DNA of 64,000 bases, from contig JAQBZO010000003.1 of the NCBI GenBank assembly GCA_027622195.1, positions 62,001-126,000 of the forward strand, given 5' to 3'. Of the stretch, positions 1 through 64,000 are shown piece by piece. A program made the position numbers and the translations under genes. The first letter of the stretch is position 1. Each line of letters begins with the position of its first letter. A model generated the notes under the pieces. It was not told the DNA's origin. It was given only the letters and a program-made list of their open reading frames with translations, and made no database searches. This stretch comes from Planctomycetota bacterium (GTDB lineage Bacteria > Planctomycetota > Phycisphaerae > Phycisphaerales > SM1A02).

Positions 1-2147
1 GCGACACCATTTGTAATGCTGATCCATTCTGCTGCGCTGTGAGCTGGGACGAAGCATGCGTCGCCGTGGCCAATCACTTCTGCTCATCCTCATTCGCGGA
101 TGTCTGTGGATATCAACTCGACAATATCCCGCTCGCCGCAAGTTGCGTGGTCCCTCATCCATGGGGAGGATGCGAAGACGGCGGTTGCTGCGACTCAGTG
201 TGTTCGCTTTTCCCAGAGTGCTGCACCGTCATCTGGGATGAAGCGTGCGTTGCCGTGGCCATCGACATTTGCGAACGATGCGGAGAAGCGCTCACGGAAA
301 GTTGTTTTTCTGCGCATGGAAGCCCAAACTGCAATGCGACCGCGTGCTGTGACGCCGTCTGCGCCATCGATCCATTCTGTTGCTCTGACGAGTGGGATTC
401 CGTGTGTGTGAAGCAAGCCATCGCAGTATGCGGAGATCCCATCGAGGCGTGCGGAGGCACGACACTTCGCCCATGCGAGGTTTCATCTGGACTCCCAGGC
501 TGCAGCAACGCCGCATGTTGCACCGACATCTGCACCAATTACGACTCGTACTGCTGCGATGTGGTATGGGATGCGATCTGCGTCCAACAAACAATGGTCT
601 TCTGCCCCGATGTGCAAACGGGTGGTCGCGGAGATTGTCTCCAGGTGCATGAGCAGATTGGTTGCGGCAATCCAAGTTGCACTGCGACAGTGTGCAGCGT
701 CGATGTTGCATGTTGTGTCGCAACATGGGATCAGTCGTGTGTGAATGCAGCGGAAGCATTGTGCATCGCCGTGAACCTCTGCCCTGGCGTAGGAAGCAAA
801 ACTGTGGTGCATCCGACCCCAGGCTGCGCCGATACGGCTTGTTGCAACGCGGTCTGCCTCGTCGATCCAACCTGCTGCTCTGAAGCGTGGGACGCAGCGT
901 GCGTCCAAGCAGCACTTGTGCAGTGCGCCACGCTCGCTTCGTGGGAATGCCCATGTTTTGGCGATCCCTTCAGTATTCATTCCAATCCAGGATCCGATGA
1001 TGCTTCCTGCTGCGCCATCGTTTGTCAGCTCGATCCTGGTTGCTGCATCGACGGTTGGGACGAACAATGTGTCGTGATCGCGCGCGATCGATGCTGTGGT
1101 GCGATCGGATGCGGGAGCGGATGCAACGGCGACTGCTTCACTGAACACAACTCTCCATACTGCGCCGATCCATTCTGCTGCTCGGCAGTTTGCGCTGAAG
1201 ATCCGTACTGCTGCATCGGAGCATGGGATGGATTCTGCGCGGAAATCGCGAGCGTGCGGTGCAGCGGATGCGGCACTGATTCGGTGCAGATGGGCTGCTT
1301 CACCGAGCACATTGGACGAGGATGCAATATCGACGAGTGTTGCACATCGATCTGCGGCGTGGATCCATACTGCTGTGAAACGGTGTGGGACGCGACCTGC
1401 GCCGCCTCAGCGGGAACGGATGCCGATTGCACGGGAGCTCGCGCGGAATGCGGAGCACCGCTGCTCGGAGAACCGTGCATCGAACACCTTGATGTGGGCT
1501 GCAACGACGAACAATGCTGCGATGCGGTCTGTTTGTTGGATCCGTACTGCTGCACCTATGCATGGGATGGGACGTGTGTCGACCTCGCGTTGGCGAATTC
1601 CAGTTGCCCCTGTGCGAAGGACTGCGGCGACGCCTGCGCTGGAGAATGCTGCGAACCTCATGCAGGTCCATCATGCGACAATGAGGAGTGCTGCGGTTTG
1701 GTCTGCGCCGCCGATGCATTCTGCTGCGCGACCGAATGGGATGAAGTCTGCGCGAGTTCTGCTCGAGCACTGTGCTACGCGACAGGGGATGCATGTCCAT
1801 ACACATGCGGCATTCCAGGATCGAAGAGTTGCTGCGTCATTCACATTGGTGCGACATGCGATAACGAAGCGTGTTGCTCAGAGGTGTGCGCGGTGGATAT
1901 CTTCTGCTGTGTTCAGAGTTGGGATTCCGCTTGCGTCGCTCATGCGGCCAAAATGTGCGGCGACCTTTGCTCGCAGCCCAGCCTCTTCTGCGGATCCGCG
2001 ATTGCGGGATCGTGCTCCTCGACACACTCGACGCCATTCTGCAACGACAAACTCTGCTGCAGCCAGGTCTGCATGATCGCGCCCGAATGCTGTGAAGCAA
2101 GTTGGGATGCCTACTGCGTCAGCATCGCGCTGAAACTGTGCAACTGA
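1..2147 (+). CDS. Cys-rich WD-repeat protein, 5' end cut off by the window
   Basis: Open from base 3 to the TAA-free stop at 2147, so at least 714 residues are present and the N-terminus, with any signal peptide, lies to the left. The protein is built of about 13 copies of a 50-60 residue module. Each module has a His or Ser region, a GC...CC pair, a VC, a DPxCC, then xxWDxxCV and a final Cys before the next copy. Cys makes up roughly one residue in seven, which implies a dense disulfide network and so a secreted or surface protein. I know similar modules from planctomycete proteins of unknown function. No catalytic domain or membrane anchor is visible, and the protein stops right after the last module. 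An adhesin, stalk or cell-surface scaffold role is inference only. Confidence 0.85.
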   Translation, partial: DTICNADPFCCAVSWDEACVAVANHFCSSSFADVCGYQLDNIPLAASCVVPHPWGGCEDGGCCDSVCSLFPECCTVIWDEACVAVAIDICERCGEALTESCFSAHGSPNCNATACCDAVCAIDPFCCSDEWDSVCVKQAIAVCGDPIEACGGTTLRPCEVSSGLPGCSNAACCTDICTNYDSYCCDVVWDAICVQQTMVFCPDVQTGGRGDCLQVHEQIGCGNPSCTATVCSVDVACCVATWDQSCVNAAEALCIAVNLCPGVGSKTVVHPTPGCADTACCNAVCLVDPTCCSEAWDAACVQAALVQCATLASWECPCFGDPFSIHSNPGSDDASCCAIVCQLDPGCCIDGWDEQCVVIARDRCCGAIGCGSGCNGDCFTEHNSPYCADPFCCSAVCAEDPYCCIGAWDGFCAEIASVRCSGCGTDSVQMGCFTEHIGRGCNIDECCTSICGVDPYCCETVWDATCAASAGTDADCTGARAECGAPLLGEPCIEHLDVGCNDEQCCDAVCLLDPYCCTYAWDGTCVDLALANSSCPCAKDCGDACAGECCEPHAGPSCDNEECCGLVCAADAFCCATEWDEVCASSARALCYATGDACPYTCGIPGSKSCCVIHIGATCDNEACCSEVCAVDIFCCVQSWDSACVAHAAKMCGDLCSQPSLFCGSAIAGSCSSTHSTPFCNDKLCCSQVCMIAPECCEASWDAYCVSIALKLCN
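3..2144 (+). repeat. 13 degenerate tandem Cys-rich modules
   Basis: The Trp-Asp codons that mark each module recur about every 160-185 bases, starting near 45, 231, 390, 567, 726, 888 and 1056 and running to 2103. Modules are diverged at DNA level but keep the Cys, Trp and Asp positions. This suggests old duplications kept by selection on the fold rather than recent slippage. The first module is cut by the window edge. Confidence 0.85.
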
Positions 2148-2164
2148 GTGGCTGTTCCAACTGA

Positions 2165-3547
<1,383 letters not shown>

Positions 3548-3560
3548 CTAGGCTGCAAGG

Positions 3561-4829
3561 GTGCCGCGCAACATGCCTCAGGACCCACTTCGCTTTGCTC
3601 TTCCGCAGCCTCGATTTGCGGGGGTTCCTGTCCGAGAGACGGCGCCTTGCCCGGGACAAAACCACATTCGCGGTCTCTACCTGCATGTCCCTTTTTGTCG
3701 CCACAAGTGTCACTACTGCGACTTCTATAGTTTTGTGGACACCGAGGGTCGGCAGAGTGCATTCGTCGACCGCGCTTGCGTGGATATTGAAGCATCGCGG
3801 CCTTGGATGACGGCGCCCCTCGAGACCATTTTTGTCGGAGGCGGTACTCCAACGCTGCTTGAAGTCCCCCTGTTGAAAACCTTGATGGGACGTTTGTCGA
3901 CCCTGCCGCGAACATCCGACTTGGAGTGGACGGTCGAGGCGAACCCCGAGACGGTCACTCGTGAAGTGGCCGATGCACTCGTCGAATCGGGAGTCAATCG
4001 AGTCTCACTCGGCGTGCAGTCCTTTGACCGCGGACTCCTTCGCCAACTCGAGCGAGAACATGATCCATCAAGCGTTGCGCGCGCAATGGGATTCCTGCGC
4101 AGTGCAGGCATTTCGAAGATCAATCTCGACCTGATCTTTGGCATTCCAACGGCGACGCTCGAACAATGGAAGTTCGACCTAGATGCATCGCTCGCTCTCG
4201 ACCCAGACCACTTCTCGTGTTATGCACTCGCCTACGAGCAGGGCACTCCGCTCGAGGCGAAACTGAAAATGGGGCGCATTGCTCGGATGGATGACGAGCT
4301 CGAGGCTCAAATGTACGAATGGACCCGAGACCGCCTTGGCGCGGCGGGTTACACACAATACGAGGTCAGCAACTGGGCACGCACGGGGCAAGAGTGCCAA
4401 CACAATCTTCTGTACTGGGAGATGGCGAATTGGTGGGGGATTGGTCCCAGTGCCACCGCTCAAGTGGGTGGGGTGCGTTGGAAGATTGTGCCTCGCCTCG
4501 GAGACTGGCTCGCGGGACCAGTTCTCGGCGACGCCACCGAGATTGAACGGTCCGATCCCGATACCGCTGCGGCAGAATCCTTCATGATGGGACTTCGTCT
4601 CATCGCCGGAATGGCTCGAGATTCGGTCGAGCGATTGTTGTCGCACGGGGACTTTGGCCAGACGCGCGCGCGGGTGATTCAGGCGGCGATCCAATCAGGC
4701 GCGATGCACTGGAAGAACGATCGACTCGCCTTTACGGAATCGGGAATCATGACCGCGAACTCGTGGCTCGTCGAACTTCTGCCCCCTTCGGGTCGAATAG
4801 GGGAGACGGCAGCGCGAGGGTGCCGATAA
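3561..4829 (+). CDS. hemW: HemW-type radical SAM protein (heme chaperone, HemN-like)
   Basis: Radical SAM protein of the HemN/HemW family. The CxxxCxxC cluster motif is at residues 46-53 (CRHKCHYC) within VPFCRHKCHYCDF, and is followed by the family GGGTPTLL and the ANPE region. HemW proteins insert heme into respiratory enzymes, whereas true HemN oxidises coproporphyrinogen III. The length (422) and the absence of the longer HemN N-terminus favour HemW. GTG at 3561 opens the frame, but ATG at 3573 has the better-placed AAGGGTG sequence (3557-3563) and may be the real start. The next gene begins 9 bases after the stop. Confidence 0.9.
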   Translation: MPRNMPQDPLRFALPQPRFAGVPVRETAPCPGQNHIRGLYLHVPFCRHKCHYCDFYSFVDTEGRQSAFVDRACVDIEASRPWMTAPLETIFVGGGTPTLLEVPLLKTLMGRLSTLPRTSDLEWTVEANPETVTREVADALVESGVNRVSLGVQSFDRGLLRQLEREHDPSSVARAMGFLRSAGISKINLDLIFGIPTATLEQWKFDLDASLALDPDHFSCYALAYEQGTPLEAKLKMGRIARMDDELEAQMYEWTRDRLGAAGYTQYEVSNWARTGQECQHNLLYWEMANWWGIGPSATAQVGGVRWKIVPRLGDWLAGPVLGDATEIERSDPDTAAAESFMMGLRLIAGMARDSVERLLSHGDFGQTRARVIQAAIQSGAMHWKNDRLAFTESGIMTANSWLVELLPPSGRIGETAARGCR

Positions 4830-4838
4830 GACTCATCC

Positions 4839-5777
4839 ATGCCGCCGCTTCAATCCATCCTTCGACTTCTTCGCCCAGGGGATTGGACGAAGAACGTTTT
4901 TGTCCTCCTTCCATTGGTGTTTTGGAGTGCCAGTACTGGGCGCGATGCAGACTCCGCCACGATGCGGTTGGTCATCGAGGCCTCGCTGATCGCTTTTTCA
5001 TCATTCTGCCTCGCAGCATCGGGGTGGTACTGCCTTAATGATGCGATGGATGTCGAAGAGGATCGACTCCACCCCAAGAAACAGCACCGCCCGGTTGCTT
5101 CGGGAGCAGTGTCAGTGCGTTGTGCGGTGACGCTTGGCATCGTCCTTTTGGTGTCGAGCATTGGTGTCGCGGCGATGGCGTCGAAGGCCGCTGCTGCGGT
5201 CATGGTTTTGTATTGCTTGATGCAAGGGGCATACAACATTCGACTCAAGAGGACGACCTTTGTGGATGTCGCCACCATCGCCTCAGGTTTTTGTCTGCGT
5301 GCGATTGCAGGAGCAGCAGCAAGCGGCATTCCGATTTCTCCGTGGCTTCTCTTGTGCGTCTTTTTCCTCACGCTGTATCTCGGACTCATCAAGCGTGCCT
5401 ACGACATGACGACGGCGATCGCTGCTGATTCCAAGTGGAAACAGCGCGCTGGGTATGGAGACGTGCGTGAACTCGATTGGTTGATGGGAATCACCGCCGC
5501 GATGACGGTGCTGATGTATGTGATGTACGCCATGAGCGATCATGCCCATCGTTTGTACGGTGTGCGCGCATTCGGTCTCGCACTGCTTTCTCCAATCGTT
5601 CTGTTGGCGCTTCAGCGTTTTCACAAGCGAGCGATGCAGGGACGAAGCGATTCGCCCCTTGCTGCGCTGCGCGAAGATGCTCTCATTCGAATCGCGATTC
5701 TGGGATGGGCACTCGGGAGTTGGGTCGTGCTGTACTGGGCACCGATCGTGCCTATTCTTGACCGATTGCTGATATGA
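4839..5777 (+). CDS. UbiA-family prenyltransferase, decaprenyl-phosphate phosphoribosyltransferase-like
   Basis: Integral membrane protein of 312 residues with about eight to nine hydrophobic segments. The first aspartate-rich motif NDAMDVEEDRLHP spans residues 67-79 and is followed by KxxRPVASG. A second conserved loop, YNIRLKRTTFVDV, precedes FCLRAIAGA. The opening LRPGDWTKN and this loop pattern match the UbiA branch that transfers phosphoribosyl to decaprenyl phosphate (Rv3806c type) better than quinone prenyltransferases. The substrate is inferred. Its stop overlaps the start of the next gene by ATGA, so the two are translationally coupled and probably act on the same lipid-linked sugar. 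Confidence 0.8.
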   Translation: MPPLQSILRLLRPGDWTKNVFVLLPLVFWSASTGRDADSATMRLVIEASLIAFSSFCLAASGWYCLNDAMDVEEDRLHPKKQHRPVASGAVSVRCAVTLGIVLLVSSIGVAAMASKAAAAVMVLYCLMQGAYNIRLKRTTFVDVATIASGFCLRAIAGAAASGIPISPWLLLCVFFLTLYLGLIKRAYDMTTAIAADSKWKQRAGYGDVRELDWLMGITAAMTVLMYVMYAMSDHAHRLYGVRAFGLALLSPIVLLALQRFHKRAMQGRSDSPLAALREDALIRIAILGWALGSWVVLYWAPIVPILDRLLI

Positions 5778-7390
5778 CCATTCCGTCCCAAAACACTTCG
5801 TCCCGCGGGGATCTCGTGGCGCTCGTCTTGCTCTTGCTCGCGCATACAGCGTTGGTCGCCGTCCTGATTGCGCGACCAGATTCGGGGAGCCAAGCGTGGG
5901 ATCAGAACTACCACCACGCCATCGTTGTGGCACGGTTTGCAGCAACGACGGATGATCCGAACTTTCGCGACTATTCATCGGCAACGAGCCCTGGTTATCA
6001 CTTGGCGCTGGCTGCGATGAGTCGAATGGGACTCATCTCGGACGAGTCGTGGCACGCGCTCTATCCATGGACGAAACGCGATGTCACCGATACCGAAGTC
6101 GTGCGTCGAAGTCTCGTGGCGCAGGGGATGAGCGAACTTCGGCAGACCGGTATCCGCTCGATTCTCGAAACACTGTGCAAGAAAGAGTCGAATGCACAAG
6201 AGTGCGGTGCGATCACGCGCATGGAATCGAAGGCGGGGACTCCTGCTGATCATGACTTTCTTGTGGAGCGTTATGGCGTTGAGGGCAAGGCGTTTGCAGC
6301 TTGGTGCGAAGGCGATCATCAAGAGGTCAAGCGTTGTGAAGAAGTGTTTTGGAAGACGCTGCTTCCCCTTCGATTCATTCAACTCGCCGTGTCCTTGATG
6401 CTGATCGCGGCGGTGTGGAGAACGGTCGTCTGGATTGGTTGCAGTGGATGGACCGCAGGCGCGCTCACACTTCCGTTGGCGCTCAATCCCTATGTCGTCG
6501 CGGGAGGAGCGTGGATTACCACTGATTCGGCAAGCATTCTGTGCATCGTCATCGTGATCGCAGGGTGTCTGCGTGCACTGCGCGACGAGAGGTTGCCTTC
6601 ATGGACTGTTGCGCTCGCGGCCATCGGCGCGGTATCGATTCGACAAAGTTCGATTTGGGTGGAAGGGGCGATCGCCTCGTCGATTGCCATCACATTGCTT
6701 CAAGGATCGAACTTCCGTCCACGCGACTGGCTCGCGCCACTCGTCGCATTGATCGTGCCCTGCGCAGTCGTGATCGCATTGGCGATGCTTTGGGGAGGAC
6801 TCGTTCCACCCGCGTATGTGTCGATTCACAAACAGACGATCAATCCCACGGCACTCGTCCTCTTCTTGGCAACGCTCGCGCTGTGGGGAAGCGCGTCGGC
6901 TCTGGTTCTGAATTGGATTCGCCGACCGTTTCCGTGGCTCATTGGAATCGCGGTGCTCATCGTCGCCATCTGGATTCCGACCGATCGAAATGTCGAAGTC
7001 GGTCGATTCGGGGGTGTCCTCTGGACGATCGCTGCAAAGACGGGATCATTCTCATCCACGAGTCCGTTCCTCGTCGTCGCCGCTGCGGTGGGTGCCATCG
7101 CGGCGGCGCGCATTGCTTCCATGATGGGCGGTCATGGTCATCAACGAGAAGTCGTCGTGCTGGCGGCAGCGGGGGCACTCTGCGCCGCGGCTCTCGCCGC
7201 AAATCCCATGTCGTTCGAGCGATACGCTGAGATTCCGATCCTCGCCGTTCTTCCGATGGCGTTGGCGTTTGCGTGCGCGGGGAATCCTGCTGCCGAGGTG
7301 AGAGTTCGACGCGTTGCGATTGTTTCAGCGCTGCTGGCTCTTGCGCTCACTCTTTCACTCTTCGTGCTGCCTGCGCTTGAAAAACCGTAG
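5774..7390 (+). CDS. Polytopic membrane protein, GT-C glycosyltransferase-like
   Basis: 538 residues with about ten or more hydrophobic segments and a long soluble loop at about residues 70-190. The first loop reads DQNYHHAIVV then FRDYSSATSPGYHL, which resembles the Asp and Pro-Gly first loop of GT-C transferases of the ALG10 type that use lipid-phosphate sugars. A later GGAWITTDSASI also recalls that family. This is a resemblance from memory, not a proven family. Coupling by ATGA to the UbiA-type gene supports a role in adding or making a polyprenyl-phosphate sugar at the inner membrane. A convergent DUF1844 gene follows 4 bases later. Confidence 0.6.
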   Translation: MTIPSQNTSSRGDLVALVLLLLAHTALVAVLIARPDSGSQAWDQNYHHAIVVARFAATTDDPNFRDYSSATSPGYHLALAAMSRMGLISDESWHALYPWTKRDVTDTEVVRRSLVAQGMSELRQTGIRSILETLCKKESNAQECGAITRMESKAGTPADHDFLVERYGVEGKAFAAWCEGDHQEVKRCEEVFWKTLLPLRFIQLAVSLMLIAAVWRTVVWIGCSGWTAGALTLPLALNPYVVAGGAWITTDSASILCIVIVIAGCLRALRDERLPSWTVALAAIGAVSIRQSSIWVEGAIASSIAITLLQGSNFRPRDWLAPLVALIVPCAVVIALAMLWGGLVPPAYVSIHKQTINPTALVLFLATLALWGSASALVLNWIRRPFPWLIGIAVLIVAIWIPTDRNVEVGRFGGVLWTIAAKTGSFSSTSPFLVVAAAVGAIAAARIASMMGGHGHQREVVVLAAAGALCAAALAANPMSFERYAEIPILAVLPMALAFACAGNPAAEVRVRRVAIVSALLALALTLSLFVLPALEKP

Positions 7391-7394
7391 CCCC

Positions 7395-7868
7395 TTATCC
7401 AGGGATGATGAGTCCAGAGGCGGGTCGCTTGGTTGATTCGGATCCAGCCGCTGCAATCGGTGCTGCACCTCCTGCTTGGGCGGACTGCGCAGCCGCGTAC
7501 TGAACGAGTTGAACAAAGCGCGAACGAAGTTCAGCCGCGATCTCGGCGAGTTCCTTCGATTCCTCTTCGGTGAGATTGCCCTTGGTTTTTTGCTCGAGGA
7601 CGCCCAGCAAGTCGATCGCGAACTTCGCTCCTGCGAAATCGACGACGATCCGACCCGCCTTGGGATCTCCATACATGCCGAGCCCGGCGAGTGCTTGGGT
7701 TGCAAGGACGCCCACTAATCCTCGAAGATCGGCGGGGGGGAATCCCTCCTGCGCTTGCTCTGCCTTATCAGCTTGACGCTGCGCGTCGGCCTCGGCGAGT
7801 CGTCCGCGCTCGGCCTCGGCTTGTGCCTTCCAGTCTGAATCAATGTGCAACTTGTGTTCTTCGCTCAT
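7395..7868 (-). CDS. DUF1844 protein
   Basis: 157 residues. An N-terminal charged Glu/Ala/Gln-rich helix (about 10-45) leads into the DUF1844 domain at about 47-120, with LVGVLATQALAGLG, a Pro-x-x-G turn, AKFAIDLLGVLEQKTKGNLT and ELRSRFVQL. The tail is Ala/Gly-rich. The family is short, helical, common in planctomycetes and other bacteria, and has no known function. It is a single-gene unit, divergent from the SurA-like gene 59 bases away and convergent with the GT-C-like gene. Confidence 0.85.
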   Translation of the reverse strand: MSEEHKLHIDSDWKAQAEAERGRLAEADAQRQADKAEQAQEGFPPADLRGLVGVLATQALAGLGMYGDPKAGRIVVDFAGAKFAIDLLGVLEQKTKGNLTEEESKELAEIAAELRSRFVQLVQYAAAQSAQAGGAAPIAAAGSESTKRPASGLIIPG

Positions 7869-7927
7869 GGGTTCCTCGAGGGCGACGAGTATAGGACACT
7901 CTGCGAGAGTCGCCGTACACTCGTCAC

Positions 7928-9139
7928 ATGGATCGTCGGCGGAGTCTTCTATCGAAACATTGGGTGTGCCCCGCTGCGTTGGTTCTCTGTTCCATCGGCG
8001 GATGGTCGTGCGCCAAGATCGAATTCATTCCGTCGGCGAAGTCTGAAGTGACCGCTGCATCTTTTACTGATCCTGCATCGGTGGCGGTTCCAGCGCCCGC
8101 AACAACCGCGAAGCAGCCCGATGCACCGACGGTGCCAGCCATAGACACTGAGCCAACTCCGGCGAACGACACAATGCGGGCTGGACGCCGATGGGTTGTC
8201 GATGCGCTCATCGGACAAATCAATGGTCGTCCGCTGTACGCAGGAGAGTTTCTTGAAACGATTGAGGATCGCATCTTGAGACTTGTTGCTGAGCAACCGG
8301 ATGAACGAGCTCGCGTCATGGCTGCACAAATCGTCTCCGAACGACTTGCACAGTACGTGAACACCGAACTCATCATTGCCGAGGCTGGGGCGACACTCTC
8401 TCCCGAGATGAAACAGGGGCTTCTCGCCTTCTTGCAAGATCTGCGCGAGCGGACTGTTGCGGGCTTTGGGGGAACGCGGCAGGGAGCCGAGTCAACAGTG
8501 CGCGATTTGTATGGCATGACACTCGACGAGTATGTCGTCGAACGGAAGAACGAAGCCATGGCGCGCGAACTCTTGCGCAAACGCGTGGAGCCTCGTGTCA
8601 TCGTCTCATGGCGTGATGTGGAGATCGAATACGCCAGACGACAGGCTGAGTTTTCTCCCGCTGGACGCATCGTGGTCGGACGAATTAGCCTTCGCGCCGA
8701 TGATCCACGAGCGGAAGAGATCACACAGCGCCTAGGCAATGCGGAGAGTTTTCCAGCCGTCGCGGCAGAACTTGGCACCGAGAATGGGGGGGTGTGGAAG
8801 CAGTTCGATTTTCCGGCGGAAGGGATTGCTGGGCTCGGCCTTGCCGAGGACATCAGGTCCTCGCTTGGTGCGGTGCCGCAGGGACAAGCTTCTGCTCCGA
8901 TCAAGCGCGCCACCATGATTCAGTGGTACTGCGTGCTCGACATGCAGTCGGCGCAAACGCGCACCATTTGGGATCCAACCGTGCAAGAGGAACTGCGTTT
9001 TGAGATTAGCAATAAGAGAAGTATTCGCGAACAGGATCGGTACCTCTTGAGTTTGCGAGACCGATGGATCACGAATGACTTTGACGACATGCGCCGTCGA
9101 CTCATCTCCATTGCCATCCAACGCTATTTTCCAGAGTAA
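7928..9139 (+). CDS. SurA/PrsA-like periplasmic chaperone, probable lipoprotein
   Basis: 403 residues. The first 31 look like an export signal ending in GGWSC, a weak lipobox, so lipid attachment is possible. A low-complexity Ala/Thr/Pro linker (about 40-80) is followed by a SurA-like N-terminal domain starting QINGRPLYAGEF, where the family has VNGxPI. A helical core then leads to a region with GRIVVGRISLRADDP that aligns with a parvulin domain, but I cannot see a full PPIase signature. The likely role is as an outer-membrane or export chaperone. Its last 16 bases overlap the convergent yraN-like gene. Confidence 0.65.
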   Translation: MDRRRSLLSKHWVCPAALVLCSIGGWSCAKIEFIPSAKSEVTAASFTDPASVAVPAPATTAKQPDAPTVPAIDTEPTPANDTMRAGRRWVVDALIGQINGRPLYAGEFLETIEDRILRLVAEQPDERARVMAAQIVSERLAQYVNTELIIAEAGATLSPEMKQGLLAFLQDLRERTVAGFGGTRQGAESTVRDLYGMTLDEYVVERKNEAMARELLRKRVEPRVIVSWRDVEIEYARRQAEFSPAGRIVVGRISLRADDPRAEEITQRLGNAESFPAVAAELGTENGGVWKQFDFPAEGIAGLGLAEDIRSSLGAVPQGQASAPIKRATMIQWYCVLDMQSAQTRTIWDPTVQEELRFEISNKRSIREQDRYLLSLRDRWITNDFDDMRRRLISIAIQRYFPE

Positions 9140-9570
9140 GTCGCTTCGGCAATGTCTTGGATCCAGTCGATGGTTGGCGCGATCGGCGACGGATGAATCG
9201 TCACGAGCGCAGCGACCACCGTCCAGGGTTGATCAACTGAAAGCCACTGGGCCATACGGCATGTGACCGAGGTAATCCTCGCCACTTGTCTTGGATTGAT
9301 GCGCGAGATCATTTCGATCTGCGCCACACTCTCTACCGCAGCGGACTTCACTTCAACAGCAACGAGTTGACCTCTGTACAACGCAACGATGTCGACTTCA
9401 GCTCGCCCGACACGCACATTGCGACCAAGGATGATTCCTCCGTTTCGTTCAAGACTCGTCGCAACGGCACTTTCACCGAGGAGTGCCGTCGGATTCGTTG
9501 GGGCAGCGCCCAATCGCAACCACGGCGGTGGCCACCTCGCGGGTTCAACGGCAACGGACCTCCACGGCAT
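9124..9570 (-). CDS. YraN/UPF0102 nuclease-like protein
   Basis: 148 residues. After an extra N-terminal stretch of about 30 residues the UPF0102 fold begins at LLGESAVATSLERNG. The PD-(D/E)xK-like core is visible as RAEVDIVAL then LVAVEVKSA, and the tail has the family helix INPRQVARITSVT. The family resembles Holliday-junction resolvases and archaeal Hjc, but its cellular job is unsettled. The start is uncertain because the first 25 residues are not conserved in type; a later start would fit the usual length of about 120. The 3' end overlaps the SurA-like gene. Confidence 0.85.
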   Translation of the reverse strand: MPWRSVAVEPARWPPPWLRLGAAPTNPTALLGESAVATSLERNGGIILGRNVRVGRAEVDIVALYRGQLVAVEVKSAAVESVAQIEMISRINPRQVARITSVTCRMAQWLSVDQPWTVVAALVTIHPSPIAPTIDWIQDIAEATYSGK

Positions 9571-9649
9571 GATGCGACGCTATGTCCGATCCACCTCGGG
9601 ATGAAAAACGAGGTCCATTTGGCATACATGTATTCGGTAGAGTGCAGGG

Positions 9650-10336
9650 ATGTCGATCTTCATCTTCGAACAAGCGAGTTGTGTTGGGGCAGCGGCTCTG
9701 GGTGAGTCGTTTCGTCGACTCGGATTGGAACACAGAACGATTCGGGTCTGGCGGGGCGAGGCTCTTCCTGCCGATCTGGACGATGCGAGTGGGTTAATTC
9801 TCTGTGATCACGCGCCTGCGGCATTGAGCACCGGACACGAATTCGATGCGCAGCGCCAACTCATCGGTTCTGCTCAGGTGCGAGGGATTCCCATCATCGG
9901 ACTTGGTTTTGGAGCACGACTTCTCGCAGGGGCGCTCGGCGGAAAGATGGTTGCGACCGACACGATTCAATCGGGATGGGATGAAGTTCGTCTCAACCAC
10001 ATTGGGCGAGAAGATCCGGTCCTCACTGGACAACCGTGGTCACAACATTGGTGGCGTTGGAGTCGAGAACGGATCGAAACCCTACCCGCTGGAGCCAAGC
10101 CGCTTGCAGTCGTCGGTCACGATCCATCAGCATTCTTGATTGGAACGAAGACCTACGGGTTCATTCATCACTGGGAGTGGACGGCGAGCGAGTTCAATCG
10201 CGCGCTTGCTGCGTTTTCAGCAGACCTCGGGAACACAAGCGCGGATGCAGCGCAAAGCGGCATGGTCACTCATGGTCCGTCCTGTGCGCGGCTTGGAAAG
10301 CGCATGGCCGAATTGATTTCTATTTTGCTGTGGTGA
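9650..10336 (+). CDS. Class I glutamine amidotransferase-like protein lacking the catalytic Cys
   Basis: 228 residues with the class I amidotransferase fold of stand-alone GMP-synthase-like proteins. The nucleophile elbow reads GLGFGAR (84-90), where active enzymes have G-I-C-x-G-x-Q. Gly86 therefore replaces the nucleophile Cys and Arg90 the Gln. The His-x-Glu end of the triad is kept as HHWEW (His174, Glu176). Glutamine hydrolysis by the normal route should be impossible. It may be a binding or regulatory protein, or use other chemistry. The 3' end overlaps the convergent ubiE-type gene by 17 bases. Confidence 0.8.
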   Translation: MSIFIFEQASCVGAAALGESFRRLGLEHRTIRVWRGEALPADLDDASGLILCDHAPAALSTGHEFDAQRQLIGSAQVRGIPIIGLGFGARLLAGALGGKMVATDTIQSGWDEVRLNHIGREDPVLTGQPWSQHWWRWSRERIETLPAGAKPLAVVGHDPSAFLIGTKTYGFIHHWEWTASEFNRALAAFSADLGNTSADAAQSGMVTHGPSCARLGKRMAELISILLW

Positions 10337-11105
10337 TCGGCTTGGTTGCGATGGTCGCAACGCAAACGCCAAAGGCCATAACAACTTGTCGAGGTGATTC
10401 AAATCCAGCGAGCGCGACGAGTGACTGCAAGTGAGATGGAGTGAAATAGGTCTCGACACTTCGTGGCAGGTAGGAATAAGCGCCCGAGCGATCGCGAGCG
10501 ATGATGGACGCCGTGAGCGGCATAACTCGATGGGTAAAAAAACGATTCACCGCGCGAAGGAGTCGATTCTGCGGCTCGCCGAGTTCAAGAATGACGAGCC
10601 TTCCGCCAGGAGCGAGCACTCTGAAAAATTCAGCGAGGGCGAGTTCGGTGCGCGCGACATTGCGGATGCCAAACGCAATGCTCACGATGTCGAATGATTG
10701 TGACTCGAATGGGAGTGACTGCGCATCGCCCTCGAGGTAGGTCAGCGCGTTGCCGAGTGATCTTGCGTTCGCTCTCACTCTCGCCACATCAAGCATTGCC
10801 GGGGTGAAATCCAATCCGACAACTTTCGCGGCTCCTGCGGCAAGGAACGCTTCGGCAAGGTCTCCGGTTCCACACGCGACATCGAGGACGCGAGCCGCAC
10901 TGTTCACACCCGACTCGCGAACGGCGACCCTGCGCCACCGTTGATCCTGAAAAAAAGAATGAAGACGGTTATTGATGTCGTAGGCGTGCGCAATCGACGT
11001 AAACATCTTCTGGACACGCTCCGCCTTGTCGATTCTGGAGTGGGGACTCGCCTCGAGCGTCGCGGCAGACCAAACTGTTGAGCCACGAGGGGCATCATTT
11101 GCCAT
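10320..11105 (-). CDS. ubiE/menG: Demethylmenaquinone / ubiquinone methyltransferase
   Basis: 261 residues, a class I SAM-dependent methyltransferase. MFTSIAHAYDINNRLHS is the family start, DVACGTGDLA is motif I, DGDAQSLPF-type motif II appears as EGDAQSLPFESQSFDI, and the family loop FGIRNV follows. These are the UbiE/MenG signatures for the last carbon methylation in quinone synthesis. Planctomycetes generally use menaquinone, so MenG activity is more likely; that is inference. The first 25 residues are extra. The promoter should lie in the 180-base gap to the divergent B12-fold gene. Confidence 0.93.
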   Translation of the reverse strand: MANDAPRGSTVWSAATLEASPHSRIDKAERVQKMFTSIAHAYDINNRLHSFFQDQRWRRVAVRESGVNSAARVLDVACGTGDLAEAFLAAGAAKVVGLDFTPAMLDVARVRANARSLGNALTYLEGDAQSLPFESQSFDIVSIAFGIRNVARTELALAEFFRVLAPGGRLVILELGEPQNRLLRAVNRFFTHRVMPLTASIIARDRSGAYSYLPRSVETYFTPSHLQSLVALAGFESPRQVVMAFGVCVATIATKPITTAK

Positions 11106-11285
11106 TGAAGGGGTCGATTCTAGAGCCAGAACGCGGTGTTGTGCGGTATTGAGTCTGATAAGTGACTGAATACTTTATCGGACTACGATCTTTTGCTTCG
11201 TTGCAGGTTGCGCCGACATGAATGCACGCCGGTCATGAATCCGACGCGATTGGAACTCAGTGACCGTAACCCCCAACGACTCAGA

Positions 11286-12029
11286 ATGGAAAACAACATG
11301 CAATACGACCTCGCCATCGAACGCCTCTACAACATCCTCCTCACGGGTGACAGAAATGCCGCGCGCACCTTTTGCAACAACCTGCGAACCCGCGACACAA
11401 GTTGCGAAGAGATCGCACACAATGTGTATTGGCCGATCGTCGACATGCTGTTTCAACAACGCCGCGCCGATCAGATCACCACACTCGCATTCAATTACGC
11501 CACGCGATTGATTCGATCGATCGTCGATGGATGGCGCGTGGGATACACACAAGAGACACGCAACGACCGATCGGTCTTGATCTACTGCGGCGAAGGTGAG
11601 GTGGAAGACTTGTCCGCTCAACTCGCGAGCGATCTCATCGAAGCATCGGGATGGACTGTCACCTTCGCGGGAAGCGGCATCGCGACGGACGAAGTCATCG
11701 CTGAAGCGGGAGAGCGTCGCCCTGATGCTCTCGTGATCTGGGCTCCGATGGGAGTCAATGCTCCTGTGATTCGTGAACTCATCTGCACATTGCGTGAGCG
11801 TGGGGCGAACCAGAACCTACCAGTGGTCTGCGGGGGCGGCGTGTTCAACCGAGCACCTGGGCTCGCTGAGGAAATCGGTGCGGATGCGGTGGCATCATCG
11901 CCCGCAACCTTGATCGAAGCACTTGCCAAATTCGATTCGAACGCGGTGAAGACACGTCGGACATCCAAGACAACACAAACCAATGGGGGCGCGAAGCTCA
12001 GAGCGGCTCGGATGCGCGCCGTGGCGTAA
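11286..12029 (+). CDS. B12-binding-fold protein with a degenerate cobalamin motif
   Basis: The frame opens at 11193, but ATG at 11286 or 11298 is a more natural start because family homology begins near residue 6 of this form. The N-terminal half is a helical cap domain like that of methionine synthase or CarH, and the C-terminal half a Rossmann-like B12-binding domain. Where the cobalamin-binding motif DxHxxG should stand, this protein has ExExxS (residues 105-110, GEVEDLS), so the axial His is missing. The GGG of the nucleotide-tail site is kept as CGGGVF. It could be a sensor that binds cobalamin without a His ligand, binds something else, or is a signalling scaffold. The Lys/Arg-rich tail (about 220-247) may bind nucleic acid. 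Confidence 0.75.
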   Translation: MENNMQYDLAIERLYNILLTGDRNAARTFCNNLRTRDTSCEEIAHNVYWPIVDMLFQQRRADQITTLAFNYATRLIRSIVDGWRVGYTQETRNDRSVLIYCGEGEVEDLSAQLASDLIEASGWTVTFAGSGIATDEVIAEAGERRPDALVIWAPMGVNAPVIRELICTLRERGANQNLPVVCGGGVFNRAPGLAEEIGADAVASSPATLIEALAKFDSNAVKTRRTSKTTQTNGGAKLRAARMRAVA

Positions 12030-12075
12030 TAGCCAATTCGGCGGGGAAATCGTCAAGGAGAGGGGCATCGTTAGG

Positions 12076-13077
12076 ATGGGAGTCGTGGAACAACACGGCT
12101 CCCATCTTCTCTTGGACGCGAGTCGGCATCCTCTTTCGTCGCGAGTGTCGTGGAATCTGCGACATCGATGCAGCGTAACGAGCGGATCTCGACTCATCAT
12201 CGCTCTGAGCGGAGGAGCGGATAGCACAACATTGCTCTCGATCATTGCGGCGCTCTCGACGCGAAGTGGGGGACCAACCATCGTGGGCGCGGTGCATGTG
12301 CATCATCACTTGCGCCTCGAAGCCGATGCCGAGATGGAAGTGGCTCGATCCTCTGCGCTCGCCGTTGGAGTGCCATTCATCGAGCGTCACGTGCGTGTTG
12401 ATTCAGGCAACGTGCTCGCTTGCGCGCGCACAGCACGGTATGAAGCGCTTGAGGACGCCTCTCGAGAATTCGGGGCAACCGATGTCGTCACGGCACATCA
12501 TGCGGATGATCAGTTGGAATCGCTCTTGATGCAGATGTGCAGAGGGGATCTTGCGGAATCTCCAGGGACTGCTTGGCGCTGCGCCGTCAGCGGTCACCGA
12601 CCCATCATTCGTCCGCTACTCGACATTGCTCGCGCCGATGTCCGCAGTGCGGCGTTCGCTCTCGGATTGAACTGGGTTGAAGATCCTTCGAATCGCTCAG
12701 TTCATAGAACACGTGGTCGGATGCGAGCCGAACTCGAGCCATCGATACACGCACTCTGGCCGCACGCAGGCTCCCATGCAGCGCGGTTCACCCACCTCGC
12801 GCAGTCGTGGTCCCAGTTGGCGGGGGAATCGCTTAGGCGAGCGATCGGAGTTGGTCCGCAGTGGAACCGCGCAGCGATTGCTTCTGTCCATCCCGATCTT
12901 CTTGTGTGGTGGCTCTCTCAGTGTGCTGCGCCGCCGTGTTCGAGCGAACTTTTGACTTCCATTGTGCACGCCATTCGTGATGACTCAACCGAACCCCGCG
13001 AGTGGGGAGGTGGCACGACATCACTTTGGACACTCGATGCGCGAACGCTCAGTTATAGGATCATTCCGGGTAGTTGA
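12076..13077 (+). CDS. tilS: tRNA(Ile)-lysidine synthase
   Basis: PP-loop ATPase that adds lysine to C34 of tRNA-Ile2 so that it reads AUA. The PP-loop SGGADS is at residues 45-50 of the chosen form, followed by HVHHHLR, RxARYEAL and TAHHADDQLESLLMQM, all typical of TilS. The open frame starts at 11983 inside the previous gene. ATG at 12076 behind AGGAGAGG (12056-12063) fits better and gives 333 residues. It lacks most of the C-terminal tRNA-binding domain of the E. coli enzyme, like the shorter TilS forms of several phyla. Confidence 0.92.
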   Translation: MGVVEQHGSHLLLDASRHPLSSRVSWNLRHRCSVTSGSRLIIALSGGADSTTLLSIIAALSTRSGGPTIVGAVHVHHHLRLEADAEMEVARSSALAVGVPFIERHVRVDSGNVLACARTARYEALEDASREFGATDVVTAHHADDQLESLLMQMCRGDLAESPGTAWRCAVSGHRPIIRPLLDIARADVRSAAFALGLNWVEDPSNRSVHRTRGRMRAELEPSIHALWPHAGSHAARFTHLAQSWSQLAGESLRRAIGVGPQWNRAAIASVHPDLLVWWLSQCAAPPCSSELLTSIVHAIRDDSTEPREWGGGTTSLWTLDARTLSYRIIPGS

Positions 13078-13083
13078 GAGCGA

Positions 13084-14031
13084 TTACGGCTGCGTGACGC
13101 AGCGCTCGAACTCTTTGGTCGCAACGCAAGTCACGACTCCGTTTTCAACGCGCACGAGTGTCGGCATATCAACGAGCCACAGAGGACCCATCGGTAGAGT
13201 GAGCTTATCGCAAGTGCCACAATCAATCGGGCCGAGGTCATCTCCCGACGCGATGTTTTGACTTTGCGCAGGCGGCACTTCCACCGCAATCACGCGCGCA
13301 TCGTTGGGGTTTGCGAGTGCCGTCTCGAAGAGTTCTCGGCAATGGCTGCAGTGCGGGTTATAGAAAACGATGTAGGAAGTCCCCTCGAGCGTTTTCGCCG
13401 TGAGGATAGGAAGGTGCCGAGCAATCCCCGTGGCGGGAAGGGTTCGTCCAATCCAACTCGGCGTATCCAATTCAATGGGCTCGAATCCCTGCCCCGAGAG
13501 GTCTTCGGCATGAATGGTGTCGTGAAGAGAAACCCGCGCTGTGATCGCAATAGAAACGACGAGCGCAATCGAGGCCACCGTGATGACGCGACCATTCGAA
13601 CTTGCTGCGGTCGGTGCTGCTGTACCTCTCATCCACGGGTGATTCGCCATGACGAGCGGCGCGAGCGATCCGATGAGTGCGATGGCGGGATAGAGAAGGG
13701 TGATGGCGCTCTGGACTTGTCCCGCAACGACTGGTTTCGCGATCAGTGCAGCGAGTTCAGCAGCGGCAATGAACGCGACCGTTGTCATTGCCACGCGCGA
13801 GAGTGCTTCTTGCCACTTGGGTCGAAGCCAAAGTGCGCCGATCAGGACCGCACTTGAGATCGCCGCCACCAAGGTGATGCGTGTTGTGTCGATCGCGGTG
13901 GCGCCAAACTTGAGTCCAAGATTGACGAGCCAACTCGCGCTCCATGCTGTGCCGTTGACCAAGAGCAATCCTCCGATGATCGCGAGGCACAGCACGGCAT
14001 AGATCGGCATTTTGTGACGACCGCAGTTCAT
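13084..14031 (-). CDS. Membrane protein with C-terminal CxxC thioredoxin-like domain
   Basis: ATG 14031 lies 4 bases after the stop of the upstream gene; a start at 14103 would overlap it by 68 bases. Residues 1-180 hold about five hydrophobic helices. After a short linker comes a soluble domain with a redox motif NPHCSHCREL, then a second Cys pair DCGTC and a MPTLVRVENGVVTC segment. The C-terminal half is clearly related to that of the upstream gene, which carries CDHCHEL, PCKEC and VLLRIENGVVT. They probably form an operon of two membrane dithiol proteins with the active domain outside the membrane. Substrates are unknown; disulfide exchange or delivery to extracytoplasmic proteins is inferred. 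Confidence 0.7.
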   Translation of the reverse strand: MNCGRHKMPIYAVLCLAIIGGLLLVNGTAWSASWLVNLGLKFGATAIDTTRITLVAAISSAVLIGALWLRPKWQEALSRVAMTTVAFIAAAELAALIAKPVVAGQVQSAITLLYPAIALIGSLAPLVMANHPWMRGTAAPTAASSNGRVITVASIALVVSIAITARVSLHDTIHAEDLSGQGFEPIELDTPSWIGRTLPATGIARHLPILTAKTLEGTSYIVFYNPHCSHCRELFETALANPNDARVIAVEVPPAQSQNIASGDDLGPIDCGTCDKLTLPMGPLWLVDMPTLVRVENGVVTCVATKEFERCVTQP

Positions 14032-14035
14032 CTCG

Positions 14036-15133
14036 TTACTCAATGCAGCCCTCAACTTGTGTTGGATCTTCTGGATCAAGGCAGATTCGCGTGACGACGC
14101 CATTCTCGATGCGCAACAAGACGGGAGTCGTTAGTACATAAGTCGGCCCCTTGATCATCACCCGAAGCGCGCACTCTTTGCAGGGCATTTCAAGGTTCAA
14201 TGCGGGATCTGTATCGGGAATCGCGATGCACATCGTGCTGTGCCGCAGCGCACCAGACATGTAGTTTGCCATGAGTTCATGACAGTGATCGCAATCCTCT
14301 CGGTAGAAGAGGACATTCCAGATTCCCGTATTGATGTCGGACGGAGGCGCTGGCACGATGAGCGCCGCTTCAGGCTGTTCATCCAACCGCTTGCCGATCC
14401 ACTGCTCAAACTCAGGCAGATAGAAACTCTGGAATGTTGCGGGTGGCGTGGGCCATGACTTCAACCCTGGCGTGATGACCTCAACCACTTCAACGGGTTT
14501 GATGAGTGGAGCAGATCCTCCGTTCGCTGGAGTTGGATCTTGAGGAAGAACGATTTCACCGCGCATGGGCACAAGGAATGCAAATGCGGTGCCGAGTCCT
14601 CCAGCGGTGGCCGCGAACAGCGCACCGCGGCGCATTCCCGCAGCATTGAATGTCACGCGAGGTTTGAAACACACCGTCAACGTCAGCAGCGCTGCATCGC
14701 AGAGAAGGACGACAAGTGGATTCGGTCCTGATGATCCGAAACAGCCACACGATCCCTTGAGTACTTTGTCGAATCCTTCGTTGAACCAGAGTGGAACGAT
14801 GAGGACGAGCAGGGTGATGACGAAAATGCCCAGAATGAAGACGGCGGCTCGGCGGGCGAGAGATGGAACGAAGATCATCACCGCAACGAGGATGAACTCA
14901 ATCGAGACGAAGAATCGCAGCGCGGTGTCGAGCCAATCGAGACCCGACAATCCAACAATCCCATCGGTCGCGCGGACGAGGTCAAAGATCGGTTGTGGAA
15001 GAAGTCGGGGATCGCGCTCTGAAAGTTTGAACAGGGCGCCAGTGAGGACCCAAAGAGGAACCAACATTCGGCACACGAGGGTGCCAAGTGTTCCTTTCCA
15101 CCTTGCGTTGTATACATTCTCTGAAGTGTTCAT
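14036..15133 (-). CDS. MauE/DoxX-like membrane protein with C-terminal CxxC domain
   Basis: The N-terminal half has four to five hydrophobic helices in a DoxX/MauE-like arrangement, with LTGALFKLSERDP and the Cys pair GSCGCFGSSGPNP after the third or fourth helix, as in MauE-type proteins. The C-terminal half is thioredoxin-like with FYREDCDHCHEL and a second pair PCKEC. MauE helps form disulfides in methylamine dehydrogenase, and DoxX-like proteins reduce or oxidise membrane partners. Here both parts are fused. ATG 15133 is preferred to 15166 because the latter overlaps the divergent epimerase gene and encodes a His-rich leader. It is coupled to the following gene. Confidence 0.7.
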   Translation of the reverse strand: MNTSENVYNARWKGTLGTLVCRMLVPLWVLTGALFKLSERDPRLLPQPIFDLVRATDGIVGLSGLDWLDTALRFFVSIEFILVAVMIFVPSLARRAAVFILGIFVITLLVLIVPLWFNEGFDKVLKGSCGCFGSSGPNPLVVLLCDAALLTLTVCFKPRVTFNAAGMRRGALFAATAGGLGTAFAFLVPMRGEIVLPQDPTPANGGSAPLIKPVEVVEVITPGLKSWPTPPATFQSFYLPEFEQWIGKRLDEQPEAALIVPAPPSDINTGIWNVLFYREDCDHCHELMANYMSGALRHSTMCIAIPDTDPALNLEMPCKECALRVMIKGPTYVLTTPVLLRIENGVVTRICLDPEDPTQVEGCIE

Positions 15134-15139
15134 GGATGA

Positions 15140-16087
15140 ATGGGCGATTCTATGGTGGTGATGCACGGCGTGTTCGAATCACTTGCAGGGATGACGATCG
15201 CCGTCACGGGCGCGTCGGGGTTTATCGGTCGCGCGCTCGTGCCACACCTTCGCGCATGTGGGGCGACTGTTTTGACCGTCGTTCGCTCTCATCGTCGTGA
15301 CGACTCCACCATCTCATGGAATGTGGATGCCGGGACGGTCGGCGACGGCACCGAGCGCATTGCTGCATTCGTTCACTTGGCTGGGGCTGGGCTCGCAGAC
15401 AAGCGTTGGACCAAGAATCGAAAGTCCCTCTTGTGGTCGAGTCGGGTCGACGCGACGCGTGCATTGGCCCAGCACCTTGCGAGGCGTGCTCATCCTCCGA
15501 AACTCTTCATTCATGCGAGCGGAGTCGGCTACTACGGGAATTCGCAGCAACGCGGCACGACCGAGTCGGATCCGGTTGGGCAAGGGTTTCTCGCTTCACT
15601 CGCCCATGCGTGGGAGGCCGCTGCGCAGGAAGCCGACCGCGGCCAGACACGGGTGAGTTCACTGCGACTCGGCATGGTGGTCGCATCGGATGGAGGCGCA
15701 CTCGCCAAGATGATCACTCCTTTTCGCCTTGGACTCGGAGGCGCTCTGGGATCTGGACTTCAAGGCGTTTCGTGGATTCACCGCGATGATGTGATTCATC
15801 TCGTCGGCACGATGCTCGCGAGCGACTGGGCGCGTGGACCGTACAACGTGTGCTCGACACAATCCGCTTCGCAGATCGAATTCGCGCGCACGCTCGCGAA
15901 GGTGATTCGGCGTCCGTCATTCGTCAAGACCCCAGCGTGGGCACTTCGCATCGCGCTGGGAGAGATGGCAGATGCTCTCTTGCTCTCTGGGCAGTTTGCG
16001 ACGCCGAAGAGACTCGTCGACCAGGGATATCACTTTCGCTTTACGACCCTTGAGGCTGCGATTGCCGATGTGATCGTCGTTCGATGA
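15140..16087 (+). CDS. TIGR01777-family epimerase (YfcH/SulA-like)
   Basis: About 300 residues of an extended short-chain dehydrogenase. The NAD(P)-binding TGASGFIG follows MTIAV; HLAGAGLADKRWT, SSRVDATRAL, SGVGYYG and the C-terminal DUF1731-like end with QFATPKRLVDQGYHF are typical of TIGR01777. The substrate is unknown in most bacteria. Starts at 15140, 15161 and 15191 are all possible; 15191 puts the protein directly at MTIAVTGASG, as in most relatives, but leaves no room for a good ribosome site. The last 47 bases overlap the convergent MFS gene. Confidence 0.9.
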   Translation: MGDSMVVMHGVFESLAGMTIAVTGASGFIGRALVPHLRACGATVLTVVRSHRRDDSTISWNVDAGTVGDGTERIAAFVHLAGAGLADKRWTKNRKSLLWSSRVDATRALAQHLARRAHPPKLFIHASGVGYYGNSQQRGTTESDPVGQGFLASLAHAWEAAAQEADRGQTRVSSLRLGMVVASDGGALAKMITPFRLGLGGALGSGLQGVSWIHRDDVIHLVGTMLASDWARGPYNVCSTQSASQIEFARTLAKVIRRPSFVKTPAWALRIALGEMADALLLSGQFATPKRLVDQGYHFRFTTLEAAIADVIVVR

Positions 16088-17264
16088 ACCATGGACGGAC
16101 TGCGGGGATCGATGCGATGACGCAGGTGCCAAGGACAGCCGCCGCCATCGCCGCGTCGCCACCGAGCGCGAGGCCACCCGCGGCGACGAGTGGACCGACG
16201 ACAAATCCCGCACCGATGAGTGCTTCGTGCATGCCACCCGCATCGACTTCGGCGGCGCCGACGCGCAACGCGTAATAGAGCGCGGCGTAGTAGGCGATCG
16301 CGTGCCCGATTCCGAACGCGATCAGTCCAACGACAACGAGTGTGACACTGGGGGAGAAGGAGACGAGGGCGAATCCTGCGACGAGAAGAAGACCACTCGC
16401 GAGCAGTGTGTTCCAACGTCCATGCCACCAATGGGTCAATGCGAGCACTGCCACAAAGAGCGCGCGAACAAGGAGCCATGTTGCGGCGAGCGGCGTTTGC
16501 CACGTCTCGGGGAGGTGATGGCTTGCGAGGACATACGGCAGCATCGCCGCGAGCGCGCTGACGAGCAGATAACTCACAGGGAGAAGGACCCGCGCACTTC
16601 GCAGTTGAGCGTGATATCCCTGAGGAACCGAGTGATGCTCTGCCTGATGTTCTGCGGGTTCCACTGTGAGCCACGGCGAAATGGCGAGCGAAATCAATCC
16701 CGTTGCAATGATGCCCAGGATGACCGCGCGAGCCACATCATCGAGTAGGAAAAGGGGACCCATGACACCGAGTGTGAAGGTGACGGCGATCATCCACACG
16801 ATGCACCAGACACCAATCGCTCGGCGCAGGTCGTGACCGTGTCGACCACCAGCGACATAACTCTCCATGATGGGCCAGAGGAGTGCGCCCCCGATGCTCG
16901 AAGTGAATGCAGCGATCAACAGCGTCGTCTCGGAGTCGAGCCAGAAGACGAATGGAAGTGGTGATGCTTCGATCAGAAATGCGATGCGCACCAGTCCTCG
17001 GGCCGACAATCGTCCGCGCATTCGTCTCAGAATGGGACCCGCCGAGGTTGCAGCGGCGATGTACACCAGCGCGGTCGCGATGTACACGAGCATCGTCTTC
17101 CACGCGGGATACCCGAACTGATTCGCGAGCACGAAACTCATTCCATTCCAGAGGACACTCGTCCCCACAGAATTGAGGAAGGTGAGCACGAGCAGAACTG
17201 TGTTTCGCTCTTTGGTGGAGTGAGGGTTCGTGGGCATCATCGTGAAGTGGTTCGTGGGCATCAT
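16041..17264 (-). CDS. MFS-type transporter
   Basis: 407 residues with about twelve hydrophobic helices and a cytoplasmic middle loop ([11 protein letters not shown]...). A basic cytoplasmic loop, [12 protein letters not shown], follows helix 2 to 3, as in major facilitator proteins. The substrate cannot be read from sequence. The first 16 residues are a duplicated MMPTN block caused by a 24-base tandem repeat, so the true start may be any of four Met codons at 17264-17240. The 3' end overlaps the epimerase gene. Confidence 0.8.
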
Positions 17265-17272
17265 CGTGAAGT
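17225..17272. repeat. 24-base perfect tandem duplication at the MFS start
   Basis: Two identical copies of a 24-base unit (17225-17248 and 17249-17272), with two more matching bases after the second. The unit carries the start codons of the MFS gene on the minus strand, so the duplication doubles the initiation region. It lies just upstream of tRNA-Arg. Confidence 0.9.
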
Positions 17273-17296
17273 GGAGTGGTAGTATCGCAATTTCCA

Positions 17297-17370
17297 GTCC
17301 GCGTAGCTCAATTGGATAGAGCGTCGCCCTCCGAAGGCGAAGGTTGCAGGTTCGATTCCCGCCGCGGACG
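17297..17370 (+). tRNA. tRNA-Arg(CCG)
   Basis: 74 bases fold as a cloverleaf. The acceptor GTCCGCG pairs with CGCGGAC, with discriminator G. The D arm is GCTC...GAGC, the anticodon stem TCGCC/GGCGA with loop CTCCGAA, and the T arm GCAGG-TTCGATT-CCCGC. Anticodon CCG reads the Arg codon CGG. No CCA is encoded. The MazG-like gene starts 8 bases after it. Confidence 0.96.
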
Positions 17371-17378
17371 CTTCTCCT

Positions 17379-17663
17379 ATGCGCATCTCAGATTTCCAAC
17401 AACATATTCGGGATCGTTACTTCGCCACCGATAACGCACGAGGCGTTGCAGGCACATTCTTGTGGCTTGCCGAGGAGTTCGGCGAGCTTGCGCAAGAGTT
17501 AGGCAACCATGCCAAGGGAAAACCAGACCCTGAAGCACTCGCTGCAGAGTTCGCCGATTGTTTGGCGTGGATGGCGACCCTCGCCAACATCACTGGTGTC
17601 GATCTCGAAAAAGCGATTCACGACAAGTACATCAAAGATGGCGGCCCCAAGGGGACGAAATGA
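17379..17663 (+). CDS. MazG-like nucleotide pyrophosphohydrolase
   Basis: 94 residues, one MazG/dUTPase-like helical domain. The metal-binding motif EExxE is in [12 protein letters not shown] and the second ExxD in [11 protein letters not shown], with the typical KAIHDKY near the end. The family hydrolyses (d)NTPs to monophosphates as house-cleaning. Its stop overlaps the start of the HIT gene by ATGA, and both act on nucleotides, which suggests a small clean-up operon read from or past tRNA-Arg. Confidence 0.88.
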
Positions 17664-18145
17664 CCTCGTGCGTCCTCTCCATCGCAGCGTGTGGCGTGTG
17701 TGAGGCGAGAGAGGATCGCAGTGCCGATGCAAGAATTGCTTGGAGCGATGATCGATGGATCCTTCGCCATCACGAGCACCCCGCTCCACTCGCTGGATGG
17801 TTCAAACTCGAATCGGTGGCGCACATTGCCGAGGTCGCAGATCTTGACGCTGTGGCATCCGCACACTTTGGAGTGGTCGCTTCAGCATCGTCGCGCGCTG
17901 TGCGATTGGTGACTGGAGCCGATCGTGTGTACTCCATCGCCTTTGGAGAAGGTGCGCGGCACATTCACATGCATTTGATTCCGAGGATGCGCAGTCGAAA
18001 CGACACCGCCGCATGGAATGTCGCCGACTGGTACAGACGAGTTGCAAACGAGCCTGCGCTCGCACCATCTCATGAGGCGGTGGCGGAAGTGGTCCGTCAG
18101 GTTGGTATCGCGATGGCGGGAGATGCCTCGTTGAGAAAAGCTTGA
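17660..18145 (+). CDS. HIT-family protein
   Basis: 161 residues from ATG 17660. An N-terminal CGVC pair resembles the zinc Cys pair of HIT proteins; the residues around 30-45 (DRWILRHHEHP) match the family beta strand. The catalytic triad HIHMHL stands at 101-106. HIT enzymes hydrolyse nucleotidyl phosphates or phosphoramidates. The exact substrate is not visible. The gene is coupled to the MazG-like gene and its last 49 bases overlap the convergent flavoprotein gene. Confidence 0.85.
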   Translation: MTSCVLSIAACGVCEAREDRSADARIAWSDDRWILRHHEHPAPLAGWFKLESVAHIAEVADLDAVASAHFGVVASASSRAVRLVTGADRVYSIAFGEGARHIHMHLIPRMRSRNDTAAWNVADWYRRVANEPALAPSHEAVAEVVRQVGIAMAGDASLRKA

Positions 18146-19404
18146 GCGGCACCGCGCCCCGCGACGGTGCCCGAGGACCACGCCCACTGGAAGTTGAATC
18201 CTCCGATGCGTCCATCGACATCGAAGATTTCTCCGCAGAAATAGGCTCCAACCGTACGCCGACTCTCCATCGTTTGGAGTCGCACCTCATCGAGAGGGAT
18301 GCCGCCGGCAGTGACTTCGGCGAATGTGAATCCCCGTGTTCCAATCGGACGTACCCGTGTGGCGGTGGTGAGCGCCACCAATGCCTTGCGCTTTTCTCGC
18401 GACAACTGACGAATCGAATCGTCGGGCGAAATCTTGGCTCCCTCGAGGAGTGCTCGGGCGAGCCGCTCTGGAACCTTTCCGCGAAAGATGGACAGCGCTG
18501 ATCCCATGGCGTCCTGCATCGCAGCATCGATGGACTCGGCATTCTGTTTCGGAGCCCAATTCAATTCAATCCACGCTCCAGGGTCGGTAAGGATTGCAGT
18601 GGACCAGTGTCGGCTGATATCCAAAATGGCCGGACCACTCAAACCGAAATGGGTGCAGAGAATGTCATCGGTCACTTGATGCATGTGTTTTCCAGAGGAT
18701 GCACAGAGAGTGACTTGCGCAGGTGCAGCCACTCCTGACAGCGTGCAGAGCCACGAAGTTGGCTCGAGAAGAAGAGGCACCAAAGCAGGAAGGAGTGGCT
18801 CGCGCACGGTGTGGCCGAGCGATCGTGCGAGGGCGTAACCCGCGCCGTCCGAACCCGAGCGAGGCAGCGCCATGCCACCCGTTGCAATCACGACGCGCTT
18901 GGCATGGATGGACATGGCATCCACTACGAGTCGAAATCCTTGCGCAGAGGATTCGATTGCAGAGACACGCGCAGGATGGATCAGTTTCACCCCTGCATTC
19001 GCTGCCGCATCGAGCAATGCACGAAGCACGGTATGCGCATCGTCCGTTGTGGGAAAGAGTTTTCCGGTCGCCTCGCGTTTGAGATCGACTCCGAGTGCGC
19101 GAAAGAAGTCAACCGTCTCATCGACCGAGAATGCGCGGAGCACTTGTCGAATCGCGGCAGGAGATCCTCCAGAGAAATCACGTTCAGAGACTTCAAAGTG
19201 GGTGACATTGCACCGTCCTCCTCCAGCGATGAGGACTTTGGCGCCGATTTTCTTGGCTCCGTCGATGGCAATGACTCGCATCGAGGGGGCCGCACGCGCT
19301 GCAGCGATAGCAGTCATGAGTCCCGCTGCGCCTGCACCAACGACGCAGAGATCCGCCTCGAGCACTGAAGAGTCAGATGGCAGACTGGACGATGGAAGTG
19401 TCAT
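18097..19404 (-). CDS. HI0933/YhiN-family flavoprotein
   Basis: 435 residues. The FAD-binding GAGAAGL is near residue 22, followed by KIGAKVLIAGGGRCNVTH, which is the HI0933 signature; later RLTGKLFP-type TGKLFPTTDDA and VIATGGMALPRSGSDGAGY complete the family pattern, and GFTFAEVTAGGIPLDEV occurs near the C-terminus. The family (BaiN-like) uses FAD and NAD(P)H, with largely unknown substrates. It is followed by the DUF3299 gene's end 17 bases upstream and probably transcribed with that operon. Confidence 0.92.
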   Translation of the reverse strand: MTLPSSSLPSDSSVLEADLCVVGAGAAGLMTAIAAARAAPSMRVIAIDGAKKIGAKVLIAGGGRCNVTHFEVSERDFSGGSPAAIRQVLRAFSVDETVDFFRALGVDLKREATGKLFPTTDDAHTVLRALLDAAANAGVKLIHPARVSAIESSAQGFRLVVDAMSIHAKRVVIATGGMALPRSGSDGAGYALARSLGHTVREPLLPALVPLLLEPTSWLCTLSGVAAPAQVTLCASSGKHMHQVTDDILCTHFGLSGPAILDISRHWSTAILTDPGAWIELNWAPKQNAESIDAAMQDAMGSALSIFRGKVPERLARALLEGAKISPDDSIRQLSREKRKALVALTTATRVRPIGTRGFTFAEVTAGGIPLDEVRLQTMESRRTVGAYFCGEIFDVDGRIGGFNFQWAWSSGTVAGRGAAQAFLNEASPAIAIPT

Positions 19405-19420
19405 CGATTGCGTCTCGGTC

Positions 19421-20152
19421 CTACATCTCGGTGGAGATGGATGCGTCCTCCATCAAGTACAAACCGACGAGCCACTTGTCGACGACATACGGGTCGACCT
19501 TGAGTCGTCCCTTCACGGTGGCGTATTGGATCTGATGTCTCGCGCCCACTTCGATCGCTGATGAAAGTCGCGTTTCAATCGCATCGTATGGAGACGGAGG
19601 AACGCCGATGCAGCATCCATCCCATTGATTGAGCATGAGGAGGAGTTCGTCCGATTCGATGGCGACGAGTGGAAACGCGATGTATCCACTCACGCGCACC
19701 CATGCTCCCTGCAACATCGCGATGCGCTGAGGAATCTCCATCATGCTCAGCCTGGGTACATAGTTGTCCTCCACACTCGTGAGGAGTTCCCAAGTGATCT
19801 CATAGGGCTCCGTCTCGGTTCCCTTTCCGCGAATGTGAAATCGTCCATCGGCATCAATTCCACCCTTGGCGTGGGTGTGGATCGAACCTTGGATCACGGT
19901 GGCAGTTGGAATCACTATGTCCATGCCAAGATCAAGAAGCGGTCCGATTGCATTCGACGGCGCGGGAGCAGTGGTGTCTTTGACAATGACAGGCAGTGGA
20001 GGAACAACCACGCTCGGTGCAACGATCGGAGCGGATGGTTCGACCTCGAAGGTGGCGACTTGCGCGATCGGTTCATCGGACGGCGCATCCATCCACCACC
20101 ACACCGTGCCGGCGATAACCGTGAGAGCGATGATGGTCCAAAAACCGCGCAT
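19421..20152 (-). CDS. DUF3299 protein with N-terminal membrane anchor
   Basis: 243 residues. A single hydrophobic segment (about 4-21, ending WWWMDAP) precedes a Pro/Val-rich linker. The C-terminal half matches DUF3299, with ITWELL, VRVSGYIAFPL, LLMLNQWDGCCIGVPPSPYD and a final VKGRLKV. DUF3299 proteins are often found beside LolCDE/MacB-like transporters, as here. The start overlaps the permease stop as TAATG, so it is translated from the same message. It probably acts at the outer face of the membrane with the transporter; cargo is unknown. Confidence 0.78.
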   Translation of the reverse strand: MRGFWTIIALTVIAGTVWWWMDAPSDEPIAQVATFEVEPSAPIVAPSVVVPPLPVIVKDTTAPAPSNAIGPLLDLGMDIVIPTATVIQGSIHTHAKGGIDADGRFHIRGKGTETEPYEITWELLTSVEDNYVPRLSMMEIPQRIAMLQGAWVRVSGYIAFPLVAIESDELLLMLNQWDGCCIGVPPSPYDAIETRLSSAIEVGARHQIQYATVKGRLKVDPYVVDKWLVGLYLMEDASISTEM

Positions 20153-21432
20153 TATCCGAGTGATGAAAGATTGCGAACGACGGGAGTTCGGTACGCGCGC
20201 AGCGCGGGAAGAGCTCCCGCGATCATCGACAAGAGGGTCGTCCCAGCGATGACCGCCACCATCACACGAGCGGTTGGAGTGGGATCGAGCACGAGTCCAA
20301 CGCGCGCTTCCACGACGGCACTTGCGATCGACGCTCCGATGAACGAGAGGACGATGCCACCGAGCGCGCCCATGATGCCGATGAGGGCGGCCTCAGCGAG
20401 GACCATGCCGAAAATACGCGCCGCGCTCGTGCCAAGGACACGCAGGACAGCAACTTGTCGTCGTCGCATCTCCATTGAGTTGTAGAGTGAGAGCAAGATT
20501 CCAATGCCTGCGGAAACGAGGACCGCCACAGCCATCGCGAGGAGGATTTCATCGATGGATCCGACAATGGCAAAAAGGCGAACCACTTCCTGCGCAGGTT
20601 GCGCGGCGGTAATCGTGGGATCGCGACGAAGACGGTCGTACTGCGCCTGCATCGCCGCACTCGCGTCGCTTCCCTCGCGCGTTGGAAGTCTCAGCAGAAG
20701 ATTCGTCACGAGTTTCTCGTCGTCCTGAAGATCAGCGACTTCGACATGAAGGTGTTCATGACTTCCCTCGTGACCCTTCTCGCGCTTTTCTTCGGCATGG
20801 ATCACCCACGAGGTCTCAAGTGGAGTGAAGAGCGCGCGGTCGTGCGCGGTCTGTGTCGAATCGAGGATGCCGACGACCTTGCAAGGATGATTCTCGTGTT
20901 GGTGTCCTCCCTCGCGACTGCCCCACGCGCCGTGTGTCGTGACAATCTCGTCGCCCACTCTCAATTGGTGGATTGCCGCAGCGGTCGATCCAACCACGAC
21001 CTCAAATGGAGCGGAGAACGAACCACCACTCCGAAACGACCAAGGTCGCCCCGCAGAGGGTTCGAACTTCTCAAAGAAGGCAGACTCAGTGGCAACGAGT
21101 GGACTCCCGTGATACGAGTCTCCCAGTTGCGTGGCGACGGTCCAAGCCCAAGGAAAACTCTTTCTGATCTCTTGCAGTTTCGAAAATGGGATCGCGCGTG
21201 CAGGAGGATTGGCATAGAAAAGTCCGTTGAGTACCACCACCATCGGACTCGCATCGGCTCCGACAATAATGTGCGCGTTGCCGCTGCCCCGACGAAAAAC
21301 ATTCGTCGCACTCTCTCGAAGGGAAAGCAAAAGCAGCAAGAGCGCGACCGCCACCGCAACGCTCGCGACCGCCACAGCCGTCGAAAACAATCGCACGCGA
21401 AGACTGCGAAGGACAATCGAGAAATCATTCAT
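20152..21432 (-). CDS. FtsX/MacB-type ABC transporter permease
   Basis: 426 residues. One N-terminal helix (about 12-32), a large periplasmic domain, then three helices at about 285-420, the FtsX/LolC topology. The segment YNSMEMRRRQVAVLRVLGTSAARI is the typical coupling loop after the second helix. It carries a His-rich stretch in the periplasmic part (EGGHQHENHP and GHEGSHEHLH), which could bind metal. Partner ATPase is the upstream gene, joined by an ATGA overlap. Family members export lipoproteins, peptides or macrolides. Confidence 0.85.
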   Translation of the reverse strand: MNDFSIVLRSLRVRLFSTAVAVASVAVAVALLLLLLSLRESATNVFRRGSGNAHIIVGADASPMVVVLNGLFYANPPARAIPFSKLQEIRKSFPWAWTVATQLGDSYHGSPLVATESAFFEKFEPSAGRPWSFRSGGSFSAPFEVVVGSTAAAIHQLRVGDEIVTTHGAWGSREGGHQHENHPCKVVGILDSTQTAHDRALFTPLETSWVIHAEEKREKGHEGSHEHLHVEVADLQDDEKLVTNLLLRLPTREGSDASAAMQAQYDRLRRDPTITAAQPAQEVVRLFAIVGSIDEILLAMAVAVLVSAGIGILLSLYNSMEMRRRQVAVLRVLGTSAARIFGMVLAEAALIGIMGALGGIVLSFIGASIASAVVEARVGLVLDPTPTARVMVAVIAGTTLLSMIAGALPALRAYRTPVVRNLSSLG

Positions 21433-22100
21433 GATGCGCCTCCAGCCAGCACTGCATCGAGTTCAACAACGCGCGAGAATCGTTGGCGCATGGATGGATC
21501 ATGGCTTGTGCACAAGAGTGCCGCACCCTCGGCTTTGCATGTCTCTTGCAAGAGCGCAATCGCAGCATCCGCGTTCTTGGGATCAAGGCTCGCCGTCGGC
21601 TCATCGGCAAGGACAAGCGCAGGACGAGCCGCCACGGCACGCGCGACCGCGACCCGTTGTTGTTGACCGACGCTGAGACGATCGGCAGAACGATCGCGAT
21701 CGGATGAACTGAGTCCCACCTTATCGAGGAGTGCATTCGCACGCACGGGCCGCTCGCTTTGTGGAACATCCGACGCCATCATCGCAATCAGAATGTTCTC
21801 GCGTGCACTGAATCCAGGCAAGAGATGGTGCGTCTGAAACACCATCCCAACCCAACGACCTCGAAATCGGTCGCGTGCAGCGCCCGCGAGGGCAGTGATG
21901 TCGGTGCCGTGAATCGTGATCTTTCCGCTCTTTGCATCTTCAATGCCAGCAATGAGGTGCAGGAGTGTGCTCTTGCCCGTTCCGCTGATTCCCGCGAGCA
22001 GCATCTGTTCTTGATCTTCGACATTCAATGATGAAACCGAGAGCGAAAATCCATCGGGATATCGGAATTGAAGTTGGTCAATCGAGACGGCGAGAGTCAT
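21429..22100 (-). CDS. LolD/MacB-type ABC transporter ATPase
   Basis: 223 residues. Walker A is GISGTGKST (about 38-46), the Q-loop lies in FQTHHLLPG, the signature is LSVGQQQRVAVARA and Walker B is ALVLADEPTASLD, with the switch His in LLCTSHDPS. The signature has LSVGQ instead of the usual LSGGQ. It energises the FtsX-type permease coupled downstream by ATGA. Together with the DUF3299 gene this is a three-gene export operon. Confidence 0.9.
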   Translation of the reverse strand: MTLAVSIDQLQFRYPDGFSLSVSSLNVEDQEQMLLAGISGTGKSTLLHLIAGIEDAKSGKITIHGTDITALAGAARDRFRGRWVGMVFQTHHLLPGFSARENILIAMMASDVPQSERPVRANALLDKVGLSSSDRDRSADRLSVGQQQRVAVARAVAARPALVLADEPTASLDPKNADAAIALLQETCKAEGAALLCTSHDPSMRQRFSRVVELDAVLAGGAS

Positions 22101-22139
22101 AGACCTTCCATCGTAGTTCCAAGCCGAGCGAGCGTGTGG

Positions 22140-24302
22140 TCAACCCATGTCGGACAATCCGAGCGTCGCGCCGTACTGCCGCTGCACCGCGGTGCGAACG
22201 AGTCGCTCGTCTGCGGAAGAAAGTTGAGGACTCCGTTCGACGCGAGCGGTTGCATCGTGCCTCGCCAGTTCAAGGAGAGGTCCATCCTCAAAGAGGTCGG
22301 CCACTCGAAATGGTGGCAGTCCAGACTGCCGCTCTCCAAACAATTCTCCAGAACCTCGAATCGAAAGGTCTGCTTCGGCGATTCGAAATCCGTCACTGGT
22401 CTGCCCAATCACTTCCATGCGGCGGATCGAGTCATCGGTGGTCGCATCGGCGATGAAAACGCACAAACTCTTGATCTCTCCGCGACCGACACGACCTCGA
22501 AGTTGGTGCAACTGGGCGAGTCCGAATCGTTCTGCATGTTCCACCACCATGAGAGATGCCGCTGGAATATCCACGCCGACTTCGATGACGACCGTCGCGA
22601 CGAGGACACGCGTTGAGCCTGATCGGAACTGTTCCATCGCGCGGTCGCGGTCGACCGCCGACATCTGGCCATGCACCGATCCGATGGCGATTCCAGAAAA
22701 ATGCGTTCGCGCAAGCCGCTCGACGGTGCCCGCCACATCGGCGAGTCCCATGTCGCTCTCTTCGACCGCGGGCACGACGACAAAACACTGCTCTTTCATA
22801 TCAATGCGCGTGCGTACATATCGATACACATCATCCGACTTGTCGAATCCCACCACGCGCGTGAGAACGGGTTGACGCCCTGGAGGAGAGTGACGAATCG
22901 TGCTGACATCAAGATCACCGAAGAATGCCATGGCGAGTGTGCGGGGGATTGGCGTCGCGGTCATCACGAGCACATGCACTGCTCGCGCGAGTCCCTTCGA
23001 TCGAAGGGCAGCGCGCTGCGCCACTCCGAATCGGTGTTGCTCGTCAATGATCACTACGGCGAGTTTCTTGAAGACAGCAGCCTCGCCAAGGAGCGCATGC
23101 GTTCCGACGACGAGCGGGATCGAACCATCGGCGAGACCTGCGAGGATGCGCGCTCGCTCACCGGTTGGAGTGCTGCCCGTCAAGAGGGCGAATTCCATCG
23201 GAGCGCCGACGAGCATCGCCTTCAAACTTTGCGTGTGTTGTTCTGCGAGGATTTCTGTCGGCGCGATGATGGCACCCTGATGTCCCGAGGCCACCGCAGC
23301 GAGGAGTGCATAGACCGCAACGGCGGTTTTGCCCGATCCAACATCGCCTTGCAAGAGTCGATTCATGGGAATCGTGGAGTTCAGGTCGCGTGCGATTTCA
23401 CTGGTCGCTTGTTGCTGATCTTCGGTGAGGGAAAACGGAAGTCGCTTGAGAATGGCGGCATGAATTGCGGGAGTCACATCGATGCGCACGGCTGATCCCT
23501 CGACGCGCACTTGCGCACGGCGAAGGGCAATCGCGAGTTGCAAGAGATACAACTCGTCGTAGGCCAATCGCCGACGACCGTGCAATGTCTCCTCGCGCGA
23601 TGTGGGAGCGTGGATCATGCGCATTGCTTCGGCGAGGGTGGGAAGTCCTTGCCGCGTGCGCTCCCACTCTGGCAGCCAATCCACGAGCAATGCACTCGAT
23701 TGCAAAAGCAGCGGCGCAATCAGCCGTTCGATTCGATCCTGCGATAAATCTTCGGTGGTGGGATAGATCGCTCTGAGTCGACCCTCTCGCCGAGGCGCGT
23801 TCTCATCCGTAGGATCGAGCGGAGTCCACTGCGCATTCGTGATTTGCAGATATCCCTTGTATCGCGAACACTTGCCGTGCGCCACTCCAAGTTCACCTGG
23901 ATGCAGTTTGCGCGCCATCCACGGGGCGTTGAACCAAATGAGCCGAACCGTGGTCGTGCCATCGGTGAGCGTTGCTTCAGTGCGTCCCTTGCCTCCACTG
24001 CGGTTGGTTCGCACAGCGGCGATCTCGCCTCGAACGGTAATGATTTCTGATCCAGTGACTGCGGCATCGGTTTCGGTGATGCTTTGTTCAGAGAGCACTT
24101 GTTCATACCGCGCTGGAATGTGCCAGAGCAAATCCGAAGCGTTCTGAAGGGAAAGGCGATTGAGCGCGGCGAGGATGCGACGATCAACGCCCTCCAACGT
24201 GCCAACACCAATGCGTGCGCCGGGGTCGCCACTCAAATCATTGGCGAATGATGGTGCAGGAATCGGGTTGAAGGGGTGGTCGCTCAAGGCTTTACTTTCC
24301 AT
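22140..24302 (-). CDS. recG: ATP-dependent DNA helicase RecG
   Basis: 720 residues. The wedge/OB domain (about 55-200) contains VRGEIAAVRTNRSGGKGRTEATL. The helicase part has motif I GDVGSGKTAVA, motif II DEQHRFGVAQR, motif III MTATPIPRTL and the QxxGRxGR-type LHQLRGRVGRG. It remodels stalled forks and Holliday junctions. It is divergent from xseA with only 13 bases between the two start codons, so both promoters overlap coding DNA. Confidence 0.96.
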   Translation of the reverse strand: MESKALSDHPFNPIPAPSFANDLSGDPGARIGVGTLEGVDRRILAALNRLSLQNASDLLWHIPARYEQVLSEQSITETDAAVTGSEIITVRGEIAAVRTNRSGGKGRTEATLTDGTTTVRLIWFNAPWMARKLHPGELGVAHGKCSRYKGYLQITNAQWTPLDPTDENAPRREGRLRAIYPTTEDLSQDRIERLIAPLLLQSSALLVDWLPEWERTRQGLPTLAEAMRMIHAPTSREETLHGRRRLAYDELYLLQLAIALRRAQVRVEGSAVRIDVTPAIHAAILKRLPFSLTEDQQQATSEIARDLNSTIPMNRLLQGDVGSGKTAVAVYALLAAVASGHQGAIIAPTEILAEQHTQSLKAMLVGAPMEFALLTGSTPTGERARILAGLADGSIPLVVGTHALLGEAAVFKKLAVVIIDEQHRFGVAQRAALRSKGLARAVHVLVMTATPIPRTLAMAFFGDLDVSTIRHSPPGRQPVLTRVVGFDKSDDVYRYVRTRIDMKEQCFVVVPAVEESDMGLADVAGTVERLARTHFSGIAIGSVHGQMSAVDRDRAMEQFRSGSTRVLVATVVIEVGVDIPAASLMVVEHAERFGLAQLHQLRGRVGRGEIKSLCVFIADATTDDSIRRMEVIGQTSDGFRIAEADLSIRGSGELFGERQSGLPPFRVADLFEDGPLLELARHDATARVERSPQLSSADERLVRTAVQRQYGATLGLSDMG

Positions 24303-24315
24303 CTACATTACAGAG

Positions 24316-25692
24316 GTGACCAAACGGAAGCCTCCAGTCGAGTCGAAAGATCTTAGGGACCTCTTCTCAGCTCCTCCAGCACCAGTGCCCGCCGCCGCCG
24401 CGGCTGAGGGAGATCTCCCACTTCGCGTTGTCGAGTTGGCGCGGCGCATCAGTCAGTCGGTCTCCAAGGGATTCCCAGATTCGCTTTCGGTCATCGGAGA
24501 AGTTTCCAACTTCACCGACCGAGGACATTGGTATTTCAGCCTCAAGGATGCTGAGTCGGTGATCCCATGCATCATTTGGAGAGGCGAAGAGGCGCACAGG
24601 GGACCCATGCCCCGAAGCGGAGACCAAGTCGTTGTTCGAGGCAAGCTTGATTATTGGATTCCAGGCGGAAGGATCAGCCTTCGATGCGATCGGATTACCG
24701 CCGCAGGTGCAGGGGCTTTGGAAGCCCGTCTGCTTGCACTCACTGCGGAATTGCGTGGACTCGGATGGTTAGACCCATCGAAGAAGCGTCCACTTCCTCT
24801 TTATCCGCAGCGCATTGCGATCATCACGAGCAGAACAGGAGCCGCACTGCAGGATTGCCTCGCCACCGCGCGCAAGCGATTCCCTGCGATTCGAATTGTG
24901 GTCGTCGACACACGCGTTCAAGGGGCGGGCGTTGAGCATGAGATTGCCAATGCGATCCGCAGTGTTTCAAATGCTCATGAAGCATTGAACCTCGATGCCA
25001 TCGTCTTGACTCGTGGAGGAGGAAGCATCGAAGATCTTTGGTGTTTCAATGAGCGCGTTGTGGCTGAGGCGATTCATGAATGTCGCATTCCAATCGTGAC
25101 CGCGATTGGACACGAAACGGATACGACACTTGCTGATCTCGTCGGTGACTACCGCGCTCCAACGCCAACGGCTGCGATCACCGCGGTCGTCCCAGATCGA
25201 ACCGCGCTCGCAGAAGAGCTCGATGCCACGGCCAAGCGCGCGCGAATAGGACTCGAGCGCATGGTGAGTGTGCTCAAAGAACGACTCCACCACCAAACCG
25301 CGCAGTTGAATTCGGCGGCATTAGCGCGAATCGCTTTGACGGCCCGCGTTCTTCTGGCACTTCAAGGTCGGTGGGGTGCCGTTCATCCAAGAGCGATCTT
25401 GCGAGAGGGGCAGTTGCATTGGGCCGCCGCACGCGATGCACTGCGCCGAGCGATGATTGACGCAATCTCCTCTCGGAAGCACGCAATTTCAGAACAGTCT
25501 GCGAGACTCAAGGCAATCAATCCACTTGCCGTGCTCAAGCGCGGATACGCCGTGATTTCCACGACCGACGGTCAAGTCCTTTCAAGTGTGGCACACGCCA
25601 GAGTGGGGCAAGAACTCACCGCTCAACTTCGCGATGGCTCCATTTCAGTCCGCACACTCTCGATGACCGAGACACCCAACGAACAGGGGTAG
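24316..25692 (+). CDS. xseA: Exodeoxyribonuclease VII large subunit
   Basis: 458 residues from GTG 24316; the frame is open further left but would run into recG on the other strand. The N-terminal OB domain reads SVIGEVSNFTDRGHWYFSLKD, and the catalytic region has AIITSRTGAALQD, DAIVLTRGGGSIEDLWCFNE and TAIGHETDTTLADLVGDYRAPTPTAA (in parts). The C-terminal coiled coil ends with LKRGYAVIS. XseA and XseB degrade single-stranded DNA to oligonucleotides. The xseB gene follows after 12 bases. Confidence 0.95.
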   Translation: MTKRKPPVESKDLRDLFSAPPAPVPAAAAAEGDLPLRVVELARRISQSVSKGFPDSLSVIGEVSNFTDRGHWYFSLKDAESVIPCIIWRGEEAHRGPMPRSGDQVVVRGKLDYWIPGGRISLRCDRITAAGAGALEARLLALTAELRGLGWLDPSKKRPLPLYPQRIAIITSRTGAALQDCLATARKRFPAIRIVVVDTRVQGAGVEHEIANAIRSVSNAHEALNLDAIVLTRGGGSIEDLWCFNERVVAEAIHECRIPIVTAIGHETDTTLADLVGDYRAPTPTAAITAVVPDRTALAEELDATAKRARIGLERMVSVLKERLHHQTAQLNSAALARIALTARVLLALQGRWGAVHPRAILREGQLHWAAARDALRRAMIDAISSRKHAISEQSARLKAINPLAVLKRGYAVISTTDGQVLSSVAHARVGQELTAQLRDGSISVRTLSMTETPNEQG

Positions 25693-25704
25693 GATCTCAC
25701 TCCT

Positions 25705-25959
25705 ATGGCCAAGACCACGACAGAAGAGTCCAAAGAAGCGGCTGTTGCGACACTCACCTACGAGCAATCGTTCGAAGAGTTACGCGTCATGGTTTCTGCG
25801 ATCGAGGGTGGACAGATTTCGTTGGACGAAAGCATCCGTCGCTTCAAGCGAGGATCCGCATTGCTTGAACGATGTCGTGCGATTCTCGAAACCGCTGAAA
25901 TGGAAGTGAGAGAACTCACCGCCGATGAACTCAAGAAGTCCGCGCGCGCGAGTGGGTGA
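25705..25959 (+). CDS. xseB: Exodeoxyribonuclease VII small subunit
   Basis: 84 residues. The XseB core is clear: TYEQSFEELRVMVSAIEGG, then LDESIRRFKRGSALLERCR and a short acidic tail. It forms a helical bundle around the XseA C-terminus. Genes xseA, xseB and the prepilin peptidase gene are spaced by 12 and 6 bases and look like one transcription unit. Confidence 0.93.
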   Translation: MAKTTTEESKEAAVATLTYEQSFEELRVMVSAIEGGQISLDESIRRFKRGSALLERCRAILETAEMEVRELTADELKKSARASG

Positions 25960-25965
25960 TCCATC

Positions 25966-27189
25966 ATGCTTTCCTCATTGCAAGCGCTGATGCCTTCGCT
26001 GCTCTATTTTCCGTTTGTCTTTTGCTTTGGAGCAGCCGTCGGCAGTTTTGTGAATGTGCTCGCTGGACGCATCCCCATCGGCATGAGCGTGGTCCGTCCA
26101 CCAAGTCGTTGCCCCTCATGCGGATCGCAATTGAAATGGTTTGAAAACCTCCCCGTGATCGGTTGGATCATGCTGCGCGGACATTGCCGCACCTGCAAAC
26201 TTCCGATCTCGGTGCAGTACCCAGTCATCGAGGTACTTGTCGGAGTCGTCATCTGCGCCGTTTTTGCTCTTCACTACGACTCCATTCCATCCACTTGGTT
26301 GGCGCAAGGCGAGTCCAACTGGTGGAGGAATGTGGGGTTTCTGTCATCACTCCCCGCATTCGGAGCCTTCGTCGTCCTCATCGCGTGCCTCACCGCCGCG
26401 GCGTTGATTGATGCGCGAACCTTTCTTGTTCCCATGTCTCTGACGCGATTCGCACTGGGCGCGGGGGTGGTTGGATGGACACTCCAGGCGATCATTGCGC
26501 CGGGTTCGCCAGCCTTCTGGCCTCCGATTCCCGTTCCGTACGGTGCGCTGATGACCGCCTCACTCGGCGCTGGGATCGGGCTCATTGCCGCCAATGTGCT
26601 GCTCGCCAAGGGGGTCCTTCGCCGCAGTTTCGCGGACTACGAGTCGTACTTGACCGATCATCCAACACTCACCGACTATCCCCATTCGCGGCGCGAGATG
26701 GGACCAGAAGCTCTCTTTTGTGGTGTTGTCATCGCCTTTGGACTCGTTGGGTATTTCCTCGACCCGACACTCAGTCCGATGCTTCAACATCCTCTCTGGC
26801 AAGTTCTTGCGTCGGTCAGCGGAGGCATCGTCATTGGCGGCGGAATCGTTTGGGCAGCCCGAATACTGGGAACACTCGGCTTCGGTCGGGAAGCGATGGG
26901 ACTCGGTGATGTCCATCTCATGGCAGCGGCGGGGGCGGTCCTCGGATGGCGAGACCCAGCCGTTGCGTTTCTGCTCGCTCCATTTCCTGCCCTCGGATGG
27001 ATCATCTTCTCTCGAATCATTTCGCGTGGTGGGTCAAGACGGGAATTGCCGTTTGGGCCGCACCTCGTCATTGCGATTGTGTTGGTCCTCGTTTTCCGCC
27101 CTGTCCTCATCGACCTCGGCCAACTTCTTTGGTGGATTCCTCCAGAAAACATGGCGGATTTTCGCCACGCATCGGGTGTAAATGAGTAG
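25966..27189 (+). CDS. Prepilin leader peptidase / N-methyltransferase (A24)
   Basis: 407 residues, about eight hydrophobic helices. The N-terminal methylase-type part has GSFVNVLAGRIP and the four-Cys zinc loop CPSC...CRTC (about 46-75). The two peptidase aspartates are in ALIDARTFLVP and GLGDVHLMA. The protein is longer than PilD (about 290) because of extra helices and a loop between the two Asp sites (DYESYLTDHP...). It processes type IV pilin or type II pseudopilin precursors at the inner membrane. No pilin gene lies in the window. Confidence 0.9.
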   Translation: MLSSLQALMPSLLYFPFVFCFGAAVGSFVNVLAGRIPIGMSVVRPPSRCPSCGSQLKWFENLPVIGWIMLRGHCRTCKLPISVQYPVIEVLVGVVICAVFALHYDSIPSTWLAQGESNWWRNVGFLSSLPAFGAFVVLIACLTAAALIDARTFLVPMSLTRFALGAGVVGWTLQAIIAPGSPAFWPPIPVPYGALMTASLGAGIGLIAANVLLAKGVLRRSFADYESYLTDHPTLTDYPHSRREMGPEALFCGVVIAFGLVGYFLDPTLSPMLQHPLWQVLASVSGGIVIGGGIVWAARILGTLGFGREAMGLGDVHLMAAAGAVLGWRDPAVAFLLAPFPALGWIIFSRIISRGGSRRELPFGPHLVIAIVLVLVFRPVLIDLGQLLWWIPPENMADFRHASGVNE

Positions 27190-27232
27190 ATTCCCCGCTG
27201 AAACTGGTGTGTTCTGTAAGAAAGGATTCGAC

Positions 27233-27889
27233 ATGAAGTATGGAATGATGATTTGTGTAGCGTCACTGTCCGCAACCCTATTCGCGGGATGCGACAACAA
27301 AGTCAAGGATGAGAATGCGATGCTCCTCAAGGAAAACGATGCGCTTCGCTCGCAGCTCGATGGCCGTAATGAGGCACTCGACTCTGCCGACAAGGAGCGA
27401 TCTGCCGCGCTTGCACGCGCGTCCGATGCAGAGCGTCGTCTGAATGAATTTGAGAGTTCGCCTCCACCACTCCCAGCGTCAGGAAACACGACGAACTCAT
27501 CGCCTCTCATGGATGAAGCCATCACGGTCACCATGACGAGTGAAGGAGTCAACATGTCGATCCCAGGCGACGTGCTATTCGATAGCGGAAGCGCAACGCT
27601 TCGAACTGCTGCGAAGAAGACGCTCGATTCCATGATCAGCGCCGTGAAGAAGGATTATTCAGGCAGCAGGCTCCGCGTGACTGGTTTCACGGATAGTGAT
27701 CCAATCAAGCGCAGCACGTTCAAGTCGAACTACCACCTTGGATTCGATCGTGCATGGTCAGTGCGCGAGTTCATGACAACGAACGGACTCGACGGAGCAG
27801 ACATTTCACTTGCTTCCTACGGTCCACAAGATGCCAAGGCGACGAAGGCCGCAAGCCGTCGCGTTGAAATCCTCGTCGTCAAGAACTGA
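27233..27889 (+). CDS. OmpA-family peptidoglycan-associated lipoprotein
   Basis: The start at ATG 27233 behind AAGAAAGG is clearer than the open-frame start at 27182. The 218-residue form has a lipoprotein signal ending in the lipobox LFAGC (Cys20), a heptad-rich coiled coil (about 25-75), a Pro/Ser linker, and an OmpA domain from about 95 with VLFDSGSATLRTAAKK and ending RRVEILV. The domain binds peptidoglycan and the lipid anchors it in a membrane. A strong terminator follows. Confidence 0.9.
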   Translation: MKYGMMICVASLSATLFAGCDNKVKDENAMLLKENDALRSQLDGRNEALDSADKERSAALARASDAERRLNEFESSPPPLPASGNTTNSSPLMDEAITVTMTSEGVNMSIPGDVLFDSGSATLRTAAKKTLDSMISAVKKDYSGSRLRVTGFTDSDPIKRSTFKSNYHLGFDRAWSVREFMTTNGLDGADISLASYGPQDAKATKAASRRVEILVVKN

Positions 27890-27915
27890 CATCGAACGAA
27901 ACTGATTTCAAAACG

Positions 27916-27944
27916 AAGGGCGCCCATCGCGGGCGCCCTTTTTT
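27916..27944 (+). terminator. Rho-independent terminator after the OmpA lipoprotein gene
   Basis: The stem AAGGGCGCCC (27916-27925) pairs perfectly with GGGCGCCCTT (27931-27940) around a five-base loop, and is followed by TTTT. It closes the xseA-to-lipoprotein unit. The A-run before the stem also gives a T-run on the other strand, so it may act on mlaD transcripts too. Confidence 0.92.
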
Positions 27945-27983
27945 GTTGTCCATTGCAGATGCACTGACGAGAAGCAACTCACT

Positions 27984-28982
27984 CTAGAACTTCACATCGA
28001 GACCCTCTTCGCGGATCTTGCGAAGAAGAAGTTCCATCTCTGAAAGGGTCGTTCGCAGCCGATTTGCCGAGTCATTCAGCGAGTTGTAGAGGTCTGGATT
28101 CGTCAGAAGTTGACCCATCGTGCCCTTGCCATCGCGCGCGTCTTTGGCGAGCGAATCGACATGATCCATCGTCGAACGCATCCGTTCCATGACTGGTTCA
28201 AATCCCTGCCGCAGTGCATCGGCATCGCCTTCAATACCCTTCGCCGCAGATGTAATCACCTGCATCGCGGCAGTGGCTTCGTCGATCATGATGCCAGCCT
28301 TCCACACAGCACTTCGGAAGTCAACGCGAAGTTGCTCATCACCGAGCCACTCGTCTGCGCGGCGAAAGGCCGAGTCCGCCGAGGCGAGGGCCTTGTTCAA
28401 CTTGTGGACACTCGTGCGAATATTGAATTCGCTTTCAGCCGACCCTTCCTCCATGGGACGAACAAGATCGTCGAGATCGCGAGCAAGGGTGTCAAACGCC
28501 TTGAGTGTCTCATCGAGGTGACCGAACTTGTCATCCACCATCGCGACCAGCCGATCTTCAAAGGATTGAAACCCAGTGCGCACCACAGCCGTTCCATCTT
28601 TTGGAAAAAATTCATCCACGGCGACCGCATCCGGCGGAATACGGAAGTCGAGTTTTGCTCCCGTTCCAAAAAGGCTCATGTCTGAAAAAGGAATCGCACT
28701 CGATGGAATCGCCGATGCGCTATTGATGTGGAGAATGACGACGACAGGTTCTTCTGACATCGTGTCGAGGCCAATCGAACTGACTGTGCCGATGTTCACG
28801 CCATTGAGAAGGACTTGTGAGCCTGAACGAAGTCCCGCTCCGCGATCGGATCGAACCGTGATGACGTAGGTGCTTCGAAAGAGCGAATCGAGTTCTCCGA
28901 ACGCAAGAAGCAGCGTTGTGAGTGACCCAAGTCCCACGATGGTGGTCAGCCCGATCCGAAAATTGCGTGTGGCTTCGCTCAT
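27984..28982 (-). CDS. MlaD-type MCE-domain protein
   Basis: 332 residues. One N-terminal membrane helix (about 12-30) precedes an MCE domain at about 38-120 with LRSGSQVLLNGVNIGTV (conserved GxxVxxxGxxVG-type element) and DMSLFGTGAKLDF. A long helical tail (about 150-330) with heptad spacing fits the tube-forming part of MCE proteins. It carries phospholipids between membranes together with MlaEF. It is joined to the upstream ATPase gene by an ATGA overlap. Confidence 0.9.
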   Translation of the reverse strand: MSEATRNFRIGLTTIVGLGSLTTLLLAFGELDSLFRSTYVITVRSDRGAGLRSGSQVLLNGVNIGTVSSIGLDTMSEEPVVVILHINSASAIPSSAIPFSDMSLFGTGAKLDFRIPPDAVAVDEFFPKDGTAVVRTGFQSFEDRLVAMVDDKFGHLDETLKAFDTLARDLDDLVRPMEEGSAESEFNIRTSVHKLNKALASADSAFRRADEWLGDEQLRVDFRSAVWKAGIMIDEATAAMQVITSAAKGIEGDADALRQGFEPVMERMRSTMDHVDSLAKDARDGKGTMGQLLTNPDLYNSLNDSANRLRTTLSEMELLLRKIREEGLDVKF

Positions 28983-29836
28983 GGATTGTCCTCGAACACT
29001 GTACTCGTTGGCTCAATGGACCCTGCGGGGCGAATCGCCGAGAGGTCCTCAGGCGTCGCCTCTCCCCGCAAGAAGCGTTGGACGATCGGGTCGCGTGACT
29101 CCCAGAACGATTCGGGGGGGCCTTGAAGTTGAACCACTCCTTCGTTGAGCATCACTATCCAGTCGGCCACCTTGAAAGCACTCTGCAAATCGTGGGTCAC
29201 CACGATGGATGTGATGCCGAGTTCTCGTTTCAACTTGAGGATGACTTCGTTGATCACGTCCGCGCGGATTGGATCCAATCCAGTCGTGGGTTCGTCGTAC
29301 AGCAGGAGCGATGGTTCGAGCGCAATCGCGCGGGCGAGGGCGACACGCTTCCGTTGTCCTCCCGACAACTCGGACGGCCACTGATTGATCGTGTGCGCGA
29401 GTCCAACCTGATGCAGTACATGGCGGACACGTTCTGTCACAGCTCGAGGATCCGTCCAGCCATGTTCGCGAAGGGGGAAGGCAACATTGCCGCCGACCAA
29501 GAGCGAATCGAAGAGTGCTCCTTGTTGAAACAAGAATCCGATTTCGCGGCGCGCATTCCCAAGTTCTGGTTCGCGTAGTCGATCGATACGTCGGTTCTTG
29601 ACCCACACTTCCCCAGAATCGGGATGGAGCAATCCGACGAGATGTTTGAGGAGCACGCTCTTTCCGCATCCCGATGGACCGAGCACGACCGTTGTCATTC
29701 CCTTCCGAAAATCGATCGAACAACCACGCAGCACTTCGTTGCGACCAAAACTCTTGCACAAACCAACGACTCGCGTGGCGCACGGACCAGCCGCTTCGTC
29801 CTCCTCAGTCGTGCGGTGTTTCTGCTCGCGCTCCAT
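28979..29836 (-). CDS. MlaF-type ABC transporter ATPase
   Basis: 285 residues. Walker A GPSGCGKS, signature LSGGQRKRVALARA, Walker B LLLYDEPTTGLDPI and the VTHDLQSAFKVADWI segment are typical of the Mla/MCE ATPases. It drives the lipid shuttle with MlaD. The permease MlaE is not adjacent: the next upstream gene is a divergent rhomboid 77 bases away. Confidence 0.92.
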   Translation of the reverse strand: MEREQKHRTTEEDEAAGPCATRVVGLCKSFGRNEVLRGCSIDFRKGMTTVVLGPSGCGKSVLLKHLVGLLHPDSGEVWVKNRRIDRLREPELGNARREIGFLFQQGALFDSLLVGGNVAFPLREHGWTDPRAVTERVRHVLHQVGLAHTINQWPSELSGGQRKRVALARAIALEPSLLLYDEPTTGLDPIRADVINEVILKLKRELGITSIVVTHDLQSAFKVADWIVMLNEGVVQLQGPPESFWESRDPIVQRFLRGEATPEDLSAIRPAGSIEPTSTVFEDNP

Positions 29837-29912
29837 ATAGGGTGAAACTTATCAGGTTCCGGGATTCTCCTTCCCGAACGTTTCACTCTGGAACGGATAC
29901 GCTTCCCCCCGC

Positions 29913-31067
29913 ATGCCCTCTGAAACGAGACAGTGGATGAATGACGCGCCTGAACGAATGGTTCGCACTCCTCGGTGGAGCGTGACCGTCTGGCTCATTC
30001 TCATCTGTACTGCGGTGTTTGTCATCGATGGATTCATCACGCCGCTCCTCCCAGCGCAGTGGATCTACATGTCGGTTCAGCAGAAGTCCGAGTTACCGAC
30101 TTCAGGTGGCAGTTTGCGCGCCACAAAGATCGAACCCGTCCCTCTGCGCGCGGCCAATGGGCAACTGGTTCGGCCTTCCAATGGGAGCGGCGAGGGGACT
30201 CAACGTGTGGTGCTGTCTGAGGGTGGAAATCAGATTGTTGTCGCAGAGCGCGAGTACATCGGCATCTCGTTTCTGCAGCGTTGGCTTTACTTCTCGACTT
30301 CGACGGCACTCGTGACATGGTCGAATGAGTGGGGACTTCGCGGATTTGAGTTCTGGCGATTCATCGGGTTTCAGTTTTGCCACGCCAATCTCGGTCACTT
30401 GCTCTTCAACATGATCTCACTCTGGTTCTTCGGACCCATTGTCGAGCATGCTCTCGGACGCAAACGATTCCTCGCGTTTTATCTCACGTGCGGCATTGCA
30501 GGTGCATTGATGTACCTCTTGCTGAATGCTGCAGGTACCGCTGCGACATCGGCCTTTGGACCGGGCGTCCATCTTCCAGGATTCTTGCTCAACAATCCGA
30601 ATCTGCCGCTTGTGGGAGCGAGCGCGGGCATCTTTGGCGTCCTCATTGCCGCGGCTCGGTATGTGCCTAATGCCACCGTTCTTCTCTTCTTCATCATTCC
30701 GATCCGACTCTCCACGCTTGCGTACGGTCTTGTCGGCGTTGCGGCAGCCACGGTGATCTTCGCGGGACTTGGAAAAAACATTCCGATCTTCAGTCTGCCG
30801 ACAGACAACGCAGGCGGTGAAGCCGCCCATCTCGGAGGCGCGATCGCTGGATGGTTCTTCGCGCGACAACCACACCATCTCAGTGACTTCTTCGACTTCC
30901 TCGGACGATTCGATCCCACCAGCATGTTTCACAAAGCGCGGCGCATGAAAAAAGGCGTCGTGTCGAATGTTGAAATCGATCGCATCCTCGACAAAATTCG
31001 CGCACGAGGACTCGGTTCACTCACTCCGCAGGAGCGTCAGACGTTGCGCAACGCATCCGAGCGATGA
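29913..31067 (+). CDS. Rhomboid-family intramembrane serine protease
   Basis: 384 residues. An N-terminal membrane helix and a long extracytoplasmic loop (about 45-125) are followed by the rhomboid core. GHLLFNMISLWFFG holds the family His/Asn helix, GASAGIFG the catalytic Ser, and AAHLGGAIAGWFF the catalytic His. The tail carries a Met/Arg-rich segment and a helical C-terminal domain ending LTPQERQTLRNASER, also seen in other rhomboids. It cleaves unknown membrane proteins. It is coupled to tgt by ATGA. Confidence 0.93.
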   Translation: MPSETRQWMNDAPERMVRTPRWSVTVWLILICTAVFVIDGFITPLLPAQWIYMSVQQKSELPTSGGSLRATKIEPVPLRAANGQLVRPSNGSGEGTQRVVLSEGGNQIVVAEREYIGISFLQRWLYFSTSTALVTWSNEWGLRGFEFWRFIGFQFCHANLGHLLFNMISLWFFGPIVEHALGRKRFLAFYLTCGIAGALMYLLLNAAGTAATSAFGPGVHLPGFLLNNPNLPLVGASAGIFGVLIAAARYVPNATVLLFFIIPIRLSTLAYGLVGVAAATVIFAGLGKNIPIFSLPTDNAGGEAAHLGGAIAGWFFARQPHHLSDFFDFLGRFDPTSMFHKARRMKKGVVSNVEIDRILDKIRARGLGSLTPQERQTLRNASER

Positions 31068-32230
31068 GTCTTCGATTCGAGATCAAAGCGCGCATGGGAC
31101 TCGCACGGCTCGGCGTTGTTCACACACCGCACGGATCGTTCGACACGCCCGCCTTCATGCCCGTGGCCACAGCGGGTGCAATGAAGGGATTGACTCCGCA
31201 GCAAGTTCGCGAAACGGGTAGTCAAATCATTTTGAATAATGCGTATCACCTCTTCCTTCGCCCAGGACACAAGCGAGTCGAAGCCTTCGGAGGATCCCAT
31301 CGGTTCATGCGCTGGGACGGACCGATCCTCACGGATAGCGGTGGATTTCAAGCATTCTCGATGGCACAGATTCGAGACATCAACGAAGATGGTGTGACCT
31401 TTCGATCCTTCATCGATGGTTCGCGGGTGCATCTCGGGCCCGAGTCAAGTATGGAGGTACAAAACGCCCTCGGCGCCGACATCATCATGGCATTCGATGA
31501 CTGCCCGCCAGCGCAAGGAACTCTGGATGACGCTTCGTACAAGTCGCGGGTGATCGAGGCGAATGACCGCACCGCACGCTGGCTCGAGCGTTGCATTGCA
31601 GCGCACAAGAAGCCATCCGACCAATCCCTTTTTGGAATTGTGCAGGGAGGCACTGACCCAGATCTTCGCCGTCGAAGTGTCGAGTCCATCTGCCACTTTG
31701 GCTTGCCGGGCTTTGCGATTGGTGGGGTCGCCGTTGGAGAGACCACGGCTTCAATCCGCGAGACGGTCACCCTGACAGCTCCGCTCCTTCCCGCCGACAA
31801 GCCGCGCTATCTCATGGGCGTGGGGTACGAGCGCGACATCTGGTCGGCCGTTCTCGCTGGAGTCGACATGTTCGACTGTGTTCTGCCGACACGAAATGGG
31901 CGCAATGCATCGGTCTTTTCCCGCACCGGGCCCCTTCGGCTGCGCAATGCGAAGTATGCAGAAGACCACTCCGTCATTGATTCTGACTGCGATTGTGAAG
32001 CATGTGCAGGAGGCTTCAGCAGGGGATACATCCGTCACTTGTTCCAAGCGGGCGAGATCCTCGGCCCCGTCTTGGCGAGCATCCACAACATCCGCCACTT
32101 CCAAAGGCTGCTGCTAGACATACGGGCTGCAATCAGGGACAATCTCCCCCTTCCATTCGAGCGTCGGTGGCCAGTTGTCACGCAGGAGGCGTGCGAAGGG
32201 ACCGAAGGCGCAGAGATTGATCCCACATGA
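31064..32230 (+). CDS. tgt: tRNA-guanine(34) transglycosylase
   Basis: 388 residues. Exchanges G34 for preQ1 in Asp, Asn, His and Tyr tRNAs. The catalytic Asp sits in LTDSGGFQAFS, the second Asp in FDCVLPTRNGRN, and the zinc site is CDCEAC with a later His. VGGVAVGE-type IGGVAVGE is also present. The gene overlaps rhomboid upstream and yajC downstream by ATGA, so tgt-yajC-secDF keep the order known from many bacteria. Confidence 0.96.
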   Translation: MSLRFEIKARMGLARLGVVHTPHGSFDTPAFMPVATAGAMKGLTPQQVRETGSQIILNNAYHLFLRPGHKRVEAFGGSHRFMRWDGPILTDSGGFQAFSMAQIRDINEDGVTFRSFIDGSRVHLGPESSMEVQNALGADIIMAFDDCPPAQGTLDDASYKSRVIEANDRTARWLERCIAAHKKPSDQSLFGIVQGGTDPDLRRRSVESICHFGLPGFAIGGVAVGETTASIRETVTLTAPLLPADKPRYLMGVGYERDIWSAVLAGVDMFDCVLPTRNGRNASVFSRTGPLRLRNAKYAEDHSVIDSDCDCEACAGGFSRGYIRHLFQAGEILGPVLASIHNIRHFQRLLLDIRAAIRDNLPLPFERRWPVVTQEACEGTEGAEIDPT

Positions 32231-32628
32231 AATCCATTCAGCATTGCGTTGCGAATTTCGCACTCCAAACAGCACCGCCAAAACAGATGAGCGCGTCCGC
32301 GGCCACTGGAAGTGCTCCAGAGGTTCCAGGAGCCACCACGCAGGCTGCTCCCCAGTTCGACATTTTTTGGATCTTCATTCCAGTCATCGTCGTGATGATT
32401 GCGTTTTCGATCTTCGGACAACGCAAAGAGCGCAAGAAGCGCGAACAACTGCTCAACAACATTGAGAAACATGACAAGGTAGGAACCATTGGTGGCATCA
32501 TCGGTCTTGTCGTCGAAATCAAGGCCGATACCGTTACGCTCAAGGTCGATGAAGGATCCAACTTCCGCATTACCTTTGCGAAGTCAGCCGTCTCAGAGGT
32601 CATTGAAAAGGGGACTGCTGCGAACTGA
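32227..32628 (+). CDS. yajC: Preprotein translocase accessory protein YajC
   Basis: 133 residues. One membrane helix (about 52-70, IFWIFIPVIVVMIAFSIFG) after an Ala/Pro-rich leader of some 50 residues, which is longer than usual. The cytoplasmic domain reads RKKREQLLNNIEKHDKVGTIGG then VDEGSNFRITFAKSAVSEV, typical YajC. It joins SecD and SecF in the holo-translocon. SecDF starts 21 bases downstream. Confidence 0.93.
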   Translation: MKSIQHCVANFALQTAPPKQMSASAATGSAPEVPGATTQAAPQFDIFWIFIPVIVVMIAFSIFGQRKERKKREQLLNNIEKHDKVGTIGGIIGLVVEIKADTVTLKVDEGSNFRITFAKSAVSEVIEKGTAAN

Positions 32629-32649
32629 TTCGCGCGTGAATGATTTGTC

Positions 32650-35600
32650 ATGAAGAGCCTCATTACTCGGTTTCTCGTTATCGTCGCCGTCACGCTCGTG
32701 TGCGTGTGGGCTCTCTTTCCACTCGACAAAGCCATTCACCTCGGCAAGGATCTGCGCGGTGGCGTGAGCATGCTCTATGCGGTCGAGTTGCCCGAGGGTG
32801 CTGCGAATCAGCAAGTCCTTGCGCAAGTCATCGATAGTCTCAAGCGTCGAGTGAATCCGCAAGGAGTGCTCGACATTTCCTTCCAACCTCAGGGGCGCGA
32901 TCGCATCGAAATCGTGATGCCGCTTCCTGGACCAGAAGTGAAGGCACTGCAAGATGCCTATCGCGCGCAACTCGCATCATCGGCCGCTCGTTATGAAGTG
33001 ACTCCTCGCCTCTTGGATGCAGCACTCAACGCCGGAACAGCAGCAAATCTTGCTCCTGCGCCAGCGGTTGGTGCAGACAGCGACGTCAAAAGTCGGCGTG
33101 CAGCACTCGAACGTTTGCAGCTCAGTGTCGATGCGGAACGCGACGCCAAGTCGGCGTATGTGGACGCACTCGGACGGGGCGCAACACCAGAGGAACTCGC
33201 TCCCATCGAGGAACAAATCGCGCAGTCGCAACTCTCTGCGCAAGGACTTCGTGCAGCCGTGTTGGCATCGAGCGTCTCGGCATCGCGACTCGAGCGAGCC
33301 CTTCAGCTCGATCGAGTTGGACTCCCGAAGAAGGATGCGAAGGGGCGCACTGAGAGAGACGCGGATGGAAAGGCGATCCTCCAGACTCCAGCCAGACAGA
33401 GTGAAGTGGATGCGCTTCGTGTGCAAGTCCCCGACCTCGCGAATGAATTGGATCTCCTCATCACTGCGTACGACGCGTACGCCGCAGTGGTGACTGGGTA
33501 TGACGATCCAGAAGATCTCAAGCGATTGCTTCGCGCTTCGGGCGTGCTTGAGTTCCACATTCCAGTCAATGCTGGTGATCCGCAAGGGGTCAATGTCGAG
33601 TCGCTCACCAAGCAGCTTTTGGATCGTGGTGCCGAGGCGACTGAGAGTCCCGTCGCCCGCTGGTATCCAATCAATGATCTGCGTCAGTGGTACGAGTCAC
33701 CTTCCGATCTCGAGGCACTACTCGCCAATCCAACCACCTACTTTTCTTCGACTCGCAGCATGGTCGCGTCGAGCCGTGAAGGTCGGATCTATATCCTTCT
33801 TTACACCACCGACCAGATGAGCATGACTCACGGCGGTGATCGGCCTTGGAGCATGAAGCAAGCAACGGCGACTCGCGATGAAATCGGAGCGCCAGCGGTT
33901 TCATTCCGACTCGATCAGAATGGTGGCATCGCGATGGCGCGCCTGACCGGTGCCAACGTGGGGCGTCCGATGGCGATCGTCCTCGACAATGAGGTCTACA
34001 CAGCGCCGACTCTGCAGTCACAGATTCCAGGAAGCGGACAAATCACTGGACGCTTCACGAATGAAGACATCTCGTATCTGATTCGTGTGCTTGAAGGCGG
34101 CGAGCTCGAAGCGAAACTCTCAGAAGAGCCAGTTTCGGTCAGCATCCTTGGACCGACCGTTGGTGCTGACAATCTCAGCCGCGGACTGAAGGCAGTGTTC
34201 TATTCGGTGATCGCCACGGCGGTCATCATGCTGCTCTATTACCTTTCGCTGGGCGTGATTGCGGACATTTGCCTTGCCCTGAATGCGGCGTTGATCTTCG
34301 GCGTCATGGCGGCGATTGAGGGAAGTTTCTCCTTGCCAGGACTCGCAGGCGTTGCACTCTCGATCGGTATTGCCGTCGACTCGAATGTGCTCATCTTCGA
34401 GCGCATTCGCGAAGAAATCGTCAACAACGGCGAGAACCTTCGGAACGCCATCAAGATCGGATACACCCGCGCTTTCAGTGCAATTCTTGACGGCAATATC
34501 ACCAATCTCATTGTCTGTATTGTGCTTTATAAGACTGCAGCCACCGAAGTCAAGGGATTCGCCCTCACGCTTGCGATCGGTGTGGTCACCACACTCTTCA
34601 CGGCGCTCTACGTCTCACGTTGGATGTTCGATCTGCTCACCGAGAAGTTTGGAGTGCGCAGCCTGCCGATGATGACCACCCAATTCCCTGCGATCGGACG
34701 CATGCTTGTCCCTTCGATTGACTGGTTCCGCATTCGTTGGCCGATTTGGATCGGATGCATCGGACTCTCATTGTCGTCGGTGGTGCTCGTGGCCTCGGTC
34801 GGAAGCGACATGCTTGAAACCGAGTTCCGTGGTGGACTCAGCATGAGGCTCACTACGCGCGATGCGGTCGCGGGTGAGGCTGCAGGTTCGAACGGTAGGT
34901 TGTTGATCGCTCGCGAAGAAGTCGAGCGCCGCGTTCGCGAACTTGGATCTTCCGTGAGCGACGTGCGAGGAGTCCGCGAGCTCGCGTCGGCATCCATCCT
35001 TACCGTGGGCGAGACCGACTCAGAGTTCCGTTCTTCGTCATTCCAAATCAAGGTCGGCAATCCTGCAGACCTCGAGGATGGCGAGACCGTCGCAACCCAA
35101 GTGTCCGATGCCGTCGCTGCCCAATTCGACGATGTCATCGATATCACGATGCCATCTGAATTCAATGGACGGGATGTTCAAGATGGTGGCGCATTCACTC
35201 GGCCCATTACATCGGCTCTGCTTGGCGATGCAACGGGGGACGCCGCGCACACGATGAATGTCACGGACTTCCAGGGCGGCGTCGCCATTCTGGTCGATGG
35301 GATCACTCCCGCACTCTCAGATGCCGGGATCACAGCGCGCATTGCTCGCATGCGTTCGCAGCCCGATTACTCAGCCCTCGCTGGTCGCGAGTTCGAAGTC
35401 ATCGGATTGACACAGGTGGCAGGTGGAACGCCAGAAGCGCCGCTCTATTCGTCCGTGGCTGTCCTCGTCGTCGACCCCAAAGTGTTGCTCGAGAAAGTTG
35501 ATGCGGCGACATGGGATCGAGCGGTCGCTCAACCTGAGTGGGACCTTGTTCGCGCCTCACTCGGACAAAAGGTGTCGCTCGATCAAGTGAGCAGTTTCTC

Positions 35601-36204
35601 GCCTGAGGTGGCTCGCAACCTTCTCGCAAGCGCAGTGGTCGCTGTGACACTGAGCGTGATCGGGATGTTGCTCTACATCTGGCTTCGATTCTCGAGTTTT
35701 CGATACTCGATCGCCACGCTCACTGCACTGGGATTCAATTTGACGATCTGTCTCGGCATGCTTGCGCTCAGCGTCAAAATGGCTGGAAGCCCGCTCGCAC
35801 AGTCAATGTTGATCGAGTCGTTCCGCATCGACCTCAACGTCATTGCTGGACTCTTGACCATTATTGGATATTCGCTCAACGACACCATCGTCATTCTCGA
35901 TCGTGTCCGCGAAAACCGAGGACGCCTGCTCTACGCCGACGCATCGTGCATCAACACGGCGATCAATCAAACCTTCTCTCGCACACTGCTCACGGGTGGA
36001 TCGACACTCGCGACGGCATGCATCCTCTATTGGTTGGGCGGAACAGGTATCCGTCCATTCGCATTCACATTCGTCTTCGGGCTGCTCGCAGGCACCGCAT
36101 CGAGCATCATTATCGCTGCGCCCATGTGCCGTGGTAAAGCATCCCCAATTGAACCAGAAGTCATTTCCGAAATCCCACATTCAGCCATTCGTCAAGGAAT
36201 CTAA
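32650..36204 (+). CDS. secDF: SecDF fusion protein
   Basis: 1184 residues joining SecD (about 1-690) and SecF (about 690-1184), each with six membrane helices. SecD opens with a first helix and LGKDLRGGVSM, and its P1-type periplasmic domain ends with NEDISYLIRVLEGGEL. The SecF part starts after GRMLVPSIDWFRIRW with FRGGLSMRL. IAVDSNVLIFERIREE and SLNDTIVILDRVRENR are the two conserved helix-5 type regions. Between about 100 and 290 there is an extra Ala/Gln/Glu-rich helical insert in the periplasmic domain. It uses the proton gradient to pull exported proteins. Confidence 0.95.
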   Translation: MKSLITRFLVIVAVTLVCVWALFPLDKAIHLGKDLRGGVSMLYAVELPEGAANQQVLAQVIDSLKRRVNPQGVLDISFQPQGRDRIEIVMPLPGPEVKALQDAYRAQLASSAARYEVTPRLLDAALNAGTAANLAPAPAVGADSDVKSRRAALERLQLSVDAERDAKSAYVDALGRGATPEELAPIEEQIAQSQLSAQGLRAAVLASSVSASRLERALQLDRVGLPKKDAKGRTERDADGKAILQTPARQSEVDALRVQVPDLANELDLLITAYDAYAAVVTGYDDPEDLKRLLRASGVLEFHIPVNAGDPQGVNVESLTKQLLDRGAEATESPVARWYPINDLRQWYESPSDLEALLANPTTYFSSTRSMVASSREGRIYILLYTTDQMSMTHGGDRPWSMKQATATRDEIGAPAVSFRLDQNGGIAMARLTGANVGRPMAIVLDNEVYTAPTLQSQIPGSGQITGRFTNEDISYLIRVLEGGELEAKLSEEPVSVSILGPTVGADNLSRGLKAVFYSVIATAVIMLLYYLSLGVIADICLALNAALIFGVMAAIEGSFSLPGLAGVALSIGIAVDSNVLIFERIREEIVNNGENLRNAIKIGYTRAFSAILDGNITNLIVCIVLYKTAATEVKGFALTLAIGVVTTLFTALYVSRWMFDLLTEKFGVRSLPMMTTQFPAIGRMLVPSIDWFRIRWPIWIGCIGLSLSSVVLVASVGSDMLETEFRGGLSMRLTTRDAVAGEAAGSNGRLLIAREEVERRVRELGSSVSDVRGVRELASASILTVGETDSEFRSSSFQIKVGNPADLEDGETVATQVSDAVAAQFDDVIDITMPSEFNGRDVQDGGAFTRPITSALLGDATGDAAHTMNVTDFQGGVAILVDGITPALSDAGITARIARMRSQPDYSALAGREFEVIGLTQVAGGTPEAPLYSSVAVLVVDPKVLLEKVDAATWDRAVAQPEWDLVRASLGQKVSLDQVSSFSPEVARNLLASAVVAVTLSVIGMLLYIWLRFSSFRYSIATLTALGFNLTICLGMLALSVKMAGSPLAQSMLIESFRIDLNVIAGLLTIIGYSLNDTIVILDRVRENRGRLLYADASCINTAINQTFSRTLLTGGSTLATACILYWLGGTGIRPFAFTFVFGLLAGTASSIIIAAPMCRGKASPIEPEVISEIPHSAIRQGI

Positions 36205-36207
36205 GCC

Positions 36208-36990
36208 ATGAGCAAACTCACACAAGGCGCTTTCGTTGTCCTCGCACTCCTTTTTGTCGCATTCGGTGGGTATTACATCCTCATCGCTCCGACTCCCGAA
36301 ACTGTTCCGGTCGACGGAATCTGGATCGAAGAAGTGATCGAGAATGGAGCGGGCTCCGATGGCAGCGGAGGAGTGGAAGCGCTTGATATCACGATCACCG
36401 GAGGCGGTGGCACAGGTGTTTCTGCTCCACTTCCCAACGGCGAGGTCTTCAACAGTACTCCGGAAGCGATTGGCTCTGTGCCTCCTGTTGCTCCGGTCAA
36501 TCCATCGCTCAACCTCGGGGCGACCAACGTCAATCCTGACTCCGCTGTTCCCGTTGCGCCCATCGCTCCGATCGCGCCAATCACCCCAGTATTGACGGAC
36601 TACGTTGTGAAGGATGGCGACACCTTTTCGTCGATCGCCAAGATGTGGTTTGGTTCCGAGGCAAAACTGAATGCCATCGTTGCCGCGAATCCAAGTGTTG
36701 ATCCAAAACGACTCAAGATTGGCTCCACCATCAAGTTGCCTCCGAAGGATGGTTCGGGTGCTGTCGTGCAAGGCGGCGGCGCGGCGATTGCGAATTCGGG
36801 CACTTCATCCACAGATTCAACGACAACCTACACCGTTGTGAAGGGTGACACGCTGTCGTCCATTAGCGAAAGCGTTTACGGCGACTCAAAGCGTTGGAGT
36901 CGGATCTATGACGCCAACAAGGCGACCATCGGAAGCGATCCTTCCAAGCTCAAACTTGGAATGAAGTTGCAGATCCCATCCAAGAACTGA
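36208..36990 (+). CDS. Membrane-anchored protein with two LysM domains
   Basis: 260 residues. An N-terminal helix (about 7-28) is followed by a Gly/Val/Pro-rich linker with repeated PVAPIAPI, then LysM 1 (about 131-177, YVVKDGDTFSSIAKMWFG) and LysM 2 (about 208-258, TYTVVKGDTLSSISESVYG). LysM binds peptidoglycan, so the protein is likely an envelope tether or scaffold. It starts 3 bases after secDF and is probably co-transcribed. Confidence 0.9.
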   Translation: MSKLTQGAFVVLALLFVAFGGYYILIAPTPETVPVDGIWIEEVIENGAGSDGSGGVEALDITITGGGGTGVSAPLPNGEVFNSTPEAIGSVPPVAPVNPSLNLGATNVNPDSAVPVAPIAPIAPITPVLTDYVVKDGDTFSSIAKMWFGSEAKLNAIVAANPSVDPKRLKIGSTIKLPPKDGSGAVVQGGGAAIANSGTSSTDSTTTYTVVKGDTLSSISESVYGDSKRWSRIYDANKATIGSDPSKLKLGMKLQIPSKN

Positions 36991-37015
36991 TTCTCGAACG
37001 AAGAAGGAGTCGACC

Positions 37016-38041
37016 GTGTTCAAGGCAGTGTTGATCGAGGGAGACGGTATCGGTCCAGAGGTCTGCCGTGCCGCCGTGCGCGTTCTTGAATCAGCGGGAG
37101 CCAAGATCGAGTGGGAAAAGCACCTCGCCGGTCTTTCTGCCATCGACGCTGGGAGTGCAAAGACGCTTCCCGATGAGACGGTGCAGGCCATTCGCTCATG
37201 CGGCATCGCCTTGAAGGGTCCTTGCACGACTCCCATTGGTGGAGGTTTCTCAAGCGTGAATGTCGCGCTTCGCAAGGCGAATAATTTGTACGCCGCGGTT
37301 CGTCCTGTGCGTTCGCTTGATGGAGTGCCCACACGATTCTCCAATGTCGACATCATCGTCGTCCGCGAGAACACAGAAGGACTCTACGCAGGCATCGAGA
37401 ACGAAATCACGCCAGGGGTGGTCACAAGCCTGAAGGTAGCGACTCGCACTGCATGCCTTCGAATCGCCGAATACGCCTATCGAATGTCTCTCGCGAGGGG
37501 GCGCCACAAGGTCACCGTCTTCCATAAGGCGAACATCATGAAGATGTCCGATGGTCTCTTCATCCGCTGCGCGAAAGAGGTGTGGGAGGCCAAGTATTCG
37601 AACCAACTCGAGTACGAAGAGATCATTATTGATGCGGCGTGCATGCGCCTCGTCCAAGACCCGACGCGTTTTGATGTCGTGCTGATGGAAAACCTCTACG
37701 GAGACGTCATCTCTGACCTCTGCGCTGGGCTTGTGGGTGGACTTGGCGTCACGCCTGGGGCCAACATCGGCGATGAGGCTGCGGTCTTCGAGGCCGTGCA
37801 CGGTTCCGCTCCTGACATCGCGGGCAAGGGAATCGCGAATCCACTCGCCATCATCATGTCTGGAGTGATGATGCTCAATCACGTCGCGACGATTCGCGGC
37901 ATTGAGCAAGCGAAGGTTGTCGCAGACCGCATCCGAAACGCCTACAACGCTGCGCTGCATGATGGCATGAAGACGCGCGATCTTGGCGGAACACTCTCGA
38001 CCGAAGCCTTCTCCGACGCGCTCATCGCTCGGTTGAACTGA
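37016..38041 (+). CDS. Isocitrate/isopropylmalate dehydrogenase family, NAD-IDH-like
   Basis: 341 residues. Start GTG 37016 follows AAGGAG (about 37004-37009). The family motifs are IEGDGIGPEV, ALKGPCTTPIGGG, VRENTEGLYAGIE, KANIMKMSDGLF and HGSAPDIAGKGIANP. ENTEGLYAGIE and the 340-residue length point to NAD-dependent isocitrate dehydrogenase (IDH3-like) rather than LeuB, but homoisocitrate dehydrogenase cannot be excluded. It oxidises isocitrate to 2-oxoglutarate. The last 20 bases overlap the convergent hydrolase gene. Confidence 0.88.
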   Translation: MFKAVLIEGDGIGPEVCRAAVRVLESAGAKIEWEKHLAGLSAIDAGSAKTLPDETVQAIRSCGIALKGPCTTPIGGGFSSVNVALRKANNLYAAVRPVRSLDGVPTRFSNVDIIVVRENTEGLYAGIENEITPGVVTSLKVATRTACLRIAEYAYRMSLARGRHKVTVFHKANIMKMSDGLFIRCAKEVWEAKYSNQLEYEEIIIDAACMRLVQDPTRFDVVLMENLYGDVISDLCAGLVGGLGVTPGANIGDEAAVFEAVHGSAPDIAGKGIANPLAIIMSGVMMLNHVATIRGIEQAKVVADRIRNAYNAALHDGMKTRDLGGTLSTEAFSDALIARLN

Positions 38042-39038
38042 CGCAAGGTCCATCCTCGGCGAGCTTTTTCTCAAATGCCTCGATCGCCTTCATGACGGCG
38101 CGAGGTGCATCGACAAAGAGCACATGACCAGCATCAGGAATGAGTTCTCCTGATGCACTTGGCATCCTTTCCAAAAACAAGGGCAGGCATGACGCATCGA
38201 TGACTTGATCATCGTCACCAAAAAGGACGAGTGTCGGTTGGTGGATTCGACCGAGCAGATCGTTGAGTCCACCGTCAAGAAGAAACGGCCTCAGTCCAAT
38301 CGCCGCCTTCTCAATGAACTCCCGACGCTCGACGGCATTGTTCACCAGGTAACGCTTGATCGGCATCGGCGCGGGAGGAACACGCTTGAAGACGAGCGCC
38401 ATGGTCTGGTCCAATTCCTCGATCGATTGCATTGAAATCGGATTGAGGTCCTTCCTCGCGGCTCGCACAAAGTCATTCTCGATCGGAGCACAGAGTCCAG
38501 CAGGACCGAGCAGGATCAACGCGCAAACGTCCTCTGGATGCTCAGCCGCGTACGCCACGGCGAGCGCGCCTCCCATACTTGTTCCGATCACTTGAACAGT
38601 ACTCAGATGGAGAGCATCGTGGAACCGATCGATAAACCTCACCAAAGATGGTGCGTCGAATTGTTCAACCGAGGTGGGATCACTTTCTCCAAACGGAGGC
38701 AAGTCGACGGCGATAAAATGGGTCGTCGGCATCATTTGCGCCAGGAGAAAGCAATTCTCTTTTGCCGTGCCGAATCCGTGCAAACACAGGACGGTTGAAC
38801 TTGTATCCGAGGAACCTTTGCGTTCGAGATACGAAGCTGGATGTCCGTCGATCATCACGACTCGGTCGCGCATTCCCGTGGCAATGCACGCCATGCGAAT
38901 GCTGACCCATTGAAACGCCGATGGCCAATTCCACAGCACGATCATCCCCACAATAAACAGTGCCATCAATGCAATCGCCGCTTTCGCCACCCGCCGGAGT
39001 ATGGACTGACGAACCTTCGGCCTTGCATTCTGTTTCAT
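38022..39038 (-). CDS. Alpha/beta hydrolase with N-terminal membrane anchor
   Basis: 338 residues from ATG 39038 (39098 is also open). One hydrophobic helix (about 17-37) is followed by an alpha/beta hydrolase: LCLHGFGTAKEN (oxyanion HG), the nucleophile elbow GTSMGGALAV, an acid in LFGDDDQVID and the His in IPDAGHVLFVDAP. The substrate is unknown; family members include esterases and lactonases. The first 118 codons of sequence are also open in the frame of the upstream pseudouridine synthase. Confidence 0.88.
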   Translation of the reverse strand: MKQNARPKVRQSILRRVAKAAIALMALFIVGMIVLWNWPSAFQWVSIRMACIATGMRDRVVMIDGHPASYLERKGSSDTSSTVLCLHGFGTAKENCFLLAQMMPTTHFIAVDLPPFGESDPTSVEQFDAPSLVRFIDRFHDALHLSTVQVIGTSMGGALAVAYAAEHPEDVCALILLGPAGLCAPIENDFVRAARKDLNPISMQSIEELDQTMALVFKRVPPAPMPIKRYLVNNAVERREFIEKAAIGLRPFLLDGGLNDLLGRIHQPTLVLFGDDDQVIDASCLPLFLERMPSASGELIPDAGHVLFVDAPRAVMKAIEAFEKKLAEDGPCVSSTER

Positions 39039-39819
39039 GATGTGGCGATCCAGGGATGGACGGAATGGCTTGTCGCAGCGATTGCGGCAGCGAGTCAAGA
39101 AAAGTCATTGGTAATGGTGCCGTGAAGGAGAAGGGGCCACCATTTGGATGAATCCCCGCAAGATTCCACGCGTGCAATCGAAGGGGACTCGGCTTCTTGA
39201 ATCCACTCGTGTTCGCAGGAAGAAGTGGTCGGTACACCAAGTCGCCATCGACCGCCGTGCCGAGGTGAGCAAGGTGGACGCGAATCTGGTGAGTGCGTCC
39301 TGTTTCGATGCGCACATCAAGGAGTGTCAAATCATCCGCTCGCGCCAAAGCGCGCCAATGGGTGACCGCTGGCTGTCCCTTCGGAGAGACCGTCGAGATG
39401 AGCGCATCGCCTCGACGAACGCGCTCGAGCGGCAAGGTGCAAGTGCCTTGTGTTTTGGTGAGTCGTCCTCGAACGACGGTGAGATATCGCTTCTCGAGTT
39501 GTCGCCCAGCGAACTGGGCGCGAAGATGGTCGTACGCCTTCGCTGTCAGTGCCACGACCATGACGCCACTCGTGTCTCGATCGAGTCGATGCAACATGCC
39601 CCAGTCGCGCTTCTCTCCGAGTGGTTCGAGAGACTTTCCGAAACGAGCGAAGAGACCATTCAACAAGGCGGTCGTTCGATGGCCTGGACCAGGTTCACTC
39701 GCCACGCCGCGCGCCTTCGACACGGCAACGATCGAATCGTCGAGATGAATCACTTCAATGAACACCGAAGGATTAGGGAGTGGAGGCGATGGCATCACAG
39801 GATCCGAGCCTTCTATCAT
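38680..39819 (-). CDS. RluD-family 23S rRNA pseudouridine synthase-like
   Basis: From ATG 39819 (39795 also fits). The catalytic Asp is in MLHRLDRDTSG, followed by KRYLTVVRGRL and GRTHQIRVHLAHLGTAVDGD, the RluA/RluD signature. No S4 domain precedes it. Family-like sequence ends near FTAPLPMTFLDSLPQSLRQ, at about 39080. The frame then stays open for 118 more codons inside the hydrolase gene, in another frame, down to 38680. A single-base shift late in the gene would instead end it at the TGA of an ATGA overlap (39038-39035), as other operon pairs here do. I therefore treat the final third as doubtful. Confidence 0.85.
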   Translation of the reverse strand: MIEGSDPVMPSPPLPNPSVFIEVIHLDDSIVAVSKARGVASEPGPGHRTTALLNGLFARFGKSLEPLGEKRDWGMLHRLDRDTSGVMVVALTAKAYDHLRAQFAGRQLEKRYLTVVRGRLTKTQGTCTLPLERVRRGDALISTVSPKGQPAVTHWRALARADDLTLLDVRIETGRTHQIRVHLAHLGTAVDGDLVYRPLLPANTSGFKKPSPLRLHAWNLAGIHPNGGPFSFTAPLPMTFLDSLPQSLRQAIPSIPGSPHHETECKAEGSSVHTPAGGESGDCIDGTVYCGDDRAVELAIGVSMGQHSHGVHCHGNARPSRDDRRTSSFVSRTQRFLGYKFNRPVFARIRHGKRELLSPGANDADDPFYRRRLASVWRK

Positions 39820-39825
39820 CCCAGA

Positions 39826-41031
39826 ATGCCTTCTTCCGTGACGCCCTCTGCATCGCAAACAAGTCGCTCACTGCTTCCCTTTGGAGAAAGCATTTTTGCT
39901 CGGATGAGCCGACTCGCCAACGAGTGCGATGCGATCAACCTTGGTCAGGGATTCCCGAATTTCGACGCGCCCGCATTCCTGCGCGATCGCGTTGCTCATG
40001 CGCTGTGCGGTCCGACGGGGCAATACTCGCGCAGTGCAGGATTGCCCGCGCTGTGCCAAGCCATTTCGAGTTCGAGTGCGCATCGACTGGGATACGAAGC
40101 CGATTGGCAACGCGAGATTGTGGTCACCGCTGGTGCAACAGAGGGAATCGCCGCTGCCATACTCGGGCTCGTCAATCCTGGCGATGAAGTGATTCTGATC
40201 GATCCGGGATACGACTCCTATGCGGCGTGTGTGGCACTTGCTGGTGCCATCGCAGTGCGCGTCCCGCTGGATCTCAATGACTTCTCACTTCCAAGAGAAC
40301 GACTCGCGCAAGCATTCTCATCACGAACGCGCATGGTGATTGTCAATAGTCCGCACAATCCCAGTGGTCGCGTCTTCACCGTGGACGAACTCTCTCACAT
40401 CGCAAAGCTCGCCTGCGCGCACAGCGCCCTTGTTCTCAGCGATGAGGTTTACGAGCACCTCGTCTTTGACGGCGATGCTGTTTCCATCTCGACTCTTCCT
40501 GGAATGCGAGAGCGCACGATTGTGCTTTCGAGTCTCGGCAAGACATTCTCATGCACAGGTTGGAAAGTGGGATGGGCAATCGCACCAGAACCACTTGCAC
40601 AAGGGGTTCTTGCTGCGCACCAGTTTCTTACGTTTTGCGCGCCTTCTCCGTTGCAAGGGGCAGCGGTCGAGGCGATACGAGCACTCGCACCGGGCACTGA
40701 ATACCTTCGCGGTTTTCTGTCGGACTATCGCGCGAGACTCGACGCACTCGCCGCACCGCTTGAAGCTGCATCGATCGAGGTGCGTCGGCCCGAAGGCACT
40801 TATTTCATGCTCATGCGTACGAACACGCTCGCCCCTGGGATGAATGAACTTCAGGCGGCCGAACATCTCGCACGAACAGCGGGGGTGGCGACGATTCCGC
40901 TGAGTCCGTTTTGCGCTCCAGGAGCACCCGAAGGGGGATGGCTTCGCCTTGCCTATTGCAAAGAGATACCAACTCTCCAGGTCGCGGCCGCACGATTGAC
41001 CCAAGCGGCCAAGCGGTTGTGCAATTCCTGA
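39826..41031 (+). CDS. Class I/II PLP aminotransferase (methionine/kynurenine-type)
   Basis: 401 residues from ATG 39826. INLGQGFPNFDAP is the characteristic start of the YbdL/kynurenine aminotransferase group. The PLP Lys lies in SSLGKTFSCTGWKVGW, with SPHNPSGR and SDEVYEHLVFD before it and the substrate Arg region WLRLAYCKE at the end. It transfers amino groups between amino acids such as methionine or kynurenine and 2-oxo acids; the exact substrate is not readable. It starts 6 bases from the divergent pseudouridine synthase gene, and rplU's promoter lies in its last codons. Confidence 0.9.
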   Translation: MPSSVTPSASQTSRSLLPFGESIFARMSRLANECDAINLGQGFPNFDAPAFLRDRVAHALCGPTGQYSRSAGLPALCQAISSSSAHRLGYEADWQREIVVTAGATEGIAAAILGLVNPGDEVILIDPGYDSYAACVALAGAIAVRVPLDLNDFSLPRERLAQAFSSRTRMVIVNSPHNPSGRVFTVDELSHIAKLACAHSALVLSDEVYEHLVFDGDAVSISTLPGMRERTIVLSSLGKTFSCTGWKVGWAIAPEPLAQGVLAAHQFLTFCAPSPLQGAAVEAIRALAPGTEYLRGFLSDYRARLDALAAPLEAASIEVRRPEGTYFMLMRTNTLAPGMNELQAAEHLARTAGVATIPLSPFCAPGAPEGGWLRLAYCKEIPTLQVAAARLTQAAKRLCNS

Positions 41032-41045
41032 TCTCCCTGTACAAT
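41017..41045 (+). promoter_or_regulatory. Probable sigma-70-type promoter for rplU
   Basis: TTGTGC (41017-41022) and TACAAT (41040-41045) are 17 bases apart, with a poor -35 and a good -10. The expected start near 41052 gives a leader of about 28 bases before the rplU GTG. The element overlaps the end of the aminotransferase gene. Confidence 0.5.
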
Positions 41046-41079
41046 GCTCCGTTCCCACTTTTCGAACGAGGACATCACC

Positions 41080-41400
41080 GTGTACGCCATTATTGAAGAC
41101 AGCGGAACCCAGATCAAAGTTAGCCAAGGCGATACCGTGGAGGTGGATCTTCGCGAAATCGAGGGCGGCGCTCAGCAAATCGTGTTTGGACGCGTCCTGG
41201 CCATCGGAACCGCAGACGGTGCTCCCGCACGCGTTGGTGCGCCCTACATCACAGGTGCGTCAGTCACTGCGACTGTCCTCGCCGAAACCCGCAGTCGAAA
41301 GACTGTGTCTGTGAAGTACAAGCGCCGTAAGGGAACGCGCAAGAAAATCGGTCACCGGCAGGGATACCTGAAGGTTCGTATCGATTCGATCGCGTCCTGA
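41080..41400 (+). CDS. rplU: 50S ribosomal protein L21
   Basis: 106-107 residues starting at GTG 41080, which aligns with the usual MYAIIxxG start of L21; the open frame at 41044 adds twelve unneeded residues. The signature KYKRRKGTRKKIGHRQGYLKVRI is split here as KYKRRKGTRKK and GHRQGYLKVRI. GAGG at 41068-41071 is the likely ribosome site. The normal partner rpmA (L27) does not follow; the next gene is convergent and starts 2 bases away. Confidence 0.96.
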   Translation: MYAIIEDSGTQIKVSQGDTVEVDLREIEGGAQQIVFGRVLAIGTADGAPARVGAPYITGASVTATVLAETRSRKTVSVKYKRRKGTRKKIGHRQGYLKVRIDSIAS

Positions 41401-41401
41401 A

Positions 41402-42316
41402 TCACTCAGCGACAAGTAACAATCGCTTCGCTTCACTCGGATGAACAGATTCGTTCGTCGAGAGTGACATGGCGCATGACTGCATCGTGGCCGCAATGGA
41501 TTCCGCACTGACCACAGTCGTGTGCGATGTTCCAAGTCGTGCCAACTGCGCAGCGACTGCTCCCAGAATTGTTTCTGGGTGAGGACGACACGCGGCGCAC
41601 TCACCGATCAATCCAGCGTGTCCTGGACCTGCTGATGCACACCATCCATCGCCGTGTGCAATGGCAAGTCGGTGGATCTGCTTCGATCGATTCGTTACGC
41701 TAATCGTCGCAGTTCGTCCGTTCACTGTTTGAAGGACTGCGTCCACCGTTCCGATGGACTGCCGCAAGAACGCCCAGCTTTTCTCGATTCCTTCGGGTGA
41801 ATCACTCGCTGTACACCAGACAGTCTCCGGTTCTCCGATCAGCGCAGTCGCCGTTTCGATCGCGTCTTCGAGCAACACCGCAAGGCTCGTGGATGAGTCA
41901 GGCCACCACGCCGTCACCGCAACTTGCCGAGCAGGGGTGGAGTCTTGAATCAGTCCTGCGATCCATTCAATTTCTGGAGACCGTGCGAATCCCGGAATGC
42001 GTTGAACGGAATGCCATGCGTCCACACCAACTTTTCCGAGCGCTGGACTCGTCAGGCATCCGACCGATCGTCCTCCCGATGAGAGTGCCGTGAGCAGTTC
42101 TGTTCGTGGCGTTCCGACGATGAGCACTGGCTCAGTGGGGAACTCCCTTGCGAGTACCCGAGGATCACTCACGGTGGCGCGCACTGAACCGAGCGAACTA
42201 CTGAGGTTCGTGCGTCCTGCCCCCGTCGCAGCAATGACACATTCACTTTGATCGATCGCGGTATGCAGCCAGGCCGGAGGATCTGATTCAAGCCAGACGA
42301 TCAAGGGATTCGCCAT
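41402..42316 (-). CDS. Hypothetical protein, family not recognised
   Basis: 304 residues without signal peptide or membrane helix. The N-terminal third has alternating hydrophobic strands and GSVRATVSDP...LIVGTPRTELLTAL, which could be a Rossmann-like nucleotide-binding fold; the middle has AVTAWWPDSS and the C-terminal part HGDGWCASAGPGHAG with ACRPHP. Codon pattern and base composition match its neighbours, so it looks like a real resident gene. It lies alone between rplU and the RNase P RNA, and its start is 34 bases from the RNA. Confidence 0.6.
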   Translation of the reverse strand: MANPLIVWLESDPPAWLHTAIDQSECVIAATGAGRTNLSSSLGSVRATVSDPRVLAREFPTEPVLIVGTPRTELLTALSSGGRSVGCLTSPALGKVGVDAWHSVQRIPGFARSPEIEWIAGLIQDSTPARQVAVTAWWPDSSTSLAVLLEDAIETATALIGEPETVWCTASDSPEGIEKSWAFLRQSIGTVDAVLQTVNGRTATISVTNRSKQIHRLAIAHGDGWCASAGPGHAGLIGECAACRPHPETILGAVAAQLARLGTSHTTVVSAESIAATMQSCAMSLSTNESVHPSEAKRLLLVAE

Positions 42317-42349
42317 GTCCGCATCCTAACGATGGTTGGCTATGATGCA

Positions 42350-42711
42350 TGTGCGGTCAGGCGATCGCCCTCAGGTTTTCCTGAGCGAGGAAAGTCCGAA
42401 CACGATAGGACACGGTGATGGCTAACGGCCACCAACCTCGGGCGCGAGGTTCGGGACAGTGCCACAGAGATTGAACCGCCGAACTACCGAAAGGTGGTGG
42501 CAAGGGTGAAAAGGTGCGGTAAGAGCGCACCGCTCCACTGGTGACAGTGGAGGCATGGCAAACCCCACCGCGTGCAAGCGCAAGCAGCCCTCGCCGGATC
42601 GCCGGCACCTGTGGTCCGCAGGATGGGGCGGGTCGCGTGCTTCGGCCAGAGAGAAATGGTCGCCACTGGCTTCTTCGGAAGCTGGCACAGAATTCGGCTT
42701 ACGACTGTAAG
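42350..42711 (+). ncRNA. rnpB: RNase P RNA
   Basis: Bacterial type A RNase P RNA. The 5' consensus GAGGAAAGTCCG is at about 42386-42397, and the 3' consensus ACAGAATTCGGCTTAC at about 42687-42702. The closing helix P1 forms between TGCGGTC (42352-42358) and GACTGTA (42703-42709). The inner GGCAAACCCCACC-type and AGAGAAATGGTCGCC regions also fit. TATGAT at 42341-42346 sits at the right distance for a -10 box. It is the catalytic part of tRNA 5' processing. Confidence 0.96.
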
Positions 42712-42893
42712 CGCCCATCGGGGCAGCTTCGGCTGCCTCCTTGCCAAAAGTTCGTGAAAAATAGCGCGAAGTCGGCGACTGCACCACCATTTGTGGTGGT
42801 TGAATCAGAGGCGACCACATTTTTCGTCGAAATTCCAAGAAAAAGGGTTGAACTTTGCCCACTTTCGGGAATACTGTCGCTCCTCAGCCCATC

Positions 42894-43457
42894 ATGAGCA
42901 CACAACAACGCCTATCCAGCCTTCAGGCTTACACAATGCTCCTCTATCGAAAAGCGGTGCATCCAGAATTCTTCGGCATCGAAGGACGTCGTTGCCTTGA
43001 ACAATCTGGCGCAGAAGTCGAAGGATGGGTTTTCAAGGGCGGGCACTGCGCTCGATATCAGCTCGGACCAGTGTGCCTTGTTGAGGTGGTGACCGACAAC
43101 CCCGCGATGCTTCCCGATAAGGCGCTCTCGATGCAGTTGCCTTGTGCAGGTGAGCGCGATCATCAAGATCAAGTTTCTGACGCTCTGAATTATCTCACGA
43201 CGATCCAGACTGAAACATTGAGCGACCATCTTTATCTCGGCACGTATCGCGAGATGCTCGAGCGGGGACGCAACAACGAATCGCTCATGAGCATGTGGAA
43301 GGATGACAATGGACGTCCCAATCTTTCTGTGCTCGATCTTGAGCGCTATAAGAACGAACTCCATGTGCAGGCTTATCACCTTCGCAGCGACTGCGGATTG
43401 GTGCTTCGCACACAGTCGATGATCGAAATCGACCCGAGCAAGATCGTCAAGGCATAA
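42894..43457 (+). CDS. DUF2617-like hypothetical protein
   Basis: 187 residues from ATG 42894 (the frame is open from 42855). The N-terminus YTMLLYRKAVHPEFF, the strand GWVFKGGHCARYQLG and LVEVVTD recall DUF2617 proteins of planctomycetes and actinobacteria, which have no known function. This match is from memory. The middle holds an H-D-Q-x-D stretch around ERDHQDQVSD and a helical C-terminal half. It lies 4-5 bases before the uracil glycosylase gene, so both may be one unit. Confidence 0.65.
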   Translation: MSTQQRLSSLQAYTMLLYRKAVHPEFFGIEGRRCLEQSGAEVEGWVFKGGHCARYQLGPVCLVEVVTDNPAMLPDKALSMQLPCAGERDHQDQVSDALNYLTTIQTETLSDHLYLGTYREMLERGRNNESLMSMWKDDNGRPNLSVLDLERYKNELHVQAYHLRSDCGLVLRTQSMIEIDPSKIVKA

Positions 43458-43462
43458 TCACC

Positions 43463-44275
43463 GTGGCTTCGCCATCGGCGACTTCGAGACTTCGTCGGCA
43501 AGTGGTCGAGATGGATGCTGCACTCGGTGTGGTGGGATCCCCGCGCAGAAATGCAACCGCCGTTGCAGCCACCGTTGTTGCAGCAACGACCGTCGCGGCA
43601 ACGACCGTCGCAGCAACCGTTGTTGTAGAAGACTCCAATCAGTTCATCTCATCCCTTCAAGATATTGTCTCGAATGGAACCAATGCACAGAGCCGTCTCG
43701 ACGCGCTCGATCTTTACCACGCTGCGCACTGTCCTCATTGTCTCCACGCGACGGGACACACACGACTCGTTTTTGGAGAAGGGAATCCAGACGCGCGGTT
43801 GATGTTCATCGGTGAGGCACCTGGCGAGACCGAGGACCAACTCGGACGCCCGTTCGTGGGGCGTGCAGGACAGAAACTTGACGAGATGATTTGCGCAATG
43901 GGATTCACGCGTGAGAGCGTGTACATCGCCAATGTGCTCAAGTCCCGTCCCCCAGAGAATCGCGCCCCAATGCCGGCCGAAATAGACCTTTGCGGTCCGA
44001 CACTTTCGGCACAAATCGCGATTATTGCTCCTTCGGTGATCGTGACCCTGGGTGCTCCCGCGACCAAACTGATCCTTCAGACCGATGTGGCGATCTCCAA
44101 ACTGCGAGGGGTATGGGACAGTTGGAAGCCTCCCTCATGGCTTCAAAACAAAGCATCAGTGCCAGTTATGCCGACTTTTCATCCGGCGTATTTGCTTCGG
44201 AATTACACGCCCAAGACTCGTCAAGAAGTGTGGAGCGACCTTCAGGAAGCGATGACGCGCCTTCCGAAGCGGTGA
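43463..44275 (+). CDS. Uracil-DNA glycosylase, family 4-type, with altered Fe-S site
   Basis: 270 residues from GTG 43463. Motif 1 GEAPGETEDQLGRPFVGRAG (about 117-136) and motif 3 HPAYLLR place it in family 4, which removes uracil from DNA. Of the four Fe-S Cys ligands, Cys90, Cys93 and Cys177 are present, but the one in the KCRPPGNR motif is Ser161 (KSRPPENR). The first 60 residues are a non-conserved tail with four VAAT(V/T) repeats. A lone GTG start so near the previous stop suggests co-transcription with the DUF2617-like gene. Confidence 0.88.
   Translation: MASPSATSRLRRQVVEMDAALGVVGSPRRNATAVAATVVAATTVAATTVAATVVVEDSNQFISSLQDIVSNGTNAQSRLDALDLYHAAHCPHCLHATGHTRLVFGEGNPDARLMFIGEAPGETEDQLGRPFVGRAGQKLDEMICAMGFTRESVYIANVLKSRPPENRAPMPAEIDLCGPTLSAQIAIIAPSVIVTLGAPATKLILQTDVAISKLRGVWDSWKPPSWLQNKASVPVMPTFHPAYLLRNYTPKTRQEVWSDLQEAMTRLPKR
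43562..43621 (+). repeat. Four 15-base units encoding VAAT(V/T)
   Basis: Units begin at 43562, 43577, 43592 and 43607 and differ at third codon positions and in the fifth residue. They encode an Ala/Val/Thr-rich flexible leader in front of the glycosylase domain. The length makes slippage between strains likely. Confidence 0.85.
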
Positions 44276-44319
44276 TTCGCCAACATCGTTCAAAAACCTT
44301 TCTCGGCATGGAACCTTAC

Positions 44320-44455
44320 TGTGGTTTCGTGCGGATTCTCTCTCGGAGGGAAGGGAAAGGGTGCGGTGACTGTCGGGACCGGTCACTGCACACGGCGCAA
44401 GAGACGTGGGACTTGCGCCGGCGTTTCGGCTGGCACTCCAAACAGCCCCCCCACG
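44320..44455 (+). ncRNA. Candidate structured RNA between the glycosylase and MEMO1 genes
   Basis: The 180-base gap after the glycosylase gene holds several strong inverted repeats. GTGCGGTGAC (44361-44370) pairs with GTCACTGCAC (44382-44391); GGCGCAAG (44394-44401) pairs with CTTGCGCC (44412-44419); and GCCGGC pairs with GCTGGC near 44417-44433, competing with the second stem. A terminator follows at 44458. A purine-rich GGAGGGAAGGGAAAGGG stretch precedes the first stem. I cannot match it to SRP, tmRNA, 6S or a riboswitch. It may be a small RNA or only a structured 3' untranslated region. Confidence 0.4.
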
Positions 44456-44457
44456 AG

Positions 44458-44494
44458 GAGCCTGTCGCGCGAAAGCTGCGGCGGGCTCTTTTTT
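44458..44494 (+). terminator. Rho-independent terminator on the plus strand
   Basis: GAGCC (44458-44462) and GGCTC (44484-44488) close a G+C-rich stem with TGTCGC opposite GCGGCG and a GAAA-type loop, followed by six T. The T-run overlaps the stop codon of the convergent MEMO1 gene. Confidence 0.85.
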
Positions 44495-45701
44495 ATTTGG
44501 CGACCAGTGCAATCGCGGCGCTCGACACCATCGTCGCGCGACTTGGTTCGAGTGCAGATTGGTACTGAAGCAACTCGGCGTCCGAGTCCACGATGGTTCT
44601 CGCCGCCCACATGTTGCCGAGGCTGCACCAGCGCGTGACATTGTTGTGTCCACGCATTTCCTTCAAGAACTCATCCGCCGTTTGAGAGCAGTAACTCGCA
44701 ATCATCGCGCGATCGAACGTCTCAACTTCACTGCGCCGTGCATCGTCCACGAGTGCAGGATCTCCAAACGGAGGACCAATGTGAGAAAGATCAGCACTCG
44801 AAATCACGAGAGTGCGCCCCTTGGATTTCGCAAGAATGTCGCGAAGCACCGCTGCGAATTCAGCTGTGGTCGCGCGCGCCCCTGATTCATCGATCATCGC
44901 GCGTGTTGGATCAGGCAAGAGTGCGGCAACAATCATTGCATTGGGGAAGAGGTGCTTGATCCACGGTGTGTGCAGTTGGATTGAATGTTCAGCAACGATG
45001 TCGATTTCATCTTTGAAGAGCTTGTCGCCGAAATAATTCTCGAGTGCAGCAAGGGTGGATTCGTCTGGAAGCACGCGTCCGAGTGGTGTGTCGAATCCAA
45101 GCCGTGTCATCACAACGCCGTCGCCGAGTCCGAAGTGATTCGTGCCAAGAACGACAACGCGATCGGGTGCGGCCAGTCCTTCAAAACTTTTGTACGCAGC
45201 GCCGTAATTCGATCCGCCGCGCGCGAGATCGAGGTGAGGAGCAACAATGCCAAGAACCGACTCACCGAGTTCGGCATCTTCGGCTGCAGCAAGAAGTGCT
45301 GACATGGTCTCTCGTGCTTTGTCGGCATCGGCGCCGAATGAGCCAGCTGCGCCCAATGGGATGGCTCCAAGCTCGCGCACCTCGCGAAGCATCTCCTTTT
45401 CAAATCCCTCCATCGTTGGACCCCACACGAGCCCGGCTTCATCAAGCCGCTGAGCAAGTTGTGTCAGTGCCTCAAGTGGTGCCTTCGTCTTGGCAGCGAG
45501 TTCGGCCAAGGTCAACTCGCCTTGCATCATTGAAATCAACTGCACGAGATTAGGATGGACGGCGACCATTCCCGTCGTGATCCCCGATGGGTTGCGCAAC
45601 CCCACGAGCGTTTGACCCGATTCCTTGTGCTCGATCGGCATGCCTTGGAAGGGGCGGACATGGGGGCGGTTAATGTGCTCTGGGAGTGTGGTCTCGGTCA
45701 T
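44493..45701 (-). CDS. MEMO1/AmmeMemoRadiSam protein B with N-terminal winged-helix-like part
   Basis: 402 residues. From about 150 to the end it is the MEMO1 fold: GIVAPHLDLARGG, LGTNHFG, HSIQLHTPWIKHLF and VISSADLSHIGP, with three residues equivalent to the human metal ligands (two His and the Cys in WCSLGN). The first 110 residues are extra and include LVQLISMMQGELTLAELAAK, which resembles a winged helix. MEMO in bacteria usually travels with AMMECR1 and a radical SAM gene; neither is nearby. The function is not established. Confidence 0.88.
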   Translation of the reverse strand: MTETTLPEHINRPHVRPFQGMPIEHKESGQTLVGLRNPSGITTGMVAVHPNLVQLISMMQGELTLAELAAKTKAPLEALTQLAQRLDEAGLVWGPTMEGFEKEMLREVRELGAIPLGAAGSFGADADKARETMSALLAAAEDAELGESVLGIVAPHLDLARGGSNYGAAYKSFEGLAAPDRVVVLGTNHFGLGDGVVMTRLGFDTPLGRVLPDESTLAALENYFGDKLFKDEIDIVAEHSIQLHTPWIKHLFPNAMIVAALLPDPTRAMIDESGARATTAEFAAVLRDILAKSKGRTLVISSADLSHIGPPFGDPALVDDARRSEVETFDRAMIASYCSQTADEFLKEMRGHNNVTRWCSLGNMWAARTIVDSDAELLQYQSALEPSRATMVSSAAIALVAK

Positions 45702-45739
45702 GAGGGGAGGAAGTTTATCTTCCTTTCGCCTCTATTTTC

Positions 45740-45791
45740 TTGAACTGCTTTTCGGTCTGACCGATATGAGGACGGTCTACAAGTGGTAGAC
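45740..45791 (+). promoter_or_regulatory. Possible promoter with palindromes before the DUF1573-ankyrin gene
   Basis: TTGAAC (45740-45745) and TATGAG (45765-45770) could be -35 and -10 boxes, with a long spacer of 19. Between them lies the perfect palindrome CGGTCTGACCG (45753-45763), and just downstream GTCTAC (45775-45780) and GTAGAC (45786-45791) form a second inverted repeat. The arrangement fits an operator. It lies in the divergent gap between the MEMO1 and DUF1573 genes. Confidence 0.35.
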
Positions 45792-45854
45792 TTCGCGACT
45801 CGGCTTGCCGCGCCCGAATGTATTCCCGTCAATTGGGAAGGAACGACAGACACT

Positions 45855-47555
45855 ATGCCACGCAACTTCAGAATCGCTCTCTCGCTTGTGCTCTTTGTTT
45901 GTGCCTCGGTTTGCGCGCAATCCACTCCCGCGACCGTTCCGACGCCGCCACCAGCCACAAAGCCAGGTCCCACGACCAAGCCAGCTCCCACGACCAAGCC
46001 AGCTCCCACAAGCGATGGCCTCGTCTCGCGCCACAACGCGCCTAGAGCCGGCAAGCCAGACTCGAAGGAATTGCTCTCCGCGCAGGCTCCTCTTGCGCCA
46101 GTCGCTGCTGGGCAGGGTGAGTCACTCATTCCAGCACCCATCGTTTTCGAGCCGGCCGTGCTCAATTACGGAGAAATGCAAGCGGACATTCCAAAGACCG
46201 CCAAGATCAAACTGCGCAACACGAGCAACGCTCCCGTCTTGATCAAGAAAGCCATTCCTGGTTGCGGATGCACAACGGCTGGTGCTCCAAAGGATCCCAT
46301 TCCTGCTGGCGATGCTGTCGAAATTGAAATCACTTTGAAGCCTGGTCCGAAGCAGGGTGTGCACCTTTCCAAGAAGGTGACCTTTCAGGTTGAAGGATTT
46401 GCGCCTGTGATTCTGAGCCTTGAAGGCGATGTCACCGCGTATGTCACCATGATTCCCGATGTGGTCCAATCACCTCAGCCCGGACAAACGCTTGATACCG
46501 AAATCAAACTCGCGTCAGCGGACGGCACTCCATTCACGGTAACCGGTTGCATTCCCGAAGTGCTTGTTCCCTACAGCACCGTTGCATCCACTGAACAAAC
46601 GGTCACGATTGACTGGGCGAAGTGGGAGGAAATGGGTCGAAGCGTCAAGCTCTCGCTGAAGACCGATCACCCCAAGGCACAGTCGATGACGGTGATGGTG
46701 AAGCGCGCATTGGATCCAAGGAATCCAGAACCGATTGCGCCTTCGCAGGCACAGCGCACGGCGCAGCCGACGAGTAGTTTCATTACAGCGGCTCGTTCGG
46801 GCGATCTCGCTCGCGTTCAACTCGAGTTGGCGAATGGCATCAATGTCAACGAGATTGACCCTGCGACTGGGCGCACTGCGCTTCACTGGGCATCCAAAGA
46901 GAATCGTTCTGAAGTGATCGCACTCCTTCTCACGAGCGGAGCCAATGTTGATGCGACTGAGCGAACTGGAAAGACTGCGCTCGCCCTCGCTGCTGAGAGT
47001 CGGCACGCTGATGCCACGAAGGCTTTGATTGCGGCCAAGGCGAATGTCAATGTGCGTGACCAAATCGGCGGAACTCCGCTGACATGGGCCGCAGGACTTG
47101 GTTCTCCTGAAACCGTGGAGTTGCTCTTGGTTGCCGGCGCCGATGTCAATGTGGTCGACACCAATGGGATGACTCCAATTCTGTGGGCTGCTGGAATTGG
47201 TAATCCAGTAACTGTTGCATTGCTCGTCGCGAAGGGTGCTGACCTGAAGCAGGCTGATTCGATCACCGGAGACACCGCACTCATGCGAGCGGCGCGCAAC
47301 GGTGCGTCCGACAGCGTGCTCATCCTCGTGAAGGGTGGATCCGATCTGGACGCCGTCAATCGGCAGGGGATGACTCCGCTGCTCTTGGCGGCACAGTCTG
47401 GAAATCTCGAAAAGGTCAAGTCACTCGCGGAGGCGGGCGCTGGTCTCGACGCGAAGACGCTGAGTGGAATGGATGCCGTTGCCGTCGCCAACGGACGGGG
47501 CGACCAAGCGGGCAAGGACATCGCGGCGTACCTCGCCACGAAAAAGAGTTCGTAA
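45855..47555 (+). CDS. Secreted DUF1573-ankyrin fusion protein
   Basis: 566 residues from ATG 45855, behind AAGGAA. A signal peptide ends near SVCAQ (about 20). A Thr-Lys-Pro-rich linker with PTTKPA repeats (about 25-55) leads to a DUF1573 domain (about 95-205: FEPAVLNYGEMQADIPKT, VPGCGCT-type IPGCGCTTAG, then an immunoglobulin-like end). Another domain follows, and six ankyrin repeats fill about 315-560. DUF1573 occurs in planctomycete and Bacteroidetes envelope proteins; ankyrin repeats bind proteins. The combination suggests an extracytoplasmic protein-binding scaffold. A terminator follows. Confidence 0.88.
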   Translation: MPRNFRIALSLVLFVCASVCAQSTPATVPTPPPATKPGPTTKPAPTTKPAPTSDGLVSRHNAPRAGKPDSKELLSAQAPLAPVAAGQGESLIPAPIVFEPAVLNYGEMQADIPKTAKIKLRNTSNAPVLIKKAIPGCGCTTAGAPKDPIPAGDAVEIEITLKPGPKQGVHLSKKVTFQVEGFAPVILSLEGDVTAYVTMIPDVVQSPQPGQTLDTEIKLASADGTPFTVTGCIPEVLVPYSTVASTEQTVTIDWAKWEEMGRSVKLSLKTDHPKAQSMTVMVKRALDPRNPEPIAPSQAQRTAQPTSSFITAARSGDLARVQLELANGINVNEIDPATGRTALHWASKENRSEVIALLLTSGANVDATERTGKTALALAAESRHADATKALIAAKANVNVRDQIGGTPLTWAAGLGSPETVELLLVAGADVNVVDTNGMTPILWAAGIGNPVTVALLVAKGADLKQADSITGDTALMRAARNGASDSVLILVKGGSDLDAVNRQGMTPLLLAAQSGNLEKVKSLAEAGAGLDAKTLSGMDAVAVANGRGDQAGKDIAAYLATKKSS

Positions 47556-47579
47556 CCAATCGCTCGAATCGATTCACAC

Positions 47580-47609
47580 AGGCGCACCTTCGGGTGCGCC
47601 TTTTTTTTT
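47580..47609 (+). terminator. Rho-independent terminator after the ankyrin gene
   Basis: GGCGCACC (47581-47588) pairs with GGTGCGCC (47593-47600) around a TTCG loop, followed by nine T. It is a textbook terminator closing the ankyrin gene before the carboxypeptidase gene. Confidence 0.95.
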
Positions 47610-47633
47610 GTTGGAGCCTTACCATGCACGCCT

Positions 47634-49148
47634 ATGACTACATCTCCCTATGAGTCGCTCGTCCACGCAATTTCCGACGCGAGCTTGATTGGTGCGAGTG
47701 CCTCGATTCTGAGTTGGGATCAAGAGACGATGATGCCAGAGCAGGGGGTCGAGCTTCGATCGAGGCAGATGGCACAGTTGGCGCGACTCTCTCACGAGGC
47801 GCTGACCAAGCCAGCCATCGGACACCTCCTGTCGTCTTCTGAATCAAGTGCTGAGGTGAAGGAATGTCCACGCCGCGCGGCGAGCGTTCGCGAGATGCGG
47901 CGCGATTATGAACGCTCTTCGAAGTTGCCTGCGCGACTCGTTGAGCAACTGGCACGAGTGGCGAGCACCGCGCAGCATGAATGGGCGATCGCGCGCAAGA
48001 ACTCTGACTTCAAACACTTCCTTCCGCATCTCAATCAGCTTGTCGAATTGAATCGAGAACAAGCCGATTGTCTTGGCATTCCCGAGGGTGGTGAGCGATG
48101 GGACGCACTCGCGGATGGGTACGAACCTGGTTGCCGCGCGGCGCACGTTGAACAGGTGTTCCTTCCCCTGAGAGTTCGCCTTCAGAAACTGCTTGATGAA
48201 GTGCGAGGATCGAAGGTCAGTCCTTCCGATCGATTCAATCAGACCAAGTTTGCGTTGGAGGGACAGCGTTCGTTGATGCGATTCGCAGCAGAATCACTCG
48301 GATTCGATTTCGCGCGTGGTCGTCTTGACGAAAGTTCACATCCCTTTTGCGGAGGGTCCCATTGTCGCGATGTGCGCATGACCACGCGGTACAAGGAATC
48401 CTGCGTCAACGACGCACTCGGTTCAACAATTCACGAGTCGGGTCACGGAATGTATGAGCAGGGGCTTCCCTTCCAACATTTCGGAACTCCACTGGGGCAA
48501 GCGGTTTCTCTGGGCATCCATGAAAGTCAGTCACGACTCTGGGAAAACCAAGTCGGTCGGAGCGAATCATTCTGGAGGTGGATCGCTCCGAACCTCGCCT
48601 CTCATCTCGGAAATGTCGCGGATGGATTCTCGTCCGCCGAGCTGTACGGCGCAGCCAATCTTGTTGAAGCAGGATTCATTCGAGTGGAGTCGGATGAAGC
48701 GACCTACAACATGCACATCATGGTGCGCTTCGAGCTTGAACGCGCACTCATTGGTGGTTCGCTTGATCCAAAGGACTTGCCCGAAGTGTGGAACGCGAAG
48801 TACAAGGAGTACCTCGGACTGACCGTTCCGGAAGATCGTGTCGGATGTTTGCAGGATGTCCATTGGAGCATGGGAGCGTTTGGATATTTCCCAACCTATA
48901 CCTTGGGCACCCTGTATGCCGCGCAGTTCTTTGAGGCTGCACGCAAGGCGATCCCAGGATTGGATGAAGGATTTGCGAAGGGCGAGTTCAAGCCACTCTT
49001 GGTATGGCTCAATGAAAACATTCACGTGCACGGTCGGCAGTTTCTCTCTGGAGAGTTGTGCGAGCGAGTCACTGGCTCCCCACTGAGTGCCGAGCCCTTC
49101 ATGCGTCACTTGGAAGGGAAAATCCGACCTCTGTATCAACTCGTCTAA
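47634..49148 (+). CDS. Carboxypeptidase Taq (M32 metallopeptidase)
   Basis: 504 residues, the usual M32 length. The zinc site HESGH (HExxH) lies in GSTIHESGHGMYEQGL, with the third ligand Glu in the ESQSRLWEN helix. It starts YESLVHAISDASLIGASASILSWDQETMMP, as M32 enzymes do. It removes C-terminal residues from peptides in the cytosol. The gene follows the terminator, so it probably has its own promoter in the 24-base gap or within it. Confidence 0.95.
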   Translation: MTTSPYESLVHAISDASLIGASASILSWDQETMMPEQGVELRSRQMAQLARLSHEALTKPAIGHLLSSSESSAEVKECPRRAASVREMRRDYERSSKLPARLVEQLARVASTAQHEWAIARKNSDFKHFLPHLNQLVELNREQADCLGIPEGGERWDALADGYEPGCRAAHVEQVFLPLRVRLQKLLDEVRGSKVSPSDRFNQTKFALEGQRSLMRFAAESLGFDFARGRLDESSHPFCGGSHCRDVRMTTRYKESCVNDALGSTIHESGHGMYEQGLPFQHFGTPLGQAVSLGIHESQSRLWENQVGRSESFWRWIAPNLASHLGNVADGFSSAELYGAANLVEAGFIRVESDEATYNMHIMVRFELERALIGGSLDPKDLPEVWNAKYKEYLGLTVPEDRVGCLQDVHWSMGAFGYFPTYTLGTLYAAQFFEAARKAIPGLDEGFAKGEFKPLLVWLNENIHVHGRQFLSGELCERVTGSPLSAEPFMRHLEGKIRPLYQLV

Positions 49149-49259
49149 TCGTTGTCGCGCCGTCCTTAGGTCATTCCAATCAGACTTCGTAAAGGATGGT
49201 TGGATTTTGCGTGTTTGTGGTACATTGCTGGATTCCCTCCGCAGCACGAAAGAACTGGC

Positions 49260-51131
<1,872 letters not shown>

Positions 51132-51146
51132 GTCGACTCGCCGCCA

Positions 51147-52433
51147 ATGAATGGCGGTAGTCTCTTCAAGGTGGCTCGATTCGTTTACAAGTTCGGCGGC
51201 ACCAGCGTCAGCGATACCGCACGGATGAAGCGTTGCGCCGCGCGCGTGGCGAGTGCCATTGCGGATGGACATGAGGTTGCGGTGGTCGTCTCTGCGATGG
51301 GGCACACGACCGACGAGCTCATCGACCTCGCCAAACAAGTTGGACACGAACCCGATGCGCGCGAACTCGACGCGCTCATGGCCACGGGTGAGCAAGTCTC
51401 TGCCGCACTCTTCGCGATGACCTTGCAAGGAATGGGAGTGTTGGCGCGAAGTCTCACTGGTGCGCAAGCCGGTGTTTCCACCGATGGACACTTTGGGCGC
51501 GCGCGTGTGCAGTCCCTTCAGCCTGAACTCTTGGTTGAAATGCTCGCCGCCAAGGTCACTCCTGTGGTGGCTGGATTTCAAGGTCGAGCGATGCAAGACG
51601 ATGTGGCGACTCTCGGTCGAGGCGGTTCGGATACCACCGCTGTGGCGATTGGAGCGGCACTACGCGTGGGAGAGCAGGGCGGATCCTGCGAAATTTTCAC
51701 CGATGTCGATGGTGTCTACACCGCCGATCCTCGCATTGTTCCCGATGCCGTGCGACTCGCGACGATCTCGTATGGAGAAATGCTCGAACTCGCCTCGCTT
51801 GGTGCAGGGGTGATGCATCCGCGCGCTGTAGTTTTCGGCGAGAAGCACAATGTGCCGATCCATATTCGTCACAGCCAACATTCTGGCATCGGTACGATGG
51901 TGATGAAGGAGACTCCTGAGATGGAAGACAATGTGGTCGTCGGATGCGCCCTCAAGAGTGACCTCGGTCGGATCACCCTTCGCAAGTTACCGATCGAGCA
52001 CGGAGTCCAAGCAACGCTCTTCGATCGGCTCGCTTCAGGCGGAGTGATCGTCGACGACATTATTCAAAGCGAGTTTGGTGAAAACGCAAGTGTCGCCTTC
52101 ACCGTCGAACACCAAGACCTTGGACTGGTCAAGACGCTGATGCAACAAGTGATCGATCAATTGGGGCAAGGAGAAGTGTCCATCGATGTCGGACTCGCCA
52201 AGGTGTCAGCGGTCGGTGTTGGGATGAGGTCGCACGCTGGAGTCGCGGCGCGCATGTTCCGCTCATTGTCTGATGTTGGAATCCGCATTCACAATATCAA
52301 TACCTCGGAAATCAAGATTTCGTGCATCGTGGACCGCGACGAAGCGCAACGAGCACTTCGAACGATTCATGATGCGTTTGGCCTCACGGATATTCGACCG
52401 GTCGCACCTCGTGCGATGCAGGTTCCAGCTTGA
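51147..52433 (+). CDS. lysC: Aspartate kinase
   Basis: 428 residues (or 420 from GTG 51171, which aligns better with family starts). KFGGTSV (about 15) and GRGGSDTTAVAIGAAL are the kinase motifs, and two ACT domains fill about 265-425 with GVGMRSHAGVAARMF and INTSEIKISC. It phosphorylates aspartate, the first step to Lys, Thr and Met, and the ACT domains bind feedback amino acids. Which amino acid inhibits is not readable. Confidence 0.95.
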   Translation: MNGGSLFKVARFVYKFGGTSVSDTARMKRCAARVASAIADGHEVAVVVSAMGHTTDELIDLAKQVGHEPDARELDALMATGEQVSAALFAMTLQGMGVLARSLTGAQAGVSTDGHFGRARVQSLQPELLVEMLAAKVTPVVAGFQGRAMQDDVATLGRGGSDTTAVAIGAALRVGEQGGSCEIFTDVDGVYTADPRIVPDAVRLATISYGEMLELASLGAGVMHPRAVVFGEKHNVPIHIRHSQHSGIGTMVMKETPEMEDNVVVGCALKSDLGRITLRKLPIEHGVQATLFDRLASGGVIVDDIIQSEFGENASVAFTVEHQDLGLVKTLMQQVIDQLGQGEVSIDVGLAKVSAVGVGMRSHAGVAARMFRSLSDVGIRIHNINTSEIKISCIVDRDEAQRALRTIHDAFGLTDIRPVAPRAMQVPA

Positions 52434-52585
52434 CGGCTCCTCCGGGGAATCCAACGCATTCGAGCGCACTCTTGGATGGTCGTGCCTGCATTGTGATGGA
52501 ACTGGTCGATGGACCAGCGCTGCTCGACGAGCGAGAACAACTCGGTGCGCCGCTTGCGTCGCCGTAAAAGAGTTTGAAACCCTCT

Positions 52586-53434
52586 TTATTCGCAGCAGTA
52601 CGAACCTGAACCGCATCTATTTTTCGGAGCCGTTGCCGGTTGCCACAAACCAAAAGTCGCTCCGTTTGGATCGATACAATAAGCAGTTCGACCCATGGAT
52701 GGAATATCCATTGGCTCGCAGCACGCTGTCGCGCCGTGACTCTTCGCGAGGGCAAATGATCTGTCCAAATCAGCCGTCTGGAGGTACTGCATCCAATACG
52801 AGGTCGGAGACTTGTCGCTCGCACACTTGGCCAAGAGTCCTGCAACCGAGCGACCTTGGGACGAGAACATCCAATATTGGAATCCGAGACTATTGTTTTC
52901 GGCAGCCGTCCACCCGAGCAGCTTGGTGTAGAAGGCAACGGCCGCGGTCGGATTGGTGGAGACGAGTTCATTCCATCCGACGAGACCGGGTCCGAACCAA
53001 TTCACGCCGTCCGTTTTTCCCTCGTGCGGCTGAAAGAGGCAAACCACGGCGCCGGCACAATCGGTGATGATGCACAAACGACCGATGTCAATGTCTGTGG
53101 CGCCGACGCGAATGGTTCCGCCAAGAGTGGGCACCAACTTGCATGCAGCGTCGAGGTCGCCGACGGTGATGTAACCAAGCCAGTGGGCCGCCACATCCCT
53201 GGTTGGAGTCTCGGTGAGTCCCAGGAATGGATGTCCGCCCGCCGAGAGCATTGTGTGGGGGAATGGGCTCTTCGGGCAAGTCTCAGAGGTGCATTCGAGA
53301 ACGGCGGTATAAAAACGCTCAGCGGCCTGTGGGTTCGGACTGGTGCACTCATGCCAGCAGAACTCACCGAGTCCGCAGGGTATGGATCGATAGCAGTCAG
53401 TGGTCGACGGGGTGGTTGTGGCGGATGCCGTCAT
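52586..53434 (-). CDS. Two-domain VOC (glyoxalase/dioxygenase superfamily) protein
   Basis: About 282 residues from ATG 53434; the frame is open to 53662 but the extra part is not family-like. Two vicinal-oxygen-chelate domains follow each other: GEFCWHECTSPNPQAAERFY...LVCLFQP and GWNELVSTNPTAAVAFYTKL...TFGLWQP. Each pair of bab-bb units ends with the family Gly-Leu-Trp-x-Pro type motif. VOC enzymes include glyoxalases, dioxygenases and resistance proteins; the metal residues are only partly visible, so the reaction is open. It is divergent from the Fur-family gene. Confidence 0.85.
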   Translation of the reverse strand: MTASATTTPSTTDCYRSIPCGLGEFCWHECTSPNPQAAERFYTAVLECTSETCPKSPFPHTMLSAGGHPFLGLTETPTRDVAAHWLGYITVGDLDAACKLVPTLGGTIRVGATDIDIGRLCIITDCAGAVVCLFQPHEGKTDGVNWFGPGLVGWNELVSTNPTAAVAFYTKLLGWTAAENNSLGFQYWMFSSQGRSVAGLLAKCASDKSPTSYWMQYLQTADLDRSFALAKSHGATACCEPMDIPSMGRTAYCIDPNGATFGLWQPATAPKNRCGSGSYCCE

Positions 53435-53597
53435 TGAAGGTGCCTTTGTGGTGAGGATAGGCAACGGCCAGAATCGAGCAGTTGGGGGGTTCCGTTTGGC
53501 GTTTAACAGAATATCCATTATCGGACTATATGGATCCAGAAACCCCTCCAAAACAACGGTTTCTATCCAACGGTGATTTCGATCACACTGGCACTCG

Positions 53598-54140
53598 ATG
53601 AGCCGAGTTCGAAGACCACTGGCTGCGCCGCCATCGTGTGAGGGAATGTCGCAGCACGACATGCCGATGGCTCCCTTGTGCGCGGTGTTTCGTCGCTACT
53701 TGAGATCGCAGGGATTGAAGTACACGACCGAGCGCGCTGAGATTCTCGAAGGGATCATTGAGTGCGACGGCGTTTTTGAGGCTGAGGAGTTACTGCTGGA
53801 GTTGCGTCGAGGCGGTCATGATGTCTCGAAGGCCACGGTGTACCGAACCATCAACCTCCTGATCGCGGCGGGCATCATCATTCAAGCCCTCTTCGACTCG
53901 AAACAGTCGCACTATCAACTGATCTATGGCAAGGCTCCTCGCGACCACATGGTTTGTTTGCACACGGGCAAGTTGGTCGAGTTCGTGAGTCCTGAATTGA
54001 TCGTGCTACGTGACCGAATCTGTCGTGAACTGGGATGGGAGCCGGTCGCTCACCGATTTCAGATTTATGCATTGAGTCCCCAAGGCAGCGCGGTGATTGC
54101 TGCTGCCGTGAGTCAAGAGGAAGAGTCAGATCGCGGTTGA
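53598..54140 (+). CDS. Fur-family regulator
   Basis: 180 residues, or about 158 from a later Met (53646-53667). The winged helix has LKYTTERAEILEGI and VSKATVYRTINLL, and the dimer/metal part has HYQLIYGKAPRDHMVCLHTGKLVEF. The Fur His-rich region (DHMVCLHTGKLVEF) is kept, but the usual CxxC of the structural zinc is missing: Cys-Val-x-Cys appears as C-L-H-T. The metal could be Fe, Zn or Mn, and no target site is identified. The last 15 bases overlap tsaE. Confidence 0.85.
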   Translation: MSRVRRPLAAPPSCEGMSQHDMPMAPLCAVFRRYLRSQGLKYTTERAEILEGIIECDGVFEAEELLLELRRGGHDVSKATVYRTINLLIAAGIIIQALFDSKQSHYQLIYGKAPRDHMVCLHTGKLVEFVSPELIVLRDRICRELGWEPVAHRFQIYALSPQGSAVIAAAVSQEEESDRG

Positions 54141-54572
54141 TCGTTCGTCATGAATCGTGACGAATCGGCCCTCGGCGACATGTTCGATGTGGATGCACAG
54201 ACATTGTTTCGGGAACGCTGTCCGCACGCGAGTGGACCACTCGACCGCAATGACTGTGTCGCTCGTCGCAAGGAGTTCCTCGAGGCCGATTGAGGCGCAC
54301 TCTGCCGCAGATTGCATTCGATACGCATCGATATGAACGAGACGAACATCGCGTCCTTGGTAACTCTGCATTGAAACAAAAGTTGGACTCGAGACGGAGC
54401 GCTCGTCGCATCCAAGACCTCGGGCTATCCCTCGAACGAGGCAGGTCTTGCCAGAACCGAGTTCGCCGTCGAGGCAAATGCAATCGCCAGGCGCCATCAG
54501 CGATGCAATGCGCTCGCCGAGTGATTCCATTTCCGCCGCATTGGGAACAATCATCGTGCGCGTCTGGTTCAT
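54126..54572 (-). CDS. tsaE: tRNA threonylcarbamoyladenosine ATPase TsaE
   Basis: 148 residues from ATG 54572, where the start overlaps the thiL stop as ATGA. The P-loop is DGELGSGKT, followed by SPTFVSMQSY and HIDAYRM, then the family Trp in AVEWSTRV. It works with TsaB and TsaD to make t6A37 in ANN-reading tRNAs. It is the last gene of the kdtA-thiL-tsaE operon, convergent with the Fur-family gene. Confidence 0.94.
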   Translation of the reverse strand: MNQTRTMIVPNAAEMESLGERIASLMAPGDCICLDGELGSGKTCLVRGIARGLGCDERSVSSPTFVSMQSYQGRDVRLVHIDAYRMQSAAECASIGLEELLATSDTVIAVEWSTRVRTAFPKQCLCIHIEHVAEGRFVTIHDERSTAI

Positions 54573-55477
54573 GAGGAATGGTGGTCCCATCCTTCAGCCA
54601 CAATGTCAATCCAAACGCCATCTTGGTGCATGCGAATGGTGCCGCAATCATCTCCGGCGCGAGCGACCGATCCGATACGCGTTACGGGAACACCCGCGGC
54701 GAATGTCGGCACATCACCTCGCGCTGTGAAGAGTAACTCGTAGTCTTCTCCGTCGCGGATCGCTTGGGCGATAGTGCATCCGGCACTGCACGGAATCGCA
54801 CTCGATTCAATTTCGATATGGACGCGTGAAGCATTGGCAAGGCGACCACCATCCACGCCGAGCCCATCGCTGACATCCATCATGGCCGTGAGGCGCTCGC
54901 CGAGCGAGTCGATGAGGTCATGCGCCGCAGCGAGTCGTGGTTCGAAGTGAAGATGTCGCCCGAACCCATCTCCGAAGGATCCACCAAGTGTTCCTGTGAC
55001 GAAGAGTCCATCTCCAACGCGTGCTCCCGAGCGAGTGACAATTCGCTCGGATGGACCAGCACGTCCGACGACCGCCACCGAAATCGAGAATGGCGTTTGT
55101 GAGGAGGCGTGAATCGATGTGTCACCGCCGACGAGCGGACATCGGTGCGCATCGCTCATCGAGACGAGTCCGTCGAGCAAGTTGGAAACATGATGCATGG
55201 ACATGTCGGGTCGAAACTGGGCGCATGCGATGCACGCCACCGGAAATCCACCCATCGCAGCGATGTCACTCAGATTGCGGGCGATGGCCTTTCGTCCGAC
55301 GAGTTTCCAATCGGTTCCACGCACGAAGTGGACTCCCTCGATGATGGAATCCCCGCCAAAGAGGGGTGTCGTCGAAGAATGGGGGAGTGCGGCGAGGTCG
55401 TCTCCAGGACCGAGGACCCCCCTTCCACCGATGCGCGATTGAATGCACGCGAGGATGTCGGATTCACGAAGCGTCAG
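54569..55477 (-). CDS. thiL: Thiamine-monophosphate kinase
   Basis: 302 residues if it starts at CTG 55477. Family motifs: LGPGDDLA, ARNLSDIAAMGG, LVGGDTS, MDVSDGLGVDGG and DGEDYELLFT. It phosphorylates thiamine phosphate to thiamine diphosphate. No ATG, GTG or TTG is in frame near the family start; the only ATG is 60 codons further left (55657), inside kdtA. CTG 55477 overlaps the kdtA stop (55474-55476) as CTGA, behind a run of nine G (55482-55490 complement) that could serve as ribosome site. The tsaE gene is coupled by ATGA. Confidence 0.9.
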   Translation of the reverse strand: MTLRESDILACIQSRIGGRGVLGPGDDLAALPHSSTTPLFGGDSIIEGVHFVRGTDWKLVGRKAIARNLSDIAAMGGFPVACIACAQFRPDMSMHHVSNLLDGLVSMSDAHRCPLVGGDTSIHASSQTPFSISVAVVGRAGPSERIVTRSGARVGDGLFVTGTLGGSFGDGFGRHLHFEPRLAAAHDLIDSLGERLTAMMDVSDGLGVDGGRLANASRVHIEIESSAIPCSAGCTIAQAIRDGEDYELLFTARGDVPTFAAGVPVTRIGSVARAGDDCGTIRMHQDGVWIDIVAEGWDHHSS

Positions 55478-56742
55478 AGAGCCCCCCCCCGCTTTGACGC
55501 GCTGAATTGAAGGGCTTCGGCGACGAGGGCTGCGTTGCGCTTCGTTGCACCTTGATGAGCCCGTACGACATCGCGCCCCGCTGCAGCCATCGCTGCGCGG
55601 CGCGGTTGATCTTGGAGCAACGCGTGAATGACATCGGCCAGTTGAGTGCGAGCGCACTCGATCGCGCCACCCGCCTGAGTCAATGCGTCAGCTGTTTCTC
55701 GAAAGTCGCCGACGGATGTTCCGAAGACAACCGCCTTCCCGAGCGCGACAGGTTCCATCATGTCGCTTCCGTACAGATTGAAGAATGAACGACCAACAAC
55801 GACGACGTCCGCGAGAGAATAGGCCTGACGAAGTTCTCCAATGGTGTCGAGGAGAAAGCGATCGGTACTCGACTGGGAATCTCCCGCTGACCTTCTTGAG
55901 CAACCTGGCAATACCATCGCCGCTTCATCGAAACGCTCAGTACGACGAGGGGCGCAAAGCAACTGCACTCCTTCTGGAACACACTGATGCAGGAGTGATT
56001 CTTCACCGGGACCGGTTGAACCAGCCACGACGAGCGGACGAGTGGGATCGATTCCCATCGATGCCCCGAGGGCGCGTGCGCCGTCGACTGTATCGGCGAT
56101 GCGCGCCTCGTCCCATTTCATGGTGCCTCCAACGCGCACCGAATTGGAGTCTGTTCCCATCGCACGAAACCGCTGCGCGTACAGTTCGTTTTGCGCAACG
56201 ACGCCGAAGAGAGATCGAAACATCGATCCCACAAAGAATCGAAAAGCGAAGTAGCGACGAAATCCTCGGTTGGAGATTCGTCCGTTGACGACCACGATTG
56301 GAATGGATCGATTCGAGCAGATTCGTGTGAGATTGGGCCACAATTCGAGTTCGACGCAGACGAGGACATCGGGATCCACCGCTGTCAGGAAGGATCGAAC
56401 GAGGGGCGAGGCATCGAATGGAAACCGCAGCACTATTCGCTTCGAGTGATGGACCTCGAGCGCTCGTGCGAATCCAGCGGGAGTTGTCACCGTAACGACG
56501 ACCTCAGGGTGGTTCGGCAGCGCCTCGATGGCGTCGATCAGTCCGCGAGAGGTGTTGACTTCTCCCACTGACACCGCATGGATCAGGACTCTTGGCTGTT
56601 TCTTGCGCGCGAGTGGAGTGGAAAACCGAAATCGGTCGCGCCACGCCAACCACTTTCGATGGCGAAGCGCAGCGAGCACGATCCAGATCGGACTCGTCGC
56701 CACTGCCCCTGCCAAGTACATCAGATCGACGACCGCAACCAT
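55474..56742 (-). CDS. kdtA: 3-deoxy-D-manno-octulosonic acid (Kdo) transferase
   Basis: 422 residues from ATG 56742 (56763 is also open). One N-terminal membrane helix is followed by the GT-B fold: IHAVSVGEVNTSRGLI, DPDVLVCVELELWPN, VVVNGRISNRG, GGTMKWD and the donor site LADVVVVGRSF. It adds Kdo to lipid A at the inner membrane, evidence for an LPS-containing outer membrane. It is the first gene of kdtA-thiL-tsaE. Confidence 0.95.
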   Translation of the reverse strand: MVAVVDLMYLAGAVATSPIWIVLAALRHRKWLAWRDRFRFSTPLARKKQPRVLIHAVSVGEVNTSRGLIDAIEALPNHPEVVVTVTTPAGFARALEVHHSKRIVLRFPFDASPLVRSFLTAVDPDVLVCVELELWPNLTRICSNRSIPIVVVNGRISNRGFRRYFAFRFFVGSMFRSLFGVVAQNELYAQRFRAMGTDSNSVRVGGTMKWDEARIADTVDGARALGASMGIDPTRPLVVAGSTGPGEESLLHQCVPEGVQLLCAPRRTERFDEAAMVLPGCSRRSAGDSQSSTDRFLLDTIGELRQAYSLADVVVVGRSFFNLYGSDMMEPVALGKAVVFGTSVGDFRETADALTQAGGAIECARTQLADVIHALLQDQPRRAAMAAAGRDVVRAHQGATKRNAALVAEALQFSASKRGGAL

Positions 56743-56778
56743 CCCGCCATCGTATCTCCTCATCTAGGATCAGGAGTC

Positions 56779-59700
56779 GTGGTCCATCAGTGGTTCATCG
56801 CAGTGGATGTGGGCGGTACTTTTTGTGACGCGATTGCTGTCGCGCCTGATGGACAGATTCTGCGCGCGAAGATTCCAAGTGCAGCGGAATCTCGTCACGA
56901 CGGCGGACTTGCCGCTCCACTGGCGATTGCACATCAACTGACGAATACACCGCTTGGCACTCCGCTTCCTCTGATCCATCTTCGAGTGGGTACGACTCGT
57001 GGGACGAACGCGCTCCTTGAGGGACGAGTGAGTGCGGTGTGCGCTGTCCTGCCCGAAGGACTTGTTGACATTCTCGAACTCCAAGATCAGCGTCGCCCCG
57101 ACTTGTTCGCTTGGCATCCCACTCGAAAACGCCCTCCCACTGCGGCTCGCGTGACGACGAACGCAAGAATTGCATCGAATGGAATGGTGTTGCAACCACT
57201 CACGAAGACGGAATGTGACAGAGTGGTCGACGCGGTTGTGGCATCGAAGACCGATGCCGTGGCGATTGCACTCTTGCACGCCGATGTCGATCCTTCGCAT
57301 GAACAGCAACTGGCGAGTGCCATTCGTTCTTCAGTGGCGCACGCCTTTGTCACGACGAGTCATGCGATGGGGCGCGTCTCTGGCTTCGTCGATCGTGCTC
57401 GTGCGGCGCATGTGAATGCATTGCTTTCAGGCTCGATTCAGTCCTTTATGGATGAGATCTCGCAAGGACTGACCGAGGGAAGTTCGCTTTTCATGATGTC
57501 GAGTGCGGGTGGACTCTCACACTCGACCTTGTTTCAGCCGAAGGACAGTCTGCTTTCGGGTCCCGCAGGTGGAGTGCGCGGAGCGTTGGCAGTCTCACTG
57601 CGACTTGGTCTGGGCCCGACACTCGCCTTCGATATGGGAGGCACGAGCACCGACATCAGTCGATTCGACAACGACATTCCGATCTCGTTCAAGACCACGG
57701 TGGGCGATGTCACGATTGAAAGTCCTTCGACCACGATCGACACCATTGCTGCTGGAGGTGGAAGCATCGTGTCGTGCATTGGAGGAGAGATTCGAATCGG
57801 ACCCGCTAGCGCAGGAAGTCATCCAGGTCCTGCCTGTTACGGTCGCGGCGGACCGCTCACACTGACGGACTTGAATCTCCTCGCCCATCGACTCGGCGAA
57901 TTGCCCATCCCGATCTTTCCAGATGCTGCATCCGCGCGATTCAATGACCTGCACGCCCAGTTCGAGCAAGCGCGTGGTCCAATCCAAAAGCGGCTATTCA
58001 TCGAATCACTCATTGCCCTCGCTGATGAAATGATGGCGGCGGCTATTCGGCGGACTGCCGTGCGCTTGGGACATGATCCATCCGATCACACATTGCTCGC
58101 CTTTGGTGGTGCAGGTCCACTTCACGCCTGCTCAGTTGCTGAAAAGTTGGGAATTGACCGCGTTCTGGTACCAGTCGATGCGGGACTCCTTTCCGCGTGG
58201 GGTATCGCGTCGGCTCACCGTGAGTCAGTCGCACAGCGCAGCATGCGAATCCTCTTGTGCGAATCGAAGAGCATTCACGCGCTCCTTCAGGAACTCGATG
58301 GCGAGGCTCTTGCGTCATTCCATGACCAACCTCTAGACGCATCGGTCGTGCGCCGCATTGTCACACTTCGATTGCAGGGACAAGAATCGTCGCTCTCGAT
58401 TGAATGGGGTGAAACGACTCCGGTCGAAATCATCGGGTGGTTGCGGAGTCGTTTCGAGGAAGAGTATCGGCGTGTGTATTCGAGCGAAGTGGGCGCAAGA
58501 GCGATCGAAATCGAGGCGGTGTTGGTCGTCGCTCGCTCAATCCACTCTCGTCCCACAGCGCGTGACGAGGTCGCGACGGCATTCTCGCAGTCGGGACCGT
58601 GTGTGATCCCTCGCATGGACTGCACGATGTTTGTTGCGGATGGATGGAGAGCAAAGACACTCGAAGACGGATCGATGGAGATGATGCGTGAGCAGTCGGT
58701 GAACTCCCCCACTGCGTCGCCGATGCTCGAAGAAGAAATCTTCTCAGCACGAGTGCGCGCCGTCGCGGATGAAATGGGCGAGCAGCTGCGGCGAACGGCC
58801 GTGAGCGTCAATGTGAAGGATCGACTCGACTTTTCATGCAGTGTGCTCGACAGCGATGGATGGCTTGTCGCGAATGCGCCGCACCTTCCTGTGCACCTTG
58901 GCGCGATGGGCGCATGCGTTCGCTCCACCGTGGCGCGGCTCAATCCAAGCCCAGGTGAAGCGATCGTCGTGAACCACCCTGCCTACGGTGGAAGTCACCT
59001 CCCTGATATCACCGTCATCACCCCTGTCTTTGCGCGGGGCACCTCGCAGCGCATCGCCTTCGTGGCGAATCGTGCGCATCATGCCGAACTCGGAGGAATG
59101 CTCCCAGGGTCGATGGCGCCATTCGCGCAGTCGCTCTCTGAAGAAGGAATCGTCTTTCCACCAACGCTCATCATGCGAGGAGGGGTGACCGATTTCGGTG
59201 CATTCTCGAGTTGCTTGCGAAACGCCCCGTTTCCGAGTCGGCAACCTCTCGAGAACGAGCTCGACCTCGCAGCGCAGGTTTCATGCAACGAGGTTGGATC
59301 GTTGCAGATCCAGCGACTCGCCGAAGCACTCACCGTCGAGGGACTGCGCGATCGATTACAACTTCTCAGAGACACAGCGAGGCGTCGCGCGCAAGTTGCG
59401 GTCGAGAGTCTTCCAGCCGATGAACTGATCGCGCATGAACGACTCGATGATGGGTCACCTCTTGCCGTGCGTATTCGTCGTCGTGGTGGACTCGGTCACC
59501 GAACGCTCACGATGGACTTCACTGGAAGTGCATCCATTCACTCTGGCAATTTCAATGCGCCCGAAGCCGTTGTGCGCAGTGTGGTGATGTATGTGCTGCG
59601 TCTCATCGCTGGTCGTGAGCGTCCCTCTGAGGCTTCGGGGATGGTGCTCAATGAGGGGTTTCTCGCCGATGTCACGCTCACTGGAATGGGCGGCATGGTG

Positions 59701-60300
59701 GGGACAATGCCCGCCGACATGAACGCGTGGCCCGCTGTGGGCGCAGGGAATACTGAGACGAGTCAGCGCTTGACCGATCTCCTACTGAAGGCGTGCCAAG
59801 TCGCGGCGTGCAGTCAGGGCACGATGAATAATCTTCTCTTTGGAAGTGCGCAGTTCAGTTGTTACGAAACAATCGCTGGAGGCGCAGGAGCAACGAGCGC
59901 CGGGTCAGGGCTCAGCGGCATCCACACTCACATGACCAACACGCGTGTCACGGATCCTGAGATTCTCGAGCGCCGACTTCCTGTGCGGTTGGAACGATTC
60001 GAGTTGCGAGCGGGAAGTGGCGGAGACGGTCTTCACCGCGGCGGAGACGGCGTGATTCGGACCATTCGATTTCTCGAGCCGGTGAGCGTGACGCTCCTCT
60101 CGCAGCACAGAGTCGAGGCTCCATATGGCATGAATGGCGGGATGGAAGGATTGCGTGGTGCGCAGTTCATACTCCGCGCGAATGGAAGTGCCGAGATCGT
60201 TGACGGAGTCATGACTGCTGAACTCAGCGCTGGCGATGCGATTGAGATTCAGACCCCCGGTGGAGGCGGATGGGGAGATCCGACGCGTCACTCCCTGTGA
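56779..60300 (+). CDS. Fused hydantoinase/oxoprolinase A and B subunits
   Basis: 1173 residues from GTG 56779 (AGGATCAGGAG lies just upstream). Residues about 1-640 are HyuA-like: VDVGGTFCD, GTTRGTNALLEG, FDMGGTSTDIS and FGGAGPLHACSVA. Residues about 660-1173 are HyuB-like: FSARVRAVADEMGEQLRRTAVS, HPAYGGSHLPDI, RAHHAELGGM and GAGATSAGSGLSG. The fusion resembles eukaryotic 5-oxoprolinase. It would hydrolyse 5-oxoproline or N-methylhydantoin with ATP; which one is unknown. The HyuA box has Cys in GGTFCD where GGTFTD is usual. A 124-base gap with no gene follows. Confidence 0.92.
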   Translation: MVHQWFIAVDVGGTFCDAIAVAPDGQILRAKIPSAAESRHDGGLAAPLAIAHQLTNTPLGTPLPLIHLRVGTTRGTNALLEGRVSAVCAVLPEGLVDILELQDQRRPDLFAWHPTRKRPPTAARVTTNARIASNGMVLQPLTKTECDRVVDAVVASKTDAVAIALLHADVDPSHEQQLASAIRSSVAHAFVTTSHAMGRVSGFVDRARAAHVNALLSGSIQSFMDEISQGLTEGSSLFMMSSAGGLSHSTLFQPKDSLLSGPAGGVRGALAVSLRLGLGPTLAFDMGGTSTDISRFDNDIPISFKTTVGDVTIESPSTTIDTIAAGGGSIVSCIGGEIRIGPASAGSHPGPACYGRGGPLTLTDLNLLAHRLGELPIPIFPDAASARFNDLHAQFEQARGPIQKRLFIESLIALADEMMAAAIRRTAVRLGHDPSDHTLLAFGGAGPLHACSVAEKLGIDRVLVPVDAGLLSAWGIASAHRESVAQRSMRILLCESKSIHALLQELDGEALASFHDQPLDASVVRRIVTLRLQGQESSLSIEWGETTPVEIIGWLRSRFEEEYRRVYSSEVGARAIEIEAVLVVARSIHSRPTARDEVATAFSQSGPCVIPRMDCTMFVADGWRAKTLEDGSMEMMREQSVNSPTASPMLEEEIFSARVRAVADEMGEQLRRTAVSVNVKDRLDFSCSVLDSDGWLVANAPHLPVHLGAMGACVRSTVARLNPSPGEAIVVNHPAYGGSHLPDITVITPVFARGTSQRIAFVANRAHHAELGGMLPGSMAPFAQSLSEEGIVFPPTLIMRGGVTDFGAFSSCLRNAPFPSRQPLENELDLAAQVSCNEVGSLQIQRLAEALTVEGLRDRLQLLRDTARRRAQVAVESLPADELIAHERLDDGSPLAVRIRRRGGLGHRTLTMDFTGSASIHSGNFNAPEAVVRSVVMYVLRLIAGRERPSEASGMVLNEGFLADVTLTGMGGMVGTMPADMNAWPAVGAGNTETSQRLTDLLLKACQVAACSQGTMNNLLFGSAQFSCYETIAGGAGATSAGSGLSGIHTHMTNTRVTDPEILERRLPVRLERFELRAGSGGDGLHRGGDGVIRTIRFLEPVSVTLLSQHRVEAPYGMNGGMEGLRGAQFILRANGSAEIVDGVMTAELSAGDAIEIQTPGGGGWGDPTRHSL

Positions 60301-60424
60301 CCGAGACCATGCGTTGCCGCAACGCGCGCTGCCCCCTCATCAGTTGGTTCGCTTTCTCAAAAACCTTCTCGCGATGTCAATCGCATTTCACGCATAAACA
60401 GCGTCACAGAGGTTTCGGGAATTG

Positions 60425-61231
60425 CTACCTCGACGGATGGAGATACTCAATTCGCTCGATCGAAACGGCCTTGCCAGAGGCGGGATCGATTTCAACCACG
60501 CATCCGCAGATGCGCACGTCTTTCTCTGCCACATCAAACTGGGAAGGTAGGGAGGTGCTCATGTGGGAAACAACGGCTTCCTTCAGCCGTCCGATCACGC
60601 TGTCATAGGGTCCGCACATTCCAACATCGGTGATAAAAGCAGTCCCTTGTCCGAGTACTCGTGCATCCGCAGTGGGGACATGGGTGTGGGATCCGATTAC
60701 GGCGGCCACGCGACCATCGAGGTAGTGCCCGAGCGCGATCTTCTCGCTTGTTGCTTCCATGTGCGCTTCGATGATGATGATTCGATCGCCCACGGGGAGT
60801 TCGTCGATCATTCGATCAATCGCTCCGAATGGTTCGTCCGAGGGACCATTCATGAACACTCGACCGAGAACAGTGATGACATACACGGGAATCGTTGAAC
60901 CCGAATCCCGTCGATACTCCAACTTGAAGAAACGTTTTCCTGGGGCTCGTCGCGGGAGATTGCAAGGAATGAGAATGGGCTCGCCCTTGCGCTCGACAAG
61001 TGGGATCGCGCGACGGTCGCGCAGTGCGTGATCGCCGAGGGTGACTCCATCAATCGTGGCATCGCGAAGTTGTCGGTAGAGCTCTTCAGTGATGCCCGAT
61101 CCGCTTCGAATGTTCTCAGCATTGGCAATGACAAAATCGGGCGAATGGTCTTCGCGAATCTTCGCAATGGCCGAAACGACCCCCTGTCGTCCCGGTGCGC
61201 CCACAATATCTCCGAGAAAAACAATTCGCAT
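60425..61231 (-). CDS. ymdB: YmdB-family metallophosphoesterase
   Basis: 268 residues from ATG 61231. RIVFLGDIVG, NAENI, IGSHTHVPTADARVL and ITDVGMCGPYDS are the family (TIGR00282) motifs. YmdB hydrolyses 2',3'-cyclic nucleotides in bacilli and is needed there for sporulation and biofilm choice. In the second metal region the family N-H is D-H here (TLGDHALRD), and DFHAE is EAHME. Activity may be changed. The gene is divergent from the DUF3553 gene. Confidence 0.9.
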   Translation of the reverse strand: MRIVFLGDIVGAPGRQGVVSAIAKIREDHSPDFVIANAENIRSGSGITEELYRQLRDATIDGVTLGDHALRDRRAIPLVERKGEPILIPCNLPRRAPGKRFFKLEYRRDSGSTIPVYVITVLGRVFMNGPSDEPFGAIDRMIDELPVGDRIIIIEAHMEATSEKIALGHYLDGRVAAVIGSHTHVPTADARVLGQGTAFITDVGMCGPYDSVIGRLKEAVVSHMSTSLPSQFDVAEKDVRICGCVVEIDPASGKAVSIERIEYLHPSR

Positions 61232-61370
61232 CGTCGCCGGCATGTGCTACACTCTACTCGTCTCAATGAATGATGCTCGGGGAACTTCGCGCCAAAGCGC
61301 GCTGTCTGTCTGAGGATCTCTCGAGCATTTTGTTTTGTTTTGTGCAACGGCTTCGCGCCAATCAAACGTC

Positions 61371-62003
61371 ATGCAAACGACAAGTCTTCGAAAGGGTGAT
61401 TCTGTAAAGCACCCCAACCGCCCTGAATGGGGCATCGGTTCGATTACACGAACCGAGGTCTATTCATCGGGATCCGAACGCGATCTTCGCGTGTGGGTAC
61501 GGTTTCCGAATGTCGGCGAAAAAGTGCTCCTCGCCAGCGTCGCCAAATTGGAAGTGATGGGCGAGGCCACCGGTGTGGAATCGATTTATAGTCGTCCAAC
61601 ACTTTCGCAAGTAGAAGGCCGAAGTGCAGATGGATGGCTTGCGAAGTTCGGTGAGCGCAACGCCGAGGAATTAATGACGAGTCTCGCGCTCGATGCGACG
61701 GATCCATTCGTCGGTCTTCGCACTCGTCTCGAGCGCACACTCAAGTTGTATCGGTTTGAGGCGTCTGGTGCGAGTTTGAATGATTGGGCCGTTGCGCAGA
61801 GTGGACTGAGTGATCCGATGACTCGATTCAATCGACAGGAACTCGAGCAACTGCACAAGAAGTGGCTCATCAATCTTGATGTCCATCTCGCCCGATTGCT
61901 TCAAGATGCGCGCCGAGAACCAGGACTCGCGGATCAAGTCGCCCAGTTAGCCTGCGCTGGCGGACAGCGGGGATACACCCGCGTGAAATCCACGTCCCGA
62001 TGA
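61371..62003 (+). CDS. DUF3553 protein
   Basis: 210 residues from ATG 61371 (a start at 61335 is also open). The DUF3553 domain, LRKGDSVKHPNRPEWGIG...VWVRFPNVGEKVLL, lies at about 6-55. The rest is helical and holds WLAKFGERNAEELM and HKKWLINLDVHLARLLQDA; it is not a domain I know. The C-terminus is basic. DUF3553 has no known function. tRNA-Val starts 3 bases downstream on the other strand. Confidence 0.8.
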   Translation: MQTTSLRKGDSVKHPNRPEWGIGSITRTEVYSSGSERDLRVWVRFPNVGEKVLLASVAKLEVMGEATGVESIYSRPTLSQVEGRSADGWLAKFGERNAEELMTSLALDATDPFVGLRTRLERTLKLYRFEASGASLNDWAVAQSGLSDPMTRFNRQELEQLHKKWLINLDVHLARLLQDARREPGLADQVAQLACAGGQRGYTRVKSTSR

Positions 62004-62005
62004 AA

Positions 62006-62079
62006 TGAACCGTACTGGGCTCGAACCAGTGACCTCCTCCGTGTCATGGAGGCGCGCTAGCCAACTGCGCCAACGGTCC
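62006..62079 (-). tRNA. tRNA-Val(GAC)
   Basis: 74 bases read on the minus strand. The acceptor GGACCGT pairs with ACGGTTC and the discriminator is A. The anticodon stem is CCTCC/GGAGG with loop ATGACAC; anticodon GAC reads Val codons GUC and GUU. The T arm reads CTGGTTCGAGCCCAG. No CCA is encoded. Confidence 0.95.
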
Positions 62080-62186
62080 TAAGCAAGAAAGTATACCACC
62101 CCAAGGTGACTCGTTGAACACTTTCCGCGACTGCCGTCCTGTCCACCGCGGTCACCACGCCGAATGAGCCCGAGCGCCTCGCCGCG

Positions 62187-62429
62187 ATGATCGATGCGCA
62201 AGGTCCCGAAGCTGTTCTCGAGGAACTCGGTCCGTATTCGCCCACCCGCACCCCCGAGCTCATTGGATCAATGGCTCTTCGCGGTGCGGTCATCTTGCTC
62301 GATAGTTTGAACGCCGAGCGTCAGAGCGAAGTGATGGGACTCCTCGATGTGCGCGCTCTCACCTTTGCCGATGCGGCCGCGATTCTCTTGTTGCTCGGAC
62401 TCGCTGCGGTGCTTACGCAGGTGATGTGA
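62187..62429 (+). CDS. Small hypothetical protein with a C-terminal hydrophobic segment
   Basis: 80 residues. The frame is open from 62118 without another ATG, so the start at 62187 may be too late. The N-terminal part is acidic and helical (AVLEELGPYSPTRTPELIGSMALRG), and the last 20 residues (DAAAILLLLGLAAVLTQVM) look like a membrane helix. It is not recognised as any family. Its last 17 bases overlap the convergent gltX gene. No ribosome site is evident, so the gene is only moderately supported. Confidence 0.45.
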   Translation: MIDAQGPEAVLEELGPYSPTRTPELIGSMALRGAVILLDSLNAERQSEVMGLLDVRALTFADAAAILLLLGLAAVLTQVM

Positions 62430-64000
62430 ATGCGTGAATACAGCGTCGTACGCGCGTCATCACTGAGGATTTCGACAGCACGGTCAATGTGTCAAAGATG
62501 GGAGGACTCACCGTGCCCCCCGTCAGCGCGACCCGAAGTGGTTGCGCCACCTTGCCCATCTGTCCTTCCGCCGCACCATCGGCGTAGCGCTTGATGATCG
62601 ACTCGAGGTGTTGTGGATTCCAATTCGCCTCAGCAACGCCATTCAGCAGTGGAACAAGGGCAATGAGGTGGGTGAGTCCCGTTGGAGCACCTCGCTGAAG
62701 CACCTTGTCGGCGGTTTTCGCGTCGACGGTGATTGATTCATCATCAGCGACAGCCCAATCATTCGTCACAAACATCTCGTTGAGCGTTTTCGTGCGTTCG
62801 TGACTTGCTGCGGCGAGTTTTTCGAACGCTCCAGCGGCGAGTCGTTCGAGGAATTGTGCGTGATAGCACTCTCCGTGCGCGCGTGCCCTCGTGATGTAGA
62901 CCTCGCGGTCCATCGCCGAGATCGCATCGGCATTGAAGGAGAGCAGTTTGACGCGGTCGAACTTTGCCGCTGTCTTTTGAATGCGATCCAACTGCAATCG
63001 CTCGATCAGGAATGCATTGTCGAACTTCTCAATGTCATGTCCAGGACTCCATCCGTTGAGCGCGAGGAAGTTGCATATCACTTCTGGCAAGTAACCGCTT
63101 CGCCGAAAGTCATCAACATTGATTTCAGGAAGGACGACACGGAGCGCTTCGGCAACTTTCTGCGCATCAGCGAGGTCGAGTTGTTTGTTCTTGTCCTGCA
63201 TCCACGATTGAAATGTCGCTGGATCGACCGTGTTTTCCGGCGGATGTGTGAGATTCGCACTCTTCACCGCCGTGCGAAGCAACTTGTCTTTGTCTCGCTT
63301 CGACATCTTGCTGCCATCAGGGTTGCAAATGATCGGCATATGTCCATAGATCGGACGCCGATACCCCAGAGCATCTTGCAGCAGCATGTGCTTCGCCGTG
63401 TTCGTAAAGTGTTCTTGCGCGCGCAGGACATGCGTCACCTGCATGAACTCGTCATCGACGACCACGGCGAAGTGATAGGTTGGAAACCCATCTGCTTTGC
63501 GAATCACGAAGTCATCGATTTCGCCTGCAGGGATCGTCGCACTTCCCAGAATCTCATCGACAATCGTGACATCCTGGCCAGGACACTTGAATCGGATGAC
63601 CCCACTGACACCCGCCGCGAGTTTGGACTGAACTTCTTCGCGCGACAACGAAAGTGCCGCTCGGTCGTATCGGTACGCACGCCCCTCCCCCTTCGCCAAC
63701 TTTCGTTTTGCGTCGAGTTCTTCAGCAGTCTCGAATGCGAAGTACGCATTCCCAGATTGGATCAATCGATCGAGTTGCTCGTTGTAAAGATCGAGTCGCT
63801 CGCTTTGAAAATACGGTCCATTCGGCCCGCCTCCGCAACCCTCGAACGACGGACCCTCGTCCCAGTCAATGCCAAGCCACTTGAGGTCGGCCAAAAACCC
63901 GATACTCGCCGAGTCGGATGACCGCTTCTGATCGGTGTCTTCGATCCGCAGCAGAAACCGTCCACCCTTCTGCCGCGCATAGGCCCAGCAAAAGAGGGCG
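62413..64000 (-). CDS. gltX: Glutamyl-tRNA synthetase, N-terminus beyond the right edge
   Basis: 529 residues are in the window; the frame continues off the edge, where the HIGH motif must lie (the edge reads ALFCWAYARQKGG then RIEDTD). EGCGGGPNGPYFQSERLDLYNEQLDRLI, the TYHFAVVVDDEFMQVTHVLRAQEH region and the KMSKS-loop KMSKRDKDK fit GluRS. About 60 residues (roughly 63115-63295) are inserted right after that loop, before VDDFRRSGYLPEVICNFLALNGW. The C-terminal anticodon domain is shorter than usual. The gene overlaps the small ORF at its 3' end. Confidence 0.95.
   Translation of the reverse strand, partial: ALFCWAYARQKGGRFLLRIEDTDQKRSSDSASIGFLADLKWLGIDWDEGPSFEGCGGGPNGPYFQSERLDLYNEQLDRLIQSGNAYFAFETAEELDAKRKLAKGEGRAYRYDRAALSLSREEVQSKLAAGVSGVIRFKCPGQDVTIVDEILGSATIPAGEIDDFVIRKADGFPTYHFAVVVDDEFMQVTHVLRAQEHFTNTAKHMLLQDALGYRRPIYGHMPIICNPDGSKMSKRDKDKLLRTAVKSANLTHPPENTVDPATFQSWMQDKNKQLDLADAQKVAEALRVVLPEINVDDFRRSGYLPEVICNFLALNGWSPGHDIEKFDNAFLIERLQLDRIQKTAAKFDRVKLLSFNADAISAMDREVYITRARAHGECYHAQFLERLAAGAFEKLAAASHERTKTLNEMFVTNDWAVADDESITVDAKTADKVLQRGAPTGLTHLIALVPLLNGVAEANWNPQHLESIIKRYADGAAEGQMGKVAQPLRVALTGGTVSPPIFDTLTVLSKSSVMTRVRRCIHAFTSPA

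Follow-up and report, generated by a model that had tools for sequence, protein, structure and literature searches.

A candidate CTG start codon of thiL at its overlap with kdtA in a Planctomycetota bacterium

The kdtA-thiL junction

We analyzed a stretch of 64,000 nucleotides (hereafter, the window) from the draft genome of a Planctomycetota bacterium (46 contigs, 1.79 Mb, 88% complete). The minus strand carries kdtA, thiL and tsaE in succession (Table 1). The long frame of thiL matched the NCBIfam family TIGR01379 with an E-value of 1.7e-52 and 178.4 bits; this score falls just short of the curated cut-off (184.15) and is the highest among the 14 families listed for this frame. PDB chains of ThiL also matched the protein (best E = 5e-27), with the alignment running from query residue 25, at the GDD motif, onward. 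The best named match belongs to a Phycisphaerales MAG (46% identity), and a single copy of thiL was found in the draft genome. The upstream gene matched the NCBIfam Kdo transferase (E = 8.7e-74), its 248.5 bits falling short of the curated cut-off (438). When read from its first ATG, tsaE would overlap the end of thiL.

Table 1. Features of the kdtA-thiL junction (positions in the window)
Feature	Position	Strand	Evidence
kdtA (Kdo transferase), 429 codons	55474..56763	-	Pfam PF04413, E 7.4e-48
thiL (thiamine-phosphate kinase), 302 codons from CTG	54569..55477	-	TIGR01379, PDB ThiL chains
tsaE, next downstream of thiL	54126..54590	-	TIGR00150, 103.3 bits (cut-off 60.1)
CTG, proposed thiL start codon	55475..55477	-	Place and frame as GTG in G001 and ATG/GTG in 28/67 adjacent junctions
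ACG, alternative near-cognate start, adjoining CTG	55472..55474	-	L079 has ATG at the ACG codon (CTGATG)
G9 run, proposed Shine-Dalgarno site in kdtA codons	55482..55490	-	Anti-SD duplex of -10.6 kcal/mol (predicted)
GTG, rival start (ThiL 60 residues longer); sole in-frame ATG/GTG/TTG upstream	55655..55657	-	Anti-SD duplex of -10.4 kcal/mol (predicted)

Read on the minus strand, the last kdtA codons are AAG CGG GGG GGG GCT CTC TGA, the stop codon lying at 55476-55474 and the run of exactly nine G falling within kdtA codons. The first-pass annotation had described a CTG that shares bases with this stop as CTGA, and we confirmed it at 55477..55474: CTG is in the thiL frame and TGA is the kdtA stop. 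If CTG is the start, the two genes overlap by four bases and the start codon shares two of them (TG) with the stop. A scan of the minus strand confirmed the absence of a usual start at the junction, since there is no ATG, GTG or TTG in the thiL frame from GTG 55657 to GTG 55324. The former, which is the closest canonical codon upstream, lies 60 codons away inside kdtA; the latter, the closest downstream, lies past the GDD motif. From CTG, thiL reads CTG ACG CTT followed by a RES motif, and GDD comes 24 codons downstream of CTG. Between GTG 55657 and RES, CTG is the only codon of the ATG/GTG/TTG/CTG set in this frame.

The comparison within the genus comprised three genomes: that of the window and two congeners, G001 and G002. 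Window ThiL is 56% identical to that of G001 over query residues 4-301 of 303, and it has an open frame of 302 codons. Where the kdtA stops align, G001 has GTGACG and the window CTGACG, with the same ACG codon and with thiL in the same -1 frame relative to kdtA; counted from this junction, G001 ThiL would have 10 extra codons ahead of the shared part. The frame of thiL relative to kdtA is +1 in G002, whose nearest ATG lies 52 bases after the kdtA stop begins. Neither congener has a G run at the aligned place. The KdtA proteins end in KRGGAL* in the window and in WRGPIS* and WRGPIG* in the congeners, in register when the run has nine G, and each has 22 residues after the shared AHQGAT. The kdtA match in G002 (L041, G002:C55:48622-49914) was reported with one internal TAG, its open frame being 433 codons. 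The window is largely syntenic with a single G002 contig (C55) from about 6600 to 63750.

These alignments bear on the suggestion, made from the sequence of the window, that the G run could be a sequencing indel. This is disfavored because nine G keeps the KdtA C-terminus in register with both congeners. As reasoned from the congener alignment, eight or ten G would break this register, and we rejected indels of any length other than a multiple of three, as these would put the end of KdtA out of register with both.

Start codons of thiL in the family and of other genes in the window

We further surveyed thiL in 127 genomes of the family, one locus in each and the window among them. A match was found in 157 genomes, the other 30 of which lie outside the survey, as do nine named loci. 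Six loci from other families of the order (L025, L027, L031, L033, L035 and L038) were also omitted from the 127; each has GTG at the usual place of the thiL start. For each locus we took the canonical codon closest to GDD among those 22 or more codons ahead of it, a criterion that tells the availability of a start and not its usage. The GDD anchor was found automatically in 124 of the 127 loci. The nearest ATG, GTG or TTG was located 22 to 45 codons before GDD in 123 of these, and 84 codons before it in the window; the three unanchored loci (L098, L151 and L153) have ATG at the usual place. A canonical start was available near the expected place in 126 of the 127 loci, the window being the exception. 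It is this lack of a canonical start that sets the locus apart. The spacing of 24 codons from CTG to GDD falls within the range of the other anchored loci. The homology of ThiL had been described as beginning exactly at the junction; this needs a small correction, since CTG lies two codons before the position of the commonest start of the family, M-R-E-[SF].

kdtA adjoins thiL in 67 of the 127 loci, the window included, adjacency being defined as a kdtA stop at most 150 bases from the projected N-terminus of ThiL. Of these 67 junctions, 31 place thiL in frame -1 relative to kdtA; over the kdtA stop, 21 of them have ATG, seven GTG, two CTG and one GTA. An ATG or GTG framed like the CTG of the window thus overlaps the kdtA TGA in 28/67 adjacent junctions (the genomes are related and these counts are not independent), which supports the earlier assignment of the thiL start to CTG. 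The two junctions with CTG over the stop are those of the window and of L079, the latter not being a second case, with an ATG directly after the CTG. One in-frame TGA was seen in each of two thiL matches, L029 (G035:C45:685838-686803) and G046:C1:3110797-3111609, for which errors, frameshifts or decay are possible.

We also compared the window with G002:C55 and G001:C17, which gave 55 non-overlapping homologous frames. Three of these (w343, w280 and w279) were dropped by position, being antisense to a long plus-strand frame at 56578-60300, and 52 candidate frames were kept. Frames were flagged when no canonical codon occurred from -40 to +20 codons around the start of homology. Six frames were flagged: w343, w280, w392, w110, w123 and thiL. 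Closer inspection cleared w392, w110 and w123 of any need for CTG, since each has an in-frame ATG or GTG and its homology is carried upstream by a tRNA-Arg gene or by out-of-frame conservation. Only thiL lacked a canonical start among the 52 kept frames, and no broader use of CTG was seen among them. Within this single 64 kb window, the CTG start looks isolated. The tRNA-Arg gene (ccg; 17297-17371, plus strand) faces the 5' end of a frame on the minus strand and gives spurious protein homology upstream of the start of that frame.

The G run as a proposed ribosome site

We estimated the pairing of the G run with the 3' tail of 16S rRNA using the anti-Shine-Dalgarno tail GGATCACCTCCTTTC, which was read in the 16S of another member of the family (G010) and not in that of the window genome. 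A 16S gene was not found in the window genome or in G001; in G002, two 16S matches (G002:C62:61799-63144, L169 and L170) end at model position 1387 of 1533. The predicted duplex of the G run ranks fourth of 30 NTGA junctions, and an equal or stronger upstream duplex was predicted for 23 of the 1882 CTG triplets of the window.

G-rich stretches were also found at the same place in other genomes. A run of G6 or G7 lies in the 20 bases before the thiL start in five of the 66 other adjacent junctions (L092, L110, L135, L144 and L145). The other 61 present G5 in three cases and no run longer than four in 58, and the nine G of the window form the longest run. This comparison supports the proposal of the first-pass annotation that the run is a ribosome site. 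As for the recurrence of the run itself in relatives, it is missing from both congeners and is seen as the shorter G6-G7 in those five junctions. In the sequences compared, G-rich sites appear to recur before thiL while the long run is not conserved. Most simply, the run is an over-long Shine-Dalgarno site. Chance could by itself account for a run of this length: 22 of 100 shuffles of the window contained two or more G8 matches, and runs of eight or more G recur in the genome.

Translation start of thiL

Based on these results, we consider that thiL probably starts at the CTG at 55477-55475 and produces a separate protein through initiator fMet-tRNA, by a coupled restart after kdtA for which the nine G would act as the ribosome site. 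Ribosomes would end the translation of kdtA at the overlapping TGA, the G run would pair with the anti-Shine-Dalgarno sequence of 16S rRNA so that ribosomes are held or recruited, and these would restart one base back at CTG, decoded by initiator fMet-tRNA. The junction would thus represent the usual ATGA/GTGA overlap of kdtA and thiL with its start codon weakened to CTG and with a strong ribosome site. What supports this directly is the geometry of the junction, the homologous GTGA and ATGA junctions, the strong predicted duplex and the missing canonical start. From these we infer the initiation at CTG, the coupling to kdtA and the offsetting of a weak codon by a strong site. Several features count against CTG: CTG starts are very rare, the other kept frames of the window do not need one, ThiL of G001 would be longer at its N-terminus and that of G002 starts differently, and most other adjacent junctions lack a long G run. 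In addition, the adjoining ACG has the same ribosome site, and the site of GTG 55657 is nearly as strong; the latter weighs against certainty. Overall, the CTG start and the ribosome site initially proposed for this locus find support, and the fusion and indel proposed alongside them do not.

Bacteria can start translation at CTG, albeit poorly. The rep gene of FIB plasmids is reported to start at a CTG with a good ribosome site, as shown by mutation, and changing CTG to CTC in the pO157 replicon abolished replication (PMC11983097). The same source quotes 20 CTG-start genes among nearly 85,000 annotated genes and an expression from CTG about ten times lower than from TTG. Initiation complexes on CUG are described as less stable than those on AUG, GUG or UUG (PMC11497404). 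A reconstruction of start codon evolution gave one switch from GUG to CUG among 5,080 reconstructed GUG starts, and strong Shine-Dalgarno sites were commoner at GUG- and UUG-start genes, the direction of the linked changes being left unsettled by its authors (PMC5622118). The locus resembles FIB rep in its proposed CTG start and good predicted ribosome site. It differs in being a chromosomal enzyme gene within a gene overlap and in being read from sequence, whereas FIB rep was proven by mutation (PMC11983097). It also resembles the start-stop overlap pairs (ATGA or TGATG) described by Huber et al. (2019; PMC6728339), with co-directed genes, a 4-base overlap and a Shine-Dalgarno-like stretch inside the upstream gene, here predicted at -10.6 kcal/mol. 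Unlike the pairs described there, the proposed start is CTG and the overlap CTGA, and it is we who infer the coupling here.

The novelty of a CTG start at thiL is low because CTG with a good ribosome site has already been proven for FIB rep. The overlap with the kdtA stop nevertheless fixes the site, which provides a clean comparative case for placing the start at CTG, and thiL becomes one more candidate for the short list of CTG starts. The locus also fits the published but non-conclusive idea that strong Shine-Dalgarno sites accompany weak start codons. A reading of the genes restricted to ATG, GTG and TTG would start thiL 60 codons too early, or past GDD.

An error in the consensus sequence has a small but appreciable chance of explaining the missing start. 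The true base would then differ and thiL would begin with GTG, ATG or TTG, or with ATG in place of ACG. The genome is a draft of limited completeness, CTG is one base away from the GTG of G001 at the same place, and a canonical start is available in each of the other 126 loci of the survey. However, the surrounding sequence is clean, the kdtA stop is in register and thiL is open throughout. No independent copy of the junction was found by an exact 26-base search of viral contigs (0 matches).

It is improbable that ThiL starts instead at GTG 55657 inside kdtA, with an N-terminal extension of 60 residues out of frame with kdtA. This is the sole canonical in-frame start upstream and it is preceded by a G-rich site with a nearly equal predicted duplex (Table 1), but its distance to GDD is 84 codons, as compared to 22 to 45 codons among the other 123 anchored loci (by the nearest-codon criterion, under which longer proteins are formally possible). 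Furthermore, G001 has no ATG, GTG or TTG in frame over the 100 kdtA codons before its junction GTG, and thiL of G002 is in another frame. Stop codons do not decide on the extension, the frame being open over the last 60 codons in the congeners too.

We attach a similarly slight probability to a start at ACG 55474 or ATT 55507 rather than CTG. ACG directly follows CTG behind the same G run, and L079 carries ATG at this codon, but ACG is a still weaker start than CTG. ATT is among the weak but functional starts of E. coli (PMC13068326, citing Hecht et al.), although the ATT of this locus has no ribosome site (-0.7 kcal/mol).

Another reading with little chance is that of a thiL decaying in this lineage after the loss of its start codon. 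The missing canonical start and the small size of the assembly (1.79 Mb, 88% complete) are in line with decay. Yet the gene keeps 302 open codons and its identity to G001 over nearly the entire protein, and it is the only copy found and lies beside kdtA as in the congeners.

Slippage to a KdtA-ThiL fusion, which had also been proposed, is unlikely. The frame arithmetic of this proposal is correct: one extra G in the transcript, or a -1 ribosomal shift on G GGG GGG, would join kdtA to thiL, and the run permits in-register re-pairing. As in the fusions by programmed -1 frameshifting or transcriptional slippage described in PMC5009743, a homopolymer stands in a frame-compatible place; the locus differs from them in that the congeners do not conserve its run and frame, folding showed no notable structure downstream of the run and relatives have separate thiL start codons. 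Indeed, both congeners lack the run, the frame relation in G002 is +1, and none of the other 126 loci of the survey lacks a canonical thiL start of its own. Folding against shuffles revealed no notable RNA structure at the junction (z = 1.42 and 0.62): for the 91 bases from the run onward (z = 1.42), 184 of 200 shuffles were at least as stable, pseudoknots being outside the fold. A fusion made in this way is accordingly very improbable. Still more doubtful, to the point of being barely credible, is a slippage-prone switch in this core gene pair, by which run length would give CTG-started ThiL, KdtA with an altered tail or the fusion; if it were true, changes in run length would set the dose of ThiL in a fraction of cells.

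Genome-wide, we counted 15 G runs of at least eight, four of which have at least nine. By eye, the other genomic runs of at least eight showed no consistent position before starts, and a general role for G runs was dropped on this ground. One more case of a G run close ahead of a potential start was observed at about 1501-1513 of L001 (G000:C4:113817-113824), where G8 is followed by two bases and then by an ATGA within an open frame of 96 codons.
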